From: Myxococcales bacterium
GTDB lineage: Bacteria; Myxococcota_A; Polyangia; Polyangiales; Polyangiaceae
NCBI GenBank assembly: GCA_903642325.1
Contig: CAHJWM010000001.1
Coordinates: 62,001 to 126,000 of the forward strand
DNA: 64,000 nt
Reading direction: 5' to 3'
A program made the translations under genes and the position numbers. Shown piece by piece: positions 1 to 64,000 of this stretch. The stretch's first letter is position 1. Each line of letters starts with the position of its first letter. Under the pieces are notes generated by a model that saw only the letters and a program-made list of their open reading frames with translations, did no database searches and was not told the origin of the DNA.

Positions 1-1245
1 CGTGCCTAGCTCGTGCCACTCGGTCTGCTTGCGATCGCCGACGACGTCGAATGCGTCGCCCATTTTTACGCGCAGCTTTTCGTCGCGCGGCGTGTGATCG
101 ATGGCGTCTTCGCCCACGAATTGCTTGGCCCCGCTTTTGTCCGCTTTGTACACTCGCAACGTGCCTTTCGGCAGCGGCATGCCCAAATGGTTCTGCTGAG
201 TGTTTTGAATGTCCAGGTAGACCCCGACTTTTTGGTTTGATTGCACCTGGCCGTAGTTGCCGCGAAACCAATACTGCTCGCCAAAAAACATCAGCTTCTT
301 GGTCACGCCGATGCCCGACGCTTGCAGCAAGTTCACCTGCTTTTGCTCGTTCTGAAGCACGGTCGTGGGGCGCTCGAGCGTGTACAGGTGGTACTCGAAC
401 AAACCTTGCTCCTGAAATTGCGTCTCCGAGCGCGCCGATTTCGCCATCCCCGCCACCGCCATCTCGTTCATTTGCGGCTGCACGCGGTTTACGTCCCCCG
501 CCACCAGCTTGAGCTCGGCATTCTTGTAGCTGGCGCCAGATTGGTTCACGAGCGTGACCCAGCCGTTCAGCTCGCCCTTGGTGTCGCTATCGTCCACCAC
601 GAGCACGTAGTCCGCCGACCAGTTCAAATTCTGGGTGAGGTAGGTGACCTCTACCGTTTGCTTGGCGGCCTGGCTGTCCACCAGCCAAACCAGGGTGGGC
701 TTCGCGATCAAGTTGTCTGGAACCTGCGGAAAGGCGAGGCGCCCGGGATAACCAAACGTGATCTCGCCGTTGATCCTGAGCACTTGGCCCTCCGCAACGG
801 ACAAAAGGTCGGCGTCCACTACGTCCTCTTTCCCGGTCTGCTCGTGATAGCGATAGGCGCGCACCCGCTTGCCCACGTATTTTTCGAGCAAGGTCTGGGG
901 CGTCAGCAGGTCGAAGCGGTAGTTCTGCTCCAACACCGAGATGCCGTTGGCGGCCCCCAAGGCTTTGATGTGCACGGTCTCGGGCTGAATGTTCGCCGCC
1001 ACATCCCGGAATTCGAGCTCCACCTTGCCGGCTCCGAGCTCTGGCAGCTCGCGCACCTCGCGCACCAAGCCGAAGTTCTGATTGTAGACGGTGATGCTCG
1101 TCTGCCGCCGGTCTTCTTCGGTCGACACGCTGTGCCCGATAGGCACCGCCAGCGCGGGTTTGGTATCGGCTGCCGCCCGCTTCACGAACGCTCCGCCAAA
1201 CGCCGAACAGAACGCGACACCTGCCAGTACCGATCTCGTCTTCAT
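1..1245 (-). CDS. DUF4139 domain protein, secreted (3' end cut by window edge)
   Basis: An open frame of 415 codons starts at an ATG at 1245 and runs off the left edge without a stop. The first ~25 residues form a signal-peptide-like segment (MKTRS, then VLAGVAFCSAFGGAF, then an AAAD cleavage-like site). The rest matches its neighbour at 1262-2719 almost block for block: SITVYNQNFGLVREVR, IQPETVH, EQNYR.DLLTP, ELKLVAGDV, GLFEYHLY, F.GNYG.V.SNQKVGVYLD and LGMPLPKGT..VYK are shared. Both belong to the DUF4139 (mucoidy-inhibitor-like) family, whose biochemical role is not established; members are envelope proteins built of beta-sandwich repeats. Unlike its neighbour this copy has no lipobox, so it is probably exported as a soluble periplasmic or surface protein. 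It begins 16 bases after the neighbour's stop, so the two are probably co-transcribed. Confidence 0.8.
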   Translation of the reverse strand, partial: MKTRSVLAGVAFCSAFGGAFVKRAAADTKPALAVPIGHSVSTEEDRRQTSITVYNQNFGLVREVRELPELGAGKVELEFRDVAANIQPETVHIKALGAANGISVLEQNYRFDLLTPQTLLEKYVGKRVRAYRYHEQTGKEDVVDADLLSVAEGQVLRINGEITFGYPGRLAFPQVPDNLIAKPTLVWLVDSQAAKQTVEVTYLTQNLNWSADYVLVVDDSDTKGELNGWVTLVNQSGASYKNAELKLVAGDVNRVQPQMNEMAVAGMAKSARSETQFQEQGLFEYHLYTLERPTTVLQNEQKQVNLLQASGIGVTKKLMFFGEQYWFRGNYGQVQSNQKVGVYLDIQNTQQNHLGMPLPKGTLRVYKADKSGAKQFVGEDAIDHTPRDEKLRVKMGDAFDVVGDRKQTEWHELGT

Positions 1246-1261
1246 CTTGATTCGCCCTTGC

Positions 1262-2719
1262 TCAACACCAACGTACACGAACGCGATAGGTCAACTTGGT
1301 TTCCGAGCGTGGCCCGAGTGGCACGTCGAACGTAAACGTCCGCGCGTCTTTCTTGGTGACGGGCAGGCTGGAAGACACGATCTCCCAATCGCCGCCCGCC
1401 GGCTCGTCGACCAGCACCGTCTCGGCCACATCCTTGTGATTGCGAAGCTTGATTTCCCACGCGCTCTCATTCACGCACGCGCTGATCGCCTGCCACGCCG
1501 TTTCGGTTCGGTCCGCCACCACATCGAACGCGTCACCAAGCTTGATGCGGATGCGTTCGTCGCGCGGCGTGTGCTCGATCGCGTCCTCGCCAATGAATTG
1601 CTGTAGCCCGCTTACATCAGACTTGTAGACGCGCACCGTGCCCTTCGGCAGCGGCATGCCCAGGTGGTTGTTTGATTTGTTCTGGAAGTCCAAGTAAACC
1701 CCGACCTTTTGATTCGAGACAACGCGCCCGTAATTGCCTCGAAAATACGATTCGGCGCCGAAGAAGATCAGCTTCTTCGAGAGGGTGATGCCCGACGCCT
1801 CGAGCAAGCTCACTTGCTTTTGCTCCTTGTCGAGCAGGTTGGTCGGGCGCTGTAACTCATACAAATGGTACTCGAATAAGCCCTGCTCCTTGAACTGCGG
1901 CGCTGGCGCGGAGAGCGGAATCGCGATGCTGGATTCCATCGGCGGCGATGGTGGTGGCGGCGTCAAGCGCTGCACGTCGCCTGCGACCAACTTGAGCTCT
2001 GCGTCTCGGTAGCTCGTGCCAGTGTTGTTGCGCAGCGTGACCCAGCCGTTTAGGTCAGCGAGCTTGTCCTCGGCGTCGACCGACAACACGTAATCTGCGT
2101 GCCAGTCGAGCTCGCCCGTCAAGTACGTCACTTCCACACGCTGCGTGTCGGCACTGCTCCCCAAGAGCCAGACCAAGGTCGGCTTTTGCACTAAATTCGC
2201 CGGCACCTCTGGGAACGCGAAGCGACCCGGGAAGTTCGACGTGACTTCACCGTCGATTTTCAGGACCACGCCGCCCTCCACCGACAAGATTTGGGCTTGC
2301 TTCTCTTCCTCGACCCCGCTGCGCTCGTTGTAGCGATACACCTTGACGGTTTTGCCCAGGTATTTTTTGAGCAGCGTGTCCGGCGTCAACAGGTCGTAGC
2401 GGTAGTTCTGTTCTAGCACCGCGAGCGCATTGTCAGCCGTGAGGCTCTTGAGGTGCACGGTCTCGGGCTGAATGTGCGCAGACACGTCGCCGTATGACAG
2501 CTCTACCTGACCCTTACCGAGGTGCGCGGAGCGCACCTCGCGGACCAAGCCGAAGTTCTGGTTGTAGACGGTGATCGAGACCTGCTCGTTCGCGTTTCGG
2601 TCGCTGCTAGTGTGCAGGATTGGCCGCAGGTTGGGCACACTGGTTGGCTTCCCCGGCCCGCATCCGGGCAGCAGCAAGGCCAGACACAGCCCAGCTCTGA
2701 ATCGATGCAATCGTCTCAT
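1262..2719 (-). CDS. DUF4139 domain lipoprotein
   Basis: A 485-residue protein whose N-terminus (MRRLHRFRAGLCLALLLPGC) is a lipoprotein signal ending in an LPGC lipobox, so it is expected to be anchored in a membrane after Lgt processing. The body is a complete DUF4139-type protein: an N-terminal strand-rich part (SITVYNQNFGLVREVR near residue 50), a central part with ELKLVAGDV followed by a short proline-rich loop, and a C-terminal part ending LTYRVRVRWC. It is the upstream member of a tandem pair. The second copy (1-1245) is very similar in sequence but lacks the lipobox. The family's function is unknown; a role in surface or capsule homeostasis is only a guess from the mucoidy-inhibitor naming. 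The ATG at 2717-2719 is the only good start near the signal peptide. Confidence 0.85.
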   Translation of the reverse strand: MRRLHRFRAGLCLALLLPGCGPGKPTSVPNLRPILHTSSDRNANEQVSITVYNQNFGLVREVRSAHLGKGQVELSYGDVSAHIQPETVHLKSLTADNALAVLEQNYRYDLLTPDTLLKKYLGKTVKVYRYNERSGVEEEKQAQILSVEGGVVLKIDGEVTSNFPGRFAFPEVPANLVQKPTLVWLLGSSADTQRVEVTYLTGELDWHADYVLSVDAEDKLADLNGWVTLRNNTGTSYRDAELKLVAGDVQRLTPPPPSPPMESSIAIPLSAPAPQFKEQGLFEYHLYELQRPTNLLDKEQKQVSLLEASGITLSKKLIFFGAESYFRGNYGRVVSNQKVGVYLDFQNKSNNHLGMPLPKGTVRVYKSDVSGLQQFIGEDAIEHTPRDERIRIKLGDAFDVVADRTETAWQAISACVNESAWEIKLRNHKDVAETVLVDEPAGGDWEIVSSSLPVTKKDARTFTFDVPLGPRSETKLTYRVRVRWC

Positions 2720-2823
2720 TTCACCACCAAACTCTCGGCACCGCCGAAACCTTACAGGCCCGTGTCGCGCGCAACAACGGCGCCAGCGCGCCAGCGCACA
2801 CCTCGGTATGCTAATGAGCGCGC

Positions 2824-3915
2824 GTGGCCGTTCGTCCTGAGCTCGTCAAAACCCGGCGCTTGGTCGTCAAGATTGGCTCGCGCACGATAGCCAATGACGC
2901 CGCGTTCCCGGCGCGGTTGGCCGGTCAGATCGCCGAGCTGGCCGCACGACAGTGCGGCGCGGTGGTGGTCACGAGCGGCGCCATTGCCCTGGGTTGGAGC
3001 CGACTCGGCTACAAGGCCAAGCCTAAAGAGGTCGCGCTTTTACAAGCCTCGGCGGCCGCCGGGCAAAGCGTGCTCATGCGACGCTACGATGAAGCCTTTG
3101 CCGAGCTCGGCCTGACGCCTGCGCAGGTTCTGCTCTCTTATGCGGACCTAGCCGACCGCGAACGCCTGAACAATGCCCGTGAAGCCCTCGGCGCACTGCT
3201 GGAGGCGGGGGCGGTGCCAGTCGTAAACGAAAACGACACGGTCGCGACGGAAGAGATCCGATTTGGGGACAACGATCAGCTCGCCGCGATGGTCGTACCG
3301 CTGGTGGGTGCGGATCTTCTGGTCCTACTGACGGACGTGGAGGGCGTGCTGGACGAACGCGGCCAACGCATTTCGGTGATGGCACCCGACGCCCAGTGGA
3401 CGCAAATGTCGGTCAAGAGCGACCGTGTGGGCTCGGGCGGCATGGGCAGCAAGGTCGACGCCGCACGCAAGGCCAGCCGCTCCGGCGCCGCGGTGGTGAT
3501 CGCACCTGCGGGCCGAGCGAACGTACTGAATGAAATCGTGTCCGGCGCAGACGTGGGCACGCTGTTTCCACGCCTCGGCCCGCCGCTCAAAGCGCGCAAG
3601 CACTGGATTGCCTTTACGCTGCGGCCCAAAGGCGCGCTGCTGCTCGACGCGGGCGCAGTGCGCGCCATGCGCGAAGGCAAAAGCAGCCTGCTGCCGGTCG
3701 GCGTGGCCGGGGTTTCGGGCGCGTTCAACGCCGGCGATTCCGTGCGCTTGTTGGCCCTCGACGGAACCGAGGTCGCCCGCGGCCTGACCCGGTTGGGCAC
3801 CGTGGACGTCGCTCGGGCGGCTGGAAAAAAGGGCGCCGAGCTCGAAGCAAGCTTCGGCGCGGCCGCGGCCGAGCTGGTGGTCGTCCACAAGGACGACCTC
3901 GTCATTTCCGGCTGA
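2824..3915 (+). CDS. proB: Glutamate 5-kinase
   Basis: ProB phosphorylates glutamate to gamma-glutamyl phosphate, the first and feedback-inhibited step of proline synthesis in the cytoplasm. The 363 residues match the usual ~367-residue family. The amino-acid kinase fold occupies residues 1 to ~255, with KIGSRT near the N-terminus, SGAIALGW, NENDTV, FGDNDQLAAMV and LLTDVEGV. The C-terminal ~100 residues are a PUA domain, as in Escherichia coli ProB. The start is GTG at 2824: an in-frame stop lies just upstream at 2815, and two nearby upstream ATGs (2808, 2814) are out of frame. No proA is present nearby, so the usual proBA pairing is broken here. The gene is divergent from the DUF4139 pair. 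Confidence 0.95.
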   Translation: MAVRPELVKTRRLVVKIGSRTIANDAAFPARLAGQIAELAARQCGAVVVTSGAIALGWSRLGYKAKPKEVALLQASAAAGQSVLMRRYDEAFAELGLTPAQVLLSYADLADRERLNNAREALGALLEAGAVPVVNENDTVATEEIRFGDNDQLAAMVVPLVGADLLVLLTDVEGVLDERGQRISVMAPDAQWTQMSVKSDRVGSGGMGSKVDAARKASRSGAAVVIAPAGRANVLNEIVSGADVGTLFPRLGPPLKARKHWIAFTLRPKGALLLDAGAVRAMREGKSSLLPVGVAGVSGAFNAGDSVRLLALDGTEVARGLTRLGTVDVARAAGKKGAELEASFGAAAAELVVVHKDDLVISG

Positions 3916-4033
3916 TTTAGTCTCGCTGCGCGCGCTCAGGTGAGACAACCTGCGACTAGGTGCGCAAAAAAATATCGGGCTTCAGAGAGTTTTTTTTGAA
4001 CGTTTCAGCACGCGAGCTGTCCATCATCGGCAC

Positions 4034-4882
4034 GTGCTGTCGCTCGGCCAAACATGGGTTGCCTGTGCGGCGCTCGCGCTTGCGGGCTGCTCGCGGTTCA
4101 TCGGAGCTCATGGGGCCGGACCTAGCTCGGTACCGGCCGCGTTGGGCGATCAATCCGCGCCGTTTTTGGACGACGCGAGCCATGAGCTAGGGGCCCTGCC
4201 GCCGAGCTTAGCCAATGACGACGACTATGTCGTGCGCATCGTGGTTGGCTCGCTCACGTGTTCGGGCGCGCTCATTCAAGACGACCGCGTGCTCACCGCG
4301 CACCACTGCGTGGCCGCACGCGACGAAAATGGCCGCTCGCTGAACCGGAACGTCCAGCCCGGACAAGTGCGCGTGGAGCTCGGCGGAGACTATCTGCCGT
4401 GGGGCGAGGCCACCGTGCGCGCACTCTTGACGCCGAGCTGCGGTTACGTCTCGGGCGAGGGGGACTTAGCCATTTTAGTGCTCGACCACCGGTTGACGGG
4501 CGTAGCTACGCGGCGCGCGCGGCTCGAAGCATCGCCCGGCAAGCGCGAAGCGGTCGAGCCCATCGGCTTCGGTCGCTGCGCTCTGTCGTCGGACGGCGTG
4601 CACAGAAAGCATCGGGCTGGCGGCCCGATCGAGCTCGTGTCGCAAGGCCGGTTTCGATTGTCGGCGGCGATCTGCCCCGGTGATTCGGGTGGCCCTGCCG
4701 TGAGCACGGAAAGCGGCGATATCTTGGGCGTCATTTCCGCGAGCGCGATGGACGGCGACGAGCGGACGCGGGACCGTTCGGAGTTCGTGCGCGTGGATCG
4801 CTGGCGGTCACTGTTCGCGTACGCAGCCTTGGTGTCCGCCGGCACGAGCTCGTCTGAAGTGCCGCCCATCGAGTGCCAGTGA
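4034..4882 (+). CDS. Trypsin-like (S1 family) serine protease, lipoprotein
   Basis: A chymotrypsin-fold protease of 282 residues. The N-terminus carries a lipoprotein signal with lipobox LAGC (Cys19), so the enzyme is probably anchored to a membrane and faces the periplasm or surface. The catalytic triad is visible: His91 in TAHHC, Asp144 in GDLAIL and Ser218 in CPGDSGGP. Cys pairs flanking His91 and Ser218 fit the usual disulfides. The start is a GTG at 4034, chosen because it gives a complete signal peptide; no strong ribosome site is visible. Substrate is unknown. It stands 44 bases before the signal-peptidase-like gene, with the same orientation. Confidence 0.88.
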   Translation: MLSLGQTWVACAALALAGCSRFIGAHGAGPSSVPAALGDQSAPFLDDASHELGALPPSLANDDDYVVRIVVGSLTCSGALIQDDRVLTAHHCVAARDENGRSLNRNVQPGQVRVELGGDYLPWGEATVRALLTPSCGYVSGEGDLAILVLDHRLTGVATRRARLEASPGKREAVEPIGFGRCALSSDGVHRKHRAGGPIELVSQGRFRLSAAICPGDSGGPAVSTESGDILGVISASAMDGDERTRDRSEFVRVDRWRSLFAYAALVSAGTSSSEVPPIECQ

Positions 4883-4926
4883 GACGATTGTCCTTCGCGT
4901 TTCGAACACGTTAGCCTGCTCTGCGT

Positions 4927-5565
4927 ATGGCGAAGCTCTTGCGTTACATCTTCTGGGTGTCGCTGATCGTCGCCGTGCTCGTCGGCTTGCTGCGGCTGAC
5001 GGCGATCCGCTGGTGGCAAGTTCCGGTCGGCGACCCGTACTTGGACGCGTCGATTGCGCCCACTCTGCGCGGCGGCGACTGGCTGATTCTGTGGCGCGCG
5101 ACTGCTCCCCGCTCGGGAGACCTGGCGTTGTGTCCGGATCCCAAGGCTCCGGCCCGGATAGTCATCGGCCGGTTTGCCGGGATGCAGGGCGACCACGTCA
5201 AGATCAGCAAGAACGCGCTGACGGTCAACGGCTCGGTCGCCGACAACACGGGCTCGTGCGACTCGTTCAAGACCATCGATCCTGCCGCCGGTCTGGAAGT
5301 GCCTCAGGGCTGTAGCGAAGAGGAGCTGTTCGAAAAAACTCACTTGATAGCGGTGGTACGTGACAGCTATGCAGAGCCCGCCCCCGTCGATCTAGATGTG
5401 CCGGAGGGCAAGGTCTTCTTGCTGAGCGACAATCGGCAGTTCCCTTACGACTCACGCGACTTCGGAGCCGTCGATCGCAGCAGCTGCGCGGAGACGATCG
5501 TAGTTCGGCTAGTCAGCAAAGATGGCTTTTTCGACGTGGCCAATCGCTTCACGTGGATCCACTGA
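4927..5565 (+). CDS. Signal peptidase I-like (S26 family) membrane protein, catalytic Lys apparently lost
   Basis: A 212-residue protein with one N-terminal membrane segment (residues ~7-25) and an S26-type periplasmic domain. The nucleophile motif is present as SIAPTL (Ser42; usual form SMxPTL), followed by GGDWLIL. The conserved C-terminal box reads SDNRQFPYDSRDFG (167-180), against the usual GDNRxxSxDSRxxG. The lysine-bearing box, normally KRVVGLPGD, reads GRFAGMQGD (81-89), so the general-base lysine aligns with Gly81. Bacterial signal peptidase I uses a Ser-Lys dyad, so this copy may be inactive or use another residue. A genuine LepB is therefore expected elsewhere in the genome. Role here is unknown; it could act on specific substrates or as a pseudoenzyme. 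Confidence 0.75.
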   Translation: MAKLLRYIFWVSLIVAVLVGLLRLTAIRWWQVPVGDPYLDASIAPTLRGGDWLILWRATAPRSGDLALCPDPKAPARIVIGRFAGMQGDHVKISKNALTVNGSVADNTGSCDSFKTIDPAAGLEVPQGCSEEELFEKTHLIAVVRDSYAEPAPVDLDVPEGKVFLLSDNRQFPYDSRDFGAVDRSSCAETIVVRLVSKDGFFDVANRFTWIH

Positions 5566-5650
5566 GCGCGGAACGCGAGCGCGCGGCCGTGGACAATCGC
5601 TGAGCAACCTCGAGCGTTCGCGGCAGCGGGTGCTACCGTCAGCGGGCTCG

Positions 5651-6697
5651 ATGGGTCACGGCGCGCTCGAGGTCGGGATTGTGTGCGGTCGGTGCGAAAC
5701 GTTTTCGCCGATGGGCAATGCGCGCTGCCCGGCTTGCGGCCGCGATCTGGCGCTGTTTTCCGTCGACCAGCCCAGCCTGCGCGCTGCCGGAAGCGAGCCC
5801 GCCCCCGACGTTCGCGACGAAGCTCGTTCCAAATCGGGCGAATTTGAGGGAGGCTCCGGGCTAAAGGCCGGCGGTGCGTCGGCTCCGGCGACAGCGCGTT
5901 CTCAGGAGGAGCAGATGGATCAGGCTAGGTACTACGTGTGCGAGTCGTGCATGACCCCCGTGCCGAGCGGGCACAAATTCTGTGGTCGCTGTGGCGCCCC
6001 CGTTCCAGACACTATCCTGCACATGTCGCCATCTTTTTACAGCGACATGCAGGATGCAGCCAAGGCGCGCCTAATCTTGATCCGCGGCGAGGGAATGGAC
6101 GGCTTGAGCTACCACCTGAAAGCCGAGCAGCACGTGATCGGCCGCCAAGGCCAGCTCGAGTTTCCCGACGACCCGTTCATCTCGCCCAAGCACGCGAACT
6201 TTTTCTACCGCGACAACCACCTCGTGGTGCGCGATGAAGGCTCGCTGAATGGCGTTTACTTCCGTGTGCGCGGCGGTGTGGAAATCTCGCCCGGCGACAC
6301 GTTCCTCGCGGGCGAGCAGCTGTTCCGGCTCGATCCAACGCCCAAAGCCTCGGACGCCGCGGACCCAGATGGCACGCTCTTCTACTCGTCTCCCAAGTAC
6401 CCGAGCGCCTTCCGCCTGAACCAATTGCTCGAAGGCGGTGCGATCGGCATGACGGTCTGCGCGCGCGGCAGCTCACTGCAAATCGGCCGTGAAGACGGCG
6501 ATTTGAACTTCCCGAACGACGTCTTCATGTCCGGCAAACACTGTACGATTCAAGAGCGCGACGGCAAATTCGTGCTGACCGACTTCGAAAGCCGAAACGG
6601 GACCTATCTGCGCATCAAGAGCGAAACGCCTTTGACCCACGGCGATTACGTGTTCATCGGGCGAAAGCTGCTGCGCGTAGAGTTGAACAGCAACTGA
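5651..6697 (+). CDS. Zinc-ribbon protein with two FHA domains
   Basis: FHA domains bind phosphothreonine peptides, usually on proteins modified by Ser/Thr kinases. The protein starts with a zinc-ribbon pattern (CGRC ... CPACG), followed by a low-complexity linker, then a second ribbon (CESC ... CGRCG). Two FHA domains follow: the first contains VIGRQGQLEFPDD, SPKHANF and SLNGVY; the second IGREDGDLNFPND, SGKHCTI and SRNGTYLRI. Both keep the GR, S..H and NG positions of phosphothreonine-binding FHA domains. I start at the ATG at 5651, directly before the first ribbon; an in-frame ATG at 5522 would overlap the previous gene by 44 bases and adds only featureless sequence. Likely partners are Hanks-type kinases such as the one at 20885-22654, which carries the same kind of N-terminal zinc ribbon. 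Cytoplasmic. Confidence 0.85.
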   Translation: MGHGALEVGIVCGRCETFSPMGNARCPACGRDLALFSVDQPSLRAAGSEPAPDVRDEARSKSGEFEGGSGLKAGGASAPATARSQEEQMDQARYYVCESCMTPVPSGHKFCGRCGAPVPDTILHMSPSFYSDMQDAAKARLILIRGEGMDGLSYHLKAEQHVIGRQGQLEFPDDPFISPKHANFFYRDNHLVVRDEGSLNGVYFRVRGGVEISPGDTFLAGEQLFRLDPTPKASDAADPDGTLFYSSPKYPSAFRLNQLLEGGAIGMTVCARGSSLQIGREDGDLNFPNDVFMSGKHCTIQERDGKFVLTDFESRNGTYLRIKSETPLTHGDYVFIGRKLLRVELNSN

Positions 6698-6788
6698 GAT
6701 TTTTTGTTGATGGTCACGCGGCGCGCGCGTTTCGTCACCGCCTTCGGCGTCGAAGCGCGGGCTCCGGTTGCCCTGGGCGCGGCCGAGC
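6698..6788. repeat. Intergenic REP-like repeat, copy A
   Basis: The 91 bases between the convergent FHA and pcnB genes hold a short sequence that recurs elsewhere in the window. The two conserved blocks are TTGNTGATGGTC (gatggtc at 6709-6715) and GCCTTCGGCGTCGAA (gccttcggcg at 6740-6749), separated by 24 bases rich in CGCG. Other copies lie at 25283-25330 (inverted), 25353-25400 and 48754-48805, with spacers of 23 to 25 bases. All copies are intergenic and lie just downstream of a gene. See findings. Confidence 0.6.
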
Positions 6789-8198
6789 TCAAGCGCCATC
6801 GAGCCGCGGCTTGCGGCGACGGCGGCGCTTACGGGCGGGCTTGGCCTCCGCGGCGCTGGTGCCGGCGGCGCTGAGCTCGCCGGCCTCCATCGGTTCCCGT
6901 TCGCCGAGCGCGGCGGCGCGTAGCTCGACCACGTCGCGCAGTGCCGGATAGAGATTCGTGCGTGCGAAGCGGCCGGTGCGGCCCGCTTCCACGCGCGGCA
7001 TCAAGGCAACGATGCGGCGCACGGCGTCAGCGATGCGACGCGGCACGTTCAGGCGATCGACGATCGGCTCGAGAAACGCGTACGCCGCCTCGACGCGGTC
7101 CTTTTCACCCGAGCAGGCCTCGCGCATCGGCTCCAAAAGAAGCATGGCCCACAGCACGGTGTCATCGAGCGGCGATTTCCGATCGAGCGTCGTACGGTCA
7201 ACCTCCTGCAGAATGCGCCATACGCTGTTGTCGTCCTCCGATAGATCAGCGAGGTAAGTCGAGAGCTCCGGCAAAAGGACGTCCAGGACGCCGGTTTCCC
7301 AGGCCAGCCAGAACGCGCGCCGCGACGCTCCGCTACGTAAGAGCCGCAATACTTCCTCGAAGAGCCGTGGCCGCGCGGCTTTGCGCAACGCGCTGCGGCA
7401 CTGCACGATGGCCTCGTATACCTCCGGAGTGATGCCCAGATCGAGCTGCGCAGCGAACTTGATCGCGCGCAGAATGCGCACCGGGTCTTCTTGAAAACGC
7501 ACCACGGGGTTGCCGATGGTGTGCACGGCGCGGCGTTCGACGTCGGCCATGCCACCGACCCAATCGAGCACCAAGTTGTGCTCTAAGTCGTAGAACAGGC
7601 CGTTGATGGTGAAGTCTCGGCGGTACGCGTCCTGATGGGCCTCCCCGAACACGTTATCGTTGCGGATCAAAAGATCTTCGCTCTCGCGTTGCTCGTCGTG
7701 CTCGGGCGGACGCCGAAACGTGGCGGTCTCGATGACTTTGCCGCCCCCGAAGAGCACGTGCACCAATCGAAAGCGACGACCGATGATGCGCGAGTTGCGA
7801 AACAAGCGGCGCACGTCGTCGGGCCGGGCGCTGGTCGCGACGTCGAAGTCTTTGGGTGAGCGTCCGATCAGCAGGTCGCGCACGGCGCCACCGACCAGGT
7901 ACGCCTCGTAACCGCCGCGGGTCAGGCGCTTGACCACTTTGGCCGCGTCGGGGTCGATGCGGCCTTCTTCGAACTCCACGGAGTACTGTTGCGGCTCGGG
8001 CGCGCCGTCCCGGCCGAACCGGGGTAGCTCAGGAGCACTGTCGAGCTCGACCTCGTCTCGCTCCTCCGCGCGCACCTCGCGTGGTGGCTTGGCTCGGCGT
8101 GAGACGTGACTGAGCTCCGGACTTACCGGCTCATCGGGGGCTAGTGCCCCGCCCTTCGCGGGACTGCGTGAAACCATGGGCCGGATGTTCCGCATCAC
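6789..8198 (-). CDS. pcnB: Poly(A) polymerase / CCA-adding enzyme family nucleotidyltransferase, PcnB-type
   Basis: A class II nucleotidyltransferase. The head domain shows VGGAVRDLLIGRSPKDFDVATSA, with the catalytic acidic pair in DFDV; then RRDFTINGLFYD and RILRAIKFAAQLDLGI of the neck region. The segment RNSRIIGRRFRLVHVLF is the form seen in bacterial poly(A) polymerase (PcnB), which adds A-tails to RNA, rather than in tRNA CCA-transferases. A highly basic tail (RKRRRRRKPR) also fits PcnB. I cannot exclude CCA-adding activity from sequence alone. The N-terminal ~75 residues before the head domain are low in conservation, so the true start may be inside them. The annotated start overlaps the upstream S41 protease gene by 68 bases. 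Confidence 0.85.
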   Translation of the reverse strand: MMRNIRPMVSRSPAKGGALAPDEPVSPELSHVSRRAKPPREVRAEERDEVELDSAPELPRFGRDGAPEPQQYSVEFEEGRIDPDAAKVVKRLTRGGYEAYLVGGAVRDLLIGRSPKDFDVATSARPDDVRRLFRNSRIIGRRFRLVHVLFGGGKVIETATFRRPPEHDEQRESEDLLIRNDNVFGEAHQDAYRRDFTINGLFYDLEHNLVLDWVGGMADVERRAVHTIGNPVVRFQEDPVRILRAIKFAAQLDLGITPEVYEAIVQCRSALRKAARPRLFEEVLRLLRSGASRRAFWLAWETGVLDVLLPELSTYLADLSEDDNSVWRILQEVDRTTLDRKSPLDDTVLWAMLLLEPMREACSGEKDRVEAAYAFLEPIVDRLNVPRRIADAVRRIVALMPRVEAGRTGRFARTNLYPALRDVVELRAAALGEREPMEAGELSAAGTSAAEAKPARKRRRRRKPRLDGA

Positions 8199-10107
8199 TT
8201 AGCACAGGCCGGGGTCGCGGCGCGCGGCGCGCGTGCGAAGCCTCAGGATTCGCCGCGCGGCTTCGCCGAATGGGCACCCCGGTGCCGAGCCGCGCCAGGG
8301 CCCGGCAGACAGCGGCGTCCTCGCACGGGCCAACGCGGCCATGGGCCGAAGGCCACGGAATTGCGCCCATGGCCGCGCGATAACGCACATCCGGTCCCGC
8401 CGCGCCCTTGGGCGAACCCACCAAGTCGGCCTCGCGCTCGTTCACTGCGGGCAAGCCAAGCAACCACTCGGGCTCCAGGCCGACCTGTTGCAGCGGGCTG
8501 CCGTCCGGGAGCGCCACCAGCAACGTGGTCAGCCGGAGCACGCCTTGGCCGGAATGGTCGTCGAAGTACTCTTGGACGCAGCCTTTGCCGAACGTGTGGG
8601 CACCCAGCAGGGGCCCGCGCCCGTAGCTATCGATCGCCCCCGCAATCATTTCTGCGGCGCTGGCCGTGTAACCATCGACGAGCACCGCCACCGGCCCTTT
8701 CCACGTTGCGTCGGCGTCGGGCGCGGGCGCGCGCATCACCTCGCTGACCAGGCCGCGGTGGATGAGCGGAAAGCTGGGTACTCCGGGCAAGAACAAACCG
8801 ATCGCCGCGGCCGCGCCGTCAGTCGAGCCACCGCCGTTGCCACGCAGGTCCAGCACGACGCCCAATGGCTCCTCCTCTTCTCGCGCGTTTGCCAAGACCT
8901 CGGCCAGGTCCTCGCCGAGTCGGTCGCCGATCTCACTGACCGGGATCACGAGCGCCGCGCCTTTGCCGTAGGCCACGCGTGTCCCGGCGAGGGGCTCGCC
9001 CGAGAGCGTTTCGTCTTGCGGAAAAGCAACCAGCAAGTCGAGCGTCGTGGGGCGCTCGCCGCGCAGCACTTTGACCGCGCGCATGCTTTGACCACGCGGG
9101 GGGTCCACGCGCGCCAATTGCTCGATTTGCTCTACGCTGAGCCCGGCTGTCAAAACTCCATCGACGGACAGCACCAGATCATCGAGCTCGAGCGGTGCGC
9201 GAGGCGCGTCCAAGATGCGCGCGCCAATTGGAGTCCGTTGCATGTTACCCCAGAGCGTGGGCTCGGTCGCGTCAATCGGGTCGCCAGAAAAAAGCGCCCA
9301 CTCCTCTTCCAGCGGTGCCCACTCGCCGTGTGGATCGATGGCGGGCACGTACGCGCGCACCGCGGCGGCGAGCACGACCTCCGACCACTGCTCTGCGCTC
9401 AGGTCTGGGAAAAGCCTGGACAACGCCGCGCTCGCGGGCCCCTCTGCGATCTCGGGCGCCGCCTCCAAAAACTGGCCTACGCGGAGCCCCAATTCGGCCG
9501 CTAGCTGCCGCGCCGGGCGCGTCGCCGCCTCATCCTCGAATGAAGCCTCATTGACCTCAGCCAGGGCGCGCGCATAGCGCGTTGGGGGCGCATCCGAGCG
9601 GGCCTGCTCGAACACGCTACGCAAACCATCCACCCAGCGTTTCGCGTCTCCGCCGAGGCCCAGCGCAACTTCACAGGGCGCGCTCGAACCCGAGCTCTCG
9701 AGCTCCGCGAGGAAGCTCGAGGCCCGAGCTTGCACTGCATCCGCCAGCGGCGCGTCGGGCGCAGCCGACCACAAGCCGTGCGGGTCAAACCAGTCGGTCC
9801 ACAGGTCCGCGAAGGTCGAGGCTCGCACGGCGGCGGGTTCGGTTGGCAGACGGCGCCGCACCTCGGCGACGATGGCGCGCGCCTCGGCGCAGCTCAGCCG
9901 CGGCGCGTCGCCGCTCGGCATCTTCAGTGGACGCTCACCCTGGGCCGCCTCAGCCAGCGCCGGTGTATCGATTTTCGCGGGCGCGCTCGAGTCCGCAAGC
10001 CCGGGCCTCGGCATTTGTTTCGAGCGGGGCGCCGGAGCGCGACACGCGGCGCAGGCTGCGACCGCTACCAGCGCCACGAGCTGGCGGAAGGCGTGTCCTG
10101 CGGGCAT
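8131..10107 (-). CDS. S41 family (C-terminal processing) peptidase, lipoprotein
   Basis: A tail-specific-protease relative of 658 residues. The start ATG at 10107 opens a lipoprotein signal (MPAGHAFRQLVALVAVAACAAC); a longer reading starting at 10332 would collide with the divergent YdcF gene. After a helical N-terminal region there is a degenerate PDZ domain (LDDLVLSVDG), then the S41 core: VLDLRGNGGGS, VDGYTASAAEM with the catalytic Ser, and HTFGKGCVQEY with the catalytic Lys. Such enzymes cleave proteins near their C-termini in the periplasm. The last ~45 residues (Arg/Pro/Ala-rich) lack homology-like features and overlap the 5' end of pcnB, suggesting recent loss of an earlier stop. Confidence 0.85.
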   Translation of the reverse strand: MPAGHAFRQLVALVAVAACAACRAPAPRSKQMPRPGLADSSAPAKIDTPALAEAAQGERPLKMPSGDAPRLSCAEARAIVAEVRRRLPTEPAAVRASTFADLWTDWFDPHGLWSAAPDAPLADAVQARASSFLAELESSGSSAPCEVALGLGGDAKRWVDGLRSVFEQARSDAPPTRYARALAEVNEASFEDEAATRPARQLAAELGLRVGQFLEAAPEIAEGPASAALSRLFPDLSAEQWSEVVLAAAVRAYVPAIDPHGEWAPLEEEWALFSGDPIDATEPTLWGNMQRTPIGARILDAPRAPLELDDLVLSVDGVLTAGLSVEQIEQLARVDPPRGQSMRAVKVLRGERPTTLDLLVAFPQDETLSGEPLAGTRVAYGKGAALVIPVSEIGDRLGEDLAEVLANAREEEEPLGVVLDLRGNGGGSTDGAAAAIGLFLPGVPSFPLIHRGLVSEVMRAPAPDADATWKGPVAVLVDGYTASAAEMIAGAIDSYGRGPLLGAHTFGKGCVQEYFDDHSGQGVLRLTTLLVALPDGSPLQQVGLEPEWLLGLPAVNEREADLVGSPKGAAGPDVRYRAAMGAIPWPSAHGRVGPCEDAAVCRALARLGTGVPIRRSRAANPEASHARRAPRPRPVLSDAEHPAHGFTQSREGRGTSPR

Positions 10108-10241
10108 CGGTGACGTCAGCGGAGCATGCGGGAGCCTACGGCGCCGCGCAAGCTTCAGGAGCGCCGCAGCGGCTCCTGGCCGCGCGGCTTTGCGAGTGGC
10201 CGCGCGCCGGAACGGGCTATGGTTCCGGGAGCGTGAAGCCG

Positions 10242-10724
10242 ATGTCGCTCGTTCTGCTCGGATGCCGCGTTGCGGGTCCAGCCACGTTGTCGCCGCCGGC
10301 GGCGCGGCGTGCGCGTCGCGCAGCGAGCGCATTTCGCCAGGGGGTGTGCGGGCACATCCTAGCCTGCGGCGGCAAACGCTGGAGCGGCGTGCGTGAGGCG
10401 GATGCGCTGTGTGCGTTCCTAGGCGAGCTGGGCGTACCGGAGGGCGCCCTCGAGCGAGAGCTATGGTCCCGTTCTACGCGGCAAAATGCGCATTACGCCG
10501 CTCAGCTGCTGTTGCCGCGCGGCATGTCGCGAGTGGCTGTCGTGACCTGTGATTGGCACATGGCGCGCGCTCTTCGCTGCTTTCGCGGCGCGGGGTTCGA
10601 CGCGGAGCCGTTGCCCTCGATCTCGCCGCCGCTCACGCCTCTCGGGACGTGGTTACGGGACGCACGCGAACGCGCAAGCTTGGCATTCGACTGTCTTGCG
10701 ACGCAGGGCTTTTCGAAGGTGTGA
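10242..10724 (+). CDS. YdcF/DUF218 family protein
   Basis: A short (160-residue) protein of the DUF218/YdcF fold, shown by ILACGGKRW near residue 38, RSTRQNAHYAAQLL (the family's S/T-x-x-NA helix) and VVTCDWHMARALRCF, close to the usual VTSxxHMxRA. Members bind nucleotides or act on envelope intermediates; no reaction is settled for most. The ATG at 10242 follows a GGGAG at suitable distance; a GTG at 10233 is too close to it. The protein is near the minimal size for the family and lacks the membrane helices of SanA/ElyC types. Its stop overlaps the start of the next gene (TGATG), so the two are translationally coupled. Confidence 0.7.
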   Translation: MSLVLLGCRVAGPATLSPPAARRARRAASAFRQGVCGHILACGGKRWSGVREADALCAFLGELGVPEGALERELWSRSTRQNAHYAAQLLLPRGMSRVAVVTCDWHMARALRCFRGAGFDAEPLPSISPPLTPLGTWLRDARERASLAFDCLATQGFSKV

Positions 10725-12874
10725 TGAACCGCATCGCCCTGTACGCGATCGGCTGCGCATTGCTCTCGTGCCAGGGGCACCCCCGAGCGAAGGCCAACCA
10801 GTCCGCGGTGCCCGCGCGCCCGGTGATTTCGGCGGCGCTCGCGGTCGCCCGCCTGAAGTCCGCGGAGCGACGGCGAGATTCCTCTGCCATCGAGCGGGAA
10901 GCGCTATCGAGCCGCGATGCGAGCGTGCGCCGGGCCGCCGCGCGAGCGTTGGCTCGCATCGCCGACGGGCGCGCGGCCGAGCTATTGGCGCTCGCGCTGT
11001 CTGACGAAGACTCAGAAGTGATCACGTGGGGCGCGTACGGCCTGGGCTACACTTGCCGGGGGCGCGAGCGGAAAGCCGTGCCTGCCTTGGTCGCCCGCGC
11101 GGCCGGGCTTACCTCCGCGAACCTTCGAACCGAGAGCGCGCTCGCAAGCCCCATCGAGGCCATCACGGATGCCCTCGGGCGTTGCGCCAGCCCCGACGCA
11201 GAAAGCACGCTGCGCGCTTGGCTACGAGGGCCGAAAGCACGCGCAGAGTCCGCCGCACTGAGCCTGGGTCGGGTCGTCGAGCGTCAAGGCCGGCTCGAGG
11301 ACGCAACGCTGGTCGCACTGCTAGATGTCGCCATTCACGAGCCGGATCCACTGCAAAATGCGCTCTATCCCTTCTCGCGCCTGTCCGCGCTGAACGCCTC
11401 GACGGCAGAGCGTGCGCTCGCGCTTGCGCGTTCGGTGCTTCAGAAGCGCGGGCCGGGAGCCGAGCTCGCCATCCGCTCCCTGGCTCGCTCGGGCGACGCC
11501 GGCGGCGCCGAGCTCGCTCGGCTGCTGGCTGACTCGAGCCTGCCGCCCGCCCTGCGTTCCGAAGCGGCACGTGAGCTGGCCGCGCTCGGTGACGGCGGGC
11601 AACGTGCGCTGTGGGCGGCGTTCGACGCGACCATCGTGCAAAAGCCGAGCGACGCCGAGCTGAGTGGCGACGCGTACGGCCCGCTCAGCGCCCTGCTCGA
11701 TGCGCTCGCGCCGCCGTTTCCGAGCTCCGCCCTCGAGCTTCGAACCCTGGCCGAGCTTCCTTTGGATCCGCTCGACTCTACGCCATTGAAGCGCCGCAAA
11801 GTGCACGTTCGCTGCACGGCGGCCGCGCTGCTTGCGGCGAGCAATGATCTCGACGCGCGGCTCTCGGCCTGCGACCCGGCCACGCAAAGCCTACCGCGCG
11901 ATCTCGCGGCGCTGGCCGTATTGGGCCGAGCAAAGCTCGTCGGCCGCCGAAAGACGGCGTACCTGGCCGATGCTCGCTCCCAGTTTTCCCCGATTCGAAA
12001 GGCTGCGCTCGAGATTTTGAGCGAGCACGCCGAGCTCGACGACGCCTATCGAGTTCTGAGTGAAGGGCTGTCGGCGCCAGCACTGGGCGTGGTGGCGAGC
12101 GCCGCCCACGTGCTCGCGAGCTACCCCGAGCGTGCCGACCGCAACGCCCGGCCCGGCGCGCCCAGCCACCTTGCGCCGAGCCCAGACTCGAGCGTGGTCC
12201 AGGCGCTGCCGGCCGCTTTCACCGCGGCACGTAACCAGAATAATATCGAGGTCCAGAGCCTGCTCCTCGATGCAACGGGCGCATTGCAAGTTTTGAGCGC
12301 CAAAGATTGGGTGACTAGCGCCTGCAAGAGCGACAATCCGACCCTGCGCGAGCACGCCGAGAAGGCCCTGCATTTGCTCGGCGAGCGGACGCGCCTGTGC
12401 GACGCGAGCCGACCCGGCGATGACCGCGATTCGGCGTCGGGCAGCGTCGAAAAAACAGCCCTCTCGTTCGAAACCGAAGTGGGGACGCTGAGCTTGACGC
12501 TCGACCCGACGTTCGCGCCGAGCGCGGTCGGGCGCGTTATCCATTTGGCGCAGACGGGGTTTTACGACGGAATGGCGGTGCATCGCGTGGTGCCGGGCTT
12601 CGTCGTGCAATTCGGCGACCCGGAGGGCGATGGCTACGGCGGCGATGGACAGCCGCCACTGCGTTGTGAAACGTCACCGGTGCCGTTTTTGACGGGCGAC
12701 GTCGGTGTTGCGCTGTCCGGCCGCGACACGGGATCAAGCCAGCTGTTCGTGACGCTCGGCCGTTATCCGCACTTGGACGGCCAATACGCTTGGATTGGGC
12801 GGGCGGGGCCGGGCTGGGATCGCGTCACGGTCGGCGACCGTATCCTGCACGTCCTCGTGCGCTCGGTGCCCTGA
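10724..12874 (+). CDS. HEAT-repeat lipoprotein with C-terminal cyclophilin-type peptidyl-prolyl isomerase domain
   Basis: A 716-residue predicted lipoprotein: the signal ends in LLSC (around residue 16). The middle ~500 residues are helical repeats of HEAT type (for example RRAAARALARIADGRAAELL, and many later two-helix units). The C-terminal ~150 residues are a cyclophilin domain: FETEVGTLSLTLDP, FYDGMAVHRVVPGFVVQFGDP, GSSQLFVTLG, and HLDGQYAWIGR. Cyclophilins catalyse cis-trans isomerisation of X-Pro bonds; here the HEAT solenoid would present clients to it at the membrane. The usual W and R residues of the active site are partly kept (HRVV..F, F in QLFVTL). Coupled to the upstream YdcF gene. 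The fusion of an extracytoplasmic HEAT solenoid with cyclophilin is known in deltaproteobacterial genomes but is poorly studied. Confidence 0.85.
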   Translation: MNRIALYAIGCALLSCQGHPRAKANQSAVPARPVISAALAVARLKSAERRRDSSAIEREALSSRDASVRRAAARALARIADGRAAELLALALSDEDSEVITWGAYGLGYTCRGRERKAVPALVARAAGLTSANLRTESALASPIEAITDALGRCASPDAESTLRAWLRGPKARAESAALSLGRVVERQGRLEDATLVALLDVAIHEPDPLQNALYPFSRLSALNASTAERALALARSVLQKRGPGAELAIRSLARSGDAGGAELARLLADSSLPPALRSEAARELAALGDGGQRALWAAFDATIVQKPSDAELSGDAYGPLSALLDALAPPFPSSALELRTLAELPLDPLDSTPLKRRKVHVRCTAAALLAASNDLDARLSACDPATQSLPRDLAALAVLGRAKLVGRRKTAYLADARSQFSPIRKAALEILSEHAELDDAYRVLSEGLSAPALGVVASAAHVLASYPERADRNARPGAPSHLAPSPDSSVVQALPAAFTAARNQNNIEVQSLLLDATGALQVLSAKDWVTSACKSDNPTLREHAEKALHLLGERTRLCDASRPGDDRDSASGSVEKTALSFETEVGTLSLTLDPTFAPSAVGRVIHLAQTGFYDGMAVHRVVPGFVVQFGDPEGDGYGGDGQPPLRCETSPVPFLTGDVGVALSGRDTGSSQLFVTLGRYPHLDGQYAWIGRAGPGWDRVTVGDRILHVLVRSVP

Positions 12875-12900
12875 GAAAAGCAAAGTGCTAGAAGCGAGGC

Positions 12901-13725
12901 ATGTTGCTCGCGGTCGACATTGGAAATACGAACGTGGTGTTCGGCCTGTACCGCGGTCGCGCGCTCGAACAAACTTTTCGCGTATCCACCGTCATCACCC
13001 GCACGGAGGACGAATACGGCGTCATGCTGCAGCAACTGCTCGCCCTGCGCAAAGTGCCGAGCGACGCGATCGACTCGGCGATCGTTGCGAGCGTGGTGCC
13101 GCCGCTCACCGACGTTATGTGCGAAGCCATTCGACATGCGTTTGCCCGCGAGCCGCTAGTCGTCGGACCCGGACTGAAAACTGGCATACCCGTCTTGTAC
13201 GAGAACCCGCGCGATGTCGGCGCCGACCGCATCGTGAATGCCGTGGCCGCGTTCGAGCGGGTCAAAGCCGGGGTAATCGTGGTTGATTTCGGCACGGCAA
13301 CGACGTTCGATTGCATCTCCCCCAAAGGCGAATACCTAGGCGGCGTGATCGTGCCCGGCGTTCAGGTAAGCCTGGAAGGCCTGATTGCGCGCGCGGCCAA
13401 GCTGTCGCGCATCGAGCTCGCTGCGCCGCCGCACGTGGTCGGTAAGAACACGACCCACGCCTTGCAGTCGGGCGTCGTGTTCGGCTATGCCGCGCTGGTA
13501 GACGGCATGGTGGGTCGGCTCGAGAAGGAGCTCGGTTTTCCAGTTCGAGTGTTGGCTACTGGAGGCCTATCGACCTTGATCGCCAAGCACAGCGAGCGCA
13601 TCCAGTCCGTAGATGTGAACTTGACCTTGGACGGTCTCTGCTTGCTTCACGCGCGCAATGCCGTCGCCCTCGACGCCGCCGCGGAATCTAGCGCCGCCAA
13701 ACGCCGCCCGGGTCGCGGCCGGTGA
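12901..13725 (+). CDS. coaX: Type III pantothenate kinase
   Basis: CoaX phosphorylates pantothenate, the first step of coenzyme A synthesis, and unlike CoaA is not inhibited by CoA. The 274 residues carry the family motifs: MLLAVDIGNTNVVFGLY (phosphate loop with Asp6), PRDVGADRIVNAVAA and VVDFGTATTFDCIS. It ends in a basic tail (KRRPGRGR). Its stop overlaps the GTG of the following binding-protein gene (GTGA), so coaX is the first gene of a four-gene translationally linked unit with an ABC importer. Confidence 0.93.
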   Translation: MLLAVDIGNTNVVFGLYRGRALEQTFRVSTVITRTEDEYGVMLQQLLALRKVPSDAIDSAIVASVVPPLTDVMCEAIRHAFAREPLVVGPGLKTGIPVLYENPRDVGADRIVNAVAAFERVKAGVIVVDFGTATTFDCISPKGEYLGGVIVPGVQVSLEGLIARAAKLSRIELAAPPHVVGKNTTHALQSGVVFGYAALVDGMVGRLEKELGFPVRVLATGGLSTLIAKHSERIQSVDVNLTLDGLCLLHARNAVALDAAAESSAAKRRPGRGR

Positions 13726-14597
13726 AGCGACGCGCTCTTTTATCGGTCGCGCTTTCATCGGCTTGGGTTGCGGTCGGTTGCCAGCACGGGCCAAAGACCG
13801 GCGCGCCTGGTAAGCGGCGAGTGGTCTCGCTATCACCGGCGATTACCGAGACTTTGTTCGCGATCGGTGCGGGTTCCGATCTAGTCGGAGTGAGCGACTA
13901 CGATGATTACCCGGAGGCGGTGAAACGGTTGCCGCACACTGGCACCGCGCTCACGCCCGGCTACGAGGCCATCGTGCGCTTGGCTCCCACGCTGATCCTG
14001 TGCGAGGCCGCAGCCAGCGCGCCCAAGCGCGAGCTCAGCGCGCTTGGGCTCACCAAATTCTTGGCTTGGTTGTCGCTCGAGGACATCGTCGCCAGCACGC
14101 GTTTGCTGGGCGCGTTCACCGAGCACGCGGCCGGCGCAGACGCTTTGGCTACCCGGCTCTGGGATGGCTTAGCGGTCGGAGAAGCAAAGAACGGACCGCG
14201 CGTGCTGCTCGTGTTGGGCGATGCCACGAGCAAGCTGAGCGAGATCTTTTTCATCAAGAAGAACTCGATCCACGGCTCGGCGCTGCGCGCCGCGGGCGCG
14301 CGGAACGCCATGGCCGCAGACGTATCCGGGGTCCCACGGCTATCGCTGGAAGAGCTGCTGCATCTGGACCCGGATGCGATCATCGTGCTCCTCGCCACAA
14401 CGGCAGACGCGCCGAGCGAAGCTCGCGTGCTAGCCGACTATGGCGCCCTGGAGCCGCTCACGGCGCAGAAAAATGGGCGCATTTCCGTGCTCAGGTCAGC
14501 GGAAGCGTTCGTGGTGGGGCCGCGCATCCTGACCCTCGCCGAGCAGCTCCGTCGGGAAGTTGCCCGCATGTTCCCGGGCCCCGCGCCGGCTCACTGA
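13722..14597 (+). CDS. ABC transporter substrate-binding lipoprotein, BtuF/siderophore type
   Basis: A cluster-A (class III) binding protein of 291 residues. The signal peptide ends in lipobox AVGC (Cys20). The fold is recognised from RRVVSLSPAITETLFAIGAG, VGVSDYDDYP, then two lobes linked by a helix. Such proteins bind cobalamin, haem or ferric siderophores; the ligand cannot be told from the sequence. The start GTG at 13722 overlaps the coaX stop. It is followed at once by the matching ATPase (14604) and permease (15380), forming a complete type II importer. Confidence 0.85.
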   Translation: MKRRALLSVALSSAWVAVGCQHGPKTGAPGKRRVVSLSPAITETLFAIGAGSDLVGVSDYDDYPEAVKRLPHTGTALTPGYEAIVRLAPTLILCEAAASAPKRELSALGLTKFLAWLSLEDIVASTRLLGAFTEHAAGADALATRLWDGLAVGEAKNGPRVLLVLGDATSKLSEIFFIKKNSIHGSALRAAGARNAMAADVSGVPRLSLEELLHLDPDAIIVLLATTADAPSEARVLADYGALEPLTAQKNGRISVLRSAEAFVVGPRILTLAEQLRREVARMFPGPAPAH

Positions 14598-14603
14598 ATC
14601 AGC

Positions 14604-15383
14604 ATGGCGGAGCTCGAATTTCAGGCGCTGAGCGTGAAGCTTCGCGGTCGGCTCGTGCTCGACGCCGTGACGTTCGGCGTGCAGCGCGGAGACTTCGTAG
14701 CGCTGCTCGGGCCGAATGGCGCGGGCAAAACGACGCTCTTGAAGACCGCGCTCGCACTGCGCGCGCCTAGCAGCGGGCAAGCGCTCGTCGCGGGGCAACC
14801 CGCGTCGATGCTCGACACGCGCGCGCGCGCCGGGGCGATCGCTTGGCTGCCGCAGCAGATCCGCGCCGACGAACCGGTCTCGGCGCTCGAGTCAGTCGCG
14901 GCGGCCCGCTTTCGCTTCCGTGAGGCCCACGCTCAGTCGCTACGCGCGGCCGAACGCGCGTTGAGCCGAGTCGGCGCGAGCGCTCACGCGGGACGCCCGC
15001 TGACGGAGCTCTCTGGCGGTGAGCGCCAGCGCGTCGCGTTCGCGTGCTTGTTGGCCCAAGAGGCGCGCACGCTGCTGTTCGACGAGCCCGCCAACCACCT
15101 CGACCCCGCGCAGCAGCTGGAGGTGTACCGTCTGCTCGGCGAGCTCTGGCGGGAGGGCCGCACGATCGTGTGTATCAATCACGATCTGAATCTGCTCGCG
15201 CATCTAGGCAAGCCCGAGGGCGTGCGCGTGGTTGCGCTCAGCGGTGGCAGGCTTGCGTTCGAAGCCGCTCTCTCTGACGAGGCCCTTCCCGCGCAGCTCG
15301 GGGCCCTGTTCGGCGTGCACATGGCCGCGGTAGTGAGCAACGGTCGCCGCTTCATCGCGCCCGAGCTCGGGGGCCGCGCGTGA
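14604..15383 (+). CDS. ABC importer ATPase, BtuD/FecE type
   Basis: A 259-residue ATP-binding subunit with Walker A GPNGAGKTT, signature LSGGERQR, Walker B TLLFDEP and the switch His in CINHD. It powers the permease encoded next (15380-16321), whose start overlaps its stop by 4 bases. The family imports cobalamin or chelated iron. The start ATG at 14604 lies 6 bases after the binding-protein stop. Confidence 0.9.
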   Translation: MAELEFQALSVKLRGRLVLDAVTFGVQRGDFVALLGPNGAGKTTLLKTALALRAPSSGQALVAGQPASMLDTRARAGAIAWLPQQIRADEPVSALESVAAARFRFREAHAQSLRAAERALSRVGASAHAGRPLTELSGGERQRVAFACLLAQEARTLLFDEPANHLDPAQQLEVYRLLGELWREGRTIVCINHDLNLLAHLGKPEGVRVVALSGGRLAFEAALSDEALPAQLGALFGVHMAAVVSNGRRFIAPELGGRA

Positions 15384-16321
15384 GAGGGCGCGTGCTCGCC
15401 CTGTTGCTCGGATGTGGCCTCCTGCTTACAGCCGCAGTGCTCGTGGGCGCCCGCCTGAACGGCGCACAGGGCAGCTTCATCCTTTGGCAGTTGCGCGTGC
15501 CCCGCGTCTTGGTGGGCGTGCTGGTCGGGGCCACGCTGGCTCTCGTTGGTGCGGTCTTTCAGGCGCTATTTCAGAATCCCTTGGCCACGTCGGACACGGT
15601 TGGAACGACCGCCGGCGCCACCGTAGGCGCCCTCGCGGCGCTCGCCTTCGATGGCGCGCAGGCTCCGGCCGGACTGCCGCTCGTCACGCTCTGTGCATTC
15701 ATCGGCGCGCTCGCCGCGAGCTTGCTCGTGGCAAGCTTCGCCTCATCGGGCCGCGCGCACTCGAGTGACGTGCTGTTGGCGGGCATCGCCGTCACCCTCG
15801 CGACGAGCGCGCTGGCGTCCGGCATTCAATTCGTCTCTGACCACCGTGCGCTGCTTGCGGCCGCGCAGTGGGCGCTCGGTCAGCTGCCCCAGGTTGGATA
15901 TCGAGGCGTGCTCCTGCTGTTGCCGGTGTGCGCCGTTTCGTGTGGGTCGCTCTTGCTCCTCACGCGCCCATTGCAAGCGTTCGCCTTGGGTGAGGAGCTC
16001 GCGCACAGCCAGGGCGTGAATGTGCCGCGCCTTCGTTTCTGGGCGCTCGCGATGGGCTCCTTGGGCGTCGCGGCGTGCGTCGCCTGGTGTGGCCCCATCG
16101 CGTTCATCGGCCTGATCGTGCCGCACTTGGTGCGCCGGCTCATCGGCTCCAGCTATCGCGTACTGATGCCGATGGCGCTGTGCGCTGGAGCTGCGGTGTT
16201 AGTGGGGTGCGATCTGCTCGCGCGCTTGCTCGTGCCGAGCCGCGAGCTGCCTGTTGGCATCGTGACCGCAGCGCTAGGGGCGCCAGCGCTAGTGGTCTTG
16301 GTCGCGCGCGCGCGGCGCTGA
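15380..16321 (+). CDS. ABC importer permease, BtuC/FecCD family
   Basis: A very hydrophobic 313-residue protein expected to form about ten membrane helices and to dimerise. Recognisable blocks are LWQLRVPRVLVGVLVGATLALVG near the N-terminus, NPLATSDTVGTTAGA, and CGPIAFIGLIVPHLVRRLIG near residue 240, the coupling-helix region of FecCD permeases. Starts with GTG overlapping the ATPase stop (GTGA). Together with the preceding two genes it makes a cobalamin- or siderophore-type importer. Confidence 0.9.
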   Translation: MRGRVLALLLGCGLLLTAAVLVGARLNGAQGSFILWQLRVPRVLVGVLVGATLALVGAVFQALFQNPLATSDTVGTTAGATVGALAALAFDGAQAPAGLPLVTLCAFIGALAASLLVASFASSGRAHSSDVLLAGIAVTLATSALASGIQFVSDHRALLAAAQWALGQLPQVGYRGVLLLLPVCAVSCGSLLLLTRPLQAFALGEELAHSQGVNVPRLRFWALAMGSLGVAACVAWCGPIAFIGLIVPHLVRRLIGSSYRVLMPMALCAGAAVLVGCDLLARLLVPSRELPVGIVTAALGAPALVVLVARARR

Positions 16322-16332
16322 CCGCGCCCTCT

Positions 16333-16950
16333 TCATTTCTCGTAAATTTGCGCCGCCGCCACGCCCGCGCCGGCCGCCGACTGGACCGACACTTTCGCCG
16401 AGGCCGGCAGGCCCACTGCCCACTTGTAGCAGTTGGGCTTTTTGCCGAGCACCGCGCTCGCGCCCGCGTCTTGGTCGATGGCGAGCACGGGCGCCATGCC
16501 TGGCAGGACGGTGACCAGCAAGAGCTGAACGTTGAGCTCCGCGATCGGCGGCATACCAACCGCCACCACCGAATAACATTTGTTCGGCTGCAGCATGATG
16601 CTCGTCTCGAGAGGCGTTCCCGGCGCGACATTGCCAACCAGCGCGGTTCCTACTGGCTTCGAGCCGGCCACGGTCTGGGTGGTCGCGAGCTGCGTGAGCA
16701 ATGGGGTGACCGCGGCCGAGATGGTGGGGTCCGCAGGGACGGGAGGCACGGGCGTGGGGGCCGTAGGCGCCGGCGCAGCGACCGGCGCCGCGGGGGCCGT
16801 CGGCATGGCCGTCGCAGCAGCGCCTGCTCCGCCTGGCACGCCCGCCTGATAGCTGGAAGCGATGGGCGGGTCCTCCGTCTTCTTGCAGCCGACGGCGGCG
16901 ATCAGCACCAGGGGCACAGTGAGCAGCACGGTCTTGGGCGTCATGAACAT
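16333..16950 (-). CDS. Predicted lipoprotein with Ala/Pro linker
   Basis: A 205-residue protein of unknown function. The signal peptide ends in lipobox AVGC (near residue 22) followed by KK. Residues ~30-75 are an Ala/Pro-rich low-complexity linker. The C-terminal ~120 residues form a compact, probably beta-rich domain with two cysteines (NKCYSVVAVGMPP and PNCYKWAVGLPA) that could pair. The pattern (short signal, linker, globular domain) fits an outer-membrane lipoprotein. It lies 11 bases downstream of lgt on the same strand, so the gene for the lipoprotein-modifying enzyme and a lipoprotein are probably co-transcribed. Confidence 0.7.
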   Translation of the reverse strand: MFMTPKTVLLTVPLVLIAAVGCKKTEDPPIASSYQAGVPGGAGAAATAMPTAPAAPVAAPAPTAPTPVPPVPADPTISAAVTPLLTQLATTQTVAGSKPVGTALVGNVAPGTPLETSIMLQPNKCYSVVAVGMPPIAELNVQLLLVTVLPGMAPVLAIDQDAGASAVLGKKPNCYKWAVGLPASAKVSVQSAAGAGVAAAQIYEK

Positions 16951-16961
16951 AAAGCTCCTAT

Positions 16962-18209
16962 CTACGAGAAACGAAGGTCGTCGGCGGCAACGCTACTCCG
17001 CTCCGCGAGCGCCCTCAATAGCTGCGGCCACGCCACGGACGCGGCGAGCGCCGTGGTGAGCGATATCCACTGCGAGGTCGAGAGTCGCACCACGCTGGGC
17101 GCGGCCGATGGCGCCGGGCGCAGCCAAAGGTACGCCAAACACGCGACGCAAAGACTGAGCGCAATCGCCGCCGCCCGCGCCAGCGGCTGACCGATGCTAC
17201 GTGCCGGTCCGTAAGCAAACGCGGTGGCCAGCAACACGAGCAGTAGGGGGATCAGCACGTGCTCGGGCGCGGCCGGCCCAAAGCTGCCTCGCTCGCTGTC
17301 GTCTCGCACTATTTCCAGCACGAAACGCAGGTAGCCATAACCGATCGTGAAGGCGAGAAAGATCTCGCCGCGAAAGCGCGCGGCCCTGCGCAGCTGCCAG
17401 GTCAGAATCAAGAGGGCCGCGCCCGCTAGCGATTCGTAGAGCTCGGTCGGATGCACCGGCAGCGAAGCGTGCGCGCTCACGGACAAGCCACGCAAGTCGA
17501 CGTGTTGGAGCCACGCCGGCGACCCGGCGCCGTCGAGCACGTTGCTCGGCCAACGCGGGAAGGTACCGAGGCGCTTGAGCCAAATAGGAGCCGCCGCGGG
17601 AAGCGGCGTACCGAAGTCACAGCCAAACAAATAACAGCCGATACGCGTCAGCATCAGGCCGCTGGCGAGGCTCGGAACCGCCACGTCCGCCCAGGGCAAG
17701 AGCGCGACGTTGCGCCATCTCAAAAATCCCCAAGATCCCAGGAGCCCACCCAGAAAGCCGCCGTAGGCGACCAGCCCGCCGCGGCGAACGGCTAGCATGT
17801 CTAGCGCGCCGTGGAAGTCCCCCGGATTGGTCAAAACATACAACACGCGTGAGCCGATGAGCGCGGCGATGGCAGTCACGAAGTAACAATTCGCAAGTAG
17901 CTCGCGCGCCATGCCGTCACGTTCGCCGAGCCGAAGCGTCAAAAACCAGCCGACCACGATCGAGAGGCAGAGCATCGCCCCGTAGCTGTAAATTGGAATC
18001 GGCTCGAGCAAGAAACGCTGGCCGCGGAATAGAAAGCCACCAGTGACGCCGGTGAGCAGCATGAGGACGCCGATTACGAGCAAATCGAGCGCGCTTTGAC
18101 GGTGACCGAAAAATGCCAGAACGAGCCCAACCCCGGACAGTAAGAACAACGTGGGTGCGAGCGGCAACGCCCAGGCCGGCAGGGGAATTTCGAACAGGAT
18201 CGGATGCAT
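16962..18209 (-). CDS. lgt: Prolipoprotein diacylglyceryl transferase
   Basis: Lgt transfers diacylglyceryl from phosphatidylglycerol to the lipobox cysteine of prolipoproteins in the inner membrane. The protein is polytopic (415 residues). Signature regions: IYSYGAMLCLSIVVGW in the second membrane segment, GGLVAYGGFLGG, TRIGCYLFGCDFG (the GRxGCF variant of the Lgt signature, with the essential Arg), and VHPTELYES. At 415 residues it is longer than the ~290 of Escherichia coli Lgt; the extra length is an added N-terminal membrane helix and two or three helices at the C-terminus. The window encodes many predicted lipoproteins, so the enzyme has abundant local clients. Confidence 0.85.
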   Translation of the reverse strand: MHPILFEIPLPAWALPLAPTLFLLSGVGLVLAFFGHRQSALDLLVIGVLMLLTGVTGGFLFRGQRFLLEPIPIYSYGAMLCLSIVVGWFLTLRLGERDGMARELLANCYFVTAIAALIGSRVLYVLTNPGDFHGALDMLAVRRGGLVAYGGFLGGLLGSWGFLRWRNVALLPWADVAVPSLASGLMLTRIGCYLFGCDFGTPLPAAAPIWLKRLGTFPRWPSNVLDGAGSPAWLQHVDLRGLSVSAHASLPVHPTELYESLAGAALLILTWQLRRAARFRGEIFLAFTIGYGYLRFVLEIVRDDSERGSFGPAAPEHVLIPLLLVLLATAFAYGPARSIGQPLARAAAIALSLCVACLAYLWLRPAPSAAPSVVRLSTSQWISLTTALAASVAWPQLLRALAERSSVAADDLRFS

Positions 18210-18240
18210 GGCTTGGGACGGGGCCTAAACTCGGACAAGC

Positions 18241-19005
18241 GTGGTAGCATGGCGTGTCGTGTTGCTCAGGCAGTTCGTGCTCACGTTGCTGGCTGGCGTG
18301 CTCGCAGCCTGCGTACCCGAAGAACGAAGCGGTGGAGGCGGGGCAAAGCCTTCGCCAAGTGCAGAAGCGACTCAGCACACCGCCGAAGTGCGCAGCGGAG
18401 CGCTCGGGCCCAGGCTCGAGGCCCGCTTTGCCGACGCCTTCGAACGCAGCGACGCCGGACCCGACTGGAACCTCACCGGGCCTGGCTGGGCGCTGAAAGA
18501 GGGTCGCCTGTGTGCGAGCGGGGCCCATAACCACCCCGCCTGGCTGCGCCGCCGGCTGCCCATCAATGCCCGGATCGAGTTCGACGCCACCAGTGGCTCG
18601 AGCGATGGCGATCTGAAGGCCGAAGCGTGGGGCGATGGCGCGAGCGCGGCAAACGCGGCTTCTTATCGCAACGCCACCAGTTATATCGTGATTTTTGGGG
18701 GTTGGAAGAACACCGTCCACGTCCTGGCCCGGCTCGACGAGCACGCGGCCGATCGGACTGAGCTGCGCATCGAGCCCGGGGAGACGGACCCGCGCGCTCA
18801 GCCCGTGCTTCCGGACCGCGTGTATCGCTTCAAAATAGAGCGAGCCGACGGCCAAACTGTCCGTTACTTCGTAGACGATACGGAGATCTTGAGCCTGAAG
18901 GATCCTCTCCCATTGAGCGGTGAAGGCCACGAACATTTTGGGTTCAATGACTGGCAGGTGCCGGTCTGCTTCGACAACCTCACCATCACCCCCTTGAAGA
19001 GCTGA
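18241..19005 (+). CDS. Predicted lipoprotein with concanavalin-like fold
   Basis: A 254-residue protein of unknown function. The signal ends in a lipobox-like LAAC (near residue 24) followed by a Gly/Ser-rich linker. The globular part (residues ~60-250) has the look of a jelly-roll sandwich of the DUF1080/laminin-G kind: FADAFERSDAGPDWNLTG, GWALKEGRLCASG, RIEFDATS, YIVIFGGWKNT, YRFKIERADG, VRYFVDDTEIL and a final FDNLTITPL strand. Such domains often bind or act on polysaccharides, but no catalytic residues can be assigned. Starts at GTG 18241; a GTG at 18259 is an alternative. It stands 5 bases before the next gene. Confidence 0.65.
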   Translation: MVAWRVVLLRQFVLTLLAGVLAACVPEERSGGGGAKPSPSAEATQHTAEVRSGALGPRLEARFADAFERSDAGPDWNLTGPGWALKEGRLCASGAHNHPAWLRRRLPINARIEFDATSGSSDGDLKAEAWGDGASAANAASYRNATSYIVIFGGWKNTVHVLARLDEHAADRTELRIEPGETDPRAQPVLPDRVYRFKIERADGQTVRYFVDDTEILSLKDPLPLSGEGHEHFGFNDWQVPVCFDNLTITPLKS

Positions 19006-19009
19006 GCGA

Positions 19010-20377
19010 GTGGAGAACGCGGAGGTCGAAGTCGCGCTGGAGGAGCTCGAGAGTCGCCTCGAACGTCTACGCGCGCTCTACGAACAATACTTCATGGGCA
19101 TCGAACGCATCGAGCCCGCCATCCCACGCAAGGATGTGGACCGCCGCATTTACGTGTTGCGCCGAGAAAAGATCCGCAACACCGCCAAGCGCTTCAAGCT
19201 GCAAACGATCATCTCGCGCTACAATACGTTTCAGCAATACTGGTCGCGTATTTGTCGCGAAATCGAGGCCGGGACATACAAGCGCCACGTGATCCGGGCC
19301 GAACGCATCGCGCCGGGTAAGATGCTCACGATCGCCGCTCGCAAACGCTTGGGGCGCGCCGCGTTGCAAGCGGCCGAGCCCGAGTCTGCACCGCCGCCCG
19401 CGCCGCCGGCAGCCGCGCACGCCATAGCGCAGACCGAAGAACCTTCGCTGCCCGCAGCGGCGACCGCATCACAAGTACCGCGGCCGAGGCCGCCATCGCT
19501 CAAGCCATCGTTGAAACCGATGCCGCCGCCGAAGCCGCCGCGGCCGCTCAGGCCGGGCCCAACCGCCCCGCCCGCGCGCGAGACCTTCGATACGCTGGAC
19601 ATGGGCTTTCTGGGTGATTGGGACCCGGCTGCGACCATCAGCAAGCCGAAGCGCGCGCCAGATATACCGGCGCGTCCGTTCGGCCGCGCCTTGACTCGAC
19701 CGTTGGGCACGGGAGGCCCGATGTCGAGCCTAGGTAGTGCGCCGCTGCGTGCCAAGCCGGACCTCTTGCTTGCGCCGCCGCCGCCGCCCCGCGCGAGCGC
19801 GCCTGCATCGCGCGATGCCAGCCCCGGCCCGGCTCAACGGCCGCTCGTCGCGCCGCGTCCGCCACCCCCTCCGCCCGCGTCGCCTACACCGGGAGCGCAC
19901 AACGCGCCCGTCGCCCCGCTCCCAGCGCCCCCACGTCCGGGCCCTTCGCCCGACCGTCCGCCCCCGCGTATTAGTGCGAGGGGCCCGGCCGGTCATGCAA
20001 CCACGACCGGTCTCGTAAACGGCTCCCCGCCGGCGCCAATAGCCCGGTCCGGCGAGGCGCGACCCGCACTGCCGCCCGCGGTGATTCCCGCAAGACCTCC
20101 CGCCAACGCGACTGCGCTCGCTGCGCCGATCGCTCGACCCGCTGCACCGAAGCCTACCGCCGCGCCGGCCACGGATGAGCGCGTGCGTGAGCTGCACGCG
20201 CGCTTGGTCGAGGCTAAGCGGCAAACGCAAGACGCCGGCGCAGTCAGCATGGAGGGCCTGGCCAGATCAATCAAGGCGACCGAAGCCAAGCTCCGCGAGC
20301 AGCATGCAAACCGCAACATCGAGTTCGACGTGGTGATTAGGGACGGCAAAGCCGTGCTCAAACCGACCATTCGCTGA
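19010..20377 (+). CDS. Conserved protein with N-terminal helical domain and long Pro/Ala-rich linker
   Basis: A 455-residue protein starting at GTG 19010. The first ~110 residues are helical and well ordered (LYEQYFMGIERIEP, then FKLQTIISRYNTFQQYWSRICREIEAGTYKR) and resemble a domain I recall from conserved myxobacterial proteins (the MXAN_5187 type; this is from memory). Residues ~120-385 are proline/alanine-rich low complexity and contain no domain. The last ~70 residues return to a helix (VRELHARLVEAKRQTQDAG) and a short strand pair (FDVVIRDGKAVLKPTIR). No signal peptide. Function unknown; a scaffold or cytoplasmic adaptor is a guess from the architecture. Confidence 0.65.
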   Translation: MENAEVEVALEELESRLERLRALYEQYFMGIERIEPAIPRKDVDRRIYVLRREKIRNTAKRFKLQTIISRYNTFQQYWSRICREIEAGTYKRHVIRAERIAPGKMLTIAARKRLGRAALQAAEPESAPPPAPPAAAHAIAQTEEPSLPAAATASQVPRPRPPSLKPSLKPMPPPKPPRPLRPGPTAPPARETFDTLDMGFLGDWDPAATISKPKRAPDIPARPFGRALTRPLGTGGPMSSLGSAPLRAKPDLLLAPPPPPRASAPASRDASPGPAQRPLVAPRPPPPPPASPTPGAHNAPVAPLPAPPRPGPSPDRPPPRISARGPAGHATTTGLVNGSPPAPIARSGEARPALPPAVIPARPPANATALAAPIARPAAPKPTAAPATDERVRELHARLVEAKRQTQDAGAVSMEGLARSIKATEAKLREQHANRNIEFDVVIRDGKAVLKPTIR

Positions 20378-20381
20378 CGCA

Positions 20382-20410
20382 CACGATGTGGGCGCTGGGC
20401 CCACATCGTG
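20382..20410. terminator. Bidirectional hairpin between convergent genes
   Basis: A perfect 12-base inverted repeat, CACGATGTGGGC / GCCCACATCGTG, with a 5-base loop (GCTGG), sits between the stops at 20377 and 20422. It has no U-tract on either strand, so it would need another factor or act as a transcript-end stabiliser. Confidence 0.6.
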
Positions 20411-20421
20411 GTCCGGCAATC

Positions 20422-20697
20422 TCAGTTCGCGGGGCTGCTGCGGTCGTTCTGGCGTCGCACCGAAGACCGCGGACCTTCGATGTACACGTCGTTCTCGCAA
20501 AATACGATGGTGCAGGCGCTATTGCCGGCCTCGCGCATGCGCGCGCAGAGCTCCGCTAGCTCCGCATCCGAATCCACTACGTCACCCTCGACTGGTTGGC
20601 GCGTGGCGTGATCGTAACGACAGTTGTCGATTGCTACCCAACGACCTTTGAATTCATTCGAGCGACAGAACTCGGGCCAGGTCATCCGTGTCGACAT
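20422..20697 (-). CDS. Small conserved protein (DUF5678-like)
   Basis: A 91-residue cytoplasmic protein, no signal peptide. Its core reads FKGRWVAIDNCRYD, then VVDSDAELAELCARMREAG, then CTIVFCEND. The pattern (strand, turn, helix, strand) resembles the small DUF5678-like family, which I recall only loosely. I start at the ATG at 20697; an ATG at 20796 would add 33 residues without clear conservation. Two cysteines near the end and the alternating acidic helix are the only notable features. Function unknown. Confidence 0.55.
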   Translation of the reverse strand: MSTRMTWPEFCRSNEFKGRWVAIDNCRYDHATRQPVEGDVVDSDAELAELCARMREAGNSACTIVFCENDVYIEGPRSSVRRQNDRSSPAN

Positions 20698-20884
20698 GCT
20701 TGGGGGTTTGCTTTCAATGAGTACTTCCCTTGCGGGAATACTCCCCTCTGCCTCGAAACTTGGCCTCACGCCAACGTCACTACGACGCCTCAGCATCTGA
20801 ATACAGGTTCACCCGCTCGTCAAGCCGACGACCAACCGCCGTTGCATGCTTGTCATCTAAATGTAGCCCGATGAATTCGTTGAG

Positions 20885-22654
20885 TTAATTGCAACTCGAG
20901 CCGGCGAGGCTACTGGCCAGCTTGGGGCTGGAAGCGCCCAAAGCTTGAGCCGCCGCTAAAATCGCCTTTGCCTGCGCACAGTTGCCGTTCAGGGCGGCCG
21001 CCTTCGCGGCGGAGGGAGCGCTATTACGGGCGGCCTGCGTGCATTGCGCTTTCTTCGCGGCGTCCGAACAACGCGAGAAGTTGCTGACCGCCCCCGCGAT
21101 GTTGCCGTTGCTTGCTGCGGCGATACAGGCATCGCAACCGTTGGCGGCGGGCGGGGGAGCAGGCGTGGGAGTGACGGGCGTGGTCGGAGTGACCGGTGTC
21201 GTCGGAGCACTGGGCGTCGCTGGCTTGCTCGGCGTCGCGTGCGGCGTGCCCGGCTTGGCGCCAGCGGGGGTCGTGACGGCTACTGGCTCGACGGGAGGAG
21301 CGGCCTGAGCGGCAACGGGATCCGCGGGCGTGGCGGAGTTCAACGGCTCGAGGTTTTGGACGGTGCCGGTCCCTAGACTGCCGCTGCCCCCGCCCACGTC
21401 CACGCCGAGTGGCGTGATCGGCACATCCTTCGAAGAAGAGCTCATGGAGCGCGCGGCGAGCACTCCAATCGCGATCAGCAGAACGCCGCCCACGGCCCCG
21501 AGACCGATCACGAGCCCTTTGCTACCGCCGCTTTTGTTGGCCCGCCCGCCCCCAACCGTGGGGGAGGGAGGAATTGCGATCAACGGCGGGGACATCATGG
21601 GCCCAGGCATGGCCATGCCCGGCGCGCTGAAATCCGGCGCTTGAGCCATGGCTGCGGTGCCACTCGTAGCCAAATCTGGGTGCGATTCCACGGTCATGCG
21701 TCCGCCGTCGGACAGCTCGGCGAAGTACTCGCGCGCTGAGGGCTGGCGATCGTCACGGTTCTTCGACAGGGCTCGCAGAATCGCCTTGCGCATCGCCTCG
21801 GGGATATTTTTGGCGGGTGCCGAGACTTCGAACGGAATCGGTTGAGCGCTCATGTGCTGCGTCGCCCATTGCCAAGGCGTGTCCGCATCGAACGGCAGGC
21901 GACCGGTGAGCATCTCGTAGGTCATCACGCCCAGCGAGTAGATGTCGCTGCGTGCGTCGAGCGCTTTGCCGGTGAACTGCTCCGGGCTCATGTAAGGGGG
22001 CGTGCCGAGAACCATGCCCTGCTGGGTGAGCTTCGCTTCCTTTTGCGCGTCGGCCGATTCGGAGCGGGCGGCGATGCCAAAATCCAGCACTTTGACGAAA
22101 TCGGTCTCGCCCGCGCGGTCGGTTAGGACGAGATTATCAGGCTTCAAATCGCGGTGAATGATGCCCTGCATGTGGGCTTCGTCGAGCGCGCCGCAGACTT
22201 GGCGCATGATCTTGATCACGCGCTCGGGCGAGAGCGGGCCTTTGCTGAGCACGTCCGCGAGTGAGTGGCCGGAGACGAACTCCATCGCGATGTACAAGGT
22301 GCCATCGGCGGTGGACCCGAAATCGTAAAACTTGATCGTGTTGGGATGCTCGAGCTGGGCGACCGTGCCGCACTCTCGGTGAAAGCGCGCGAGGACGGAG
22401 GGGTCCTTCGACAAGTGCGCATGCAAGGTTTTGATCGCGACCTTGCGTACGGTCGAGCCCATTTGCTGCTCGCCGACGTACACGATGCCCATGCCGCCTT
22501 CGCCCAGCACGCCGGTGATGCGGTAACGCCCGCCGATCAGCTGACCGATCATCGGGTCAGCACCCACCTCGCTGACGGTTGGCATCAAAGCGCCACAATT
22601 GGCGCAGAATCGCGCGCCGTCGATGTTCTGATGCTGGCAGGCTTCACACTTCAT
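20885..22654 (-). CDS. Hanks-type Ser/Thr protein kinase with N-terminal zinc ribbon
   Basis: A PknB-like kinase of 589 residues. Residues 3-20 hold a zinc ribbon (CEAC ... CANC). The kinase domain (about 43-310) has the glycine loop LGEGGMGIVYVGE, Lys75 in VAIKT, catalytic HRDLKPDN (167-174), DFG (191-193) and GTPPYMSPEQ, so all catalytic residues are present. One membrane helix follows at ~380-402, then a Pro/Thr/Val-rich stalk and a C-terminal extracytoplasmic region with six or so cysteines (CDACIAAASNGN, CSDAAKKAQC). It should sense something outside the membrane and phosphorylate cytoplasmic partners such as FHA proteins. Genes nearby on the same strand are unrelated in function. Confidence 0.9.
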   Translation of the reverse strand: MKCEACQHQNIDGARFCANCGALMPTVSEVGADPMIGQLIGGRYRITGVLGEGGMGIVYVGEQQMGSTVRKVAIKTLHAHLSKDPSVLARFHRECGTVAQLEHPNTIKFYDFGSTADGTLYIAMEFVSGHSLADVLSKGPLSPERVIKIMRQVCGALDEAHMQGIIHRDLKPDNLVLTDRAGETDFVKVLDFGIAARSESADAQKEAKLTQQGMVLGTPPYMSPEQFTGKALDARSDIYSLGVMTYEMLTGRLPFDADTPWQWATQHMSAQPIPFEVSAPAKNIPEAMRKAILRALSKNRDDRQPSAREYFAELSDGGRMTVESHPDLATSGTAAMAQAPDFSAPGMAMPGPMMSPPLIAIPPSPTVGGGRANKSGGSKGLVIGLGAVGGVLLIAIGVLAARSMSSSSKDVPITPLGVDVGGGSGSLGTGTVQNLEPLNSATPADPVAAQAAPPVEPVAVTTPAGAKPGTPHATPSKPATPSAPTTPVTPTTPVTPTPAPPPAANGCDACIAAASNGNIAGAVSNFSRCSDAAKKAQCTQAARNSAPSAAKAAALNGNCAQAKAILAAAQALGASSPKLASSLAGSSCN

Positions 22655-22732
22655 CGGATTGACAGGGGTATCCGAAGTGAGCCGCGAACGCCAGTGATCG
22701 GGGGATTCGGCTCGGCACCCGCCGAAATGGAT

Positions 22733-23392
22733 TCAGGATGGGGGTGGCGAGTGTGGCGCGCCGAGGCCTGGGCTTGGCTCAACCGCGGGCGGCTCTGCGT
22801 CCGGGGGCCAGGTCAGCTCTCGCGACTTCTGAGCGGCGCGATCGACCAAGACCAAGCGCGTGGCGCGTGGGCTAGCCGGAACGAGCACGCTGATGCGCGA
22901 GACGGCGTTGGGCGAAAGGCTTGGTGGATCGTGGAGCGGTCGGCGGGTGATGCCCGGCCGCTCTTCCGCCGCCAGCAGCGGGAAGTCGAAGCGCACGCGC
23001 TCGATCAGCTCGTGACCGATCCACAGCTCGACCGCGAACCTGCCCATGTGTCGGGCCGTCACCACGGGTTTCGGGAAGGTGCGCCGCTCGAAGTGTTCCA
23101 CGCTCAGCTCACCGGCCCGATAAAGCAGCGCGAGTTGCCACTGCTCGGCCATGCGCAACGGCTCGGGATCCGGCGCCCCGCCGGAAAAGGGCGGCGGCAA
23201 GTGCGCAAGCTCCGGTGCGCTTGCCGGACCGGGTGCGCTCGAACGTTCGGGCAGGTCCGAGCCCTCACCCGTGCCCTCGGCAATGTGGTGAGGAATCACG
23301 AACGCCGGGTGCCCCGGATCTACGGTCGCGTAGTGCCCGGATGCGCAGGCAACAAGCACACACGGCGCGAAATGAAACCAAGGGCGGGACAC
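22733..23392 (-). CDS. Predicted lipoprotein, unknown function
   Basis: I start at GTG 23392, which opens a lipoprotein signal with lipobox LVAC (VSRPWFHFAPCVLVAC); a longer reading to 23554 would overlap the pseudouridine synthase gene. The mature part (about 205 residues) contains a predicted strand-rich domain: WQLALLYRAGELSVEHFERR, FAVELWIGHELIERVRFDFPLL, and RISVLVPASPRATRLVLVDRA. It ends in a Pro/Glu-rich tail. No catalytic motif is apparent. It stands 26 bases after the pseudouridine synthase stop on the same strand. Confidence 0.6.
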   Translation of the reverse strand: MSRPWFHFAPCVLVACASGHYATVDPGHPAFVIPHHIAEGTGEGSDLPERSSAPGPASAPELAHLPPPFSGGAPDPEPLRMAEQWQLALLYRAGELSVEHFERRTFPKPVVTARHMGRFAVELWIGHELIERVRFDFPLLAAEERPGITRRPLHDPPSLSPNAVSRISVLVPASPRATRLVLVDRAAQKSRELTWPPDAEPPAVEPSPGLGAPHSPPPS

Positions 23393-23418
23393 GCGCCCGC
23401 TATACCACTGACTTCCGA

Positions 23419-24180
23419 TCAGGGGCCGAGCCGCACCTCCCGTGCCCTGACGAAAGCCGTCGCGTCGCCCCCGAAATCTCGCCAAACACTCGTCAGCCAC
23501 GTTGGGTCGGGGGCGGCCACGCAAAGCGGTGGAGAAAGGGGCAGCTCGACCCACGCCGCATGCAACGCAATCCGGTCGAGGCCACGCACCGCACCCTGCT
23601 CGGAGGTAGCGCGCGCGGCGCCGCCATAGGCGCGATCACCGAGCAGGGGCAAGCCATGCGCGGAGCAGTGCACACGCAGCTGATGCGTACGCCCCGTACG
23701 GGGTGCGAGCGCCAACACATGCACTTGCCGAGGCGTGACGCGCCCGCTGATGGCGCTGCTCGCCACGACGGCGAAATCCGTATGCGCGGCTTGCGCGTTA
23801 CGGCCAGAGACCGCGCGCAGGCTGCCCGCGGCGCGGCCGATGCTGTCCCGCCATGCTCCCGACAATACGCTCGACTGGCCGCCGGCCAACGCCAAGTAGC
23901 GCCGCTCGAAGCGGCCCTGCTCACGCCAGCCCTGCACCATGCGCCGAGCGTCCGTGCTGAGGCCGAGAGTCACCACGCCGCTCACGCCCGTATCCAAGCG
24001 TGACAAGGCATGCACGCTCGCCGCCGGCAATCCGAGCTGGCTCGCCAGGCGCGACACCAGGGTGTCCTTGGTACGCGCGTCGGGCTCTGTCTGTAGCCCT
24101 GCTGGCTTATCCACGAAAACGAGACCGTTGTATTCAGCGAGGATCGGCAGCGCACGGGCTAACGCCGCGCGCTCGCTCAA
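23419..24180 (-). CDS. RluA-family RNA pseudouridine synthase
   Basis: Converts uridine to pseudouridine in rRNA or tRNA. The 253-residue protein has NGLVFVDKPAGL at the start of the catalytic domain and the active-site block HALSRLDTGVSGV with the catalytic Asp, then RTGRTHQLRVHCSAHGLPLLGD near the C-terminus. It lacks an S4 domain, as in RluA and TruC types, so the exact target cannot be assigned. Its ATG overlaps the stop of the small gene 24177-24545 (ATGA), so the two are coupled. Confidence 0.9.
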   Translation of the reverse strand: MSERAALARALPILAEYNGLVFVDKPAGLQTEPDARTKDTLVSRLASQLGLPAASVHALSRLDTGVSGVVTLGLSTDARRMVQGWREQGRFERRYLALAGGQSSVLSGAWRDSIGRAAGSLRAVSGRNAQAAHTDFAVVASSAISGRVTPRQVHVLALAPRTGRTHQLRVHCSAHGLPLLGDRAYGGAARATSEQGAVRGLDRIALHAAWVELPLSPPLCVAAPDPTWLTSVWRDFGGDATAFVRAREVRLGP

Positions 24181-24545
24181 CGGAGCTCGTTCGCGGGCAC
24201 CGACCCTGTCGTGCGTTGAACGAGCTCGACCAAGACCGGATCGGTCGAGAGTTGATCGCGCAGCGACTGCTTAACGAAGTCCAGCTGATCTGGACTGAGC
24301 TTGCCAGCAAGATGGCTGGTCGCATCGCTCACGCGACCATCCAAATATTGGTCCAGCGAAAGCTCGCCGCGCTGCAAGCTAGACAGCGCCGCGCTGACAC
24401 GTGAGCTGGGCGCCGATGCACCCGCCCCCGCGACGTCGAGCGAAAAAGCCTCGGCCGGACGAGCTGCGTTCGCGCCCTGCACGCCACCGGTGCCGCCGAT
24501 CGAAGCGCCACCTGGAGGCAGTTTGCCTATGCCGTCGATACCCAT
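24177..24545 (-). CDS. Small unassigned protein B, coupled to the rRNA pseudouridine synthase
   Basis: A 122-residue protein starting at ATG 24545. The first ~50 residues are Gly/Ala-rich and disordered. The last ~70 are a helix bundle: SSLQRGELSLDQYLDGRV, SHLAGKLSPDQLDFVKQSL, RDQLSTDPVLVELVQRT. No signal peptide, no cysteines. The helical part is reminiscent of small proteins found near type III secretion or flagellar genes in myxobacteria, but I cannot name a family. It follows gene 24611-25087 by 65 bases on the same strand. Longer upstream reading of this frame is not supported. Confidence 0.6.
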   Translation of the reverse strand: MGIDGIGKLPPGGASIGGTGGVQGANAARPAEAFSLDVAGAGASAPSSRVSAALSSLQRGELSLDQYLDGRVSDATSHLAGKLSPDQLDFVKQSLRDQLSTDPVLVELVQRTTGSVPANELR

Positions 24546-24610
24546 GGCCAAATCCTTGGTTAGCTCCGCCGTGCTGCACGAGCCTAGCATGGCTCCGCGC
24601 GCCCGAACGC

Positions 24611-25087
24611 TCAGCGGATGTTCCCGATCGCGTTCTTCATGGTGTCGTGACGCGCCTTGAGCACGTTCGAAATCGCGGAATAGCTGCGGCTTTCCGCGCT
24701 CATCTGCTCCTGAAGCTTCAGATAATACATATTCTGGTCCGCATCCTGAGACATTACGGATTGGATGCTCGTATCCCCGCCGCTTGCGCCGGCAAGGCCA
24801 ACGCCCGAGCCGGCGGTCGAGGTTGCGGTCGCGGTTCCGGTCGGGCCGGTCGCGCTGTTTAGCGGCGAGCTGAGAGCTACCCCGCCCGCCCCTGGGCGCA
24901 CGGCCGCAGCCAAGATGCTGCCTCCGGGCAAATGCGTGACCGCCGCTTCCGCGCCACTGAGAATGGCGAGCGAGCTGGCGTTCAGCATTTGTTGAAACGG
25001 CCGAGCCGGTTCGGGTGTTACACGTGACGCGGTCGGGGTCGCATACACGCCGGTCGACGGACCGCCATTTCCAACACGAGTGGTCAT
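24611..25087 (-). CDS. Small unassigned protein A, secretion-substrate-like
   Basis: A 158-residue protein starting at ATG 25087, preceded by a good ribosome site (AAGGAG). Residues 1-105 are Gly/Ala/Ser/Thr-rich. The C-terminal ~45 residues are a strongly amphipathic helix pair: QSVMSQDADQNMYYLKLQEQM then SRSYSAISNVLKARHDTMKNAIGNIR. This disordered body plus a C-terminal coiled helix resembles inner-rod or needle subunits of type III secretion and flagella, but no sequence identity can be claimed. No signal peptide. The pair A-B is conserved in its adjacency here with the pseudouridine synthase gene. Confidence 0.6.
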   Translation of the reverse strand: MTTRVGNGGPSTGVYATPTASRVTPEPARPFQQMLNASSLAILSGAEAAVTHLPGGSILAAAVRPGAGGVALSSPLNSATGPTGTATATSTAGSGVGLAGASGGDTSIQSVMSQDADQNMYYLKLQEQMSAESRSYSAISNVLKARHDTMKNAIGNIR

Positions 25088-25282
25088 TGAGGATGCTCCT
25101 TTTTCGGCCGCGCTGGCGTCCGTTACCCCCCATCGGCAAGCCCTGGCCGTGGGTTGCGGCCCAAAGTGCAGGCGCCAGAGCGAAACGCCTGCGTCGAGCG
25201 CGATCCACGGCGCGTGGTCCTGGGCGAAACAGGATCAGCCAGCACCGCCTACCGCCTGCCTTCGCCCACCCCATTCGGCCCG

Positions 25283-25330
25283 GGACGCCGAAGGCTTTGA
25301 CGAGCTACGACGCACGCCGTGACCATCAAA
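25283..25330 (-). repeat. REP-like repeat, copy D (inverted)
   Basis: Minus-strand copy: GATGGTCACGG (gaccatc at 25321-25327 on the plus strand) and GCCTTCGGCGTCC (cgccgaaggc at 25286-25295), separated by 25 bases. It faces copy C head to head. Confidence 0.6.
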
Positions 25331-25352
25331 CCCCATTCCTCGACCGATTCTC

Positions 25353-25400
25353 TTGGTGATGGTCACTCGGAACGCACTGAGCACTCAGCCTTCGGCGGCG
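25353..25400 (+). repeat. REP-like repeat, copy C
   Basis: Plus-strand copy: TTGGTGATGGTCACTCGG (gatggtc at 25358-25364) and GCCTTCGGCG (25388-25397), 23 bases apart. With copy D it makes two nested inverted repeats: gtgaccatca (25319-25328) with tgatggtcac (25356-25365), and gccgaaggct (25287-25296) with agccttcggc (25387-25396). Confidence 0.6.
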
Positions 25401-25416
25401 CGGCCAGCCTGCGCGC

Positions 25417-26409
25417 TCAGATCCCAAACCAGTCCAAGGGCGAGACGGTACCGGTGCCCACTCGGATTTCGAAGTACAGCCGCGCGCGGCCGTCCGGTGC
25501 AGCGCCGACGGTACCCAGCCGCGAGCCCAGGGCGAGATCGTCGCCAACCCGAACATCGATCGAATCGAGACCGGCGCTGACCGTGTAGTAGCTGCCGCCG
25601 TGGTCGAGGATCACGGTCTTGCCGTACGCTGCGTAGGAATCCGCAAAGGCGACACGGCCGGCGTGCACGGCGCGAACGACCGAGCCGGCCGGAGCGAACA
25701 TCTCGAGGCCCGGCCCTTCCGAGCCTGCGCGCCGCGCGCTGCGAATTTCGCTGCGGCCCGTGATCGGAAACGGTAAGCGCCCTCGTGCGCCGACGAAGCC
25801 CCCGCTCGGCGCGGAGTCTGCCGGCCCGACACCGGCGCCGTATACCGCCGTGTGCGCGGAGCCAACGCTGCTCGAGAACGCGCGCGCGAACGCGTCCGCG
25901 CGATCCTGCTCCGAAAGCAACGCATTCCGGGCGACGCTCATGGCCTGAATCTCGGTCTGTAGCGTGGTACGCCGCGCGTCCAGCGAAGCAAGCTGCTCCG
26001 CCAGCGTGATGCGACGCGCGCCCATCTCCCGCTCGAGCGACAGGTCGCGACCCAGCGCGTTGTGCAATCGTTCGAGCCGCACTGCGTGCTCGATGAGCGC
26101 GTCGAATCCGCCCCCTACCGGGAGCAGACCAGCCCTCGCCAAACGTACGTACACGCGGCCGCGCGTCACCGTGCGCGCGTGGGCGGCGTCGGACTCATTA
26201 GCCAAGCGCTCGAGCGCGGCTTTGGTAGCCTCACTTTGGCGCGTCAGCACGCCGAGTAAACGTTCGGAGCCGCCGCCCAGATCACGGGTCGCGGGGGCAT
26301 CGGTTTGGCTCGGACTCGCCGCTTGCGGCGCGTCCGACGGCGCGCCAATCGCGCCTGCGCTAGCCGCGAGCAGCAGCGCGCCAACGATTGGCGCAACCTT
26401 CGCCCTCAT
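25417..26409 (-). CDS. EnvC-like murein hydrolase activator (degenerate LytM/M23 domain)
   Basis: A 330-residue protein starting at ATG 26409, with a signal peptide (VGALLLAASAGAIGA). A long helical/coiled-coil region (~50-190) is followed by a LytM domain (~230-330) with GRSEIRS, AVHAGRVAFADSY..YGKTVILDHGGSYYTVS and a final LYFEIRVGTG...PLDWF. The M23 zinc ligands are largely missing (no H-x-H pair, no His in the YGHN-like position), as in EnvC and NlpD, which activate amidases rather than cut peptidoglycan. Its ATG overlaps the stop of ftsX (ATGA), so it is the third gene of an ftsE-ftsX-envC-like unit acting on septal wall splitting in the periplasm. Confidence 0.85.
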   Translation of the reverse strand: MRAKVAPIVGALLLAASAGAIGAPSDAPQAASPSQTDAPATRDLGGGSERLLGVLTRQSEATKAALERLANESDAAHARTVTRGRVYVRLARAGLLPVGGGFDALIEHAVRLERLHNALGRDLSLEREMGARRITLAEQLASLDARRTTLQTEIQAMSVARNALLSEQDRADAFARAFSSSVGSAHTAVYGAGVGPADSAPSGGFVGARGRLPFPITGRSEIRSARRAGSEGPGLEMFAPAGSVVRAVHAGRVAFADSYAAYGKTVILDHGGSYYTVSAGLDSIDVRVGDDLALGSRLGTVGAAPDGRARLYFEIRVGTGTVSPLDWFGI

Positions 26410-27275
26410 GCGCTGAGCAACCTGCGCACACTGAGCAACGCGGCGAGCGCGCCCAGGGCGGCCCCGGATACGACCAGCGCGAGCGCCAAGCTCCAGGGCA
26501 GGAAGGCCGGCGTCATGCCGAGCAAGGTCGAGAAGCTCGCATCGAAGTGGCTCTGCACGATGGCAAACAACACGCCCAGCAACAAAAGCGCCAGCGTCGC
26601 CCCGAGCGCCCCCTGCACGGCCCCCTCGACCACATACGGGCGCCGCACGTAATCGTCGGTGGCTCCCACGAGCTTCAGCACCTCCACCTCGATGTGACGC
26701 CGCTGCAACGCCAAGCGAATCGTAGACGACACGACGCTCACCACTGCGGCAAGCACCACCAGCGCCAGGAGGCCCGAGGCGGTGACGCCGCCAGCGAGCA
26801 GCGCCGCCAATCGGTCGCTCCAAGCCCCATACGTCTCGACCCGCTCGACCGCGGGCAGCGAGCCCAGCTGAGACGCCAGTTTTTCCAGCCTACTTCCCGC
26901 AAGCTCGCTCTCGATGCTCACTTCGAGCGAGGCCGGAAATGCTTCTGTCGGCAGCGAGTCGATGATCGGGTCATCACTCTGACCGGTCAGCTCATGGCGG
27001 GCATCCTCGCTCGACACGTATTTCACGGCCGTAACGCCGTCGCTCGCGCGAAGCGCGCGCTCGATGCTCGCGATCTGCTCGCGCTCGCTACCCTTTTTCA
27101 CGTACACCGACGCGCGACCAGTGCTCGACCAGCGGTCCCGCACATGGCTCACGTTGACCACGACCAGCAACGCGGAGGCCAAGCACACGAACGCGACCGC
27201 CACCGAAAAGACGCTCAGGGCGTGCAGCCGCCAGTCGTTTTTCGTGCCGCGCCACGCTCTTTCAATGGGAGTCAT
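26406..27275 (-). CDS. ftsX: FtsX-type cell division ABC permease
   Basis: A 289-residue membrane protein with one N-terminal helix (~20-42, VFSVAVAFVCLASALLVVVN), a periplasmic loop of ~130 residues, then three helices near residues ~165-190, ~215-240 and ~260-285, the FtsX topology. Sequence landmarks: IERAWRGTKNDWRLH at the start, and KLVGATDDYVRRPYVVEGAVQGALGA before helix 3. FtsX with FtsE relays ATP hydrolysis to a periplasmic murein-hydrolase activator, here most likely the EnvC-like protein encoded next. The start ATG at 27275 lies 26 bases after the ftsE stop. Confidence 0.88.
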   Translation of the reverse strand: MTPIERAWRGTKNDWRLHALSVFSVAVAFVCLASALLVVVNVSHVRDRWSSTGRASVYVKKGSEREQIASIERALRASDGVTAVKYVSSEDARHELTGQSDDPIIDSLPTEAFPASLEVSIESELAGSRLEKLASQLGSLPAVERVETYGAWSDRLAALLAGGVTASGLLALVVLAAVVSVVSSTIRLALQRRHIEVEVLKLVGATDDYVRRPYVVEGAVQGALGATLALLLLGVLFAIVQSHFDASFSTLLGMTPAFLPWSLALALVVSGAALGALAALLSVRRLLSA

Positions 27276-27301
27276 GTCGATTCTCTTCCGCTCGGGCGCC
27301 C

Positions 27302-28120
27302 TCAGGCGACGCGCCGGCCGATCGCTTCCGCGCTGTCGTGCGGCCCGTCCGTGATGATATCGAGGTCATCCAAGCCGTTCGGCACGTCAGTCGCCTTGCC
27401 CTCGTCCAGCACCACGACGCGCCGCGGGCGGACATCGAGCAGCGAACGATCATGAGTGGCGAAGAGGACGGTGACGCCGGTCTCGTTGATATCCTCGAGT
27501 AGGCCCAGAATGTCGACGGCAAGCTGCGGGTCTAGGTTGCCCGTGGGCTCGTCGGCCAAGAGCAACGCGGGTTCGCCCACGATCGCGCGTGCGATAGCGA
27601 CGCGCTGTTGCTCACCACCGGAGAGCACGCCGGCCAAGTCCGACCCACGACCTCCGAGCCCTACGCGCTCTAGCACCTCACCGACCCGCGTCCGAATCAT
27701 GCGCGGGGGCAAGCCAAGCACTTCCAGAGGCAGCGCGACGTTGTCGAGCACACTCCAGTTCTTCACGAGCTTGAAGTCCTGGAAGATGATGCCGATATTC
27801 CTGCGAAGAAACGGGATTGAAGCTTCCGTTAGGCGTCCGATCTCGCGACCCAGAAATAAGATCCGTCCCGCGTCTACGCTTTCGGCAGCGTACAACAAGC
27901 GCAGCAGGGTGCTCTTGCCTGCGCCCGACGGGCCGGTAATGAACACGAACTCGCCGCGAGCGATCTCTAGCTCCAGACCGCGCAACACTGGGCAATCCGC
28001 GCGGTAGGCCTTGTGCACGCCCTCGAACGTCAGCACGGCGCGCTGCGAGGCCGTCGGATCGAAGCGGCTTCCTTCGCGCAGCGCCGAACGAAAGGCGCGA
28101 CTTTTTCCGCCGGATTCCAT
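27302..28120 (-). CDS. ftsE: FtsE-type cell division ABC ATPase
   Basis: ATP-binding partner of FtsX. Motifs: Walker [25 protein letters not shown], signature [14 protein letters not shown], Walker [13 protein letters not shown] and switch His in [11 protein letters not shown] start at ATG 28120; a longer frame reaches back to 28246 but would cross the divergent formyltransferase gene. Even so, ~25 residues precede the conserved [10 protein letters not shown], and the C-terminus has an extra acidic ~30-residue tail beyond the usual ~220-residue FtsE. Tail function unknown. Confidence 0.9.
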
Positions 28121-28186
28121 CGGCTCGTGGTTAACAGGGAGGTTGGTACCGGCACAACTTTTTGGCAGACTGCTTGACCGAGCCTC

Positions 28187-29131
28187 ATGAAAGTCGCGTA
28201 CTTTGGGCTGCCGCTGGGCGCCCACCTGTTGCTGCAGGACGGACACTCGCTCGAGCCCTGCGTGCTATCGCCGCTCGCCGCGCCGGGTCGCCGTCGCGTG
28301 GCTCGCCGCCTCTTGCCCGAGCACTTTTTCGACGCGCTAGGGGTCGAACCGGCGGCGTTAGAGCAATCGGTCGCCTCCGCTGTGACGCGCTCGCAGCCCG
28401 AGCTGATCGTCAGCTGGTTCTGGACGCGTCTTTTGCCGAGCGCGTGGCTGCGTGCGGCGCGCTTCGGGGGGATCGGGGTTCATCCGTCACTCTTGCCGCG
28501 ACATCGCGGTCCCAACCCCTACTTCTGGACCATCGACGGTGGCGATGCGCAAGCCGGGGTCACGCTCCACACATTGGCTCCGGAGTACGACACGGGAGCC
28601 ATCCTGATGCAGCGCTCGCTCCCCGTTGGCGAGCGGAGCTCATGGCAGCTAGCCCGTGCGCTCGACCGACCTTCGTTATCTTTATTGAGAGAGGGGGTGG
28701 GGCGCTTCGCGCGCTCCCATCCCCCCACGCCAACCGCGCAAGACGAGCAAGCTGCCACGTGGGCGCCCGAGCCCACGGGCCGGGAATTGAACGTCGATTG
28801 GCATTGGACAACGGAGCGCGTTCTGCGCCGCATCCGCGCATTGTCGCCGGTGCCCGGCCTGGCCGTCGAAGTGCGGGGGCTGCGCTTCTTCGTCACCCGC
28901 GCGAGCCCGGCGCGTAAGATAGTGGCCGCGCTCGAACCGGGCGAGGCGGCGGTGGTGGGCACGCCGGAATTGCTTCTGATCCACACCGCTGACGGCGCGA
29001 TCTCGGTCGACCGCGCGGTGCTGGGCGCGGACGAGGCGGAACTGGCGGGAGAAGACCCGCACGCAGAGCTAGCGCCTGAGGGCGAGCTCGATGCCGTCAC
29101 GATCGCCCGCACTGTCGCGGCTAGATCCTGA
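28187..29131 (+). CDS. Methionyl-tRNA formyltransferase-like protein, catalytic Asn apparently lost
   Basis: A formyltransferase-fold protein of 314 residues. The N-terminal catalytic domain has SLLPRHRGPNPYFWTID (101-117) and YDTGAIL (134-140) with Asp135; the C-terminal domain starts near residue 195 (PTGRELNVDWHWTTERVLRRIRAL), as in Fmt. In authentic formyltransferases the block is N-x-H-x-SLLP; here it reads GVHPSLLP (97-104), so the catalytic Asn aligns with Gly97 while His99 and Asp135 remain. It may therefore be a diverged transferase with another substrate or low activity rather than the housekeeping Fmt. Divergent from ftsE. Confidence 0.75.
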   Translation: MKVAYFGLPLGAHLLLQDGHSLEPCVLSPLAAPGRRRVARRLLPEHFFDALGVEPAALEQSVASAVTRSQPELIVSWFWTRLLPSAWLRAARFGGIGVHPSLLPRHRGPNPYFWTIDGGDAQAGVTLHTLAPEYDTGAILMQRSLPVGERSSWQLARALDRPSLSLLREGVGRFARSHPPTPTAQDEQAATWAPEPTGRELNVDWHWTTERVLRRIRALSPVPGLAVEVRGLRFFVTRASPARKIVAALEPGEAAVVGTPELLLIHTADGAISVDRAVLGADEAELAGEDPHAELAPEGELDAVTIARTVAARS

Positions 29132-29221
29132 GCCTGCCATCGCCGACTTTTGCCACAATCTTGTCGAGTACTTGGAATCGGGAACTCGGATGATAGACTG
29201 CCGACACTTGGAGGAACTCCC

Positions 29222-30205
29222 ATGTCCGACCCCGTGACGGCAGCCCGCGCTGCACGTGAAAATCTTGCTCGTGCTCTGGCTGGCTTACAGATGCCGGGTG
29301 TTCCGCCGCAACTGATGGCGGTGGCAGAGCCTGTCGCTCACGCGATGAGCGCGTTGCACCGAATCGAGGCGAGCCACGGAGCAGCCGTTGGTGAAGCGGG
29401 CCCAGCCGCATTGGCCGCCGCACGCCAAGCGCTATCGATTCTTCAAGCGGGCGCGGGCCAGCACCAAGCGGTCGATCAGGCATTAGAGGTGATCGCCAGC
29501 TCGCTGAGTATGATTCACGGCCTCGCCCAGCCGCCGGTGGTTTCGCCGTTTGCAGGCACCGTCGCCGGTGGGCCAGCGTACGCGCCCTCTTTCCCACAAC
29601 CGGCGGCTCAGCCTCCGCCGCCAGTGCCCGCGACGCCCTACGGGCAGCCCGCGTACGGACAGCCCGCGACGCCCTACGGACAGCCCGCGTACGGACAGCC
29701 CGCGCACGGACAGCCCGCGCCGCCCACCCAGGGGCAAGGCGCTTGGCCGCAAGCCGCCTCCGTCCATCCAGCACCCGCTCCGCCACCACCTCACGTCCCG
29801 CCAGCGGGCGCGGCGCTCGGAAGCTCCGCCGCGCAAGCGGCGCGCCCCGCGCCGCTTGCGCCGCCAGCGGGTTCGCTCCGTGTCGAAGCAGAGCTCGGCG
29901 CGCACAGCAGCACTAATTTCTATAAGGGTCTGAGCGGGAACGACGTCATCGACTCGGGCGGGATCTTCGTGTCCACGTATCAAATCCCCGAGATCGGACA
30001 AACACTGTCGATGCGGGTTTCGATGCCCGGAGGCTACGAGTTCGAGGCGGCTGGCATCGTGCGCTGGACGCGGGAAGCGCCTGACTCCGGATCGGACGGC
30101 CAGCCCGGCTACGGCGCGCAGTTCACGCAGATCTCGCCGGAAGGTCGGCAGCTCGTGTATCGCTACGTTCGCAATCGCGAGCCGCTGTTCCACGACGATC
30201 TGTGA
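29222..30205 (+). CDS. PilZ domain protein of the myxobacterial type with a Gln/Pro/Tyr-rich linker
   Basis: A 327-residue protein preceded by a strong ribosome site (GGAGG). Residues 1-110 are helical (ARAARENLARALAGLQ, ARQALSILQAG). Residues ~120-235 are Pro/Ala-rich, with a run of five-residue YGQPA units encoded by a 15-base tandem repeat. The C-terminal ~100 residues are PilZ-like: SSTNFYKGLSGNDVIDSGGIFVSTYQ and FEAAGIVRWTRE. The upstream RxxxR of c-di-GMP binding PilZ domains is not evident, so binding is uncertain. The stop overlaps the GTG of the next gene (GTGA), coupling it to the outer-membrane protein. Confidence 0.8.
   Translation: MSDPVTAARAARENLARALAGLQMPGVPPQLMAVAEPVAHAMSALHRIEASHGAAVGEAGPAALAAARQALSILQAGAGQHQAVDQALEVIASSLSMIHGLAQPPVVSPFAGTVAGGPAYAPSFPQPAAQPPPPVPATPYGQPAYGQPATPYGQPAYGQPAHGQPAPPTQGQGAWPQAASVHPAPAPPPPHVPPAGAALGSSAAQAARPAPLAPPAGSLRVEAELGAHSSTNFYKGLSGNDVIDSGGIFVSTYQIPEIGQTLSMRVSMPGGYEFEAAGIVRWTREAPDSGSDGQPGYGAQFTQISPEGRQLVYRYVRNREPLFHDDL
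29631..29720 (+). repeat. 15-base tandem repeat coding YGQPA units
   Basis: Repeats of TACGGACAGCCCGCG, with a few substitutions and one ACGCCC insertion, encode five copies of YGQPA/HGQPA inside the PilZ gene linker. Such coding repeats change length easily by slippage. Confidence 0.75.
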
Positions 30206-33150
30206 AGCTTGGGCGCCTCGTACGTCGGCTCGTGGGTGCCTGCGTCGGCTTGATCGGAACCTGGGCGCCGGTGGCTCGGGCCGGAGACCCCTACCTCGAG
30301 TGGTATACTCTCCAGACTCCGCATTTTCGTGTCCATTTCCACGGCGGCCTCGAAGACATCGCACAACGAACGGCGAGCAGCGCCGAATCTGTGTACGAGC
30401 GGCTCGTCCCGCAGCTCGGCTGGTCCCCCTCACAGGCGACGGAAATAGTCGTCACCGACGACACGGACTCGGCCAATGGCTCGGCGTCCACGCTGCCGTA
30501 CAACACCGTGCGCCTGTTCGCGACGGCGCCCGACGACATGTCGCCGCTCGGAGATTACGACAACTGGATCAACGAGCTCATCACCCACGAGTACACGCAT
30601 ATCCTCCAGATCGACAACACCTCGGGCCTGCCCGCGGTGGGCAATGCGCTGCTCGGTAAAACCTTCGCTCCCAATCAAGCGCAACCGCGCTGGATCCTCG
30701 AGGGCTTGGCCGTCGTAATGGAGTCGTCACACACCTCGGGTGGCCGGCTCAAATCCACGCAGTTCGACATGTATTTACGCGCGGACGTACTCGAGCACCG
30801 TCTCGCGCCCCTCGATCAGATCAGCAATCCGGCGCGTCGCTGGCCGGGCGGCAATCTCTGGTACTTGTACGGCGCCGAGTTCATCGGCTGGATCGTCGAC
30901 ACTTACGGACCCGACACGTTCGCCGCGGTCGCCGCTGACTATGGCGCGACGGTCATTCCCTGGGGCATCAATCGCTCCATACGACGCGTCACGGGGCGCA
31001 CGTACGAAGAGCTGTACCGCGGCTGGCAGACGTTTCTCGAGCGCAAGTACGGCGACCAAGAAAGAGCGGTGCGAGCGCGTGGGCTGCGCGAAGGGCGCCA
31101 GCTCACCCACCGCGGCTACGTCGCGGCCACTCCGCGTTTCATGCCGCCCTGCGCTGGCGCACGGCGTTTGGCCTACGAGCGCGATGACGGCAATACCACC
31201 GCGGGAGTGTACGCCATCGACACCGGCTCCCCCGACCCAGATGCCGGCGCGGAGCTCATCGCGCGCTCGAGCGGGCGCGGGCTCGGCTTTGGCCTGGACT
31301 GCTCGCTCTACTTCGATAATCCCGCGCCCTCGCGACGTTTTTACATGTTCAGCGATCTAGTGCGGCAGCCCGCCAGCACCCGCTCGCCTTCAGGGCTGGA
31401 ACGCAATCGTCAGCGCTTGACCGTCGGAGCGCGCGCCAGCGCGCCCGACGTCAGCCCAGATGGCCGCTTGATCACATATGTGACGAATCGCGCGGGAACG
31501 AGCACGCTCCGTATCGCCCGATTGACTCCACAACACGAGCTCGAGGCGGAGCGCGCGCTCGTGCCGAGCGCACAATACGAGCAAGCGTACACGCCACGTT
31601 TCTCGCCGGACGGCGAGCACGTGGCTTACAGCGCGTGGACGCGTGGTGGGTACCGTGACGTGCGCGTCGTGAACGTGCGCACCGGCGCCTTCTTCGAGCT
31701 CATGCACGATCGCGCGCTCGATCAGCAGCCAGTCTGGGCGCCCGACGGCAAGACGCTGTATTTCGTCTCCGACCGCACCGGCATCCCCAACGTCTTTGCT
31801 TACGAACTGGAGTCGCATGCGATCGAGCAGGTAACGAACGTGCTGATCGGCGCTTACATGCCTACGGTCTCGAATGACGGCCGTCGGTTGGTCTACGTGG
31901 GATACACGTCGACCGGCTTCGACCTATTCGAGCTGACGCTCGATCGCGATCTCTACTTGAAGGCGCCCGATGCGCTCGATGAGCGAGCGGAGGGCTTCGA
32001 GCCAAGCCTCAGCCATGCCTGGCCGGTCGGGACCTATAATCCTTTACCGACCTTGCGGCCTCGCGCTTATACCTTGGCGTATGGCTTAGGCACGTTCGGA
32101 GACACCCTGACGGTCAGCACCAGCGGCGCCGACGCCATCGGCCGTCACGCCTTCGATGCGGCATTGGCAATTCCCGTCAGCGGCCGAGGCGAGATCCAAG
32201 GCAACCTCGATTACTCTTATAATCGGCTGCCATTTTCATTTCGCGCGGGGTTATTTCGTTCCGCCTCGCCGCGCATGGACTATCGCTATGGGGATCTGAA
32301 CCCGCTCACGACCGAGCGCACCACCGGCGTCACGACGGGTATTTCGTGGGCGGCCCCGGGCGAGTTCGACGGGCAGAGCCTTTCGCTCAACTACACCATC
32401 GCGAATTACGGCCGCGATCTGCCGGTGGGAACACGCGGCGAACCCTACGCGCTCACTACGATCACTCCTGATCGCGGCTACCTCGGCCTAGTGCATTTGG
32501 GATACGGCTACAGCAATGCGCAGAGCACCACCTACGCCATCAGCAATGAAAAGGGCCTGACGCTCGGGGTCGGGCTCGACGAAGCCGCGCACGCGCTCGG
32601 CAGCGAGAGCACCTTGACCGCAATCGGCGGCGTGCTCACGGCATATGCCCGACTGCCTTGGGGGCAGCACCACGTGCTGGCACTCGGGTTGTCCGGCGGC
32701 ACCTCGCTCGGCAGCTACAGCAAGCGCGGTCTGTACAGCACCGGAGGCTTCGTGAACGCTTCCCTGTACGACGAATACAATAGCGTGGTCAGGCAGAGCG
32801 CGTTCGTGCTGCGAGGCTATGCGCCGGGCCAGTTCGTAGGTACGGCCTACAACTTGCTCAACGCCGAATACCGGTTTCCACTCCTGTACGCCGATCGCGG
32901 GCTCAGCACGCTGCCGGTCTTCCTGCGTACATTGAGTGGCATTTTTTTCTTTGACTACGGCGGCGCGTACAATCGAATCGATCCGGACCACCCATTCCGC
33001 ATGCTGCATGGCAGCCTCGGTGCCGAGCTCTGGGTCGAGGCCGTGACGGGCTACTTCGTCCAGAGCAATCTGCGCTTGGGGCTGGCTCGGGGCCTGGATC
33101 ATGAGGCGAACGGGGTTCAAACCTATGCGGTCTTGGTTGCTGGATTTTGA
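30202..33150 (+). CDS. Outer-membrane protein: HExxH peptidase, TolB-like propeller and C-terminal beta-barrel
   Basis: A 982-residue protein with a Sec signal peptide (MKLGRLVRR ... PVARA-GD). A gluzincin-type metallopeptidase domain holds H129-E-Y-T-H133 and Glu167 (WILEGLAVV, 33 residues later), the HExxH...E zinc site of M1-like clan MA proteases. Residues ~300-620 contain repeated WD40-like/PD40 blades (for example ASAPDVSPDGRLITYVTNRAG, RFSPDGEHVAYSAWT, PVWAPDGKTLYFVSDRTG), as in TolB. Residues ~640-982 look like an outer-membrane barrel of the surface-antigen/D15 type, ending in aromatic Phe (VLVAGF). The gene starts at a GTG overlapping the stop of the PilZ gene. Likely a surface or periplasmic protease anchored by its own barrel; substrate unknown. 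Confidence 0.82.
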   Translation: MKLGRLVRRLVGACVGLIGTWAPVARAGDPYLEWYTLQTPHFRVHFHGGLEDIAQRTASSAESVYERLVPQLGWSPSQATEIVVTDDTDSANGSASTLPYNTVRLFATAPDDMSPLGDYDNWINELITHEYTHILQIDNTSGLPAVGNALLGKTFAPNQAQPRWILEGLAVVMESSHTSGGRLKSTQFDMYLRADVLEHRLAPLDQISNPARRWPGGNLWYLYGAEFIGWIVDTYGPDTFAAVAADYGATVIPWGINRSIRRVTGRTYEELYRGWQTFLERKYGDQERAVRARGLREGRQLTHRGYVAATPRFMPPCAGARRLAYERDDGNTTAGVYAIDTGSPDPDAGAELIARSSGRGLGFGLDCSLYFDNPAPSRRFYMFSDLVRQPASTRSPSGLERNRQRLTVGARASAPDVSPDGRLITYVTNRAGTSTLRIARLTPQHELEAERALVPSAQYEQAYTPRFSPDGEHVAYSAWTRGGYRDVRVVNVRTGAFFELMHDRALDQQPVWAPDGKTLYFVSDRTGIPNVFAYELESHAIEQVTNVLIGAYMPTVSNDGRRLVYVGYTSTGFDLFELTLDRDLYLKAPDALDERAEGFEPSLSHAWPVGTYNPLPTLRPRAYTLAYGLGTFGDTLTVSTSGADAIGRHAFDAALAIPVSGRGEIQGNLDYSYNRLPFSFRAGLFRSASPRMDYRYGDLNPLTTERTTGVTTGISWAAPGEFDGQSLSLNYTIANYGRDLPVGTRGEPYALTTITPDRGYLGLVHLGYGYSNAQSTTYAISNEKGLTLGVGLDEAAHALGSESTLTAIGGVLTAYARLPWGQHHVLALGLSGGTSLGSYSKRGLYSTGGFVNASLYDEYNSVVRQSAFVLRGYAPGQFVGTAYNLLNAEYRFPLLYADRGLSTLPVFLRTLSGIFFFDYGGAYNRIDPDHPFRMLHGSLGAELWVEAVTGYFVQSNLRLGLARGLDHEANGVQTYAVLVAGF

Positions 33151-33236
33151 GCGATCCGCTCTGCGCTCCCAGCCGACCGAGTACTTTGGCCGTCGGTTTC
33201 TTTCCCGCTTGCACTGCGGCCTGCTAGCCACGGCTC

Positions 33237-33725
33237 ATGGCACCCTCTCGCGGCCTCGGCTTCCTGATCCTTTCCGGCGTTCTCTCCCTTTCTGATTGCA
33301 TGATGCCTCCGCCGGCGTCCGAAAAGGCGACCGACGCGGCGCGCGAGCTGAACGTTGCCGCGCGCTTTGGGCGAATCGACGTTGCCGCCGGGCTCGCCGC
33401 GAGTGGGGCGCGAGAGGCATTCATTCTCCGGCGCGCAACTTGGGGCGGCGACATCCGCGTCGTGGACGTCGAGCTCGGGGGCCTGACCATGCCTGACTCA
33501 GCGCACGCCGTCTTCCAGGTCGACTATGCCTGGATACGCACGGACGAGGACACCTTGCGCAGCACACGGGTCGCCCAGCACTGGAGCTCGATCGGCGGCG
33601 CGTGGGCACTCGAGAGCGAAAAACGAGTCGCCGGCGACGTGGGTCTGTTCGGCGAGCACGTGGACGTGTTGCGGCCGCGCCAACATGACACTCAGTTTGC
33701 GACCAAGGTGATCCGCGAAGACTGA
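33237..33725 (+). CDS. Predicted lipoprotein, unknown function
   Basis: A 162-residue protein with a hydrophobic N-terminus (LGFLILSGVLSLSDC) ending in a cysteine in a lipobox-like but non-canonical context (SDC). The mature part has a probably alpha/beta core: RELNVAARFGRIDVAAGLA, FILRRATWGGDIRVVDVELGG, HAVFQVDYAWIRTDEDTLRSTRVAQHW. It resembles small conserved secreted proteins of this phylum by architecture only. It begins 86 bases after the outer-membrane protein stop on the same strand. Confidence 0.6.
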   Translation: MAPSRGLGFLILSGVLSLSDCMMPPPASEKATDAARELNVAARFGRIDVAAGLAASGAREAFILRRATWGGDIRVVDVELGGLTMPDSAHAVFQVDYAWIRTDEDTLRSTRVAQHWSSIGGAWALESEKRVAGDVGLFGEHVDVLRPRQHDTQFATKVIRED

Positions 33726-33773
33726 GGGCTTCGCGAGCAATGCGGGCGCTTCAGCAAGCGCGCCGCGATGCTC

Positions 33774-33920
33774 TCAAGCTTTGGAGGCTTTTTTGCTCGG
33801 CTTAGTCGTCTTGCGTGACGCCTTGGCGGCCTCTGCGCGGCGGGCCAGCCGCTCCTTCTTCTTCTGCTGGCCCCTGCGGCGAGTCATCTTCTCGGAATTG
33901 CGGCTGTCGAATCGTCCCAT
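33774..33920 (-). CDS. Short basic protein, 48 residues
   Basis: A short open frame reading MGRFDSRNSEKMTRRRGQQKK... with 21 Lys/Arg of 48 residues. It has an ATG at 33920, a stop at 33774 and lies in a gap between larger genes. The MGRFDSRNS opening is of the kind I recall for short Lys/Arg-rich proteins in this phylum, but this is from memory. The composition fits an RNA- or ribosome-binding protein. The ribosome site is weak (GGAAACGAAG). Too short for most gene finders. Confidence 0.55.
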   Translation of the reverse strand: MGRFDSRNSEKMTRRRGQQKKKERLARRAEAAKASRKTTKPSKKASKA

Positions 33921-34035
33921 CTTCGTTTCCGTATCTTTCTCGAGCGGGCCGCGAGGGCCGCGCTTTCAGGCGCTCAAATTGGCGGGCCCCCGCATACAGC
34001 GCTTTCTCGTTCGTGGAAAGCTTTGGGGGTTGAAT

Positions 34036-34066
34036 GTCGATTTTTGGGCTGAACGCCCAAATCGAC
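34036..34066 (-). terminator. Possible hairpin after the small beta-rich gene
   Basis: Just past the stop of the minus-strand gene 34067-34318 the sequence folds as CGATTTGGGC / GCCCAAAAATCG around a GTTCA loop, with a bulge of two A. No U-tract follows, so this is a weak candidate. Confidence 0.35.
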
Positions 34067-34318
34067 TCAGCCGCTGGACGCGTCTTCGAGAGCGCGCTCG
34101 CGATCCCGGACTTCCAGGCGGTAACGGCTATTGACGGTCTCGATGTAGAAAACGTCCTTCGCGGCCAACCGCAGGACACGCTTGACCGGCGTCGTCACGT
34201 ACTCGTGCATGCCGTCGGAAAACTCGATCACGACGACCGAGCCCTTGCGCGGCGCGCGGACCAAACGACCGGCGACGGCCCGTGAGCCCCGACCAAGCTT
34301 CCGCAGCACGACTTGCAC
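34067..34318 (-). CDS. Small conserved beta-rich protein
   Basis: An 83-residue protein starting at GTG 34318. Its sequence alternates short strands (VVLRKLGRGS, VAGRLVRAPRKGSVVVIEFSDG, VTTPVKRVLRLAAKDVFYIETVNSRYRLEVRD), which suggests a small barrel or SH3-like fold; basic residues favour nucleic-acid or ribosome association. The alternative start ATG at 34387 adds 23 residues. No signal peptide and no membrane segment. Function unknown. Confidence 0.5.
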   Translation of the reverse strand: MQVVLRKLGRGSRAVAGRLVRAPRKGSVVVIEFSDGMHEYVTTPVKRVLRLAAKDVFYIETVNSRYRLEVRDRERALEDASSG

Positions 34319-34545
34319 GAAGATTACTGTAGCAATCTCCCATTCCGCGTCCACAGGGCATTGTCGGTCGCACCAAGTTTTCCGCAACTGGGCTCCGACC
34401 CGCCTTGCTCGCCAGCGCGCCCGATCTTGCGGCCGAGCTTGAATTCTAGAGTGCCCGCGCCAATTGCGTCCCTAACCCCGTGACGTGCGATGCTCGCAGC
34501 CCCCAAATCAGGCGGAGACGATGTCGGTTATTGGCGACCCCGCCG

Positions 34546-35775
34546 CTACATCGGAGGTGTGACGCCCTTGGCACCGTGCTCTGCGAAGTAGGCGCGTAAA
34601 ACATCACGCGCCAGCATCGCCCCTTTGATCTGCCAGCTCGGGTTATTGACTACCAGCGCCGCTACGGCGACCTCTGGCTTATCGGCGGGCGCAAAGCCGA
34701 TGAACCAGGTGTAGAACCGGTTGTCCTTATATCGGGTGAGCGTACCGGTCTTTCCCGCGACCTGGATACCAGGCAAGTACGACGTGCCGTGCTCGTCATG
34801 GAAGCTCTTGAAAGCCGAGCCGTTTTCAACGGTCTGTCGCATCATGCGTGTGAGCTCCGCCGCCGTCTCTGGCTTGATGGCGCGGCGTAGCACTCGCGGA
34901 GGCCGATCGTCCTTCCACAGTTCTTCCTGCCCCCGATAGACCGAAGCGACGATGCGCGGCTCGAGCGTGGCGCCGCCGTTAGCGACGGTCTGAGCGAGCT
35001 GAACGGCGGCCAATGGGGAGAGCGTGGTGTTCCAAAAACCCGCCGAGGTGCGTGCAAATTCCAGCGGGTCTTCGGGGATGTCGATGTGCGGGGCTTCGTT
35101 GGGCACCGCGAATGGAATCGGCGCGCCAAAGCCGAAGGCGCCCCCCATGGTCGTCACGTCCTCAGGCGTCAAATGCTTTTGCGCCAAGCGCGCGAAGACG
35201 ACATTCAAGCTACGCCCGAGCGCCATACCGATGGTTGCGCACCACTTGTCTCGGATCGGATCGTCAATCAGCTCGTCCGAAGAAATACGGCTCTTTCCGC
35301 CATGATAGCACTGCTCGGTGTCTGCGTTGAGGCCGGCACGCTCGACCAGCGCGGCGCCGGTTATCAACTTGAATACACTGGCGGCAGGGGCCTCCGCGCG
35401 TGCGTTGACATCGAACTTCTCGTTGCCATTCACATAGCTCGCGTAGGCCAAGACGCGACCGGTTTTGACCTCGACCATCACTACGCCGCTCTCCGGAATC
35501 CGGAATTTCTGCATCTGGGCGTGAGCCGCGCGCTGCACGACGGGATCCAAGGTCAGCTGCGCTTCGCGCCCATTGCTGAGCGGCGCCATCACGCGCTGGG
35601 GCCTAAGATCGAGCCTCATCAGATCCAGGCCATCCAGCGCGGGCATCTCCGCCGCGTTTCGCTCCAGGCGCCGCAAGGGGCTCTCGAGGCTCACTTTGCC
35701 GCGCACGATCGGCACGAGCACGGCAATGATGCCGGCCGCGGCGCCTAGACCGAGCCATTTGCCGAACCGTCGCAT
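34546..35775 (-). CDS. Penicillin-binding protein, transpeptidase domain only
   Basis: A class B-like DD-transpeptidase of 409 residues that cross-links peptidoglycan. An N-terminal membrane anchor (LGLGAAAGIIAVLVPIV) is followed by a short stem and the transpeptidase domain with SVFK (Ser133), SLN (189-191) and KTGT (342-345), the three active-site motifs. There is no glycosyltransferase or PASTA domain. I start at ATG 35775; a longer reading to 35982 overlaps the divergent phoH gene. About 160 bases separate it from that gene. Confidence 0.88.
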   Translation of the reverse strand: MRRFGKWLGLGAAAGIIAVLVPIVRGKVSLESPLRRLERNAAEMPALDGLDLMRLDLRPQRVMAPLSNGREAQLTLDPVVQRAAHAQMQKFRIPESGVVMVEVKTGRVLAYASYVNGNEKFDVNARAEAPAASVFKLITGAALVERAGLNADTEQCYHGGKSRISSDELIDDPIRDKWCATIGMALGRSLNVVFARLAQKHLTPEDVTTMGGAFGFGAPIPFAVPNEAPHIDIPEDPLEFARTSAGFWNTTLSPLAAVQLAQTVANGGATLEPRIVASVYRGQEELWKDDRPPRVLRRAIKPETAAELTRMMRQTVENGSAFKSFHDEHGTSYLPGIQVAGKTGTLTRYKDNRFYTWFIGFAPADKPEVAVAALVVNNPSWQIKGAMLARDVLRAYFAEHGAKGVTPPM

Positions 35776-35938
35776 AGACCTACGGGAGTTACCGGTGTCG
35801 GCCCTCTCCGGGCAAAAAAGCGGTGAAGCCCGGCCGCGCACCCGGCAACGAAGACGTTGCCTGACGCACCGATGCACGGCGCGCTTGACCGGCGTATGCT
35901 GAGGAGAATTCGTAACCAGGAGTCGAAGCAGCCAAGCG

Positions 35939-36997
35939 ATGAGCGAACCCCTTATTTCTGACCGCTTCGAAGTCGATAACACCGCTGTCCTGATGCAGCT
36001 GTCCGGGCCTCAGTCGAGCCTACTGGCGGAGCTAGCGCGCCAGAGCGGAGCCGAGGTGAGCTTGCGCGGCAACGTGATCCATTTCTTGGGCTCGGAGCGC
36101 GACGTGCGCTTGGCTCATCGCTTCGTGAGTGACGCGGCAGAGCTCGTCGGTAGAGGCTTCGAGTTGAACACAAACGACGTCGCTGGCTCGATCCGCGGCC
36201 TGCGTGCCGATCCGAATCGCTCGCTGACGGAGCTTTTGGACGAAACAATCATCGTCAACACGAAGCGACGGCCGATCCGCCCAAAGAGCGCGGCCCAGCA
36301 GCAATACGTTGAGCAAATTCGCACGCACGACCTCACCTTCGGCATCGGCCCCGCCGGAACCGGCAAGACGTACTTGGCCATGGCCATGGCCGCGGCGGCG
36401 TTGATGCAAAAGAAAGTGAAGCGCATCATCCTGGCCCGGCCGGCCGTCGAGGCGGGTGAAAAATTGGGGTTTCTTCCCGGAGACATGGCGGAAAAGGTAA
36501 ACCCTTACCTTCGTCCTTTGTATGACGCCCTGAACGACATGCTCGAGTTCGAGCGCGTGGAGCAACTGCGTGAACGCGGCCAGATCGAGGTCGCGCCGCT
36601 CGCGTTCATGCGCGGACGCACGCTGACTGATTCATTCGTGATTTTGGACGAGGCGCAGAATGCGACCAGCGAGCAGATGCGCATGTTTCTGACGCGGCTC
36701 GGGTTCGGCTCCAAAGCGGTGGTCACGGGCGACATCACCCAAAGCGATCTTCCGCACGGAGCACGCAGTGGCCTGCGCGAAGCCCGCGAGCTGCTCGAGG
36801 GCGTGAGTGGCATCTCGTTTTGTCGTTTCACCGACGTCGACGTCGTGCGCCACCCGCTCGTGCAAAAGATCGTGGTGGCTTACGAGCAACGGGACGAGCG
36901 CGTACGCGAGCAGCGAGAGCAGGAACAGGCGGGCCGAGAAGCGCGCCTGCAGAACCGAGAGCGCGTGCGCGCCGGCGAGCCCGACGGCGAACGATGA
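35939..36997 (+). CDS. phoH: PhoH-family ATPase/ribonuclease-associated protein (YbeZ type)
   Basis: A 352-residue PhoH family NTPase. N-terminal KH-like segment, then the ATPase: Walker A GPAGTGKT, Walker B SFVILDEAQN, with motif RPAVEAGEKLGFLPGD. Proteins of this type (YbeZ in Escherichia coli) work with YbeY in rRNA maturation and RNA quality control. The C-terminal ~45 residues are Arg/Glu-rich. The stop overlaps the ATG of the next gene (ATGA), so the two are co-translated. Confidence 0.9.
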   Translation: MSEPLISDRFEVDNTAVLMQLSGPQSSLLAELARQSGAEVSLRGNVIHFLGSERDVRLAHRFVSDAAELVGRGFELNTNDVAGSIRGLRADPNRSLTELLDETIIVNTKRRPIRPKSAAQQQYVEQIRTHDLTFGIGPAGTGKTYLAMAMAAAALMQKKVKRIILARPAVEAGEKLGFLPGDMAEKVNPYLRPLYDALNDMLEFERVEQLRERGQIEVAPLAFMRGRTLTDSFVILDEAQNATSEQMRMFLTRLGFGSKAVVTGDITQSDLPHGARSGLREARELLEGVSGISFCRFTDVDVVRHPLVQKIVVAYEQRDERVREQREQEQAGREARLQNRERVRAGEPDGER

Positions 36998-39000
36998 GCG
37001 ACGCGCCCAGCGTGGATTGGGCCGCGTCACCCGAGATTCGCCAACTCAGCCCGCGGGCCCGCCTGGGCGTAGACGCACTGTGCGCACTTGCCGGCTGGCT
37101 CGAGCAGCACCCCGCTCAGAGCGGCGACGTTTTGACGCGTGCGCACCCGCTGTTGATTCTGGTGCGCCGGTCGGACTTCTTGGTTTTGATAACGCCCGCC
37201 TCGGTTTGGGACAAAGGTCGCCATCTCCTGAGCCCTTATTTGGAGAAGCTCGCAAGCGCCCAGGCGCGCCTGGTGTTGCTGGGGCCGCCGCGCGAACCGG
37301 ACCTGAGCCAAGCCATGAACCTCGGTTTATGCGCGCTACTCGGCAGCACGCCGACGCCGGAGGAAGTGCTCGTGGCATGCCATCAGGCCTTCGAGCTGAT
37401 GTCCGCCAAAGCGCGCAGCGAGGTTCGGGGCAAGACGCTGAATCGGTATCGTTACGAGCTCGGCGAGCTGATCGAAATTGCGCGGGCGCTGACGACCGAA
37501 CGCGAGATCGACAAATTGCTCGGTTTGATTCTGGAGAAAGCGCGCTTCATCACCGCTGCCGACGCTGGAAGCATGTACGTGGTGCACGGCGACGACCCGC
37601 TGCTCGCGGGGCGAGAGCTCTACTTCAAGCTGAGCCAGAACGACTCGGTCTCGTTCGACTCGCGAGAATTCGCGATGCCGATCAGCGCTGCCAGCATGGC
37701 GGGCTACGTCACACTGGAGCAAAAGACGCTCAGCATCGAGGACGTGTACGACCTGCCCGCGGGCTCCCCCTTCGGCTTCGATCGTTCCTTCGACCAGAAG
37801 GTCGGCTACCGCACGCGCAGCATGTTGGTCACGCCGCTCATGACGAGCAAGGGCGAGGTGATCGGCGTGCTGCAACTGATCAACAAAAAGCGCGAGCCGA
37901 AACAGAAGCTGCTCTCGCCCGAAGACTTCGAACGCGGCGTCATTCCTTTCGACGACCGCAGCGAGCAGCTCGTCACGACCCTCGCCGCGCAAGCGGGCAT
38001 CGCGCTCGAAAACGCCATCTTGTATCAAGAAATTCGCAAGATCTTCGAGGGCTTCGTGAAAGCGTCGGTGGACGCCATCGAAGCACGCGATCCGACGACC
38101 AGCGGTCATTCGCGCCGGGTCGCAGATCTAACCATCAATCTCGCGCACGCGGTAGAACGAACCGATAGCGGCCCTTACCGTGACGTGCGCTGGCAACGCG
38201 AAGATCTGCGGGAGCTCGAGTACGCTTCGGTGTTGCACGACTTTGGCAAGATCGGCGTGCGAGAGCACGTCTTGGTCAAAGCCAAGAAGCTCTTTCCGAA
38301 CGAGCTCTTGCTCATCCAGCAGCGGCTCGAGTTCGTAGTCCGTACCGTCGAGAACGATATTCTTTCGCGAAAAGTGCAAGCCATGAGCCGCGGCGCGTCC
38401 GCCGGGGAGCTCGTACAGTTGGACCGCGAGCTCGCCGAGAAGCGGGCGCAGATCGAGGAATCCTGGCGCGCGGTGGAGCAAGCCAACGAGCCTTCGCTGC
38501 TCGCCGCGGGTGACTTCAAGCGCATCGAAGAGCTCGGCCGTCAATCCTACGCGCGGTTGAACGGGGAAAAGTCGACGATCTTGAGCGCGGGCGAGGTGAA
38601 ATCGCTGAGCGTGATGCGCGGCTCGCTCACGACCGAAGAGCTCGACGAGATCCGCAGTCACGTCTCGCACACCTACCGGTTTCTCTCGCAAATTCCCTGG
38701 GGTAAAACCTTCGCGCGGGTGGCGCTGATCGCCGGCGCTCACCATGAGCGGCTGAACGGTACTGGTTACCCAAACCGGTTACAGGGCGAAGAGATCCCGC
38801 TCCAATCGAAGATGATGAGCATCAGCGACATCTTCGACGCCCTGACCGCCAGCGACCGCCCCTACAAGCGCGCCGTCCCCGTACCGCAGGCGCTCGACAT
38901 TTTAGGCTTTGAAGTGAAAGAAGGCCACGTGGACGGGGAATTGGTGCGCATCTTCAGCGACGCGAAAGTCTGGGAGCCGGTGCTGAGCAAGACCCACTAG
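36994..39000 (+). CDS. GAF and HD-GYP domain protein, probable c-di-GMP phosphodiesterase
   Basis: A 668-residue cytoplasmic protein. Residues ~10-135 form a receiver-like alpha/beta domain without an obvious phosphorylated Asp. Residues ~170-345 are a GAF sensor domain. The HD-GYP domain (from ~355) contains HSRRVADLT, HDFGKIGV (His415-Asp416), AHHERLNGTGYP (582-593) and SKMMSISDIFDALTASDRPY, so metal and GYP positions are present. Between HD and GYP lies an insertion (~430-560) of mostly charged coiled-coil. HD-GYP enzymes hydrolyse c-di-GMP. Translationally coupled to phoH; converges with nadK, with which the stop codons overlap. Confidence 0.88.
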   Translation: MSDAPSVDWAASPEIRQLSPRARLGVDALCALAGWLEQHPAQSGDVLTRAHPLLILVRRSDFLVLITPASVWDKGRHLLSPYLEKLASAQARLVLLGPPREPDLSQAMNLGLCALLGSTPTPEEVLVACHQAFELMSAKARSEVRGKTLNRYRYELGELIEIARALTTEREIDKLLGLILEKARFITAADAGSMYVVHGDDPLLAGRELYFKLSQNDSVSFDSREFAMPISAASMAGYVTLEQKTLSIEDVYDLPAGSPFGFDRSFDQKVGYRTRSMLVTPLMTSKGEVIGVLQLINKKREPKQKLLSPEDFERGVIPFDDRSEQLVTTLAAQAGIALENAILYQEIRKIFEGFVKASVDAIEARDPTTSGHSRRVADLTINLAHAVERTDSGPYRDVRWQREDLRELEYASVLHDFGKIGVREHVLVKAKKLFPNELLLIQQRLEFVVRTVENDILSRKVQAMSRGASAGELVQLDRELAEKRAQIEESWRAVEQANEPSLLAAGDFKRIEELGRQSYARLNGEKSTILSAGEVKSLSVMRGSLTTEELDEIRSHVSHTYRFLSQIPWGKTFARVALIAGAHHERLNGTGYPNRLQGEEIPLQSKMMSISDIFDALTASDRPYKRAVPVPQALDILGFEVKEGHVDGELVRIFSDAKVWEPVLSKTH

Positions 39001-39881
39001 CGCTTCTTGGTCTTCAGACCGAGAACGCTCAGTGGCTCGTCAGAAAGGCCGAACGATACGACGTCGCCCAGGCGCACGGCGACCGTGCGGTGCGGCCCGT
39101 CGAGGAAAAGCGATGCCTCGTCCATCTTGCTTTGGACGGTAATGGGGCGCGCGCTTCCGACGACCAAGCTGAGCAGCTTGAGCTTGCCATTGGGCGCGTA
39201 CGGCTCTCGCACGACGAGTTGTAAGTTGTCGGACCTGAGCGGCAAGATCTTACCACCCGCCGAGTGCTGGGCCGCGGTCGAGCCAGCCGCGGGCCCGATC
39301 CAGAAGCCGCTCGAGCGCTGTTCTTCCTTGCTTCGACCCACGTGCAAGATGTAGCGCGACGTAGCCGCGGGGGAGGTATGACAGTAAAGCGCTTCGTTCA
39401 AGACACGCTTCGAGCGCATGCGCCCGTTCAAGGACACGGTCATACGTGCCAAACGCAAGGCCGGCAGTGTGCCGGCCAACGCCCGTTCCAAGTGGCTCGC
39501 GAAGTCGCTGCGACGCGACGCGCAGAAGAAGCCCACGCTGTGCGCGGGCGCGCTGTTCACGCCCAAGATCGGCACCTTGCCCACGTTGTGCGACGCAGCC
39601 AAGAGCGTGCCGTCGCCGCCGACGGCGACCACGAGCGCCGCGTCAGAGGTGTCGAATGCCGCGTGAGCGCTCTGCACGAAAAATGTCTTGGCTCCGGCGC
39701 GGTCCAGCACGCGCTCGACTTCTTCCATGGTGCGCGAATGGTCGCGGTGCGAGTCGAGCCAGGTTGCGACGCTCGGGTCGCGCTTTTTGATCAAGCTGCG
39801 GGCGCGCGGATCGCCTTCGTCCTCGACGAAGCGCCGGTAGGCGGTGCGCTTGCCAACGACGATGACGTGCGGCCGACTCAC
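38997..39881 (-). CDS. nadK: NAD kinase
   Basis: NadK phosphorylates NAD to NADP. I start at GTG 39881, giving 294 residues; the frame extends upstream but runs through the NUDIX gene. Motifs: VAVGGDGTLL (residues ~85-94), ILGVNSAPAHSVGFF, NEALYCH, and GSTAAQHSAGG. The usual glycine-rich and NE/D elements are present. Its start overlaps the NUDIX stop (GTGA) and its stop shares bases with the convergent HD-GYP gene. Confidence 0.88.
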   Translation of the reverse strand: MSRPHVIVVGKRTAYRRFVEDEGDPRARSLIKKRDPSVATWLDSHRDHSRTMEEVERVLDRAGAKTFFVQSAHAAFDTSDAALVVAVGGDGTLLAASHNVGKVPILGVNSAPAHSVGFFCASRRSDFASHLERALAGTLPALRLARMTVSLNGRMRSKRVLNEALYCHTSPAATSRYILHVGRSKEEQRSSGFWIGPAAGSTAAQHSAGGKILPLRSDNLQLVVREPYAPNGKLKLLSLVVGSARPITVQSKMDEASLFLDGPHRTVAVRLGDVVSFGLSDEPLSVLGLKTKKR

Positions 39882-40555
39882 GCTAAGCGCTCCGCAAGAC
39901 GACGCAGCGCGAGCTCGGTCTTCGAATCCTCGATCGCTCCGCGGCGGCACATGGCCAGCGCCTCCTCGAGCGATACGTCCACGATCGCGCCAAAATGCTC
40001 GAGCGCGGAGCCGTCGAGATCCGGCTCTCCGCGCGCGCTTGGGTCGACCGAGACCTCGAAGAAAAAGTGTCGCTCGCCGATCACGCCGGGGCATGGAAAC
40101 GCGCTCGGGCCGAGCGCCTTCATGGCCTCGATTGGCACCTTGAAGCCGAGCTCCTCGGCGAGCTCGCGCTGCGCGGCGCTCACGGCCCCGGTTGGGCTTT
40201 GCTCGGACACGTCCACGAGCCCCGCGGGGGTTTCCCACAAGCCGATGCCACAGAGATCGTTCGGTAGCGCGGAGCAGGCGGGGTCTCGCAAAGCAAGCGG
40301 CGGACGCACCGCGCTGCGCAGGTACACGCGGCGCGACCCATCCGGTGCCACGAAGTGCGCCACGATGACCACGGCGTCGATGGCCTTGCGATCGACCGCG
40401 TCAAAGACGAAGGGCGCGCTCTGCGTGCCATCTGGGTAGTGGGCTCGGTAGCGACGACGCACCAGACGTAAAAAGCCTTCTGGGGCCGGAGGTGACAGGT
40501 CCTCGATCAGCTCGAGCTCGATTTTCGGCAGCGGCAGTTCGACGCTCTGGGCCAT
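39878..40555 (-). CDS. NUDIX hydrolase
   Basis: A 225-residue NUDIX protein, hydrolysing nucleoside-diphosphate derivatives. The box reads ETPAGLVDVSE...RELAEELGF (Gly-x5-Glu then REx2EExG), with four extra residues between the Gly-Glu turn and the REx2EE helix. ADP-ribose pyrophosphatase-like features (GIGLWETPAG, a conserved PCPGVIGE) are compatible, but the substrate is not provable. It is the first gene of a two-gene operon with nadK, an NAD-metabolism pairing that supports an ADP-ribose or NADH-type role. Confidence 0.85.
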   Translation of the reverse strand: MAQSVELPLPKIELELIEDLSPPAPEGFLRLVRRRYRAHYPDGTQSAPFVFDAVDRKAIDAVVIVAHFVAPDGSRRVYLRSAVRPPLALRDPACSALPNDLCGIGLWETPAGLVDVSEQSPTGAVSAAQRELAEELGFKVPIEAMKALGPSAFPCPGVIGERHFFFEVSVDPSARGEPDLDGSALEHFGAIVDVSLEEALAMCRRGAIEDSKTELALRRLAERLA

Positions 40556-40626
40556 GCACCAGCCATTCTACAGCGGTTCGGGCAAACGTGGTAAAAGCGC
40601 CTCAGCGTCACGGAGGAGTAAATCTT

Positions 40627-41451
40627 ATGCGGCACTTAGCTCTGATTGGGGTCATGGCCTTGGGTCTGAGAGGCAAGACGGCGTTTGCCGCGCCAGCCGA
40701 CAAGCCGGGTGCGCACTCCGCCATCAGCTCGGAGAATTTGAAAAAAGCACTGGAAAGTGGCGACGAAGCCCGGGCCGGCGCGGCGTTGGACGAGATTGGC
40801 CGAACGGGGGATCGAAGCACAGCGCCGCTGGTCGAAGACGTGCTGAACCGTGGCGCAAGCCCGACGCTGCTGCTCAAGGCGATTGCCGTGGCGGGCGCGC
40901 TCGGCCGCGAATCCTCGAGCGCGTCCCTTGCGCCATACGTCAAGCACCGCGGCGCGGAGGTCCGTCGCGCGGCCGCCCACAGTTTGGTTCGCACCAAGGG
41001 CCCGGCAGCCGTGCAAGCACTGCGCGACGCGCTGCGCAGTAATGATGCGCCGCTGCGCGGCACGGCGGCCTCCGGCTTGGGGGCGCTCGGCGCCAAGGAA
41101 GCGGTGCCGGAGCTGTTTGCCGTCTTGCCAAAGGAGGTTCCCGAGGCAGCCGCCGCCATCGGCACCCTGTGCAGCGCCGACGACTGCAAAAAGTTCCTCG
41201 CCTTACTCGGTAAGTTGCCCTTCGAGCTGATGCAAAGCGGGTTTTTGCCGATCTTGCTACGCACCGGCAGCGACGTGCCAGACAGTCTGAAGCTCGACCT
41301 CATCGAGCAGTTACGGCGCATGGCCACCCCAAAATCGGCCGAGGTGATGACCACCGCGTTGGCCGCTTATCCGGCCGATGCCAGCCCGAAGGTGAAGGTC
41401 GCGCTGGACGCCGCGCTTCACGGGCACAACGTGAAGAGCGGCGAGCCGTGA
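40627..41451 (+). CDS. HEAT-repeat protein, secreted
   Basis: A 274-residue protein with an N-terminal signal peptide (MRHLALIGVMALGLRGKTAFA-A) and a strong ribosome site (GGAGG, 40612-40616). The rest is alpha-helical repeats of the HEAT/PBS-lyase type: LLKAIAVAGALGRESSSASLAPYVKHR, AAAHSLVRTKGPAAVQALRDAL, RGTAASGLGALGAKEAVPELF. It overlaps the start of the next gene by 4 bases (GTGA), so the two are expected to be co-translated and to act together. No enzymatic motif. Confidence 0.8.
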   Translation: MRHLALIGVMALGLRGKTAFAAPADKPGAHSAISSENLKKALESGDEARAGAALDEIGRTGDRSTAPLVEDVLNRGASPTLLLKAIAVAGALGRESSSASLAPYVKHRGAEVRRAAAHSLVRTKGPAAVQALRDALRSNDAPLRGTAASGLGALGAKEAVPELFAVLPKEVPEAAAAIGTLCSADDCKKFLALLGKLPFELMQSGFLPILLRTGSDVPDSLKLDLIEQLRRMATPKSAEVMTTALAAYPADASPKVKVALDAALHGHNVKSGEP

Positions 41452-43271
41452 GCCGATTGGTTTCGCTGGCTCGCGGCGGCTTCGTGCTGCTAGCAAGCTG
41501 TGGGGGCGCCCATCTCGAGTCGAGCCGCGGCTTCGACAGCGGATGGCAAAACGATAGCGGTCGATCGATCGCGCTCCTAGAGCAGCGCTTGCGCGGTCTG
41601 CCGCTGGCGCCGAACGCGCGCGTCGTGGTGGGCGTCACCGAGACGGGCCTGGCCGGCGCGCGCTTGGACGGCGCCTCGCATTGGACGCACCAGGGGCGCG
41701 TCGCGTCCCCGCCAATGATCGCGGGCAAGCTCGTGATCGTCGCAGAAGGCGATCAAATTTTGGCGTTGGACGCAAGCTCGGGCGCGCGGGCATGGAGCAT
41801 CGGCAATCGCGGCCTTGCTTTGGTTGGAGCGGCCAACGACGGAGTAAACAGCGCGCTCGTCCTCGCCAACCCGCACAAGAGCCTGTTCCTAGCGGTTTCA
41901 GACACTGGCGCGACGCTGGGTTCCGCCCAAACGAGCATCGCGCTCGGCACTCCAGCCGCGCGCGGCGGCATTGCCTTCGTGCCCTGGAGCAATCAATACG
42001 TTTCTGCGCTCGACATGCAAAGCGGAGACGAAGTAGCCAGGTTGCTCACGCGCGAAGAGGTCAGCCAGGCGCTGAACATCGGCGGCAAACTCTATTTCGG
42101 ACAGCGAGGGTTGCTCCGCTTCGACGAACAGGTGCGCTTCGCGAGCACCAATCAAGCAAACCATGTGAGCTTGCCCAAGCTCGATCTGCCTGGAAAGCCA
42201 GACTGGCTGGACAATGGTTCGCTCACGCCCACGAGCCAGCCCAACGCGCGCAGTAAGATTCGCGTCTATGCGGCGCCCACCGTGGCCTCGGACGGCGCGC
42301 TGACCCTGGGCGGGGGTACGATTGTGGCCAGCTATTTCCGGGTGTTGTTCGGGCTAGGCGCAAATTCCGGAGCCCTGCTCTGGGTGCGTTCGATGCCGGC
42401 TGACATCGTGGGCGGCGCCGCCGCTGCATCAGGCTTCGTACTGTGCGACGCGAACGGCAGAGTATGGTCGCTAGCGAGCAATGGCGCCGACAGCGCTAGC
42501 CTGCAGTTGGGCGCCAAAATCACGCTGTGCAGCGCCGACACAGGGGCACTGTCGGTGGCAAACGCGGCCCCACCCGCCCCACTCGCCGTGCAGATCACGC
42601 AAGCGCTAGAAGATCTCGAACCAGACATGGCCGAAGCCGAGCGTTACTTGATAGCTCAGCTCGGCAAGCTCGAAGATCCCATCGTCACGAAGACGTTGAT
42701 CGACCTGTCCAGTAGCCCGCGGATCCCGCCAGACCTGCGCAGCGAGACGAGGCGCCTGCTTGGGCTGCGAAAGAACGGCACGGAGTACATGTTGACGGCG
42801 CTCGGCCGTCACTACGATTTCGTCTCGGGCGTCTTGCTGCCGCCGCCCGTCGGCCCGCTCGCCGATGCGCTGGCCGCAAGCAATGAAACGCGCGCCGCTC
42901 CGCTGCTCGCCCAGCACTTGAATGACCCGGCCAACTCGGCCGAAGACGTAGCGCACGCCGCGCGCGCCTTGGTCAAGCTCGCGACGCCCTCCGAGTACGA
43001 CGACCTGCGTACGTTCTTCGCGTTGTACCGCGCGACGGCGGATGACGAAGCCTTGGTTGCGGCGGTCATTTCGTGCGCAGAGGCGTTGCTGCGTGTCGGC
43101 GGCGTCGCGGCACGCGCGGTAGTGGAGCGCGCCGCGCAGGATGCGATGACGCAGAACGATGTGCGACGCGAGCTTCCGAAGCTCCTCACTCAGACCTCCG
43201 CCGACACGGAGACCCCACCCGCGTCTGGCGCGCCAAGGCCAAATGCTGGAAAAGCATCGGCCACGCAATGA
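41448..43271 (+). CDS. PQQ-like beta-propeller lipoprotein with C-terminal helical repeats
   Basis: A 607-residue predicted lipoprotein starting at GTG 41448 with lipobox LASC (residue ~18). Residues ~60-380 look like a PQQ/quinoprotein-like propeller: repeated LALDASSGARAWSIG, ALDMQSGDEVARLL, and GANSGALLWVRSMP blades. Residues ~385-590 are helical HEAT-like repeats (LADALAASNETRAAPLLAQHLNDPA). The layout parallels the neighbouring HEAT protein and the HEAT/cyclophilin lipoprotein at 10724. Function unknown; BamB-like scaffold activity is a guess from the propeller. Confidence 0.78.
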   Translation: MSRLVSLARGGFVLLASCGGAHLESSRGFDSGWQNDSGRSIALLEQRLRGLPLAPNARVVVGVTETGLAGARLDGASHWTHQGRVASPPMIAGKLVIVAEGDQILALDASSGARAWSIGNRGLALVGAANDGVNSALVLANPHKSLFLAVSDTGATLGSAQTSIALGTPAARGGIAFVPWSNQYVSALDMQSGDEVARLLTREEVSQALNIGGKLYFGQRGLLRFDEQVRFASTNQANHVSLPKLDLPGKPDWLDNGSLTPTSQPNARSKIRVYAAPTVASDGALTLGGGTIVASYFRVLFGLGANSGALLWVRSMPADIVGGAAAASGFVLCDANGRVWSLASNGADSASLQLGAKITLCSADTGALSVANAAPPAPLAVQITQALEDLEPDMAEAERYLIAQLGKLEDPIVTKTLIDLSSSPRIPPDLRSETRRLLGLRKNGTEYMLTALGRHYDFVSGVLLPPPVGPLADALAASNETRAAPLLAQHLNDPANSAEDVAHAARALVKLATPSEYDDLRTFFALYRATADDEALVAAVISCAEALLRVGGVAARAVVERAAQDAMTQNDVRRELPKLLTQTSADTETPPASGAPRPNAGKASATQ

Positions 43272-43376
43272 ACGAGCCGAATCGACACGTGAAACGACTT
43301 GCAGCGGCCGGCCGTGAGTTGCGGTTGGTGCCCTCCACTCGATCTGCGCTCGACCGGGGTCCCGGTCACTGGTAGA

Positions 43377-43403
43377 GCCGCCCGACGCGCGCCTGAGGGC
43401 GGC
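43377..43403 (+). terminator. Candidate hairpin after the HEAT/propeller pair
   Basis: GCCGCCC and GGGCGGC (43377-43383 / 43397-43403) can pair, extended by one base on each side to 8 base pairs, around a 13-base loop, downstream of the stop at 43271 and before gshA. There is no U-tract, so confidence is low. Confidence 0.3.
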
Positions 43404-43466
43404 TTGCGCTAGCGGCGGCCAGTACCAGGATCTCGGCCCCAGACACTTGAGATAGGTTTCGACACC

Positions 43467-44825
43467 GTGGATTCATCCGACGACCAGCGCCCGCTCCGCA
43501 CGAGCGAGGACTTGCTCGAGCTCTTTCGAGCGTCCGAAAAACCTCGCTCCGAATTTCGGATTGGCACCGAAGCGGAAAAGTTCGCCGTCGATAGCGACAG
43601 CGGCGCGCCGCTCCAGTACGAAGGGCCCCATGGCATCACGCGAATTTTCGCCGCGCTCGTCGCCCTAGGTTGGCGCGAAGAACGCGAGACCCCCGACGGT
43701 CCAGTTATCGCGCTGCTGCGTGACAAGGCATCGATCACCCTCGAGCCCGGCTCCCAGCTCGAGCTCAGCGGAGCCGCGGTCGTGGACATCCATCAAACGC
43801 GAGTGGAGCTCGACCAGCACCTGACGGAGCTCGCGCCGATATCCAAGGAGATGAATCTGACTTGGCTCGGCGTCGGCTTTCATCCTCTGGCCAAGCAGAG
43901 CGAGCTTGGTTGGGTGCCGAAGCAACGTTATGCGATCATGCGTGACTACTTGCCCGAAAGGGGCAGCGGCGGTCGCGACATGATGCAGCGCACCGCCACC
44001 GTGCAGGCCAACTTCGACTTTTCAGATGAAGCGGACGCCCTGCGGAAGCTCGTCATTTGTCTAAAGCTGGCTCCGCTAGTGAACGCGCTCGGGGCGAATT
44101 CCCCGTTCAGCGAGGGTCGATTGTCCGGTTTCAAGAGCCGTCGCGGTCAGGTCTGGTTGAACATGGATCCGGCGCGCTCCGGCATGTTGCCGGCGCTGCT
44201 GCGCGCACATCAGCCCGGCTATCGTGATTATGTGGAGTGGGCGCTCGACGCAGGGATGTTTTTGATCAGGCGCCACGGCGTCCCCGTTCACAACACCGGA
44301 CAGACCTTCCGCGACTTCATGGACAACGGCTTCGAAGGTGAGCGCGCCACGTTCGGTGACTGGAAAACGCACCTGAACACACTCTTCCCCGAAGCCCGAC
44401 TGAAGAGCACGCTCGAGGTGCGCAGCAGCGATTCGCTGCCTGCCCGCTTGGGCTGCGCCATACCGGCCCTGTTCACGGGTCTTCTGTACGACGAACAGGC
44501 GCTCGCGGAAGCTGAGTCTTTGGCGCGTGAGCTCGATGTCGATGCGCTTCTGCAGGCGCGGCCCGCCTTGGTGAAACATGGGCTCGAGGCGCAGGTGGGG
44601 GGGCGGCCGATGCGAGCGCTGGCCGAGCGAATACTCGAGCTTGCCGAGGGCGGGCTGTCGCGTCGCAACTGTCGCAACGCTCGCGGCGAGGACGAGCGGG
44701 TTCACTTGAGGCCGTTAACGAGCCTCGTCCAAAGCGGTAAAACCCCGGCCGACGCGCTGCTCGAAGGCCTGAATGAAGGCCGCGTGCCGTCCATCGGCGA
44801 GATTATCCAGCGCGTTCACATCTAG
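43467..44825 (+). CDS. gshA: Glutamate-cysteine ligase, plant/proteobacterial type
   Basis: GshA joins glutamate and cysteine, the first step of glutathione synthesis. The 452 residues fit the plant-type ligase found in many alphaproteobacteria and deltaproteobacteria. Motifs: RIGTEAEKFAV near the N-terminus, LEPGSQLELSG in the catalytic region, MMQRTATVQANFDF, NSPFSEGRLSGFKSRR, and VRSSDSLPARL. The whole domain is complete. No gshB is nearby. An open reading upstream (43272-43466) holds no gene. Confidence 0.88.
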   Translation: MDSSDDQRPLRTSEDLLELFRASEKPRSEFRIGTEAEKFAVDSDSGAPLQYEGPHGITRIFAALVALGWREERETPDGPVIALLRDKASITLEPGSQLELSGAAVVDIHQTRVELDQHLTELAPISKEMNLTWLGVGFHPLAKQSELGWVPKQRYAIMRDYLPERGSGGRDMMQRTATVQANFDFSDEADALRKLVICLKLAPLVNALGANSPFSEGRLSGFKSRRGQVWLNMDPARSGMLPALLRAHQPGYRDYVEWALDAGMFLIRRHGVPVHNTGQTFRDFMDNGFEGERATFGDWKTHLNTLFPEARLKSTLEVRSSDSLPARLGCAIPALFTGLLYDEQALAEAESLARELDVDALLQARPALVKHGLEAQVGGRPMRALAERILELAEGGLSRRNCRNARGEDERVHLRPLTSLVQSGKTPADALLEGLNEGRVPSIGEIIQRVHI

Positions 44826-44835
44826 CCGACATGCG

Positions 44836-45414
44836 CTAGGCCGCGCGCGCGAGGTGAATCTTCTCCGTTTGTCCGGCCCGGTAGAACGACCTCAGGCGTT
44901 GTCGCGCGCGGGTCCTGTCGTTCGCGACCACCGCGCGTGATACGAAGCGCGCGGCCAGCTGATGAGCCAAGCGGTAGCGCTCGCCGGCTTCGGTCCCTGC
45001 CTCATCCAGAAAGCGCGGGCTCTCGAACAAGCTTTCGAGCAGGCGTGAACCGTCCGCCGACAGCTCGCGCAAGAGCACGAACTTGTCGACCTCCGCTTGT
45101 AGCTCGAGCTCGAGCTGGGTGACCGGCAGGTGCACGCGCGCGCGCTCGACCAAATACAGAAAGTGACTCACGCCTTCCGCGGCCTGCAGCCAAACATCGT
45201 CGAGCGCGCCGCCGACCACGATTCGCTTCGACTCAGGCGGCAGTACCAGGGCGATTTCGAGCTCGTCCGCCGTTTCGCGCAGGAGCACGACCTCTCGAGT
45301 GCCTTCGCCGCCTTCGCGGACGAAGCGCGTTACGTTCGGCGCTCGCTCCAAGCCATAGAATTTCTCGAGCGCGCGCTGAATGCGGCTGAGCTCGCGCTGC
45401 CGCCGCGAGCTCAA
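44836..45414 (-). CDS. Conserved hypothetical protein of the 44.8-46.0 kb pair
   Basis: A 192-residue protein starting at TTG 45414, whose stop-start overlap with the upstream gene (TTGA) identifies the start. It is alpha-helix-rich with few hydrophobic stretches: RELSRIQRALEKFYGLE, TREVVLLRETADELEIALVLP, WLQAAEGVSHFLYLVER, ELELQAEVDKFVLLRELS, FVSRAVVANDRTRARQRLRSFYR. There is no signal peptide and no recognisable motif. It is probably a soluble partner of the protein encoded upstream. Confidence 0.6.
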   Translation of the reverse strand: MSSRRQRELSRIQRALEKFYGLERAPNVTRFVREGGEGTREVVLLRETADELEIALVLPPESKRIVVGGALDDVWLQAAEGVSHFLYLVERARVHLPVTQLELELQAEVDKFVLLRELSADGSRLLESLFESPRFLDEAGTEAGERYRLAHQLAARFVSRAVVANDRTRARQRLRSFYRAGQTEKIHLARAA

Positions 45415-46031
45415 TGCAGCCCCCCTCGCCCTCGCTGCGGGCTCAGGCCATGATCGGCAAGCGCCACCGCCAACGGACCCGAGCCGGTGCGCACCCAACG
45501 CTCGTACAGACGCACCACCTGGCGCGCGGAATTATGCGCGGACTTCGCCTGCAACACGTCGGCAACCCGCGACACGACCTCGGCGAACATCACGAAGTTA
45601 TCCGCCAGCTCGCGGAACACGTCCGGGGCGCCCGTGCCCTCGCCCGTGGTCTGCCGCAGCATGACCGCCGCGCCGTCATAGGCGCGCGCGCCCAGAGTGC
45701 GCACGTAGCGCAGCTCAACCCCGCGCGTGGACAGATGGTCCGCGAAAAATCCGCTCGTATAAAGCACGCCATCGCCGAGCGAGCGCAGGCGATCGAAGCG
45801 CTCGCGCCCCGCGGCGTGGAGAGCATCGTCCAGCAACAGGGTGAGGGGTCGATCCAAGCTCGTGGCATCGAGCCGCTCTGGCTTCGCGTAATCTGCGAGC
45901 AAGCCGGCCAAGTAGTACTCCGCGGCTTCCGTTGCGGCGAAGTGCTGCGTCTTGACGGCGTCGTCGACCAAGTGATGGAAGAACGACTGAAGATCGCTAG
46001 CTAGATCGATATCGGGCTGATCCGGGCTCAT
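45411..46031 (-). CDS. Conserved hypothetical protein (upstream gene of the pair)
   Basis: A 206-residue cytoplasmic protein with a clear ribosome site (AAGGAG before ATG 46031). Predicted all-helical: FFHHLVDDAVKTQHFAATEAAEYYLAGLLADYAKPE, RLRSLGDGVLYTSGFFADHLS, YDGAAVMLRQT, VFRELADNFVMFAEVVSRVADVLQA. The last ~35 residues include an Arg/Gly-rich tail. It has no membrane segment. Function is unknown; the two genes are translationally coupled and lie between gshA and the groESL promoter. Confidence 0.6.
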   Translation of the reverse strand: MSPDQPDIDLASDLQSFFHHLVDDAVKTQHFAATEAAEYYLAGLLADYAKPERLDATSLDRPLTLLLDDALHAAGRERFDRLRSLGDGVLYTSGFFADHLSTRGVELRYVRTLGARAYDGAAVMLRQTTGEGTGAPDVFRELADNFVMFAEVVSRVADVLQAKSAHNSARQVVRLYERWVRTGSGPLAVALADHGLSPQRGRGGLH

Positions 46032-46375
46032 AGGAAAGCTCCTTCTGAGTGCGTTGAAGTAGCGCCGGGCCGGACCACCGGAGTGACGCCCGTGCGCTCT
46101 GCCGTGAGCGTTCGCGCGCAAGTTGCGGTGGGTCCGCGAAAAATCGGCACCTTGTCCTTCAAGGTACGGCCAGATCTGTTTCCGGGCGATGTGGGCGGCC
46201 CGGTCGCCGTCCAGCGGAACTGCGCTTTCTCAGCACTCACCGAGCGCGGCTGCCAAAATCGGGCACGGCTTGCTTTCGTCAATCCGGCTCTTAACCTCGC
46301 CACACCGCCCGCGCGGCCTTGAGGGCAGCCCAGTGCGGCTTTTTAGCGCGAAGCAAGCCAAACACCCCGAGCTCC

Positions 46376-46403
46376 TTGACAGGCTGGCGAGGCTGGCTAA
46401 GTT
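46376..46403 (+). promoter_or_regulatory. groESL promoter
   Basis: TTGACA (46376-46381) matches the -35 consensus exactly. A weak -10, TAAGTT (46398-46403), follows at 16 bases. The CIRCE operator begins about 13 bases further on, so HrcA would block early elongation or initiation. Confidence 0.65.
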
Positions 46404-46416
46404 CGGGCTCGCGTTG

Positions 46417-46443
46417 TTAGCACTCGCCTCAGTTGAGTGCTAA
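46417..46443 (+). promoter_or_regulatory. CIRCE operator for HrcA
   Basis: TTAGCACTC and GAGTGCTAA with a 9-base spacer, the perfect consensus CIRCE inverted repeat; one more base pair (G/C) extends it on each side. HrcA binds it as a repressor of groESL and relaxes under heat stress. No hrcA gene lies in the window. Confidence 0.95.
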
Positions 46444-46585
46444 CCGCAATTAAGCAGCGACTTCATAAGCTTACAAACTAAAGGGCGACTTTTGGCGGCG
46501 AAATCCAGCGACTTACGTCCTGCACCCCCCGCCTGGGCCTCCCGTCACTCCGCTCACCCACCCACTATCTGACCGAGGGATCCAC

Positions 46586-46882
46586 ATGGCTACGAAAATC
46601 CGACCGCTCCAGGACCGCGTGATCGTCAAGCGCGTCAAAGAAGAAGAGAAAACCAAGGGCGGGATCATCATCCCGGACAGCGCCAAAGAGAAGCCGATCG
46701 AGGGCGAGGTGCTCGCCGTAGGCAACGGCAAAGTGCTGGAAGACGGCAAAGTGCGCGCGCTGGACATCAAGCCCGGTGACCGCGTCCTGTTCGGCAAGTA
46801 CTCGGGTACCGAGGTCAAGCTGGACGGCGAAGAAGCACTGATTTTGCGTGAAGACGACATCCTCGGCGTCATCGAAAGCTGA
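46586..46882 (+). CDS. groES: Co-chaperonin GroES
   Basis: A 98-residue GroES, the heptameric lid of the GroEL folding chamber. Sequence markers: [13 protein letters not shown], the mobile loop [53 protein letters not shown]. It is preceded by the CIRCE operator and its promoter. A GAGG lies at 46573-46576. It forms an operon with groEL after an 18-base gap. Confidence 0.97.
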
Positions 46883-48553
<1,671 letters not shown>

Positions 48554-48587
48554 TCGCGCCTGACTGAGCGCTTCCGACTCGGTTGAA

Positions 48588-48623
48588 AAAGGCGGGCTCC
48601 GAAAGGAGTCCGCCTTTCTTTTT
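48588..48623 (+). terminator. Rho-independent terminator of groESL
   Basis: AAAGGCGGGCTCC and GGAGTCCGCCTTT pair over 13 positions with one G.U, around a GAAA loop, followed by CTTTTT. This ends the groESL transcript. Confidence 0.92.
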
Positions 48624-48677
48624 GTCGTCGAGCAGTCGGTCGTCCCTTAGCTGCGCGCTTTAGCTTTCGTGATGTGA

Positions 48678-48740
48678 GCCCGAACGCCGCGCGACGGCGG
48701 CGACTCGGCCGACGTAGTCCGCTCGACGCGGCGTTCGGGC
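48678..48740. repeat. 14-base inverted repeat with a 35-base loop
   Basis: GCCCGAACGCCGCG (48678-48691) and CGCGGCGTTCGGGC (48727-48740) are perfect reverse complements. The loop is GC-rich. It lies between the groEL terminator and REP-like copy B. Confidence 0.55.
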
Positions 48741-48753
48741 GGGAGAGATCGAT

Positions 48754-48805
48754 TGGTGATGGTCGCGCGGCGCGCCAAGGTTCGGCGCAGCCTTCGGCGT
48801 CGAAA
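48754..48805 (+). repeat. REP-like repeat, copy B
   Basis: TTGGTGATGGTCGCGCGG (gatggtc at 48758-48764) and GCCTTCGGCGTCGAA (gccttcggcg at 48790-48799), 25 bases apart, match copy A (6705-6760) over both blocks. It sits downstream of groEL and of the convergent gene 48857-49366. Confidence 0.6.
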
Positions 48806-48856
48806 GGGCGCCAAGAGCCAGAGCGCGACAGGCGAGGCGACGCGACGCAGCGCCGA

Positions 48857-49366
48857 TCACCCGGCGTCCGGACTGTCGAGCACGATTGTTTTTTTGATCG
48901 TGCATTGGTCGTCATTGGGCGAGAGATCGTAGTGTGCGTCGGCGAGCCCAGTCCCCCGCGCTCGTAATGACGCGAAACCGCCGGTCCACAGCTCGCAGCG
49001 CAGCGCTTCAACGCCGTTCGCGGCATCCCCCGAAGCGCCGGCCGAGCCGTTGCTGTCGGCCACGACACCCCCGTCCGCGCTGGCCGGACTGCAAAAGACG
49101 ACTTCTGGATCATGGCTTGGATCGGCCAAGTCGTACTCTTCCATCCCGGACCCTCCGTACGTGACGTGCACTACGGTGTCCACGGGGAGGGGCCGAGAAG
49201 TCAGCTCCAGCACGACCACGAAGTCAGGATGCGGCCCGGAACAGCGCCGACGGTCGGGCCCGCACCCGAGCGGCAAGATGCCGACGAGGGAAAGCGCTGC
49301 CAAAACCTGCCGCCCGGCGCGCGGCTGGCGACGGCTTCCCATCATTTTGAGGAGAGAGGCAATCAT
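48857..49366 (-). CDS. Predicted lipoprotein, unknown function
   Basis: A 169-residue protein starting at ATG 49366, which overlaps the stop of the upstream gene (ATGA). The N-terminus (LAALSLVGILPLGC) ends in a lipobox-like GC. The mature domain, about 130 residues, is beta-rich (DFVVVLELTSRPLPVDTVVHVTYGGSG) with several acidic clusters and Cys (VVFCSPASADGG, CELWTGG, DDQCTIKKTIVLD). Function unknown. Last gene of the MBOAT operon. Confidence 0.6.
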   Translation of the reverse strand: MIASLLKMMGSRRQPRAGRQVLAALSLVGILPLGCGPDRRRCSGPHPDFVVVLELTSRPLPVDTVVHVTYGGSGMEEYDLADPSHDPEVVFCSPASADGGVVADSNGSAGASGDAANGVEALRCELWTGGFASLRARGTGLADAHYDLSPNDDQCTIKKTIVLDSPDAG

Positions 49367-49974
49367 GGACCCGAAAAACGAGGGCCGAAAGATTTCAACT
49401 GCAGACGTTGCAAGACGCTCATTCCCTCTTGCTCGCCTTCGATCTGCAACACAGTGATGCCCACCCCCGGACAAAACACGGTCGTGGTGGTACGCGTCGC
49501 GGCAACGAGCTTCGCGTTCTCGACCGTTCGGATGCACCCCGAGAACTTGCCGGCGGGCACATCGATGCTTTCCGCGACGCCGCTCACTCTGACTTGGCCA
49601 TCATCGCCGGTCCATTCTGATCCCAAAGAAAGCGGTGATTTCAGCAAGTAGCCGCCTTGACCGCTGCGCACCCCGCCCGGCTCGAAGTAGTAGCGCCTGC
49701 GAACACGCCCGGCGATGCTGATCTCGGCGAGATCAGGACGCGGTCGAGCTACCTCGAAAATGGCGACGCCACGCTCGTTCGTGTCCTCGATATAGGTCTC
49801 GTACGAAAAGACCGTGTTGTTCTCGAGCGGCAGGTAGCGAGCGAGCTCGCTCACCGCTACCCCCGCCGTGCTGGCTGCCGTTCGAGGAGCCGGCGAGCAA
49901 GCGGCGACGCCCGCCCACAAGATCGGCCAAAGCCGAAGCGCCCGAGCCCGCCTCCGAGCGATCATCCGGCGCAT
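49363..49974 (-). CDS. Predicted lipoprotein of the MBOAT operon
   Basis: A 203-residue protein starting at ATG 49974 with a Cys-ending signal (WAGVAAC). The mature part is a beta-rich domain: YLPLENNTVFSYETYIEDTNERGVAIFEV, GRVRRRYYFEPGGVR, LKSPLSLGSEWTGDDGQVRVSGV, TVENAKLVAATRTTTTVFCPGVGI. The pattern of a strand followed by a short tail resembles small outer-membrane lipoproteins. Starts 2 bases after the stop of the next gene upstream. Function unknown. Confidence 0.6.
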   Translation of the reverse strand: MRRMIARRRARALRLWPILWAGVAACSPAPRTAASTAGVAVSELARYLPLENNTVFSYETYIEDTNERGVAIFEVARPRPDLAEISIAGRVRRRYYFEPGGVRSGQGGYLLKSPLSLGSEWTGDDGQVRVSGVAESIDVPAGKFSGCIRTVENAKLVAATRTTTTVFCPGVGITVLQIEGEQEGMSVLQRLQLKSFGPRFSGP

Positions 49975-49976
49975 GG

Positions 49977-50354
49977 CTAGTGCGGCTGACCCTGGTAGGT
50001 GTACCAAACGACGAAGACGAATAGCGTCAAGGAGACCGCCAGCAGGTATTTCATCAGCGGATCGGGATCGATCCGCCGACGCAGCTCGCGAGCCGCTTCA
50101 CGCACGAGCGGATTCTCCGTGCTCTCCGCGAGCTTGCTTGCCGCGATTCGAACGGTTCGATAGTCGCCGGCCTCGAACGCGGCCACCAAACGCATGAGCT
50201 CGGGGTCCTGAGGAAACTCGAGCAGGAAGCGCGGACGCTCGCGGCCGTCCGCGACCAGCGCAGGGTCGGGCGCTCCGCCGGACCCTGCGCTGGGCCCGTC
50301 ACCCGGCTGCGCTGCGTCATTGGAAGCGGGGCGGGCTGGCTCGAGCTCGGTCAT
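49977..50354 (-). CDS. Small tail-anchored membrane protein
   Basis: A 125-residue protein with a charged, disordered N-terminus, a helical middle (DPELMRLVAAFEAGDYRTVRIAASKLAES, TPR-like), and a single C-terminal membrane helix (LMKYLLAVSLTLFVFVVWY). There are no catalytic motifs. Its start lies 33 bases after the MBOAT stop, and its stop is 2 bases before the next ATG, so it is in the middle of one transcript. A guess is a scaffold for the acyltransferase. Confidence 0.6.
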   Translation of the reverse strand: MTELEPARPASNDAAQPGDGPSAGSGGAPDPALVADGRERPRFLLEFPQDPELMRLVAAFEAGDYRTVRIAASKLAESTENPLVREAARELRRRIDPDPLMKYLLAVSLTLFVFVVWYTYQGQPH

Positions 50355-50387
50355 CGTGTGATCCGCACGAGTCCTAGGCCGACTCGC

Positions 50388-51803
50388 TCAGAATTGGAAG
50401 TATACGAACGGAACCGCTTCCGCGCTCGCCATCCGCCGTGTCACGAGCAGCACTCCGAACAGCGCCAAGCCCTGCACCGCGCCCGGCAAGGCGCTGAAAC
50501 GGGCGCGCAAGCCAACCTCGAGCCGTGCGGGCAAAAAGTGCATGGCGAGCCCAAAACCCAATACGGCGAGGACCCGCGGATCCAAATTTGGATGATAGGT
50601 CGTAAAGGTCGCAAGCTCAGTCAAAATAGCGCGCGCGGCGCGCACGCTCTCGGCACGAAAGAAGATCCAGCACAGGAGCACGAAGTGAAATGTGCAAACG
50701 GTGGACAGCACGCGGACCGCGAGTGAGCGCGGCCGGCGCTCCCCCCCGCGCTCTCGAAACGCGCGATTGCAAGCCAAAGCCACGCCGTGCAGGCCGCCCC
50801 AAATCACGAACGTCCACTTCGGCCCGTGCCACAGGCCACCCAGCAGCATGGTCGTCAGCAGATTCGCGTAAGTGCGCAGGCGACCCCGGCGATTGCCGCC
50901 CAACGGAATGTACAAATAGTCGCGCAGCCAAGTGGAGAGCGAGATATGCCAGCGCCTCCAAAAATCGACGATGTCGTACGCCTGATAAGGCGCGGCGAAG
51001 TTTGCCGGGAAGCGCACGCCCAAAAGCGCCGCCGAACCGATCGCGATGTCCGTATAGCCGGAAAAGTCGGCGTAAATTTGGACGGCGTAAGCCACGATGG
51101 CCACGTAACACTCGAGCGCAGAATAATGGGTCGGCGCGTCGAATACGCGATCCACCAAGTTCAGCCCGAGATAGTCCGCCACGGCGAGCTTTTTGAAGAG
51201 CCCGACGGCGATCGTCAGCAGCGCACTGCTGGCCTCGCGCGGGTTCCAGCGTGGGGGGGCCGCGAGCTGCGGCAAGAGCTCGCGCGGACGCACGATTGGG
51301 CCTGCGACGAGGTGCGGAAAGAAGGCTACGAACGTCAAGTACTCGAGGTAGCTCGGGTGCGGCTCGAGCTCGCCGCGGTAAACATCGATGACGTAGCTCA
51401 TCGATTCGAAGGTAAAAAAACTGATGCCCACCGGTAATGCGATCGACAACGCTGTTTTCGGCACGGCGAGGCCCAAGGCCGATAACGCTGCCGTCGCGTT
51501 CTCCAGCCCGAAGCTTGCGTATTTGAAATAGGCGAGCACGCTCAAGTTCATGACCACCGTGAGCGCGAGCCAAGCCTGTTTGCGCCGGGCTTCATGGCAT
51601 CGGCCGATGGCGTGACTCAACAAAAAGTCGGCGGTCGAACAAGCCCAAATCAGCGCCAAGAAGCGCGTTCCGGACTGGGCATAGAAGAAATAGCTCGCGC
51701 CCAACAGGAACAGCAATCGCAAGCGTTTGGCACGCGCGCACAGCCAAGTGACGGCGAATGCCAACGCAAAAAACTTGGCGTACGCAAGCGTCGTGAACAG
51801 CAC
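50388..51803 (-). CDS. MBOAT-family O-acyltransferase (AlgI type)
   Basis: A 471-residue membrane protein with about ten helices that transfers acyl groups to polysaccharide or lipid hydroxyls. AlgI features: YFFYAQSG, PVGISFFTFESMSYVIDVYRGE, FWRRWHISLSTWLRDYLYIPLGG, and the invariant His in GGLWHGPKWTF, near the end. Such proteins O-acetylate alginate, exopolysaccharide or peptidoglycan. It leads an operon of three unassigned envelope proteins and is divergent from a polysaccharide deacetylase, which together point to surface polysaccharide modification. Confidence 0.88.
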   Translation of the reverse strand: MLFTTLAYAKFFALAFAVTWLCARAKRLRLLFLLGASYFFYAQSGTRFLALIWACSTADFLLSHAIGRCHEARRKQAWLALTVVMNLSVLAYFKYASFGLENATAALSALGLAVPKTALSIALPVGISFFTFESMSYVIDVYRGELEPHPSYLEYLTFVAFFPHLVAGPIVRPRELLPQLAAPPRWNPREASSALLTIAVGLFKKLAVADYLGLNLVDRVFDAPTHYSALECYVAIVAYAVQIYADFSGYTDIAIGSAALLGVRFPANFAAPYQAYDIVDFWRRWHISLSTWLRDYLYIPLGGNRRGRLRTYANLLTTMLLGGLWHGPKWTFVIWGGLHGVALACNRAFRERGGERRPRSLAVRVLSTVCTFHFVLLCWIFFRAESVRAARAILTELATFTTYHPNLDPRVLAVLGFGLAMHFLPARLEVGLRARFSALPGAVQGLALFGVLLVTRRMASAEAVPFVYFQF

Positions 51804-51980
51804 GGTCGCAGGTTACGTTACACGATGGCCCGGCTCTTGACAGCGCGCGGCGAAGCTCAGGGCCGAACGATCACCCAAATTCACGCGGAGGATGCGCGTA
51901 AATCGCTGGCGGGGTGTGGGCTTTTGACGCAAGAACTGCGGCACGCGATATGAAACGGTGCATGTCACACGGTCTGACCC

Positions 51981-52805
51981 ATGGCTTCTCGCTCGGGCTC
52001 GCGCCGAGCGGGCAACGCTGACGTGCCCTCCGCGCGACTCTTTCTTTGGCTATGCAGCCTGAGCGCTCTCGTCTGGTGCGCACTGTCATTCCCGCGTCCG
52101 CTGCCGGGCACGCTCGAGCTCGCGGTGGCTTTTTTAGGGCTTGCCCTGTACTCCACGCTGGGTGTGCTCTGGCCCCAAAGCGGAATGTATGGCCTCGCTC
52201 ACGCCCACGGCAAAGCCGGGTCACGACGGATCGCGCTCACCTTCGACGATGGCCCGCACCCGGTGACGACTCGGGCCGTGCTCGACATTTTGCGCGCCTA
52301 TGATGCGCGTGCCACGTTCTTCGTGCTCGGACACAAGGTCGAGGCGCACCCGGAGATAGTACGTGAGATCCGGGCCGCCGGGCATGCGCTCGGGGTTCAC
52401 GGTTTCGAGCACGAGCATCTCTTCTCGCTGCGCTCTTCTAGCTACGTGTTGGGGCAGATCGAACGGACACAGCGCGCCATCGCCGCCGCTTGCGGGGCGA
52501 CCCCCACCTTGTTCCGACCTCCAATCGGCTTTGCTAGCCCTTTCACGTTTCGCGGCGCCGAACGCGCGGGGGTGAAGATCATAGCCTGGAGCGTGCGTAG
52601 CCTGGACGGTCTGAGGAGTGCCTCCGCGGCGCGCGTTGCCGAGCGAGTACTCCGGCACCTAGGCGACGGCGCGATCGTCTTATTGCACGACGCGGCCGAG
52701 CACGACGATTTCACGCCTGCTTCGATTGCGGCGCTACCGACGATCTTGAATGCGCTCCGTGAACGCGATTATCGAGCAGTCACGGTCGACGAGCTACTCG
52801 ACTAA
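51981..52805 (+). CDS. Polysaccharide deacetylase (NodB homology domain)
   Basis: A 274-residue inner-membrane-anchored CE4 enzyme. The N-terminus is a membrane-associated segment (residues ~20-65, two hydrophobic stretches). The NodB domain begins near residue 83: TFDDGPH (Asp89-Asp90), VHGFEH (His140 and His144, the H-x3-H zinc ligands) and RPPIGFASP. These enzymes remove acetyl groups from N-acetylglucosamine-type sugars. Divergent from the MBOAT gene, with 177 bases between. The stop at 52805 nearly touches the Hsp70 gene. Confidence 0.88.
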   Translation: MASRSGSRRAGNADVPSARLFLWLCSLSALVWCALSFPRPLPGTLELAVAFLGLALYSTLGVLWPQSGMYGLAHAHGKAGSRRIALTFDDGPHPVTTRAVLDILRAYDARATFFVLGHKVEAHPEIVREIRAAGHALGVHGFEHEHLFSLRSSSYVLGQIERTQRAIAAACGATPTLFRPPIGFASPFTFRGAERAGVKIIAWSVRSLDGLRSASAARVAERVLRHLGDGAIVLLHDAAEHDDFTPASIAALPTILNALRERDYRAVTVDELLD

Positions 52806-52808
52806 GCC

Positions 52809-54371
52809 TCAGCCCGGCGCGAGCTCGCCGGACGCACCGAGCACGAAGCGTCGTTGGTAGCCGCGCGTCTGGTTCTGGATGGTGACGGTGACCGTGCCGT
52901 CTCGCCCGTAGTGGTACTGCTCGACGATCTGCTCCGACAGGCCGTCGCAGCGCTCCGCGGAGCGCCCCTTCAGGTCGCCGTCGCTCAAAAATCTAGGATC
53001 GTACGGAAAGTAGATGTCGCCCCAGGGGGTGAGGTCGCCCTCCGGGCGGCCGTCTCCGCCGAGCTCGCTGCACTCGAGAAAGCGCAGATGACCCACGGCA
53101 TGCACCGGGCGGTAGCTGCGCTCGATCAGGAAATCGCCGGTCTCACTCACCCGGCCTTTGTCCAGGATCGGGTCGAACACCTTCTCGCGGCCCGCCTCGC
53201 CCTCACGCCACACCCCGAAGTGCCGCGTGATGGCTTCCCGAACGAAGACGCCCGCGTCGGGATCGGCCGCGATCGCTAGACCAACGGCCGTGGCGGCGTG
53301 CGGTTGCGGCGCGAGCTGCACCTTTCGCTTGTATCTTTCACGCAGCATCTTGCCGACCATGGGGAAGGCTGTGGCGCCGCCGACCATGTACACCGCGCCC
53401 AGCTCGCGTGCGTTGTTCGGGTCGATGCCACGCGCTTCCAGACGTTCGAAGACGCGTTCAAGGAGCGCCAGTGACCGCTCGATCAATGGCCGCGTGGCCT
53501 CGTACACTTCGTTCAGGTCGAGCGTGACCGATTCCGCACCGGGCAGAATGCGAGCCAAATCGATGAGCATCTTTCGCGAGGACGGAGTGAGCCCCTCTTT
53601 GGCCTCACGGCACAGCTCGAGCAAACGCGCGCGCTCTACGTAGCTCAGAGCCGGCGCGTCGAGCTTCGCCGCGCGGAGAGCAAAGTCGAAAATGATCTGA
53701 TCGAAGTCGTCCCCGCCGAGCTCACCGATGCCTTCGCTCGCGATCAGCTCGAAGCGGCGATGCTCGAGTGACACGGCAGACGTATCGAACGTTCCGCCGC
53801 CGAGGTCATAGACAACGACGTAGCGCTTCGGGCTGCGCTTGCCGATCGTCCCGAGGTTTCTATGCGCAAACTCGATGGCGGCGGCGGTGGGCTCATTGAC
53901 CATGCCGAGCACTTCGAAGCCGGCGCGTCGAAATGCCTCGATGGTCAGGTAACGCTGGCGGGTGCTGGCGTTGGCCGGCACCGCGACCATCGCCTCCAGC
54001 GGCTCACTCGCGGAGATATCCAGGTTGCTCTGTTCGACGAGCAGGCTGCGGATCCGCGTTAAGTACGCGGCTACCAGCTCGACCGCGCTGGTTTGCGCCA
54101 AGCCGAGCTCCGCGAATACCTCGTCCGGAGAGACCCGGCTCACCGCGCGCTTAATCGACCGCAGCGCGCCATCCGGATTCTGATTGAAGCGCGCCGCCGC
54201 TTCCCAGCCGAGCTCGAGCTTGCCGTGGGTGTTCGCGGCCAGGCCGGGCACGAAGTCCGAATAGCCCAAGGCGGTCTCGAACTGAGCGACCGGGTAACGA
54301 CCCTGATCGACCGCAGCGATCACGGTTCGCGTCGTCCCAAAGTCGATGCCGAGGCGCATGAGCAATGCCAT
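52809..54371 (-). CDS. Hsp70-family ATPase with short C-terminus
   Basis: A DnaK-like protein of ~520 residues. The ATPase has RLGIDFGTTRTVIAAVD (phosphate 1), VYDLGGGTFD (phosphate 2), NEPTAAAIEF (connect 1) and VYMVGGATAFPM (adenosine loop). The remaining C-terminal part lacks the helical lid of DnaK, so client handling differs. I start at ATG 54371, which follows GGAG; ATG 54392 and 54359 are alternatives. Hsp70 members of this length are usually YegD or specialised types. It converges with the deacetylase gene. Confidence 0.85.
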   Translation of the reverse strand: MALLMRLGIDFGTTRTVIAAVDQGRYPVAQFETALGYSDFVPGLAANTHGKLELGWEAAARFNQNPDGALRSIKRAVSRVSPDEVFAELGLAQTSAVELVAAYLTRIRSLLVEQSNLDISASEPLEAMVAVPANASTRQRYLTIEAFRRAGFEVLGMVNEPTAAAIEFAHRNLGTIGKRSPKRYVVVYDLGGGTFDTSAVSLEHRRFELIASEGIGELGGDDFDQIIFDFALRAAKLDAPALSYVERARLLELCREAKEGLTPSSRKMLIDLARILPGAESVTLDLNEVYEATRPLIERSLALLERVFERLEARGIDPNNARELGAVYMVGGATAFPMVGKMLRERYKRKVQLAPQPHAATAVGLAIAADPDAGVFVREAITRHFGVWREGEAGREKVFDPILDKGRVSETGDFLIERSYRPVHAVGHLRFLECSELGGDGRPEGDLTPWGDIYFPYDPRFLSDGDLKGRSAERCDGLSEQIVEQYHYGRDGTVTVTIQNQTRGYQRRFVLGASGELAPG

Positions 54372-54467
54372 TTTGCTCCGCTTCCGTCGCAATGGACAAG
54401 ATGTGCGCGTTTTTTGCCGCGCCCCTTTTCTGCGCGTGCTCGCGAGCTCGCCCAGAAATGCCCAGAA

Positions 54468-55952
54468 TCACCCGACTTTTGTCGGGTCGGGGCGAGCCCG
54501 GGGCGACGTCAAACTGGCCAATGGCAGCTCTACGACGAAGCGCGCGCCGCTCTGAAAGCCCGTGTCCAGGGTGATCGTGCCTCCCACCGCTTCCACCAGA
54601 CCTCGACATACGGCGAGCCCAAGGCCCGTGCCCTTGCCGATTTCCTTGGTCGTCACGAACGGTTCGAACAAGCGCTCCCGGACGATCGCGGCAACACCCG
54701 GGCCGTCGTCTTCGACCGTGAGCCTGACGCCGAGCGGGCTCGGTTCGGCCCGGACGCGCACGTGACCTCCACCATCGAGCGCATCCACCGCGTTGAGCAG
54801 TAGGTTCAACATCAGCTGCATCAGCTGCTCGGCGGCCAGCGCCACCGGTGGCAAGCCCGGCGGCACAGCCAGCTCGAGCTCCACTCCGTGCATGGCCTTT
54901 TGAGGCGCGATCAAGGCCGCCGTGTCCGCCACCGCCTCCGCGAGATCTCCGTGCGCCGAGCTGCCGCGGTCACGCTCCTCCGCGGGCCTCGCGAATTGCA
55001 AAAGATCCCGCAAGATCCGCGAAATGCGCTCGGTTTCCTTGCGCATGCGCTGCAGGAAGTCTTGTTGCTCGGCCGGGGCCAGCCCCCCTTCGAGCAACAA
55101 GTCTTCCAACCCGAGCAGGGCCGCGATCGGGTTTCCTACTTCGTGGGCGAGACCTGCGGCAAGTCGCCCGACGGATGCTAGACGTTCGGATCGTAGCAAA
55201 CGCTGTTGCGCCTCTTTCAAGCGGACCGTGGCTTGCTCGACTTCGTCGACCTTCGCACGCAAGGCTTCCTCCTCGCGGATCAGGTGCTCGGTCATGATGT
55301 GCAGGTTGCGACCGAGGTCGACCAGCTCGCGCGCGCCAGCCTCCGGCACCGAGAAGCGGCGCGCGCCCTGGGCGACCCGCTCCGCAGCGCGCGCCAAGGC
55401 GTCGAGCGGCCTCACGATCAAACGAGTGAGCGCGAAGTACGCCGCGACGAGCAACAATGTGCCCACGAGCAGTGAATACAGACCGAGCAAGCGCGTGAGG
55501 GGGGCGGCGCGGGCGGCGCGGTCATCCGTGCGCAAAATAGCCGCGACCGCTCCGTCGCCGCTTGGCACCAGCACCTCGAGCGCGGCGTGTTGTTCGAGCT
55601 CGACTATCGCCTCGCGGCCCGTGCTCACGCTCGCCGGCAGCAGGTCGACGATGTAACGCTCTCCGGCGCGCGCGACCGCCTGCCCATCGCGACTATATAC
55701 GCCGATGGCGGCCACCCCCTGCGCGCCAATTTCCGCGTTCAGCAGGCTCCGCAACGCCTCGGCGGATCGATGAGAGAGGGCTTCCGACACGTGGCCCGCG
55801 ACCGCACGCCCGAGCGCTCGAGCCTGCGCTTCACGCGCCTGACGCAAGGTGAAGCTTGCATAAGTGGCGACGGCCAGAAACAGCGGCACGAATGCCAGCA
55901 CGAACAGCCCGCCGAGCAGGATCAGAATTTGAAGTCGCAGGCCGGCACGCAC
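54468..55952 (-). CDS. Sensor histidine kinase
   Basis: A 494-residue membrane histidine kinase. Two membrane helices (about 10-32 and 155-180) flank a periplasmic domain of about 120 residues; a HAMP linker follows, with a coiled coil, HisKA domain (GLAHEVGNPIAAL, His270) and HATPase (NLLLNAVDAL, DDGPGVA, FVTTKEIGKGTGLGLAVC). N, G1 and G2 boxes are complete. There is no response regulator gene beside it, so its partner lies elsewhere. Its stop lies inside a short hairpin (54474-54489). Confidence 0.9.
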   Translation of the reverse strand: MRAGLRLQILILLGGLFVLAFVPLFLAVATYASFTLRQAREAQARALGRAVAGHVSEALSHRSAEALRSLLNAEIGAQGVAAIGVYSRDGQAVARAGERYIVDLLPASVSTGREAIVELEQHAALEVLVPSGDGAVAAILRTDDRAARAAPLTRLLGLYSLLVGTLLLVAAYFALTRLIVRPLDALARAAERVAQGARRFSVPEAGARELVDLGRNLHIMTEHLIREEEALRAKVDEVEQATVRLKEAQQRLLRSERLASVGRLAAGLAHEVGNPIAALLGLEDLLLEGGLAPAEQQDFLQRMRKETERISRILRDLLQFARPAEERDRGSSAHGDLAEAVADTAALIAPQKAMHGVELELAVPPGLPPVALAAEQLMQLMLNLLLNAVDALDGGGHVRVRAEPSPLGVRLTVEDDGPGVAAIVRERLFEPFVTTKEIGKGTGLGLAVCRGLVEAVGGTITLDTGFQSGARFVVELPLASLTSPRARPDPTKVG

Positions 55953-56062
55953 CGGGCCTACGGTATCCGACCTTTTCTCACGAGCTCCGCTGTTCGCGAA
56001 GTTCCCAAAAAAACCCCGAAAAAGTAGGCCGTTTGCCGCGGGTTTTGTTACGCCAAAACTAG

Positions 56063-58201
56063 ATGGACCCGCTCGTGCGCTCGGCCCTTTGGCTACAGCA
56101 ATTGCTCGTCAGAAGCTCCGGTCTGGCCTTGAGCTTCGCGCTCAGCGGTTACCTCGTGTATTGGGCGGTCGAGGCCCCGCCGGCGGGCTGGAACATCGCC
56201 GCGCTCGCGGTGCTGGCCGGGTCGCTCGGCTATCGCCTCTTGAAGCGCCTGAGTCGCCTGTCTTCGAGCGCGACTACGCGCCTCGACCTCGAGCTGTTCA
56301 CGCACTTGGTCGTGCTCGCGTACGGCGTGATCCTGCACACGCCCGGCGGGCTGGATGGGCCTTACTACCCGGCGGTTTACGCGTTGGTCATGATCTGCGC
56401 GAGCTTCGCCAAGCCCGCCGCGGCGGCCGGCACCATCGCCTTTGCGGTGCTCGTGGAAGCGGCCCTGAACTTCGTTGCGTGGGGCAGCCGCGACAGCGAG
56501 CGCCTGGTGCCGCACGCCGCGCTTTTGGGCGTGTTCGCGTTTTTGAACATGCTGGTTTTTCGCGCCGAGATTGCCCGCATTCGCGCGCTGTCCCGGCAAC
56601 GCATCGAGACCGAGTTACGCAAAATGAAGGACGCGGCGCGTTCCTATCGGCTGCTCGGCGCGCCGGCCTCCGCCGGCGAGCGCACGACTCTGGCCGGCCC
56701 CGATGCCGAGGATCGCTTGCTCCGTTCGGGGGTGGACGAGATTCAGCAAGCCGTCGAGTTCGCGCTGATTCTGCTGTGCCGTACCTTGGGCTTACGAACG
56801 GCCCTTCTGCTCGGGCTCGATGCCACGGGCGCCGAGCTGCACATCCAAGAGCTTTCTAGCACCGAGGACGCCATCGCGAGCGGCCCCTTCAGTGCCAAAG
56901 ACGGCATCTTCGGCGCGAGCCTCGCCAAGGGCTCGCTACTTGCAATTGCGGGCCCCAAAGCGGGCGGGCATGTTCCGTATTACACGCGCAAGCCCGCGAT
57001 TGGCGCGGTCTGCGCCACGCCGCTGCTCGATCACGGCAACGCGCGCGGGCTTCTCGTAGTTGACCGCGAGTCGCGCGAGCCGTTCTCGGCGGAGGAAGAA
57101 GAAACTCTGCGATCGGCAGCGCATTTCATGCTTCGGGCGATCGAGAACGAGCGCGTATTCGTCCAGCTCGACCGGGCCAAGGTCGAGCAAGGCAAGCTCT
57201 ACCGCGCCGCGAACGCGCTTTCCGCCGCCGCTACCGAAGCGCAGGTGATCGAGGCTTGCGTCAGCGGCGCCCGCGAATTCGCCGCCTTCGACTTCGCCGT
57301 CGTCACCCTCTTCGACAAGATCGGAAGTGAGCACGAGATCTGCGCCGTCAGTGGGGAGGGGGCGGAGGCTTTGGTGGGGCAGCGCTTCAAGCACAACGCC
57401 GGCCTGGTCTCGATGGTGGTTGCCAATCGTCACGCGCTGCCGTACCGCGGCGATTATGATCCGTCGCGCCAGACCGTGTTTACGCGCCGCCTGAATCCCC
57501 CGGCCATGCCGTCGCTCTTGGTGCTGCCACTCTTGGTACATGAGCGTGCGCTCGGTACGTTGGTGCTCGGTTCCAACCGGCGCGGCGCGTTCGGTGACTC
57601 GGTGCGCCCGACGCTGGAGGTGCTCGCGAGTCACGTCGCGGTTTCGCTCGCCAACGCGCGCATGCTCAAGCGCCTAGAGGACCTGGCCACGATGGACGGG
57701 CTGACTGGCTTGTTCAACAAACGCGCGCTGCAAGAGGTCGGCGTGCAAAAGATCAAGAGCGCGCAACGCTTCAAAAAGCCCTTGTCCCTGCTAATTTGCG
57801 ACATCGATCATTTCAAGCGCGTCAACGACACCTATGGCCATGACATGGGCGATCTCGTGATCAAAGGTTTTGCGGACGTGCTCAAGCGCGTGAAGCGCGA
57901 CACCGACGCGGTCGGCCGCTTCGGCGGCGAAGAGTTCGTCATCGTATGCGAGGAGACGGACGAGCGCGGCGCCATGTTGCTCGCCGAACGCATCCGCAGC
58001 GAGCTCGAGGCCACGCAATTTCAGAGCGAGCTCGGTCCGCTGAAGGTGACCTGCTCGGTCGGTGCGTCCTTGTTCCCCGTCGCCGGGCAAAGCTGGGAGG
58101 CGCTCTTCAAAGCGACCGACGAAGCGCTCTACGCGTCGAAGCGCGGTGGCCGCAACCGCGTCAGTTTGTGGTCGCAGAAAATGCAGACTTCCGCCGCCTG
58201 A
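56063..58201 (+). CDS. Membrane GAF-GGDEF diguanylate cyclase
   Basis: A 712-residue c-di-GMP synthase. About six N-terminal membrane helices (residues ~10-170) make up a sensory module. Two GAF-like domains follow (~200-360 and ~380-520). The C-terminal GGDEF domain (~530-700) has DIDHFKRVNDTYGHDMGD, the catalytic RFGGEEF (GGEEF at 621-625) and an inhibitory RxxD site at 612-615 (RDTD). All catalytic residues are present, so the enzyme should be active and feedback-inhibited. It is divergent from the histidine kinase, with 110 bases between. Confidence 0.9.
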   Translation: MDPLVRSALWLQQLLVRSSGLALSFALSGYLVYWAVEAPPAGWNIAALAVLAGSLGYRLLKRLSRLSSSATTRLDLELFTHLVVLAYGVILHTPGGLDGPYYPAVYALVMICASFAKPAAAAGTIAFAVLVEAALNFVAWGSRDSERLVPHAALLGVFAFLNMLVFRAEIARIRALSRQRIETELRKMKDAARSYRLLGAPASAGERTTLAGPDAEDRLLRSGVDEIQQAVEFALILLCRTLGLRTALLLGLDATGAELHIQELSSTEDAIASGPFSAKDGIFGASLAKGSLLAIAGPKAGGHVPYYTRKPAIGAVCATPLLDHGNARGLLVVDRESREPFSAEEEETLRSAAHFMLRAIENERVFVQLDRAKVEQGKLYRAANALSAAATEAQVIEACVSGAREFAAFDFAVVTLFDKIGSEHEICAVSGEGAEALVGQRFKHNAGLVSMVVANRHALPYRGDYDPSRQTVFTRRLNPPAMPSLLVLPLLVHERALGTLVLGSNRRGAFGDSVRPTLEVLASHVAVSLANARMLKRLEDLATMDGLTGLFNKRALQEVGVQKIKSAQRFKKPLSLLICDIDHFKRVNDTYGHDMGDLVIKGFADVLKRVKRDTDAVGRFGGEEFVIVCEETDERGAMLLAERIRSELEATQFQSELGPLKVTCSVGASLFPVAGQSWEALFKATDEALYASKRGGRNRVSLWSQKMQTSAA

Positions 58202-58208
58202 GGCACGA

Positions 58209-58829
58209 CTACACCAAGCGGAAGGCCATCTTCGCCGCGCGTGCGGCGGCCCCGTCCGCGTCGTCGCGATCGCCAATCACGAGGCAGGCTCGAGGCGCAA
58301 CGTCGAGCAGCGCGGCCGCGTGCAGGTAGCCTTGGGGATCGGGTTTGAGCCGAGCGGGTCCGTTCTTTTCGCCATTGGCGACGATCACGTCGAATAGGGA
58401 CCCCGCCCCGAGCGCATCGAGCTTCTGTTGCGCTGGGTAATCGCTGACGAGGGCCGTTCGCCCGCCCGCGGCTTTGAAGGCGTGAAGCTCGGCGAGCAAG
58501 CTCGCGCGAGGAAAGCGTCGGATCCACTTACCCGGCCGGCGGAACATCCAATCTTGGACCACGCGTTCGACGCGCTCGCTCGGCTCGTTCAGCAGGCGGG
58601 CCGTGCGCGCAAGTTGCACCCGGAACGGGCTGTCGTGCGTCAGCGCTTGACCGCCAAAGCGCTGCTCTTCGCGCATGGCTTCGTGGGCGTGACGAAACTG
58701 GCGCAACGTTGCAAGCGCCGACCAGCCAAATAGCGCGAGCTCGACCGCCATCGCGAGCTTTACCCAGCGTGCCCTGTACAGCGTGCCGTCCAAGTCGACT
58801 AACCAGGCATCGTAGCTCGCGTTTGCCAC
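58209..58829 (-). CDS. HAD-family hydrolase
   Basis: A 206-residue HAD phosphatase-like enzyme. Motif I is WLVDLDGTLY, with the nucleophile Asp; motif III Lys and motif IV IGDRDDAD near the C-terminus fit subfamily I. The cap is a helical insert (MAVELALFGWSALATLRQF ...). Substrate is unknown; small phosphorylated metabolites are usual. It converges with the cyclase gene, 7 bases from its stop. Confidence 0.85.
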   Translation of the reverse strand: MANASYDAWLVDLDGTLYRARWVKLAMAVELALFGWSALATLRQFRHAHEAMREEQRFGGQALTHDSPFRVQLARTARLLNEPSERVERVVQDWMFRRPGKWIRRFPRASLLAELHAFKAAGGRTALVSDYPAQQKLDALGAGSLFDVIVANGEKNGPARLKPDPQGYLHAAALLDVAPRACLVIGDRDDADGAAARAAKMAFRLV

Positions 58830-58906
58830 GGGCGTCCCTTAACGCGAAAGCCACTTTTGCGCACGGGCCTGGTTTGACTCGCTCGAAAGGCCATCGGCCG
58901 AGCCGA

Positions 58907-59611
58907 TCATGGCCGCTCGCTCAAGATTTCTTCGGCCGGCCCCACGCGTTCCACCATCCCAGCGCGCAGAAACGTCAGCTCCGCGCCGAGCGCGCGCGCG
59001 GCGACGCGGTCGTGGGTAACCAGCACCACGGGTAGAGCGAGCGCGCTGACGTAGACCAAAAGCTCGGCGCCGAGCTCCCGCGCCAACCCATGATCGAGCG
59101 CAGAAAAAGGCTCGTCCAAGAGCAGCGCCTGCGGCTCACTGGCAAGCGCGCGGGCCAAGGCGACCCGCTGCGCCTCGCCCCCAGAAAAGCTGTTCGGATA
59201 ACGCTGCGCCAGATGAGCGACGCGCATGCGCGTGAGCCAAACCTGGCAGCGTTCGAGTCGCTCGGCTCGGGGCGGGCCTCGCGGCACCCCGTAGCCGACG
59301 TTGCCCAGCGCAGTGAGGTGTGGAAAAAGGGCCAGCGATTGAAAAACGAGGGCGATCCGGCGCTCCTGGGGGGGCACATCTATGCCTTTCGCCGCCTCGA
59401 ACAAGGTGCGACCGGCCAGCACCACGCTGCCGTGGTCCGGCCGTAACAGCCCGCAAAGCGCGGATAAGATTGTGGTCTTGCCCGAGCCCGAAGGACCAAA
59501 GAGCACGTTCAGGCCCGGCCCGAAGTCGAGCGTTACATCGAGGGAGAAGCAGGCTTCTTCGCGCCCGCGTCGCAACCCGAGACGGGCCCGAAGGCGGGGC
59601 TCAGAAGCCAT
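58907..59611 (-). CDS. modC: Molybdate ABC transporter ATPase
   Basis: ModC-like ATPase of 234 residues. Walker A GPSGSGKTT, signature FSGGEAQR, Walker B LLLDEPFSALD, switch VTHDR. No MOP/TOBE regulatory domain is present after residue 230, so the protein is shorter than the classic ~350-residue ModC. It follows modB with an 11-base overlap. Imports molybdate or tungstate. Confidence 0.85.
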   Translation of the reverse strand: MASEPRLRARLGLRRGREEACFSLDVTLDFGPGLNVLFGPSGSGKTTILSALCGLLRPDHGSVVLAGRTLFEAAKGIDVPPQERRIALVFQSLALFPHLTALGNVGYGVPRGPPRAERLERCQVWLTRMRVAHLAQRYPNSFSGGEAQRVALARALASEPQALLLDEPFSALDHGLARELGAELLVYVSALALPVVLVTHDRVAARALGAELTFLRAGMVERVGPAEEILSERP

Positions 59612-60269
59612 CGCGCCGCTGGCGGCTGAGGGTGCTCGCGCCGATCAGCACGGCCATGGCCAGGGCGGTCATGATCAGCGACAAGCGCGTGGCATCGCCG
59701 TCACGCCCTGACAGCACGGCATCGTAGATCGCCAGCGACGCGGTCCGGGTCTGACCTGGAATATTGCCCGCCACCATCAGCGTAACTCCGAAATCGCCTA
59801 GGGCCCGCGCAAAACCAAGCATCATTCCGGCCGTGATGCCGCGTCGAGCGAGCGGCAAACTGACGCTGAAAAACGCGCGTAATGGGCTGGCCCCCAAGGT
59901 TTGGGCCGCGCCCAATAGGCGCACGTCGACCGCCTCCAATGCCGCGCGCGCGGCCTTCGCGACGAGCGGCAGCGCGCCGATCACCGCCGCGATCACCGCG
60001 CCACCTTTCGAAAAGACAATCGGTGTACCGAAGACGGCCTCGAAGCCGCGGCCGATGACGCTTTCCCGCCCGAGCAGCACCAGCAAATAATAACCGAGCA
60101 CCGTCGGAGGCAACACCATCGGCGCAGTGATGGCTGCGTCGATCAGCTCGCGGCCCCAGACGCGAGGCAGAGCGAGCACGCCCGCTAAGGCAATACCGAG
60201 CACGCTTGCCACGCACGTAGCAAGCAGCGCTACCTCGAACGACAAGAGCAGCGGCTCGAGATCGATCAA
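59601..60269 (-). CDS. modB: Molybdate ABC transporter permease
   Basis: A 222-residue ModB/CysT-like permease with about five membrane helices. The coupling loop reads LVAKAARAALEAVD, then LGASPLRAFFSVSLPLARRG, matching the EAA motif. The start ATG at 60269 overlaps the modA stop (ATGA). Confidence 0.87.
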   Translation of the reverse strand: MIDLEPLLLSFEVALLATCVASVLGIALAGVLALPRVWGRELIDAAITAPMVLPPTVLGYYLLVLLGRESVIGRGFEAVFGTPIVFSKGGAVIAAVIGALPLVAKAARAALEAVDVRLLGAAQTLGASPLRAFFSVSLPLARRGITAGMMLGFARALGDFGVTLMVAGNIPGQTRTASLAIYDAVLSGRDGDATRLSLIMTALAMAVLIGASTLSRQRRDGF

Positions 60270-61033
60270 GGCGCCTTGCTGAGCGTCTCACCGGGCAGCA
60301 AGAAGCCGTACTTGCGCAGGATGGCGCGGCCCGCCGGTGCCTTCAGAAAGTCCGCCAGCCGTTGGGCTCCCTGAGCGTTGCCGCCATGTTTGCAGACCAC
60401 CAACGATTGATCGATCGGCGTGTAAGACGCTTCGTCGATCATCGCCCAGGACCCGTGCTTGGCACCCAAGGCCAGCGACAGGCCAACGACGGCCACATCG
60501 GCGTTGCCGCTTTGCGCTAGCTCGAACGTCTGCTGCACGTTCTCGCCGTACACTAAGTGATCTGCAACGCGGGCCCACACGCCCGCACGCTCCAGGGCTT
60601 CGCGAGCGGCCATTCCGTAGGGGGCGTGCTCGGGATTGGCGATCGCGATGTGCCGAAAGCGCGCCTCGGCAAGCGACGGAAGGCTGAGCTTTTCACCGCC
60701 CTCGCCCTTGACCCAGATCACGATGCGCCCGCGCGCATATTGCAGCTGCGTCGCGCCGTCGCACGCGCCGGCCTTCACGACCTGGGCGATGTAGCCGGTG
60801 TTCGCGGCCAAAAAAAGATCGAACGGAGCACCTTGCAGGATCTGTCGCGCCAAGAGCCCGCTCGCGCCCGTGGTGAGCTTCACGTCGCTCGGCACCTGAA
60901 CGGTGAAGGCGGGCACGAGCTCCGTGAAAGCGTGAGCCAGGTCCGCCGCGGCGGCGACTCGCAACGGTTGCGCCGGCTTGGGTCGACACGATACGAGTAG
61001 CGCGAGGCCCCAAATGGCCGAAATCGTGCGCAC
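60266..61033 (-). CDS. modA: Molybdate-binding lipoprotein
   Basis: A ModA-type binding protein, about 255 residues. I start at GTG 61033, giving a lipoprotein signal (LALLVSC). The ligand-binding fold has VAAAADLAHAF, TTGASGLLARQI, GAPFDLFLAAN, and ANPEHAPYGMAAREAL. The oxyanion pocket is compatible with molybdate or tungstate; the discriminating residues cannot be read reliably. GTG 61033 lies 4 bases after the cysE stop, so cysE is the probable first gene of the transcript. Confidence 0.87.
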   Translation of the reverse strand: MRTISAIWGLALLVSCRPKPAQPLRVAAAADLAHAFTELVPAFTVQVPSDVKLTTGASGLLARQILQGAPFDLFLAANTGYIAQVVKAGACDGATQLQYARGRIVIWVKGEGGEKLSLPSLAEARFRHIAIANPEHAPYGMAAREALERAGVWARVADHLVYGENVQQTFELAQSGNADVAVVGLSLALGAKHGSWAMIDEASYTPIDQSLVVCKHGGNAQGAQRLADFLKAPAGRAILRKYGFLLPGETLSKAP

Positions 61034-61037
61034 TCCG

Positions 61038-61931
61038 CTATTCCTTGGCCTTGCCAAAAATTTTCGAATGCGGCGGGGTGGAGCGGACCAACCACACATT
61101 GCCGCCGATCACCGAGCCCTCCCCGATCACGGTGTCGCCACCGAGGATGGTGGCGCCGGCGTAAATGGTGACGTTGTCTTCGATCGTGGGGTGCCGCTTG
61201 TTGCGGGCGGGATCCGATTCGCACTCCGAGCGACGCGTGCTGAGTGCGCCGAGCGTGACGCCCTGATACATCTTTACCCCGCGCCCGATGACGGAGGTCT
61301 CGCCGATCACGACCCCGGTGCCGTGGTCCAAGAAGAAGCCATCGCCGATCTTCGCGCCGGGATGAATGTCCACGCCGGTCAGCCCGTGTGCGTGCTCGGC
61401 GATGATGCGCGGCACGATGGGCACGCGCTCCAGGTACAACACGTGCGCGATGCGATGCGCGGTGATTGCCTCGACCACGGGGTAGCTGAACACGATTTCT
61501 TCGACGCTTTTGGCGGCCGGGTCCCCTTCGAAGGCGGCCGTGATGTCGGCGTTCAACGTACGGCGAAGCTCTGGAATGCGTCGGAGCAAGCGCAGCACGA
61601 CCTCTTCACTCCAACCCGAGGGCCACGCCGCCTTCACGTGCCCGCGGCGCTCCTCGTACGCGAGCGCGCGACCGATTTGATCGACTAGGATTTCACACGC
61701 GGGATAGAGGTGCTCGCTGAGCGCGTAGCGCAGATTACTCCGACTCAACGAGCGCTGGCTGTAAAAGCCCATGTAGATGACGGGCTTCAAGTGATTGTAG
61801 GCCTGCACCACCGCGCGCTTGTTGGGCAGCGCCGCGCTCTCCAGGTTGTTGATCTCCTCCGGACCGTCATAGCTCTCGACGACCGCGTCGATGACGTCCT
61901 CCAAGTCACGGATGCGGAGTGGGGAAGACAT
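61038..61931 (-). CDS. cysE: Serine O-acetyltransferase
   Basis: CysE acetylates serine, committing it to cysteine synthesis. The N-terminal helical half (~1-170) is followed by a left-handed beta-helix of hexapeptide repeats: TGVDIHPGAKIGDGFFLDHGTGVVIGET (His/Asp catalytic), YQGVTLGALST, RHPTIEDNVTIYAGATILGG. The length (297) is slightly longer than usual, and the C-terminus ends HSKIFGKAKE. ATG 61931 is preferred to TTG 61952. Same strand as modABC, so sulfur and molybdenum uptake genes are together. Confidence 0.88.
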   Translation of the reverse strand: MSSPLRIRDLEDVIDAVVESYDGPEEINNLESAALPNKRAVVQAYNHLKPVIYMGFYSQRSLSRSNLRYALSEHLYPACEILVDQIGRALAYEERRGHVKAAWPSGWSEEVVLRLLRRIPELRRTLNADITAAFEGDPAAKSVEEIVFSYPVVEAITAHRIAHVLYLERVPIVPRIIAEHAHGLTGVDIHPGAKIGDGFFLDHGTGVVIGETSVIGRGVKMYQGVTLGALSTRRSECESDPARNKRHPTIEDNVTIYAGATILGGDTVIGEGSVIGGNVWLVRSTPPHSKIFGKAKE

Positions 61932-62002
61932 GCTGAGCGAGCCTAGCGCCAAATTTGCGCCTGAGAAGAGGTCACGTGCAGGGCGTCGGCTTATGGCCGT
62001 CG

Positions 62003-63502
62003 TCAGTTGGTCGTGACGACGACACCGAGCGTAGTCGTGAACAGGTTGCCATTTAACTCTCGGATGCCCTTTGGGAAGATTTCCTTGGTCGAGTGGTCCA
62101 AGCGATTATCCAAGCGAACGATCAGGTTTTTTCGGGAAAGATAGTCGAGCGTCAGGGTGCCAGTGGTGAGGGTAACATCGCTGATTTTTAGGCCATTGAC
62201 GGAGCCCAGGGTAACGCCGTCTTTGTCGCGGTAGAGCTCGCCGCGCGCCGCCACTGCGAAGGCGCTCGTCAGCAGATAGCGAGCGCCCAGCATGGCGCCT
62301 AGCCAGGCATGCGACTTGAAGTTAGCCGACGCTACCGCGTCGCGCTGACGTTCGACGCCGAGATCGGCATTGAGCACCAGATGCAGAGCGTCTAGCGGGT
62401 CGGACGTCAGCACGAAGTCGATGAAGTGACGCCAGCCCTTGGTGTCGTTGCTGGGGCGGTCGACGGTGCCCGTGGTCGGCCCCGGAGTTGCGCTCGGCGA
62501 ACAGCCGCTCGGGCTGGAAGTATCGAATACGTTGCCGACGGGGCAGTCGACCCCGCCGATGTCACTCTGTTCGGGCCCGCCCAGGTAGCCGAGCGACGCC
62601 GATAGCCAATCGTGACTCTCATTGCGAGCCGTGTGCGCGATCGCTTGAATACCGAAGGTCTTGCCGGTGTTGTTGTCGATCGTGTTGTTCCAGCCATTCA
62701 CGATCAGCGCACGCAGCGTCAGATTCTGCGTCAGCTCGGCATTGAAGCGTAGCCCAGTGTGAAAAAGTGGTTGCCCGAGCCAGTAAAGGGCGCCACGCGA
62801 GTAGTTCATGTTGTCCTGGCTGTCGGCCACCTCCACGCCGTAGATCGTGTCGAATTTACCGAAATCAACACTGAATTTGCCGCCGCCGGGTCGGAATGAC
62901 GCGAACGCCTGCTTCACGTTCTCGAGCCCGTAGGAAGCGTCGCAGTTGCCCACGCAGCTCGAATTGTACCGCCGCGCGCTCGGTCCGAAGCGCAGCGACA
63001 AAGCTCCGCCGATGGGCTCTGCTGCATGTGAAACATCCAGGCCGGCCCAGGCCAAGGAGAAGCCATTGGCCGAGTCAAAGGCGCGCACAACGTCATTGCC
63101 GCCCACTTGGGGCTTGGGCGCATTGTAATTCCAACTGAAGTAAGCGTCGGCGAACAAGCGCACGTCGAACGAGTCGTACCAATCTCCTTCGGGGACGGCT
63201 GCGGGCTCAGTTACCCGTGGCGCCGCCGCGAGGGCGGTCGCAGGCGGCAGCTCCGGCAGTGAACCGTTGGACACCGGTGGCTCTTTTACTGGCGCCGCGG
63301 CGGAAGTCGATTCAGGGGATGCGGGCGCCGGAACCGGCGTGAGGACGGGCGGCGCGGCGGGCGCAGCCGCAGCCGCAGGCGGCGGATGGGGAAGTAGTGG
63401 CTGGCTCGGCGCTGCTCCTTCCGCAACGGCGGGCACGCAGAGCGCGGCCGCACCTAGCGCGGCGCGTGCCGCACGAATCTTTAGCCCTCGACGCAGCGCC
63501 AT
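62003..63502 (-). CDS. Outer-membrane beta-barrel porin (OmpL-like, BBP2 type)
   Basis: A 499-residue protein with a signal peptide (AARAALGAAALCVPAVA), a Pro/Ala-rich linker (~35-100), and a barrel of alternating strands. The barrel shows DVRLFADAYFSWNYNAPKP, AWAGLDVSHAAEPIGGALSLRFGPS, FASFRPGGGKFSVDFGKFDTIYGVEVADSQDN, and ends with LFTTTLGVVVTTN. The conserved QDN and the terminal strand fit the putative beta-barrel porin-2 family. Passive or specific diffusion is expected; substrate unknown. A ribosome site (AAGGAGAG) precedes ATG 63502. Confidence 0.82.
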   Translation of the reverse strand: MALRRGLKIRAARAALGAAALCVPAVAEGAAPSQPLLPHPPPAAAAAPAAPPVLTPVPAPASPESTSAAAPVKEPPVSNGSLPELPPATALAAAPRVTEPAAVPEGDWYDSFDVRLFADAYFSWNYNAPKPQVGGNDVVRAFDSANGFSLAWAGLDVSHAAEPIGGALSLRFGPSARRYNSSCVGNCDASYGLENVKQAFASFRPGGGKFSVDFGKFDTIYGVEVADSQDNMNYSRGALYWLGQPLFHTGLRFNAELTQNLTLRALIVNGWNNTIDNNTGKTFGIQAIAHTARNESHDWLSASLGYLGGPEQSDIGGVDCPVGNVFDTSSPSGCSPSATPGPTTGTVDRPSNDTKGWRHFIDFVLTSDPLDALHLVLNADLGVERQRDAVASANFKSHAWLGAMLGARYLLTSAFAVAARGELYRDKDGVTLGSVNGLKISDVTLTTGTLTLDYLSRKNLIVRLDNRLDHSTKEIFPKGIRELNGNLFTTTLGVVVTTN

Positions 63503-63780
63503 CACTCTCTCCTTGCCAAGCCGCGGTTAACCCGCCCCCCTTCTACCACTACTGACTCTGCAAACAGTGCGAAGCGCCGCAAACATTGCAGCAGACGCGT
63601 CTGCGCTCAGCGCTCTCGGTATGGAATGGCACGGCGGGGGTCCGCGGAGCGGCCTGCGCGCGGATATTGTTATTTCGACTATATTGCCGCACGCCCACCG
63701 GCTCGCGAGCCAAATGTTCGGGCCGCTTGCTTGTCGGCGCCACGTAGCCGACACGGCATGGAAAACGCAGGGCGCGCGAC

Positions 63781-64000
63781 ATGCTGAGCTTGACCTGCGC
63801 GAACGGCTCGGCAAAGAGCGAGCGATTGGCCAAATTCAATGTGCTTCGCGCGCTCGTTGTCCTGTGCATCAACCTCGCTGGCTGTGGCAATTCCCCGGAG
63901 CGAGCGAGCAGCGCAGGGCCAGGCGATGCGAGCTTCGTCAGGCCACCGCCCAGCGGGGTTGCCTGCGGTACACCCGCGGAGGGCTGCCGCTGCGCGAACC
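63781..64000 (+). CDS. Predicted lipoprotein, N-terminal part only (cut by right edge)
   Basis: The frame from ATG 63781 stays open to the window end, giving 73 residues. It contains a lipoprotein signal, NVLRALVVLCINLAGCGN, with lipobox LAGC. GTG at 63841 or TTG at 63826 would give a more typical short signal, so the true start could be either. The mature part begins NSPERASSAGPGD and shows a Cys-rich stretch (VACGTPAEGCRCAN), which suggests a metal-binding or EGF-like module. Function unknown. Confidence 0.6.
   Translation, partial: MLSLTCANGSAKSERLAKFNVLRALVVLCINLAGCGNSPERASSAGPGDASFVRPPPSGVACGTPAEGCRCAN

Follow-up and report, generated by a model that had tools for sequence, protein, structure and literature searches.

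A predicted POTRA-less Omp85-type protein of a Myxococcales bacterium carries a conserved putative zinc peptidase and a TolB-like propeller

The closest described architecture is that of the WD40-Omp85 subfamily, which Heinz and Lithgow defined in 2014 as POTRA-less proteins with a propeller closest to TolB and read as a BamA-BamB-like fusion (PMC4104836). The 'Metallo' subfamily of the same study corresponds to PF00149, a different domain, and the main text of that paper makes no mention of a peptidase. Enzyme-Omp85 fusions are exemplified by PlpD, which has a POTRA domain and in which a patatin-like lipase domain precedes the Omp85 barrel and remains periplasmic (PMC11116518). At the outer membrane of E. 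coli, the M48 zinc metallopeptidase BepA targets LptD at the BAM machinery (PMC8423444); it is a separate soluble periplasmic protein of gluzincin type with neither barrel nor propeller (PMC8423444, PMC7950410). Here we analyse a gene in a 64,000-nt window (positions 62,001 to 126,000 of contig CAHJWM010000001.1, assembly GCA_903642325.1) whose product resembles the WD40-Omp85 proteins in its N-terminal TolB-like propeller, C-terminal Omp85 barrel and lack of POTRA, but differs from the subfamily as presented in that main text in having a complete and invariant gluzincin domain ahead of the propeller. It shares with PlpD the order of enzyme domain first and Omp85 barrel last, although the enzyme is here a putative zinc peptidase accompanied by a propeller rather than a lipase accompanied by POTRA. 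With BepA the likeness is a functional analogy only, as the window protein carries its own barrel and propeller and has no M48 match at cut-off, and with TolB it has only the propeller in common.

The gene occurs as a single full-length copy in its genome and has the following predicted features.

30202..33150, + strand: whole gene, GTG start, 982 aa; the end coordinate includes the stop
30202..30282, + strand: predicted Sec signal peptide, residues 1-27, with an AxA-type end VARA|GD; cleavage site placed by eye
30286..31080, + strand: gluzincin-fold peptidase domain, residues 29-293, from the model, structural matches and conservation
30586..30600, + strand: predicted zinc-binding motif HEYTH, residues 129-133; H, E and H invariant in 92/92 sequences
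30700..30702, + strand: Glu167 in WILEGLA, presumed third zinc ligand, invariant in 92/92
30862..30864, + strand: Tyr221, candidate transition-state-stabilising residue, Tyr in 92/92
31081..31953, + strand: TolB-like beta-propeller with PD40 repeats, residues 294-584, from profile and fold matches
31954..32052, + strand: linker, residues 585-617, from the model; no POTRA in Pfam scans
32053..33147, + strand: 16-stranded Omp85-type outer-membrane barrel, residues 618-982, with C-terminal Phe, from model, fold and profile
32809..32820, + strand: LRGY, residues 870-873, L6 motif of Omp85 proteins, located in the strand 11-12 loop

An AlphaFold2 model of the whole chain, built from an alignment of 64 sequences, has a mean pLDDT of 92.3 and a pTM of 0.90, with the signal-peptide region forming a low-confidence helix (residues 2-20). 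Together with domain prediction, the model bears out the proposal of a preliminary description of this DNA that an HExxH peptidase, a propeller and a barrel are joined in one chain. Export, an outer-membrane barrel, a gluzincin fold with an intact site and a propeller between the two are all strongly predicted.

That description had placed a gluzincin site at H129, E130, H133 and E167, and the translation has all four residues at these positions. We aligned the window protein with 91 homologues, down to ~27% identity, and found the four residues identical in all 92 sequences, with no homologue losing the zinc site, which rules out a chance HExxH motif; as the catalytic Glu is invariant in addition to the ligands, the conservation also favours an enzymatic over a structural role for the metal. 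D86, P110, E174, R182, Y221, G224 and P253 are likewise invariant, and the 33 residues separating H133 from E167 are kept in 89/92 sequences. Tyr221 lies 91 residues past Glu130 in 85/92 sequences, a distance which presumably resembles that of the catalytic Tyr in M1 enzymes and which we take as a lead only. Mean pairwise column identity in the same alignment is 0.43 in the peptidase, 0.36 in the propeller and 0.31 in the barrel, which makes the peptidase the best conserved domain. Modelled alone (pLDDT 92.6), it matches the structure of the M30 peptidase lugdulysin with a Z of 16.0 (rmsd 6.7, 239 residues aligned) and M1 and M9 peptidase structures with Z 13-14, at sequence identities of 10-16%, and M61 structures were also among the gluzincin-fold matches. 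The HExxH motif, the downstream Glu (92/92) and the fold are those of gluzincins (clan MA), in support of the original assignment. The domain therefore shares a fold with M30 lugdulysin, M1 aminopeptidases and M9 collagenases (Z 13-16) but has sequence membership in none of them. It falls in no Pfam family at cut-off: Peptidase_MA_2 (PF13485) was rejected at 19.1 bits against a gathering cut-off of 32.4, and M48 was rejected with no match for the window protein and weak matches for 4/46 homologues (best 0.0074). A profile of the domain found nothing significant among PDB sequences, the structural matches having come from folds only. With its zinc site unchanged in all relatives examined, the protein is probably a real, conserved enzyme held on the periplasmic side of the outer membrane. 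Outside the window, the same genome encodes a 962-aa protein (L155:2391-5279, minus strand) in which repeats appear to flank an HExxH...EG.A peptidase-like domain, and this is the genome's only other match, a weak one, to the peptidase profile. Related genomes encode large HExxH...E proteins of 1329 and 986 aa (L156:888-4874 and L157:2255-5212, both plus strand), for which Pfam gave no match up to E 0.05.

The central domain is the propeller of PD40 blades that had been anticipated. It matches the PD40 family (PF07676, E=3.6e-20) and, over residues 402-582, the TolB model TIGR02800 (E=5.7e-29), and residues 320-585 superpose on TolB structures with a Z of ~26 (rmsd 2.3-2.5, ~242 residues). Named matches in a viral structure library were for the most part propeller-type proteins, WD40 and kelch among them. 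We rejected membership in canonical TolB, as the score of 101 bits lies below the equivalog cut-off of 343, and all 46 homologues scanned likewise match TIGR02800 below its cut-off; another TolB-like gene is present in the genome.

For the barrel, a terminal Phe had been correctly noted, while the Omp85 identity and the missing POTRA had gone unrecognised. The model contains 16 barrel strands between residues 622 and 979, and residues 617-982 match BamA and TamA with Z 20-21 (rmsd ~3.5-4.5 over 282-314 residues). The terminal residue, F982, is F in 67 and Y in 13 of the 92 aligned sequences. At the strand 11-12 loop, the site of the L6 xRG[F/Y] motif in Omp85 proteins, 91/92 sequences keep an xRG[YF] motif. 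Pfam Omp85 (PF01103) is matched by 31 of 46 homologues (best 6.1e-11); the window protein itself has no PF01103 match and is absent from its own genome's Pfam Omp85 list, and a profile-profile comparison with five Omp85 barrels of that genome gave a probability of 97.6 (E 3.9e-12). That genome has 11 Omp85 matches besides the window protein, nine of them over the family cut-off. The linker of residues 585-617 occupies the place where Omp85 proteins usually have POTRA; the model shows nothing else there, and Pfam scans of 46 members found no POTRA. With a 16-strand BamA/TamA fold, the L6 motif and barrel sequence homology, the barrel is a POTRA-less Omp85 barrel of BamA/TamA type, and the proposal that the protein provides its own outer-membrane anchor is thereby supported as a prediction. 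Lacking POTRA, the protein is filed under Omp85 solely by the barrel-based definition of PMC4104836, and with its N-terminal propeller it has the architecture of the WD40-Omp85 subfamily.

This architecture raises the alternative that the protein is an assembly factor or scaffold of the Omp85 kind, its N-terminal part mainly binding proteins and its peptidase activity secondary or absent. The combination of TolB-like propeller and Omp85 barrel fits such a role, as does the BamA-BamB-like fusion hypothesis for WD40-Omp85 proteins (PMC4104836), but we regard it as unlikely, since the ligands, the catalytic Glu130 and Tyr221 are all invariant, the peptidase is conserved more than propeller or barrel, and the POTRA domain is absent.

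Some match to the protein was found in 57/59 near relatives and in 276/282 sampled genomes of the phylum, a figure we rejected as a measure of prevalence because many of the weak matches are probably TolB-type propellers alone. Strong matches (best E < 1e-25) number ~201/282 by hand count, and when 30 genomes, mostly with weak matches, were searched with the peptidase domain, four gave strong matches, all of them genomes with better first-pass matches. At the level of sequence, the family is widespread in the phylum yet missing or unrecognisable in several lineages, where its role may be dispensable or done otherwise. A relative labelled Sorangium sp., 56% identical, was the only one to come from a scan of genome contigs, and an orthologue was not identifiable in a study of M. 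xanthus outer-membrane proteins (PMC3222651).

Upstream of the gene lies a PilZ-domain gene (29150-30205, plus strand), which overlaps its start by four bases, and downstream a small ORF (33237-33725, plus strand). Their retention alongside the gene in close relatives only suggests a local operon, and with adjoining genes kept solely at that range we set the neighbourhood aside as a functional clue; no conserved neighbour pointing to a client was found across the phylum. Other phyla were sampled through plasmids, and here plasmid pSR116 of Salinibacter ruber encodes a relative (L118:3506-5404, plus strand), annotated as a basic secretory protein-like protein, with a colinear peptidase and PD40 propeller, an HExxH motif with downstream Glu and 24% identity to the window protein; it differs in being 633 aa long and lacking the barrel. 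In the open-access papers found, we saw no description of a protein that joins all three parts and keeps the zinc site invariant; part of the combination was already known from the propeller-Omp85 subfamily described in 2014 (PMC4104836). The peptidase-propeller front end is known on its own from S. ruber, and the propeller-barrel back end from the WD40-Omp85 proteins.

The barrel-less relative in another phylum indicates that the front end can be redeployed, and this soluble form, together with the single copy of the gene, would suit an enzyme dedicated to processing one or a few specific proteins of the envelope, for example lipoproteins or components of surface polymers, rather than to general quality control. 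With no conserved neighbour as a possible client, we think such a dedicated role quite improbable.

Which side of the membrane the peptidase faces had been left open. Two distant relatives of ~1500 aa (L153:1423-5931, minus strand, and L154:1922-6421, plus strand) have an OmpA-like domain inserted within their propeller, detected in L153 by Pfam (PF00691, 1.7e-21) and in L154 read by eye only. By BLAST, L153 runs colinear with the window protein through the peptidase and the propeller and, at weak similarity, into part of the barrel, its last propeller blade following the OmpA insert, and these relatives are only ~21% identical to the window protein over the aligned stretch. OmpA-type domains bind peptidoglycan, which would put the propeller of both relatives, and by extension that of the window protein, in the periplasm. 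Together with the periplasmic patatin domain of PlpD (PMC11116518), the insert favours by analogy a periplasmic over a surface peptidase, and a periplasmic location now has fair support.

Many myxobacteria are predators, the hosts of this family appear to be myxobacteria, and PlpD was reportedly once thought to export its enzyme domain; we know of no precedent for the passage of a folded or refolding propeller and peptidase through a 16-strand barrel. A surface protease, in which the Omp85 barrel would export both domains to the cell surface or the medium for the digestion of external proteins such as prey or matrix, could draw on such hosts and on the real translocases among Omp85/TpsB barrels (PMC4104836), but appears quite improbable given that distant relatives have an OmpA-like domain within the propeller, that PlpD keeps its patatin domain in the periplasm (PMC11116518) and that no precedent for such passage is known to us.

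The reading we prefer, to which we give about an even chance, is that of an outer-membrane-anchored zinc endopeptidase that faces the periplasm and serves quality control or maturation of envelope proteins. Sec export followed by insertion of the Omp85-type barrel into the outer membrane is strongly predicted, and there is fair support for the N-terminal peptidase and propeller remaining in the periplasm beneath the barrel. The propeller may then dock partners or substrates and hand them to the peptidase, which would cut proteins of the envelope, the likeliest targets being outer-membrane or periplasmic proteins in misassembled or precursor form. This mode of action would be BepA-like, except that propeller and barrel belong to the same chain as the peptidase; BepA has a TPR domain. 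As a zinc peptidase at an assembly machine, BepA is a precedent that counts in favour of the model, whereas the lack of a conserved neighbour pointing to a client, the apparent absence of the family from several lineages and the low identity of the OmpA-insert relatives count against it. We also entertain, as a rather unlikely extension, that the POTRA-less Omp85 barrel still inserts outer-membrane proteins and combines this with docking by the propeller and zinc-dependent proteolysis, in which case one polypeptide would do the combined work of BamA, BamB and BepA.

The protein adds a conserved putative protease to the Omp85 superfamily, in a POTRA-less form that is widespread in one bacterial phylum. 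If the peptidase is active, it would represent a further use of the Omp85 scaffold besides assembly and secretion, and would make outer-membrane proteolysis directly testable in myxobacteria, some of which are genetically tractable.
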